Source: JAMORN01 sp027063545 [NCBI: bacterium] (lineage in GTDB: Bacteria > JAMORN01). From it: a DNA stretch of 7,181 nt. Below, piece after piece: positions 1-7,181 of this stretch. Positions within the stretch are counted from its first letter, which is position 1, and each line of letters begins with the position of its first letter. The notes beneath the pieces are model-generated. The model saw nothing but the letters and a program-made list of their open reading frames with translations, was not told the origin of the DNA and did no database searches. The stretch lies in NCBI GenBank assembly GCA_027063545.1, contig JAMORN010000137.1, positions 1-7,181 on the forward strand. Direction: 5' to 3'. The translations under genes were made by a program, and so were the position numbers.

Positions 1-1
1 G

Positions 2-217
2 ATAAAACCTAAAAAGATAAAAAAGTTAGCAAAATCAAAAGAAGTTAAAGATAGATTAAATGATTATAGTTATATATTTTCAGATATACCTATAACATTT
101 TATATGTATGTATTAATAGATAATAGAGAACTTATACCTTTAGATGATATAAATAAATTATTTAAAGTAATAGACTATAATATAAAAAGAAGAAAGTTAT
201 TAAAAAAAGAGGAATAA
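2..217 (+). CDS. C-terminal fragment of an unrecognised protein (5' end outside window)
   Basis: An open frame runs from the left window edge to a TAA at 215-217 and gives 71 residues; the true start lies outside the window. I do not recognise the family. The visible part is very basic at both ends (starts IKPKKIKKLAKSKEV, ends KRRKLLKKEE) with a more hydrophobic middle (ITFYMYVLIDNRELIPL) that could form a beta strand pair, followed by a predicted helix. No membrane segment or known motif is visible. It stops only 4 bases before der, and its last codons (Lys-Lys-Glu-Glu) supply the purine-rich ribosome-binding site of der. Seventy-one codons without a stop in such AT-rich DNA, plus the tight spacing, support a real gene in the same operon. 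Function unknown. Confidence 0.6.
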   Translation: MKPKKIKKLAKSKEVKDRLNDYSYIFSDIPITFYMYVLIDNRELIPLDDINKLFKVIDYNIKRRKLLKKEE

Positions 218-221
218 AGAT

Positions 222-1595
222 ATGAGAGATGGATTACCAGTTGTAGCAATAGTAGGAAGACCAAATGTGGGAAAATCAACCCTATTTAACAGAATAGTAA
301 AAAAAAGAATAGCAATAGTTGATGAAACTCCTGGAGTTACAAGGGATAGAAAATATTATAAAATTTTATGGAATAAAAAAGAGTTTTATCTTGTTGATAC
401 TGGAGGACTTTTACCTAAAAGTGAGGATATTTTTCAGAAGTCCATAGATACCCATGTAGAGTATGCAATACAAGAGGCAGAGGTAATATTATTTTTAGTA
501 GATGGAGAGACTGGGCTTGTTGATATTGATATGGACGTGGCTGGAATGCTTCAAAGATATAAAGATACTAAACAAATAATTGTTGTTGTAAATAAACTTG
601 ATTATTATGAGGATCATACTCCAATTTATGAATTTTATAGATTAGGTTTTGATGAGGTTTTCCCTATATCAGCCTTACATGGCTATGGAGTAGGGGATTT
701 ATTAGATAAAGTGGTAAATGCTTTAGATAGAATAAATATATTAGAGGATAAAAAAGAGGAAATAAAGACAATAAATGTAGCAATAGTTGGAAAGCCAAAT
801 GTTGGGAAATCTTCACTTCTCAATAAACTTACAAGAGAAGATTTTGCAATAGTATCTGATATTCCGGGGACTACAAGGGATCCTATAGATACAATTGTTA
901 AATTTGATGATATATACTATAAATTTATAGATACAGCAGGTATAAGAAAAAAGAAGAAAATTCAGGATCATATAGAGTTTTATTCTGTAGTAAGAACAGA
1001 GAGAATGATAACAAGAAGTGATGTGATACTACTTGTTCTTGATGCATCAAGAGAACTATCAAATCAGGATGAAGAGGTTGTAAAAAGGATTCAAGATAGT
1101 GAAAAAGCAATTGTTGGTGTTGTAAATAAGTGGGATTTAGTAGAAAAATCTACTTATACTGTTGAAATTTATAAAGAGATCTTTTATAGTAAATTTCCTA
1201 GTCTAAAATATGTTCCTTTAGTTTTTGTTTCAGCAAAAACAGGGCAAAGAGTTAATAAAATTTTTAAATATATAAATGAGGTTTATAATTGGTGGAAGTA
1301 TTTTATAGAGGATCAACAAGAACTTCAAAGATATTTTAAAGAGGAAATATTAGAAAAACATCAACATAAGAGTGTTAGAAATAAAAATATTTATTTTAGA
1401 AAGATAGAGCAGGTAGATGTTTCTCCACCAACATTTCATGTATATGTTAATTTCCCTAATTTAGTAAAAGATGAATATAAAAGATACATAGCAAATAAGA
1501 TTAGAAATAAATATATTTTTACAGGAACACCTTTAAAATTTATATACAAAAAGTCAAAAGTATATACACAAGATGTTATAAAAGTTTTATATTAA
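222..1595 (+). CDS. der: Ribosome assembly GTPase Der (EngA)
   Basis: Essential double-GTPase that binds the 50S subunit precursor and helps its late maturation. The 457 residues hold two G domains in tandem and a C-terminal KH-like domain, a layout diagnostic for Der. First G domain: P-loop GRPNVGKST (12-20), TPGVTRD (36-42), DTGG (59-62), NKLD (124-127), SAL (150-152). Second: GKPNVGKSS (190-198), PGTTRD (215-220), DTAG (237-240), NKWD (302-305), SAK (337-339). The KH-like part (about 350-445) keeps PPTFHVYVN and FTGTPLKFIYK. All GTP-binding motifs are intact. The acidic linker between the G domains is short, and total length is near that remembered for thermophile Der proteins and below E. 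coli (490). ATG start with a GAGG ribosome site about 10 bases upstream. First complete gene of the operon, with plsY 20 bases downstream. Confident call. Confidence 0.97.
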   Translation: MRDGLPVVAIVGRPNVGKSTLFNRIVKKRIAIVDETPGVTRDRKYYKILWNKKEFYLVDTGGLLPKSEDIFQKSIDTHVEYAIQEAEVILFLVDGETGLVDIDMDVAGMLQRYKDTKQIIVVVNKLDYYEDHTPIYEFYRLGFDEVFPISALHGYGVGDLLDKVVNALDRINILEDKKEEIKTINVAIVGKPNVGKSSLLNKLTREDFAIVSDIPGTTRDPIDTIVKFDDIYYKFIDTAGIRKKKKIQDHIEFYSVVRTERMITRSDVILLVLDASRELSNQDEEVVKRIQDSEKAIVGVVNKWDLVEKSTYTVEIYKEIFYSKFPSLKYVPLVFVSAKTGQRVNKIFKYINEVYNWWKYFIEDQQELQRYFKEEILEKHQHKSVRNKNIYFRKIEQVDVSPPTFHVYVNFPNLVKDEYKRYIANKIRNKYIFTGTPLKFIYKKSKVYTQDVIKVLY

Positions 1596-1600
1596 AGAAA

Positions 1601-1608
1601 AAAGGAGG
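1601..1608 (+). promoter_or_regulatory. Ribosome-binding site deciding the TTG start of plsY
   Basis: AAAGGAGG matches the anti-Shine-Dalgarno sequence and lies 7 bases before TTG at 1616-1618. It is the strongest plus-strand site in the window and fixes an otherwise doubtful non-ATG start; the next in-frame ATG would remove the conserved GSGNAG motif. Confidence 0.85.
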
Positions 1609-1615
1609 AAAGGCT

Positions 1616-2266
1616 TTGAGTTTACCATCAAGTTGTCCAATTCTTACTCCAAAACTTTTGGGACTTTTTATATTTTCATATCTACTTGGTTCTATACCAA
1701 CAGCAGTATGGATAAGTAAAGCATTTTGTGGTTTTGATATAAGAGAGAAAGGTTCTGGAAATGCAGGATTTACTAATGTTTTAAGAGTTTGTGGCCTTAA
1801 ATATGCTATACCTGTAGGAATAGTTGATTTATTAAAAGGATTTATACCGGTAATTTTAGCTAAGTTTCTTTATCCTTTAGATTATAATATTCATGTAATT
1901 GTGGGATTATATACTGTATTAGGTCATATCTTCCCTATTTTTGCATCTTTTAAAGGCGGTAAAGGTGTATTTACTTCGTTGGGTGTTATGGTAGGACTTT
2001 TTCCTGTTTATTCTTTTGTGGCTTTATTAGTATTTTTAATAGTTTTTTATATTAGTAAAATTGTTAGTTTAAGTTCCCTTTCTGCTACCCTTATTTTTGT
2101 GATCATATCAGTAATAGATTATTTAAAGTTTTCTAAATACATTAATAACAAAATATATCTTTATTTTGTTATTCTAGTTGGAACTTTAATATTTATCACT
2201 CATAGAAGTAATATTAAAAGACTAATAAAAGGCGAAGAGTTATCTTTTAAAAAAAGAAAGGAGTAA
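1616..2266 (+). CDS. plsY: Acyl-phosphate:glycerol-3-phosphate acyltransferase PlsY
   Basis: Integral membrane enzyme that moves an acyl chain from acyl-phosphate to position 1 of sn-glycerol-3-phosphate, giving lysophosphatidic acid, the first committed step of phospholipid synthesis in bacteria using the PlsX/PlsY route. The three family motifs are present: GSGNAG-x-TN-x-LR (46-57), GHIFPIFASFKGGKGV (103-118), and the C-terminal HRSNIKRLIKGEE (from His196). Hydrophobic segments around 14-33, 62-85, 92-109, 120-145, 149-170 and 178-195 fit a multi-pass protein. Length (216) is slightly above the usual ~200 because of a 13-residue polar N-terminal stretch before the first helix. Starts at TTG behind a strong ribosome site. 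gpsA begins 3 bases after the stop, and the last codons (Arg-Lys-Glu) double as the gpsA ribosome site. GpsA provides the substrate, which supports the assignment. Confidence 0.95.
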   Translation: MSLPSSCPILTPKLLGLFIFSYLLGSIPTAVWISKAFCGFDIREKGSGNAGFTNVLRVCGLKYAIPVGIVDLLKGFIPVILAKFLYPLDYNIHVIVGLYTVLGHIFPIFASFKGGKGVFTSLGVMVGLFPVYSFVALLVFLIVFYISKIVSLSSLSATLIFVIISVIDYLKFSKYINNKIYLYFVILVGTLIFITHRSNIKRLIKGEELSFKKRKE

Positions 2267-2269
2267 AAG

Positions 2270-3280
2270 ATGAAGAAAGTTGCAATATTGGGAGCAGGTA
2301 GTTGGGCTATTGGTTTGGGTAGTGTTTTATGGGATAATGGCCATTATATAAAGATGTGGGAGATTGATAAGAATAGAGCAGAGGAATTATCTAAAAAAAA
2401 AGTATTGTACGATAAACTACCAGATGTAAAAATTCCAGAAAATAATTTTGAGATTTCCTCTGATTTAGAATATGTGGTAAAAGATGTTGATTATATAGTT
2501 GTAGTTGTTCCAAGTGTTTATTTTAGAGGAACAATTCAGTTATTAAAAAATTTTTATAAAAATAAAATTCCAATAATTTCCGCTACAAAAGGCCTTGAAA
2601 ACAAAACATTTAAGTTTATGACTCAGATTATAGAAGAGGTGATAGAGGAGAGTTTTGGTAGGACTGTTGCTTTAAGTGGTCCTACTCATGCTGAAGAGGT
2701 TGTAAAAAGAATGCCAACAACAATAGTAAGTGCTTCAAAAAATATTAAATTGGCAAAAGAGGTTCAAAAACTTTTTTCTAATAAATATTTTAGGGTATAT
2801 AGTCATTACGATGAATTGGGAGTTCAACTATCTGGAGCAGTAAAAAACGTTATAGCAATTGCTGCTGGAATAGGAGATGGGTTGGGATTAGGAGATAATG
2901 CTAAGGCTGCTCTTATAACAAGAGGTCTTGTAGAAATGGAGCGTTTAGGAAAAGTGTTAGGGGCGCAATCAGAAACAATAACAGGACTGGCGGGTATTGG
3001 AGATTTGATTGTTACATGTACTTCAAAACATTCAAGAAATAGATATTTAGGCGAAATGCTTGGAAAAGGGAAGAAATTAAAGGATATTTTAGATGAAATG
3101 ACTATGGTTGCAGAGGGAGTCCCTACATGTGAGGCTATTTATAATTATGCAAAGAAATTAGAATTAGATCTTCCTATTGTAGTTGAGGTTTATAATATCT
3201 TATTTAAAGATAAATCTCCAAATAAAGCATTAGAGGATTTAATGAATAGAGAATTAAAACAAGAAGGTTTTTATTTATAG
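2270..3280 (+). CDS. gpsA: NAD(P)-dependent glycerol-3-phosphate dehydrogenase GpsA
   Basis: Cytoplasmic enzyme that reduces dihydroxyacetone phosphate to sn-glycerol-3-phosphate with NAD(P)H; the product feeds PlsY encoded just upstream. The 336 residues cover the whole family. The N-terminal Rossmann fold begins with the dinucleotide loop GAGSW (8-12), followed by KGLE with Lys107, SGPTHAEE (136-143), the catalytic Lys192 in VKNVIAIAAGI, the DNAKAALITRGL helix, GLAGIGDLIVTCTS, the substrate-binding SRNR (255-258), and VAEGVP near the C-terminus. No key residue is missing. The loop reads WAIGLG rather than the common WGTALA, a mild change. ATG start with AAAGGAG inside the end of plsY, suggesting coupled translation. 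merR follows after 4 bases. Confidence 0.97.
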   Translation: MKKVAILGAGSWAIGLGSVLWDNGHYIKMWEIDKNRAEELSKKKVLYDKLPDVKIPENNFEISSDLEYVVKDVDYIVVVVPSVYFRGTIQLLKNFYKNKIPIISATKGLENKTFKFMTQIIEEVIEESFGRTVALSGPTHAEEVVKRMPTTIVSASKNIKLAKEVQKLFSNKYFRVYSHYDELGVQLSGAVKNVIAIAAGIGDGLGLGDNAKAALITRGLVEMERLGKVLGAQSETITGLAGIGDLIVTCTSKHSRNRYLGEMLGKGKKLKDILDEMTMVAEGVPTCEAIYNYAKKLELDLPIVVEVYNILFKDKSPNKALEDLMNRELKQEGFYL

Positions 3281-3284
3281 AAAT

Positions 3285-3671
3285 ATGGAAAAACTTTATT
3301 ATACTATAGGTGAAGTAAGTCAACTTCTTGATATACCAGAATCAACAATAAGATATTGGGAGAAGGAGTTCCCATTTATTATTCCTAAAAAAAGGCTTCA
3401 TGGAAGAAGGGTTTATAGAAAAGATGAGATTGAAAAAATAAAACTTATAAAAGAACTTTTATATGATAAAAAATTCACAATAGAAGGAGCAAAGAAATAT
3501 TTTTATAATTTGTATCAAGAGAGTAGTTTATTTAAAAAAGTAAAAGATGTAACCCTCCCCTCTAAAAGATCTAATAAAAGAGGGGAGAATGAAAGAGCAA
3601 AGCTATTAAAAGATATAAAGAAAGAACTATTAAGTATTATAGATTTTTTGGATAACTTCTTTCTCAAATGA
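3285..3671 (+). CDS. Small MerR-family HTH transcriptional regulator
   Basis: Predicted DNA-binding protein of 128 residues. Residues 5-70 form a MerR-type winged helix: [20 protein letters not shown], then EKEFP, the wing [10 protein letters not shown], and [18 protein letters not shown]. This belongs to the branch with the RYWE-x-EFP...P-K-x-x-x-G-R-R-x-Y...TI-x-GA-K pattern, which usually lacks a metal- or drug-binding effector domain. After a polar linker (about 88-102, rich in Lys, Arg, Asn) a helix (103-127) probably mediates dimerisation. There is no cysteine, so metal sensing of the classic MerR type is unlikely. The start at ATG 3285, 4 bases after gpsA, has no good ribosome site (nearest AGAAGG is 17 bases away), so translation may depend on coupling to gpsA. 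Its last 42 bases overlap the end of the opposing chemoreceptor gene. Target genes unknown; its own lipid/Der operon is an obvious candidate, by position only. Confidence 0.88.
3555..3587 (-). terminator. GC-rich hairpin inside merR, possible terminator for the minus-strand operon
   Basis: CTCCCCTCT (3555-3563) and AGAGGGGAG (3579-3587) form a perfect 9-bp inverted repeat around a 15-base A-rich loop, exceptional in this AT-rich DNA. Read on the minus strand it starts 43 bases after the stop of the chemoreceptor gene. The stem can be lengthened by two G-T pairs and an A-T pair and is then followed by TACATCTTTTACTTTTTT, a loose T-rich tail. On the plus strand the tail is purine-rich, so it would not terminate merR transcription. 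Terminator role is inference because the T run is not directly adjacent to the stem. Confidence 0.35.
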
Positions 3672-4607
3672 ATCTAAATTGTCTAATAAATCTTGAGTAA
3701 TAGATGTTAATTCTTTTACTTTTTCTTCTATTTCTTTTTCATTATTGTTCATTTTTAATTCATATATTTCCTTAATTTTTTCATGCCATTTTTCATGATT
3801 TTCTATAATTTGATGATAATATATAGAATCTTCTTTTACCTGTTCAAATATTCCTTCTTCTCTAAATATTTTAGTTAACATACAAGAATTAGAATCAACA
3901 ATTTCAAATTCTTTTATATTATCCAATATAAAAAGTAAAAATTTATATATAGAATTAATATGAACAGATTTTATTGTATCAATTTTTAAAGATATCATAG
4001 AAATTGTAATATCTGAATCTAAAGAATTAGAGTTTTTTAAAATTTTTTCTATCTTAGTTTTTACTTGTTCAAATAATTCAACAGTTTTATCAGATGCTTT
4101 AACCATTTTATCAACAAACTCTTTTAAGTTATCAATATTTTTTGACAATCTTTCAATACTTTCAGAAATAACAGAGGTTACTTCTTTAGTTTTTATAGAC
4201 AGATTTTTTATTTCTTCTGCAATTACTGCAAAACCTTTACCTATTTCTCCAGCACGGGCTGATTCAATAGAAGCATTAAGAGATAGAATTTTTGTCATTT
4301 CAGATATGTTATTTATTAAATCTATTTGTTTTTTTATATTTTCGGTTTCTTTAATAACAAATTCGAATTCCTTTAGTTGTTCTTTTATATTGGTTATTAT
4401 AATATTATTTTCTTCATATAGAGATTCTATTATACTTGTAAATTCCTTTAAAATTGATATATTTTCTTTAGAAAAATTTGAATTTTTTATAATTTTTTCT
4501 ATATTATTTAAAAATTTAGTTTGAAGTTCTTCATTGTATACTGATATAGTCTCTAAAGTTTCAAAAACTGCCTTTAATTCATTTGAAATTATTTTTCCTA
4601 TACCCAT
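3630..4607 (-). CDS. Soluble methyl-accepting chemotaxis-type protein with C-terminal CZB zinc-binding domain
   Basis: A 325-residue protein without any membrane segment, signal peptide, PAS or HAMP domain, so it should act in the cytoplasm. Long N-terminal helices (about 1-100, heptad-like Ile/Leu/Lys/Glu) lead into the conserved chemoreceptor hairpin tip, where CheW and CheA dock: [20 protein letters not shown] (109-128) followed by IAEEIKNLS. The returning coiled coil runs to about 195. Residues 210-290 match a CZB (chemoreceptor zinc-binding) domain: His216, Cys242 in SCMLTKIF, and His271/His275 in HEKWH, the 3-His/1-Cys ligand set of this family. A terminal helix of about 40 residues follows. 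CZB receptors and cyclases of known function sense zinc or oxidants such as hypochlorite through the Zn-Cys site; the ligand here is unknown. A strong ribosome site precedes the ATG, 23 bases after the glycosidase-like gene, so the two are likely co-transcribed. The 3' end overlaps merR by 42 bases. Confidence 0.88.
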
Positions 4608-4615
4608 CTAACTAA

Positions 4616-4623
4616 CCTCCTTT
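4616..4623 (-). promoter_or_regulatory. Strong ribosome-binding site of the chemoreceptor gene
   Basis: Read on the minus strand this is AAAGGAGG (followed by TT), 8 bases before the ATG at 4605-4607. It confirms that start and contrasts with the poor site of the gene upstream, which suggests the chemoreceptor protein is made in greater amount than its partner from a shared transcript. Confidence 0.85.
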
Positions 4624-4630
4624 ATAAATT

Positions 4631-6073
4631 TTAAATAACAAAATTTTTTACTTTTTGGTTTTCGTATTTACCAAAAATTACCTTTGATATTGCCATTCTC
4701 TGACTTTCATCAAAACCGAAAGATATGATTTTAACCCCATCAATATCTTTATAATAGTTTAAAATTTGGGGATCATCAACAAAAATCATTATAAGAGGAA
4801 TATCTAACTTATTAATTGTTTTTAAATAATTCTTTGTTTTATTATCGGCGGAATCTATTAAATAAATAATATAAGAATATTCATGCCATTTAGTATTTTC
4901 ATCTGGTACTATTTGATATATATATTTATGATAGTTCTTTAGATATTTAGTAAATGTAAAAATATCACTATATTCTTCTTGAGTCATAAATTCTTTTAAA
5001 AGTTTAGAAGGTTCTACCACACCTATTATATCAAATTCTTTAGCTTTTATAGGAAAAAATTTCTTTTTTTCGTATACATATATAGCTTCTTCAGCCATTT
5101 GATCTATATATTGTTGAAATATAGTTTGTTCAAGTTCTTCTATAGGAGATTGGGAATAAAATACTTCAAGTTTTTTTAAGAGAAACTCTATTTTATTATA
5201 GTTATCTTCTATAGTTTTAGTTATTTCCTCATATTTATATAGATTATTTATAATTTCTGGAAGTTTTTCAATGTTTCTATCTATATATAGAACATTCACA
5301 CCATTTTTTAGTCCATTATATATTAAGTATTCCAATTTATATTCTCCTAAAAGTTGGACATCAGATATATAAGCACCAATTAGCCCTATATAATTTAAAT
5401 TATTTTTCAACATATGAACAAACTTTTGAGATATGGAAGCAGGGATTTTATCAATATTAGCATATATATTATTTGATAAAAATATTATATCAATATTGGA
5501 ATTTATTAATTTTTTATATATTTCTAAGTTTTCACTAGAAAAGATATTATATATGTCTTCTTCCAATCTTCCGGGAAAGTTTTTGATTGTAGTTAGTATT
5601 CCATTTTCTTGAAGAGTTTGAATGTAAAAAGCTAAATATTTTGAAATTTCTGAAGATATTCCCATAGTATTTAGATAATTAAAATGATCAAAAGAGGCAT
5701 TTAAAGAAAAATCCATATTAATACCTATAGATTTATATATCCTAGATAATATTTCAGCATGTCTTCTTATATAATCTTCTTTATTAGTAGCTGCTATAGA
5801 GGCCAAAGAGGGTAGTTTTAATATATTATCAAATATTTTATTGTTAGAGTCTATAGAAAAATAATCTATACCAATAATAATATTATAGTCAGCTAACTCT
5901 TTAATTTTACTTATAAAATTATGAAGAGATATTATATCATCAAAATTTTTTTCTGAAATAACAACACCTAAAACTTTATAATTTTTTATTAGTTCTATTA
6001 AATCATCTGTAATATCTGGAGTTTGTATTGATACAATAAATGATTTTGATATCTTTTCCATAATACCTTCCAT
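4631..6073 (-). CDS. Degenerate family-3 glycosidase-like (NagZ-like) protein, probably inactive
   Basis: A 480-residue protein with the outline of a GH3 enzyme. Residues 5-310 follow the NagZ TIM barrel: LGVVIS (35-40), IIIGID (65-70), LPSLASIAA (87-95), TTIKNFPG (161-168), PASIS (211-215), YIGLIGA (228-234), NGVNVLYI. Residues 350-470 resemble the Rossmann-like GH3 C-terminal domain, ending VKIISFGFDESQRMAISKVIFGK-type. The active-site residues are gone: the D-x-E-G-G motif keeps only Asp70, KHFPGHG...D-x-H has become KNFPGRLEED, and the nucleophile Asp of the (S/T)-D-D loop aligns with Tyr235. Hydrolysis is therefore unlikely; a binding or structural role is more plausible (inference). There is no signal peptide. 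Start is uncertain: the first ATG (6073) has no ribosome site, while the ATG at 6061 (476 residues, MEKISKSF) has GGAAGGT just before it, at short spacing. A chemoreceptor gene follows 23 bases downstream. Confidence 0.72.
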   Translation of the reverse strand: MEGIMEKISKSFIVSIQTPDITDDLIELIKNYKVLGVVISEKNFDDIISLHNFISKIKELADYNIIIGIDYFSIDSNNKIFDNILKLPSLASIAATNKEDYIRRHAEILSRIYKSIGINMDFSLNASFDHFNYLNTMGISSEISKYLAFYIQTLQENGILTTIKNFPGRLEEDIYNIFSSENLEIYKKLINSNIDIIFLSNNIYANIDKIPASISQKFVHMLKNNLNYIGLIGAYISDVQLLGEYKLEYLIYNGLKNGVNVLYIDRNIEKLPEIINNLYKYEEITKTIEDNYNKIEFLLKKLEVFYSQSPIEELEQTIFQQYIDQMAEEAIYVYEKKKFFPIKAKEFDIIGVVEPSKLLKEFMTQEEYSDIFTFTKYLKNYHKYIYQIVPDENTKWHEYSYIIYLIDSADNKTKNYLKTINKLDIPLIMIFVDDPQILNYYKDIDGVKIISFGFDESQRMAISKVIFGKYENQKVKNFVI

Positions 6074-6116
6074 GTTAAATAAAATAAAAAAATAAGTTTA
6101 AAAGTAAAATAGTTGA

Positions 6117-6146
6117 AATATATTTTTTCCAATTTTTTATTTACAA
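6117..6146 (-). promoter_or_regulatory. Candidate promoter of the glycosidase-like/chemoreceptor operon
   Basis: On the minus strand TTGTAA (6146-6141, four of six matches to TTGACA) and TATATT (6122-6117, five of six matches to TATAAT) are separated by 18 bases. Transcription would begin near 6110, leaving a leader of about 35-50 bases before the two possible starts. Such matches arise easily at this base composition, so the call is tentative. Confidence 0.35.
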
Positions 6147-6192
6147 CTTCATATCAGGTTATATTTTCTATACAATTTAGTTTACATAACAC

Positions 6193-6211
6193 ATATTATA
6201 CGAAATAATAT
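6193..6211. repeat. Short inverted repeat just after the dnaA stop
   Basis: ATATTAT (6193-6199) and ATAATAT (6205-6211) are perfect 7-bp arms around the 5-base spacer ACGAA. It begins immediately beyond the dnaA stop codon and overlaps the TATAAT hexamer. With only A-T pairs and no following T run it would be a weak RNA hairpin; it could equally be a protein-binding site or chance. Confidence 0.4.
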
Positions 6212-6212
6212 A

Positions 6213-7181
6213 TCATGAATTTAATATAAGCTCTTCGAGATTTTCAATACTTGTTGTAACTATTGGATCAGATAGTTTGAGTTTTTCTTCTATAATTTTT
6301 ATGGAATAATCTATAGATCCTTTAGATTTATTAAAGGTTTGAGCTATATAAGTTTTAGAAACTCCAGCAATATTCTTCAATAAATATATAGTAATATACC
6401 TGATAAGAGTTAATTCCTGTTTTCTAGATTTTGATTTTATTTCTTCAGGATCAATTTTAAAATAATTGGCAACTATATTTAATATTTTAATTGTAGAACT
6501 TATATATGAAACTTCTTCAAATTTCTCTTTTTCTTCTTGTGATATAATTGATTGATTCTCTATAAGTTTTTTTACATTCTCAAAATTCAATTCTAAATTA
6601 AGATATTTATGGTAAAATATTATTTTATTTAATATTCCCTCTAAAACTCTTATATTTTCTTTTTCTGTAATACCAGCAATGTATATTAAAATTTCTTCTG
6701 GTATTTCTATATTATGAATTGTTTTAGATTTATTTCTTAATATAGCCATTCTAGTTTCAAAATCTGGATACCCTATATCAGCTACAACACCACTTTTTAA
6801 ATTTTCAATTAGGTCTTTAGTTATAAACTTTAAATTTTCAATAGGTCTATCAAGTGTAAATATTAACTTTTTATTTTTTTCATAAAGATTTTTATATATC
6901 CTAAATAAGAACTTTTGGGTTTCAGGTTTATTTTCAAAAAATTGAATATCATCAATAATTAAAATATCAATATTTTTATATTTTTCATCAAGATTTATAC
7001 TAGACTTTTTATTTATATAATCAATAAATTCAGATAGAAAAATTTCACTAGTAATATAGAGAATATTTATATTATTATCCTTTTCTTTTACATAATTATA
7101 AATTGCTTGGACTAAATGAGATTTTCCAAGTCCTGTAGGACTATATAAAATAAAAGGATTAAATTCTATGGGTTTATTATA
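6213..7181 (-). CDS. dnaA: Chromosomal replication initiator DnaA or DnaA-like paralogue (N-terminus beyond the window)
   Basis: The frame stays open from the right edge to TGA at 6213-6215, giving 322 residues (numbered here from the edge); domains I-II and the first part of the AAA+ domain are outside. DnaA normally binds origin boxes and opens the DNA as an ATP-bound filament. Visible in order: Walker A SPTGLGKS (14-21), SEIFLSEFI, Walker B ILIIDDIQFF (73-82), sensor 1 TLDR (109-112), PDFETRMAIL (139-148), sensor 2 NIRVLEG (176-182, Arg178), and domain IV from about 229 with SKSRKQ, conserved Arg261 and an HTH. Departures: the first Walker A Gly is Ser14; the box VII R-L-x-S-R-F is KDLIENL (122-128), so no arginine finger; the DHTT box-reading signature is KGSI (287-290). 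The divergent HTH resembles the Thermotoga form as I recall it. The ATG at 6749 is internal, not a start. Fold assignment is secure; whether this is the main initiator is not. Confidence 0.85.
   Translation of the reverse strand, partial: YNKPIEFNPFILYSPTGLGKSHLVQAIYNYVKEKDNNINILYITSEIFLSEFIDYINKKSSINLDEKYKNIDILIIDDIQFFENKPETQKFLFRIYKNLYEKNKKLIFTLDRPIENLKFITKDLIENLKSGVVADIGYPDFETRMAILRNKSKTIHNIEIPEEILIYIAGITEKENIRVLEGILNKIIFYHKYLNLELNFENVKKLIENQSIISQEEKEKFEEVSYISSTIKILNIVANYFKIDPEEIKSKSRKQELTLIRYITIYLLKNIAGVSKTYIAQTFNKSKGSIDYSIKIIEEKLKLSDPIVTTSIENLEELILNS

Follow-up and report, generated by a model that had tools for sequence, protein, structure and literature searches.

A probable diverged DnaA paralogue lacking the box VII arginines in a draft genome bin that also holds an intact dnaA

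The window analysed here is an entire contig, C137, with a length of 7181 bases. It comes from a draft metagenome bin that totals 1.57 Mb, is split into 355 contigs and is estimated at 82.7% completeness and 1.78% contamination; this bin is the sole representative of its phylum among the genomes compared. The plus strand of the window carries ORFs that, from their translations, we take to be der, plsY and gpsA, together with a MerR-type gene recognised by Pfam. An ORF of the DnaA family occupies one end of the minus strand (Table 1). It runs open into the contig end; the N-terminus of the protein is thus missing and the readable part begins inside the AAA+ domain. No partner contig for this end was found in the bin, the best other match being 35 bases at 86%. 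Downstream on the same strand lie a GH3-type gene and a gene for an MCP-domain protein, and there is no dnaA-dnaN locus on that side.

Table 1. Coordinates of the features discussed in the window and on contig C305 (locus L048) of the same bin
Feature	Contig	Position	Strand	Remarks
DnaA-family paralogue	window	6213..7181	-	322 aa readable; domain III, starting shortly ahead of Walker A, and domain IV
Walker A TGLGKS	window	7119..7136	-	residues 16-21; Lys20 retained
Walker B IIDDIQ	window	6942..6959	-	residues 75-80; Asp77 and Asp78 retained
Sensor 1 LDRP	window	6843..6854	-	residues 110-113; Arg retained
Degenerate box VII KDLIENL	window	6798..6818	-	residues 122-128; Arg281 column = Asp123, Arg285 (finger) column = Asn127
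Finger-column codon AAT (Asn)	window	6801..6803	-	codon reading
Sensor 2 NIRVLEG	window	6636..6656	-	residues 176-182; Arg178 retained
Degenerate domain IV signature NKSKGSIDY	window	6306..6332	-	residues 284-292; S-K-G-S-I instead of D-H-T/S-T-V
MCP signalling-domain protein	window	3630-4607	-	
MerR-type gene	window	3285-3671	+	convergent with the MCP gene
dnaA with intact box VII	C305	13065-14117	+	350 aa
dnaA-dnaN gap	C305	14118-14404		
ORF in ATP synthase cluster	C305	1034-1999	-	321 aa

The ORF matches both Pfam domains of DnaA above their curated cut-offs, PF00308 (Bac_DnaA) with 126.7 bits (1.3e-36; cut-off 23) and PF08299 (Bac_DnaA_C, domain IV) with 49.9 bits (3.3e-13; cut-off 31.5). 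Its score against TIGR00362 (NCBIfam DnaA) is 249.5 bits for a cut-off of 343.9, for a protein scored without its start, and the Hda HMM gives 65.9 bits (3.7e-18; cut-off 194.8). An AlphaFold2 model built with 16 sequences (mean pLDDT 82.5, pTM 0.53) retains the box VII helix (residues 122-129) and the recognition helix (287-302). When this model was used in Foldseek, the first 11 matches were DnaA chains, followed by Hda, with TM-scores of 0.48-0.58 for whole chains (large rmsd) and of 0.73-0.74 for domain III alone (by target length); the nearest solved structures are the DnaA proteins of B. subtilis, T. maritima and A. aeolicus. Like DnaA (TIGR00362; PF00308 and PF08299), the window protein consists of domain III followed by a helix-turn-helix domain IV and has Walker A and B motifs and sensors 1 and 2, but it has neither the box VII arginines nor a D-H-T-T-V-type signature. 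Hda, a DnaA-like AAA+ regulator of DnaA that matches the window protein both in structure and by HMM, is not known to have a domain IV, whereas the window protein has one.

All residues of the ATP site that were compared are preserved. As the initial annotation had stated, the Walker A Lys, the Walker B Asp-Asp, the sensor 1 Arg and the sensor 2 Arg are all present in the alignment, the third of these being found in just 68/121 DnaAs with domain IV. Further columns (V211, R227, K243 and R245) were assigned from what we take to be the corresponding E. coli numbering: Lys is retained in the K243 column, and the B-motif column R245 is occupied by Glu, in a family that is variable there (R or K in 58/121). 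The roles of the residues in these four columns follow the available text of PMC5742627. The window DnaA probably still binds ATP.

The state of box VII is very different from that of the family. The alignment bears out the initial observation that KDLIENL stands in its place, with Asp and Asn in the columns of Arg281 and of the arginine finger Arg285; the Asp codon, GAC, is four residues ahead of the finger codon. The stretch from sensor 1 to PDFETR, which had been described as free of gaps, is so against all 45 rows from other genomes but not against the other DnaA of the bin, where there is a one-residue insertion. The near-universality of the two arginines also holds, both being present in 46/46 DnaA rows of the first alignment (the other copy of the bin, 15 named loci and 30 rows from a 41-genome sample). 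A sequencing error had been named as a possible refutation, and a single miscall is excluded because GAC and AAT are each at least two base changes away from an Arg codon.

These proportions were examined in a wider set of 183 distinct domain rows, in which second copies and DnaAs with weak scores were over-represented on purpose; 180 rows span the region from Walker A to box VII, and domain IV is present in 121 of them, including the other copy of the bin. Arg285 is present in 117 and Arg281 in 109 of the 121 rows with domain IV, and Arg285 in 41/59 of the rows without it, so the finger is seldom lost when domain IV is present and more often lost in DnaA-like ATPases that lack this domain. 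DnaAs with domain IV and no finger are thus rare but not unique (4/121): the exceptions, all in other phyla, have Phe in G074, Cys in G023, and Tyr and His in G089 and G229. The second copies of G089 and G229, from one genus, resemble the window DnaA in that they have lost Arg285, Arg281 and the signature His while retaining domain IV; unlike it, they carry an insertion before box VII (profile alignment) and their signature has Tyr for His with the Asp kept. The DnaAs of G023 (one of two copies) and G074 (the sole copy) have domain IV and no Arg285 but, unlike the window DnaA, retain the signature His. None of these four groups with the window DnaA in the tree. When the window DnaA is set beside these 121 rows, it alone combines the loss of both arginines with replacement of the D-H pair, the G089 and G229 copies being the next in kind. 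In G074 (98% complete) the only DnaA match at E <= 1e-10 (L198) reads PRLISFFQKG, with Phe at the finger and Arg281 retained; this protein would be a better candidate than the window gene for a sole initiator without a finger.

A second change, absent from the earlier reading of the sequence, affects the DNA-binding domain. The D-H-T-T-V signature of domain IV, whose His is retained in 112/121 DnaAs with this domain, has become S-K-G-S-I in the window protein. With its DNA signature altered in this way, the window DnaA is probably not a reader of standard DnaA boxes. When all rows are ranked by identity to the family consensus, those that fall below the window DnaA number 0/121 for the box VII stretch, 3/121 for domain IV, 20/121 for the region after box VII and 15/121 for the AAA+ core before it. 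Its divergence is therefore patchy: it ranks lowest in box VII and near the lowest in domain IV, and is less extreme in the AAA+ core.

Spare copies of DnaA were also surveyed in 39 genomes with at least two strong matches. The survey comprises 74 rows, mostly non-best copies: six best-copy loci were omitted, the best domains of G067, G148 and G287 stayed among the 74, and the second copy of G208 (R/R, DHTTV) was left uncounted. The spare copies with domain IV (n=17, all non-best) have Arg285 in 15/17 cases, Arg281 in 11/17 and the signature His in 9/17, so that signature erosion is common among them and finger loss uncommon; rows without domain IV keep Arg285 in 38/57 cases. Two genomes of one family, G148 and G287, have 12 and 10 DnaA-type ATPase domains respectively, and those that were read (L109, L110, L127-L129, L131, L135-L139, L141, L144, L145 and L147) mostly lack domain IV, many of them also lacking the finger Arg.

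A second dnaA with an intact box VII, also absent from the earlier reading, was found in the same bin on contig C305. Its box VII reads KDRIISR and its signature RDHATV, and it is flanked by genes that are presumably parB, parA, rsmG, mnmG, mnmE, yidC, yidD, rnpA and rpmH to one side, with dnaN and recF following on the opposite side, which is the classic origin neighbourhood (rpmH-rnpA-yidD-yidC / dnaN-recF). In contrast with the window DnaA, the C305 protein keeps R281, R285 and DHATV and is encoded at the canonical locus; the two are 36-37% identical, and they share a Lys at the AID1 position R227, a residue present there in none of the other 120 rows. The C305 DnaA is itself atypical. Its length leaves no room for domain I, it has Gln at K243, and its sensor 1 Arg is replaced by Tyr, which means little since only 68/121 DnaAs have Arg there. 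A search of the bin for PF11638 (DnaA_N) at E <= 1 gave no match; the same search exceeded the curated cut-off in only 8/14 control genomes and is therefore not fully sensitive. No cluster of DnaA boxes stands out near the C305 dnaA, so the origin is not placed by boxes: allowing one mismatch, TTATCCACA is found 10 times over the 16.9 kb of C305, a mild contig-wide excess (7/200 shuffles reach it), with one such match within dnaA and zero in the two intergenic gaps, and TTWTNCACA is at chance level. In the window there is no excess of DnaA boxes. The dnaA-dnaN gap of C305, where no site comes within one mismatch of TTATCCACA, is very A+T-rich and contains TATTAACAAATT twice (by eye), possibly a lineage-specific box.

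The initial annotation had left two readings open, a lineage that builds its initiation complex differently or a regulatory paralogue. The intact dnaA at the canonical dnaA-dnaN-recF locus of the same bin, a gene that this annotation had itself suggested looking for, favours the paralogue and makes a lineage-wide change of initiation unnecessary. It is thus probable that the window encodes a divergent paralogue of DnaA, additional to the main initiator of the cell and distinct from it. The unusual features of the C305 DnaA count against this reading, as does Lys129, which could take over part of the finger's function. A regulatory role would be the most likely one.

In our judgement, the window contig and C305 very likely come from one organism. 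Nevertheless, since the bin is a fragmented draft with some estimated contamination, one contig could be foreign. In that case the window would stem from a different organism, one that has no DnaA other than this finger-less protein and initiates replication differently. The 1.78% contamination estimated for the MAG leaves room for such a scenario, and the window DnaA is as close to the best of the Patescibacteria-type DnaAs (L003, 37-39%) as to the C305 DnaA. Yet the Patescibacteria-type loci (L003-L015) were retrieved with patterns that included the DIGYPDFE of the window itself, which biases the set, and box VII is intact in 13/13 of them (11 labelled Patescibacteria-type, 2 just "bacterium"). 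Moreover, the Der encoded in the window matches nothing else in the bin strongly (the best other hit has 61 bits, against 1004), and, as weak support, the twelve nearest genomes of this Der and of the C305 MnmG, among 144 other genomes, have four in common (G098, G045, G058 and G081). The composition of the contigs also fits: G+C is 0.249 in the window and 0.235 in C305, and their tetranucleotide correlations with the pooled bin contigs are 0.916 and 0.941, compared with 0.55-0.94 for 13 other bin contigs (22 contigs were taken, of which 7 had too few readable bases to be used). With an r of 0.867, one Paceibacterota locus exceeds 5/13 of the other bin contigs, so composition is compatible with a single organism without proving it. 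We consider a foreign origin of the window contig unlikely.

No close relative of the window DnaA was found among genome contigs (15 loci, best 38%), viral contigs (10 pattern matches, zero relatives) or phages and plasmids (38 and 52 records, none of which reaches 60%), and no orthologue among 290 genomes (best other genome 39%), a comparison set that holds no other genome of its phylum. The tree was built from 84/123 rows after thinning, with the box VII and signature columns excluded. In a 79-row rebuild the window and C305 DnaAs join each other (SH-aLRT 89, not starred). Both form long, AT-biased branches, and the omission of one moves the other: without C305, the window DnaA joins three Patescibacteria-type DnaAs with an SH-aLRT of 100, a position that agrees with a foreign origin of the contig. 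A count of shared rare residues does not raise the window/C305 pair above other AT-rich or diverged rows. The second copy of G132, which has rare residues in common with the window DnaA, was considered as a relative and rejected, being another diverged paralogue with R285 retained. The two DnaAs of the bin may have arisen by duplication within their own lineage.

DnaA is usually viewed as one protein that both binds the origin and extends along it, in a head-to-tail filament where each protomer offers ATP on one face and the finger on the other. According to the available text of PMC5742627 and PMC10316083, Arg285 of E. coli and Arg251 of T. maritima are needed for cooperative assembly and unwinding, not for ATP binding. 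The T. maritima R251A protein binds ATP and a single box like the wild type but, like E. coli R285A, has lost cooperativity and virtually all unwinding activity (PMC10316083), and Arg281 has a stabilising role in oligomers and is required to load DnaB (PMC5742627). The window protein has kept the residues of the ATP face and lost those of the finger face; it would bind ATP and accept the finger of a normal DnaA while donating none. Having no finger to donate, it could not extend a head-to-tail filament by itself and, as the chain would not be continued past it, it would cap or poison DnaA filaments or else act as a single DNA-bound protein. That it ends or weakens DnaA oligomers, as a cap or an antagonist, is a tentative proposal which we hold to be possible rather than likely. 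Alternatively, it could bind ATP and act as a regulator on DNA, at sites that are not standard DnaA boxes.

Two further scenarios would give both DnaAs of the bin a part in initiation. In the first, a deep bacterial lineage with no other sampled member would have evolved a heteromeric origin machine with specialised subunits, as in clamp loaders and ORC: the C305 DnaA would donate the finger and read the box, and the window DnaA would present ATP and always end the filament, setting its length and direction. We find this doubtful. In the second, the two proteins would be an obligate pair forming a heteromeric initiator, one giving fingers and box reading and the other complete ATP pockets. Their losses are indeed partly complementary, the window DnaA keeping the sensor 1 Arg and K243 where C305 has Tyr and Gln, and C305 keeping the fingers and DHATV; their common Lys at AID1 points the same way. 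Nevertheless, the frequent lack of the sensor 1 Arg in the family deprives its absence of much meaning and the shared rare residues do not single out this pair, which makes an obligate partnership improbable. Equally improbable is a redundant dnaA copy drifting to a pseudogene: erosion has touched domain IV as well as box VII, but the 322 available codons contain no stop or frameshift, all tested ATP-site residues are retained, and the predicted fold is that of DnaA, with DnaA chains and then Hda as its top structural matches. Finally, it is very improbable that Lys129, two residues past the finger column, or Lys122, five before it, replaces the finger in a nearly normal assembly, since that column is Arg in nearly all DnaAs with domain IV, none of the four exceptions has Lys, and the DNA signature is lost as well.

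The window gene is probably a diverged DnaA paralogue. Pairs of dnaA genes exist in Chlamydia. A natural second dnaA is described in Acidaminococcus fermentans, in tandem within an rpmH-dnaA-dnaA-dnaN cluster (PMC4403523, available text); both genes lie there in one cluster, unlike the window/C305 pair, and the likeness lies in the presence of a second dnaA. In the literature on DnaA paralogues, duplicated dnaA, R285A and box VII, no natural DnaA paralogue lacking the finger appears in the titles and opening lines of abstracts among the papers listed, drawn mostly from outside subscription journals. A paralogue with an ATP face and no finger face would parallel in nature the R285A mutant, and it could reveal ways in which bacteria restrict the growth of initiator filaments. 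The absence of the finger from one DnaA does not by itself imply a different initiation in its lineage, and the whole genome needs to be checked before such a conclusion.

Two other ORFs were noticed on these contigs. The MCP signalling-domain protein of the window matches MCPsignal alone in Pfam; its C-terminal part has spaced His and Cys residues that look by eye like a CZB zinc-binding domain, and the end of its gene overlaps the convergent MerR-type gene by 42 bases. On C305, the ORF in the ATP synthase cluster resembles a subunit c with four fused hairpin repeats (by eye).
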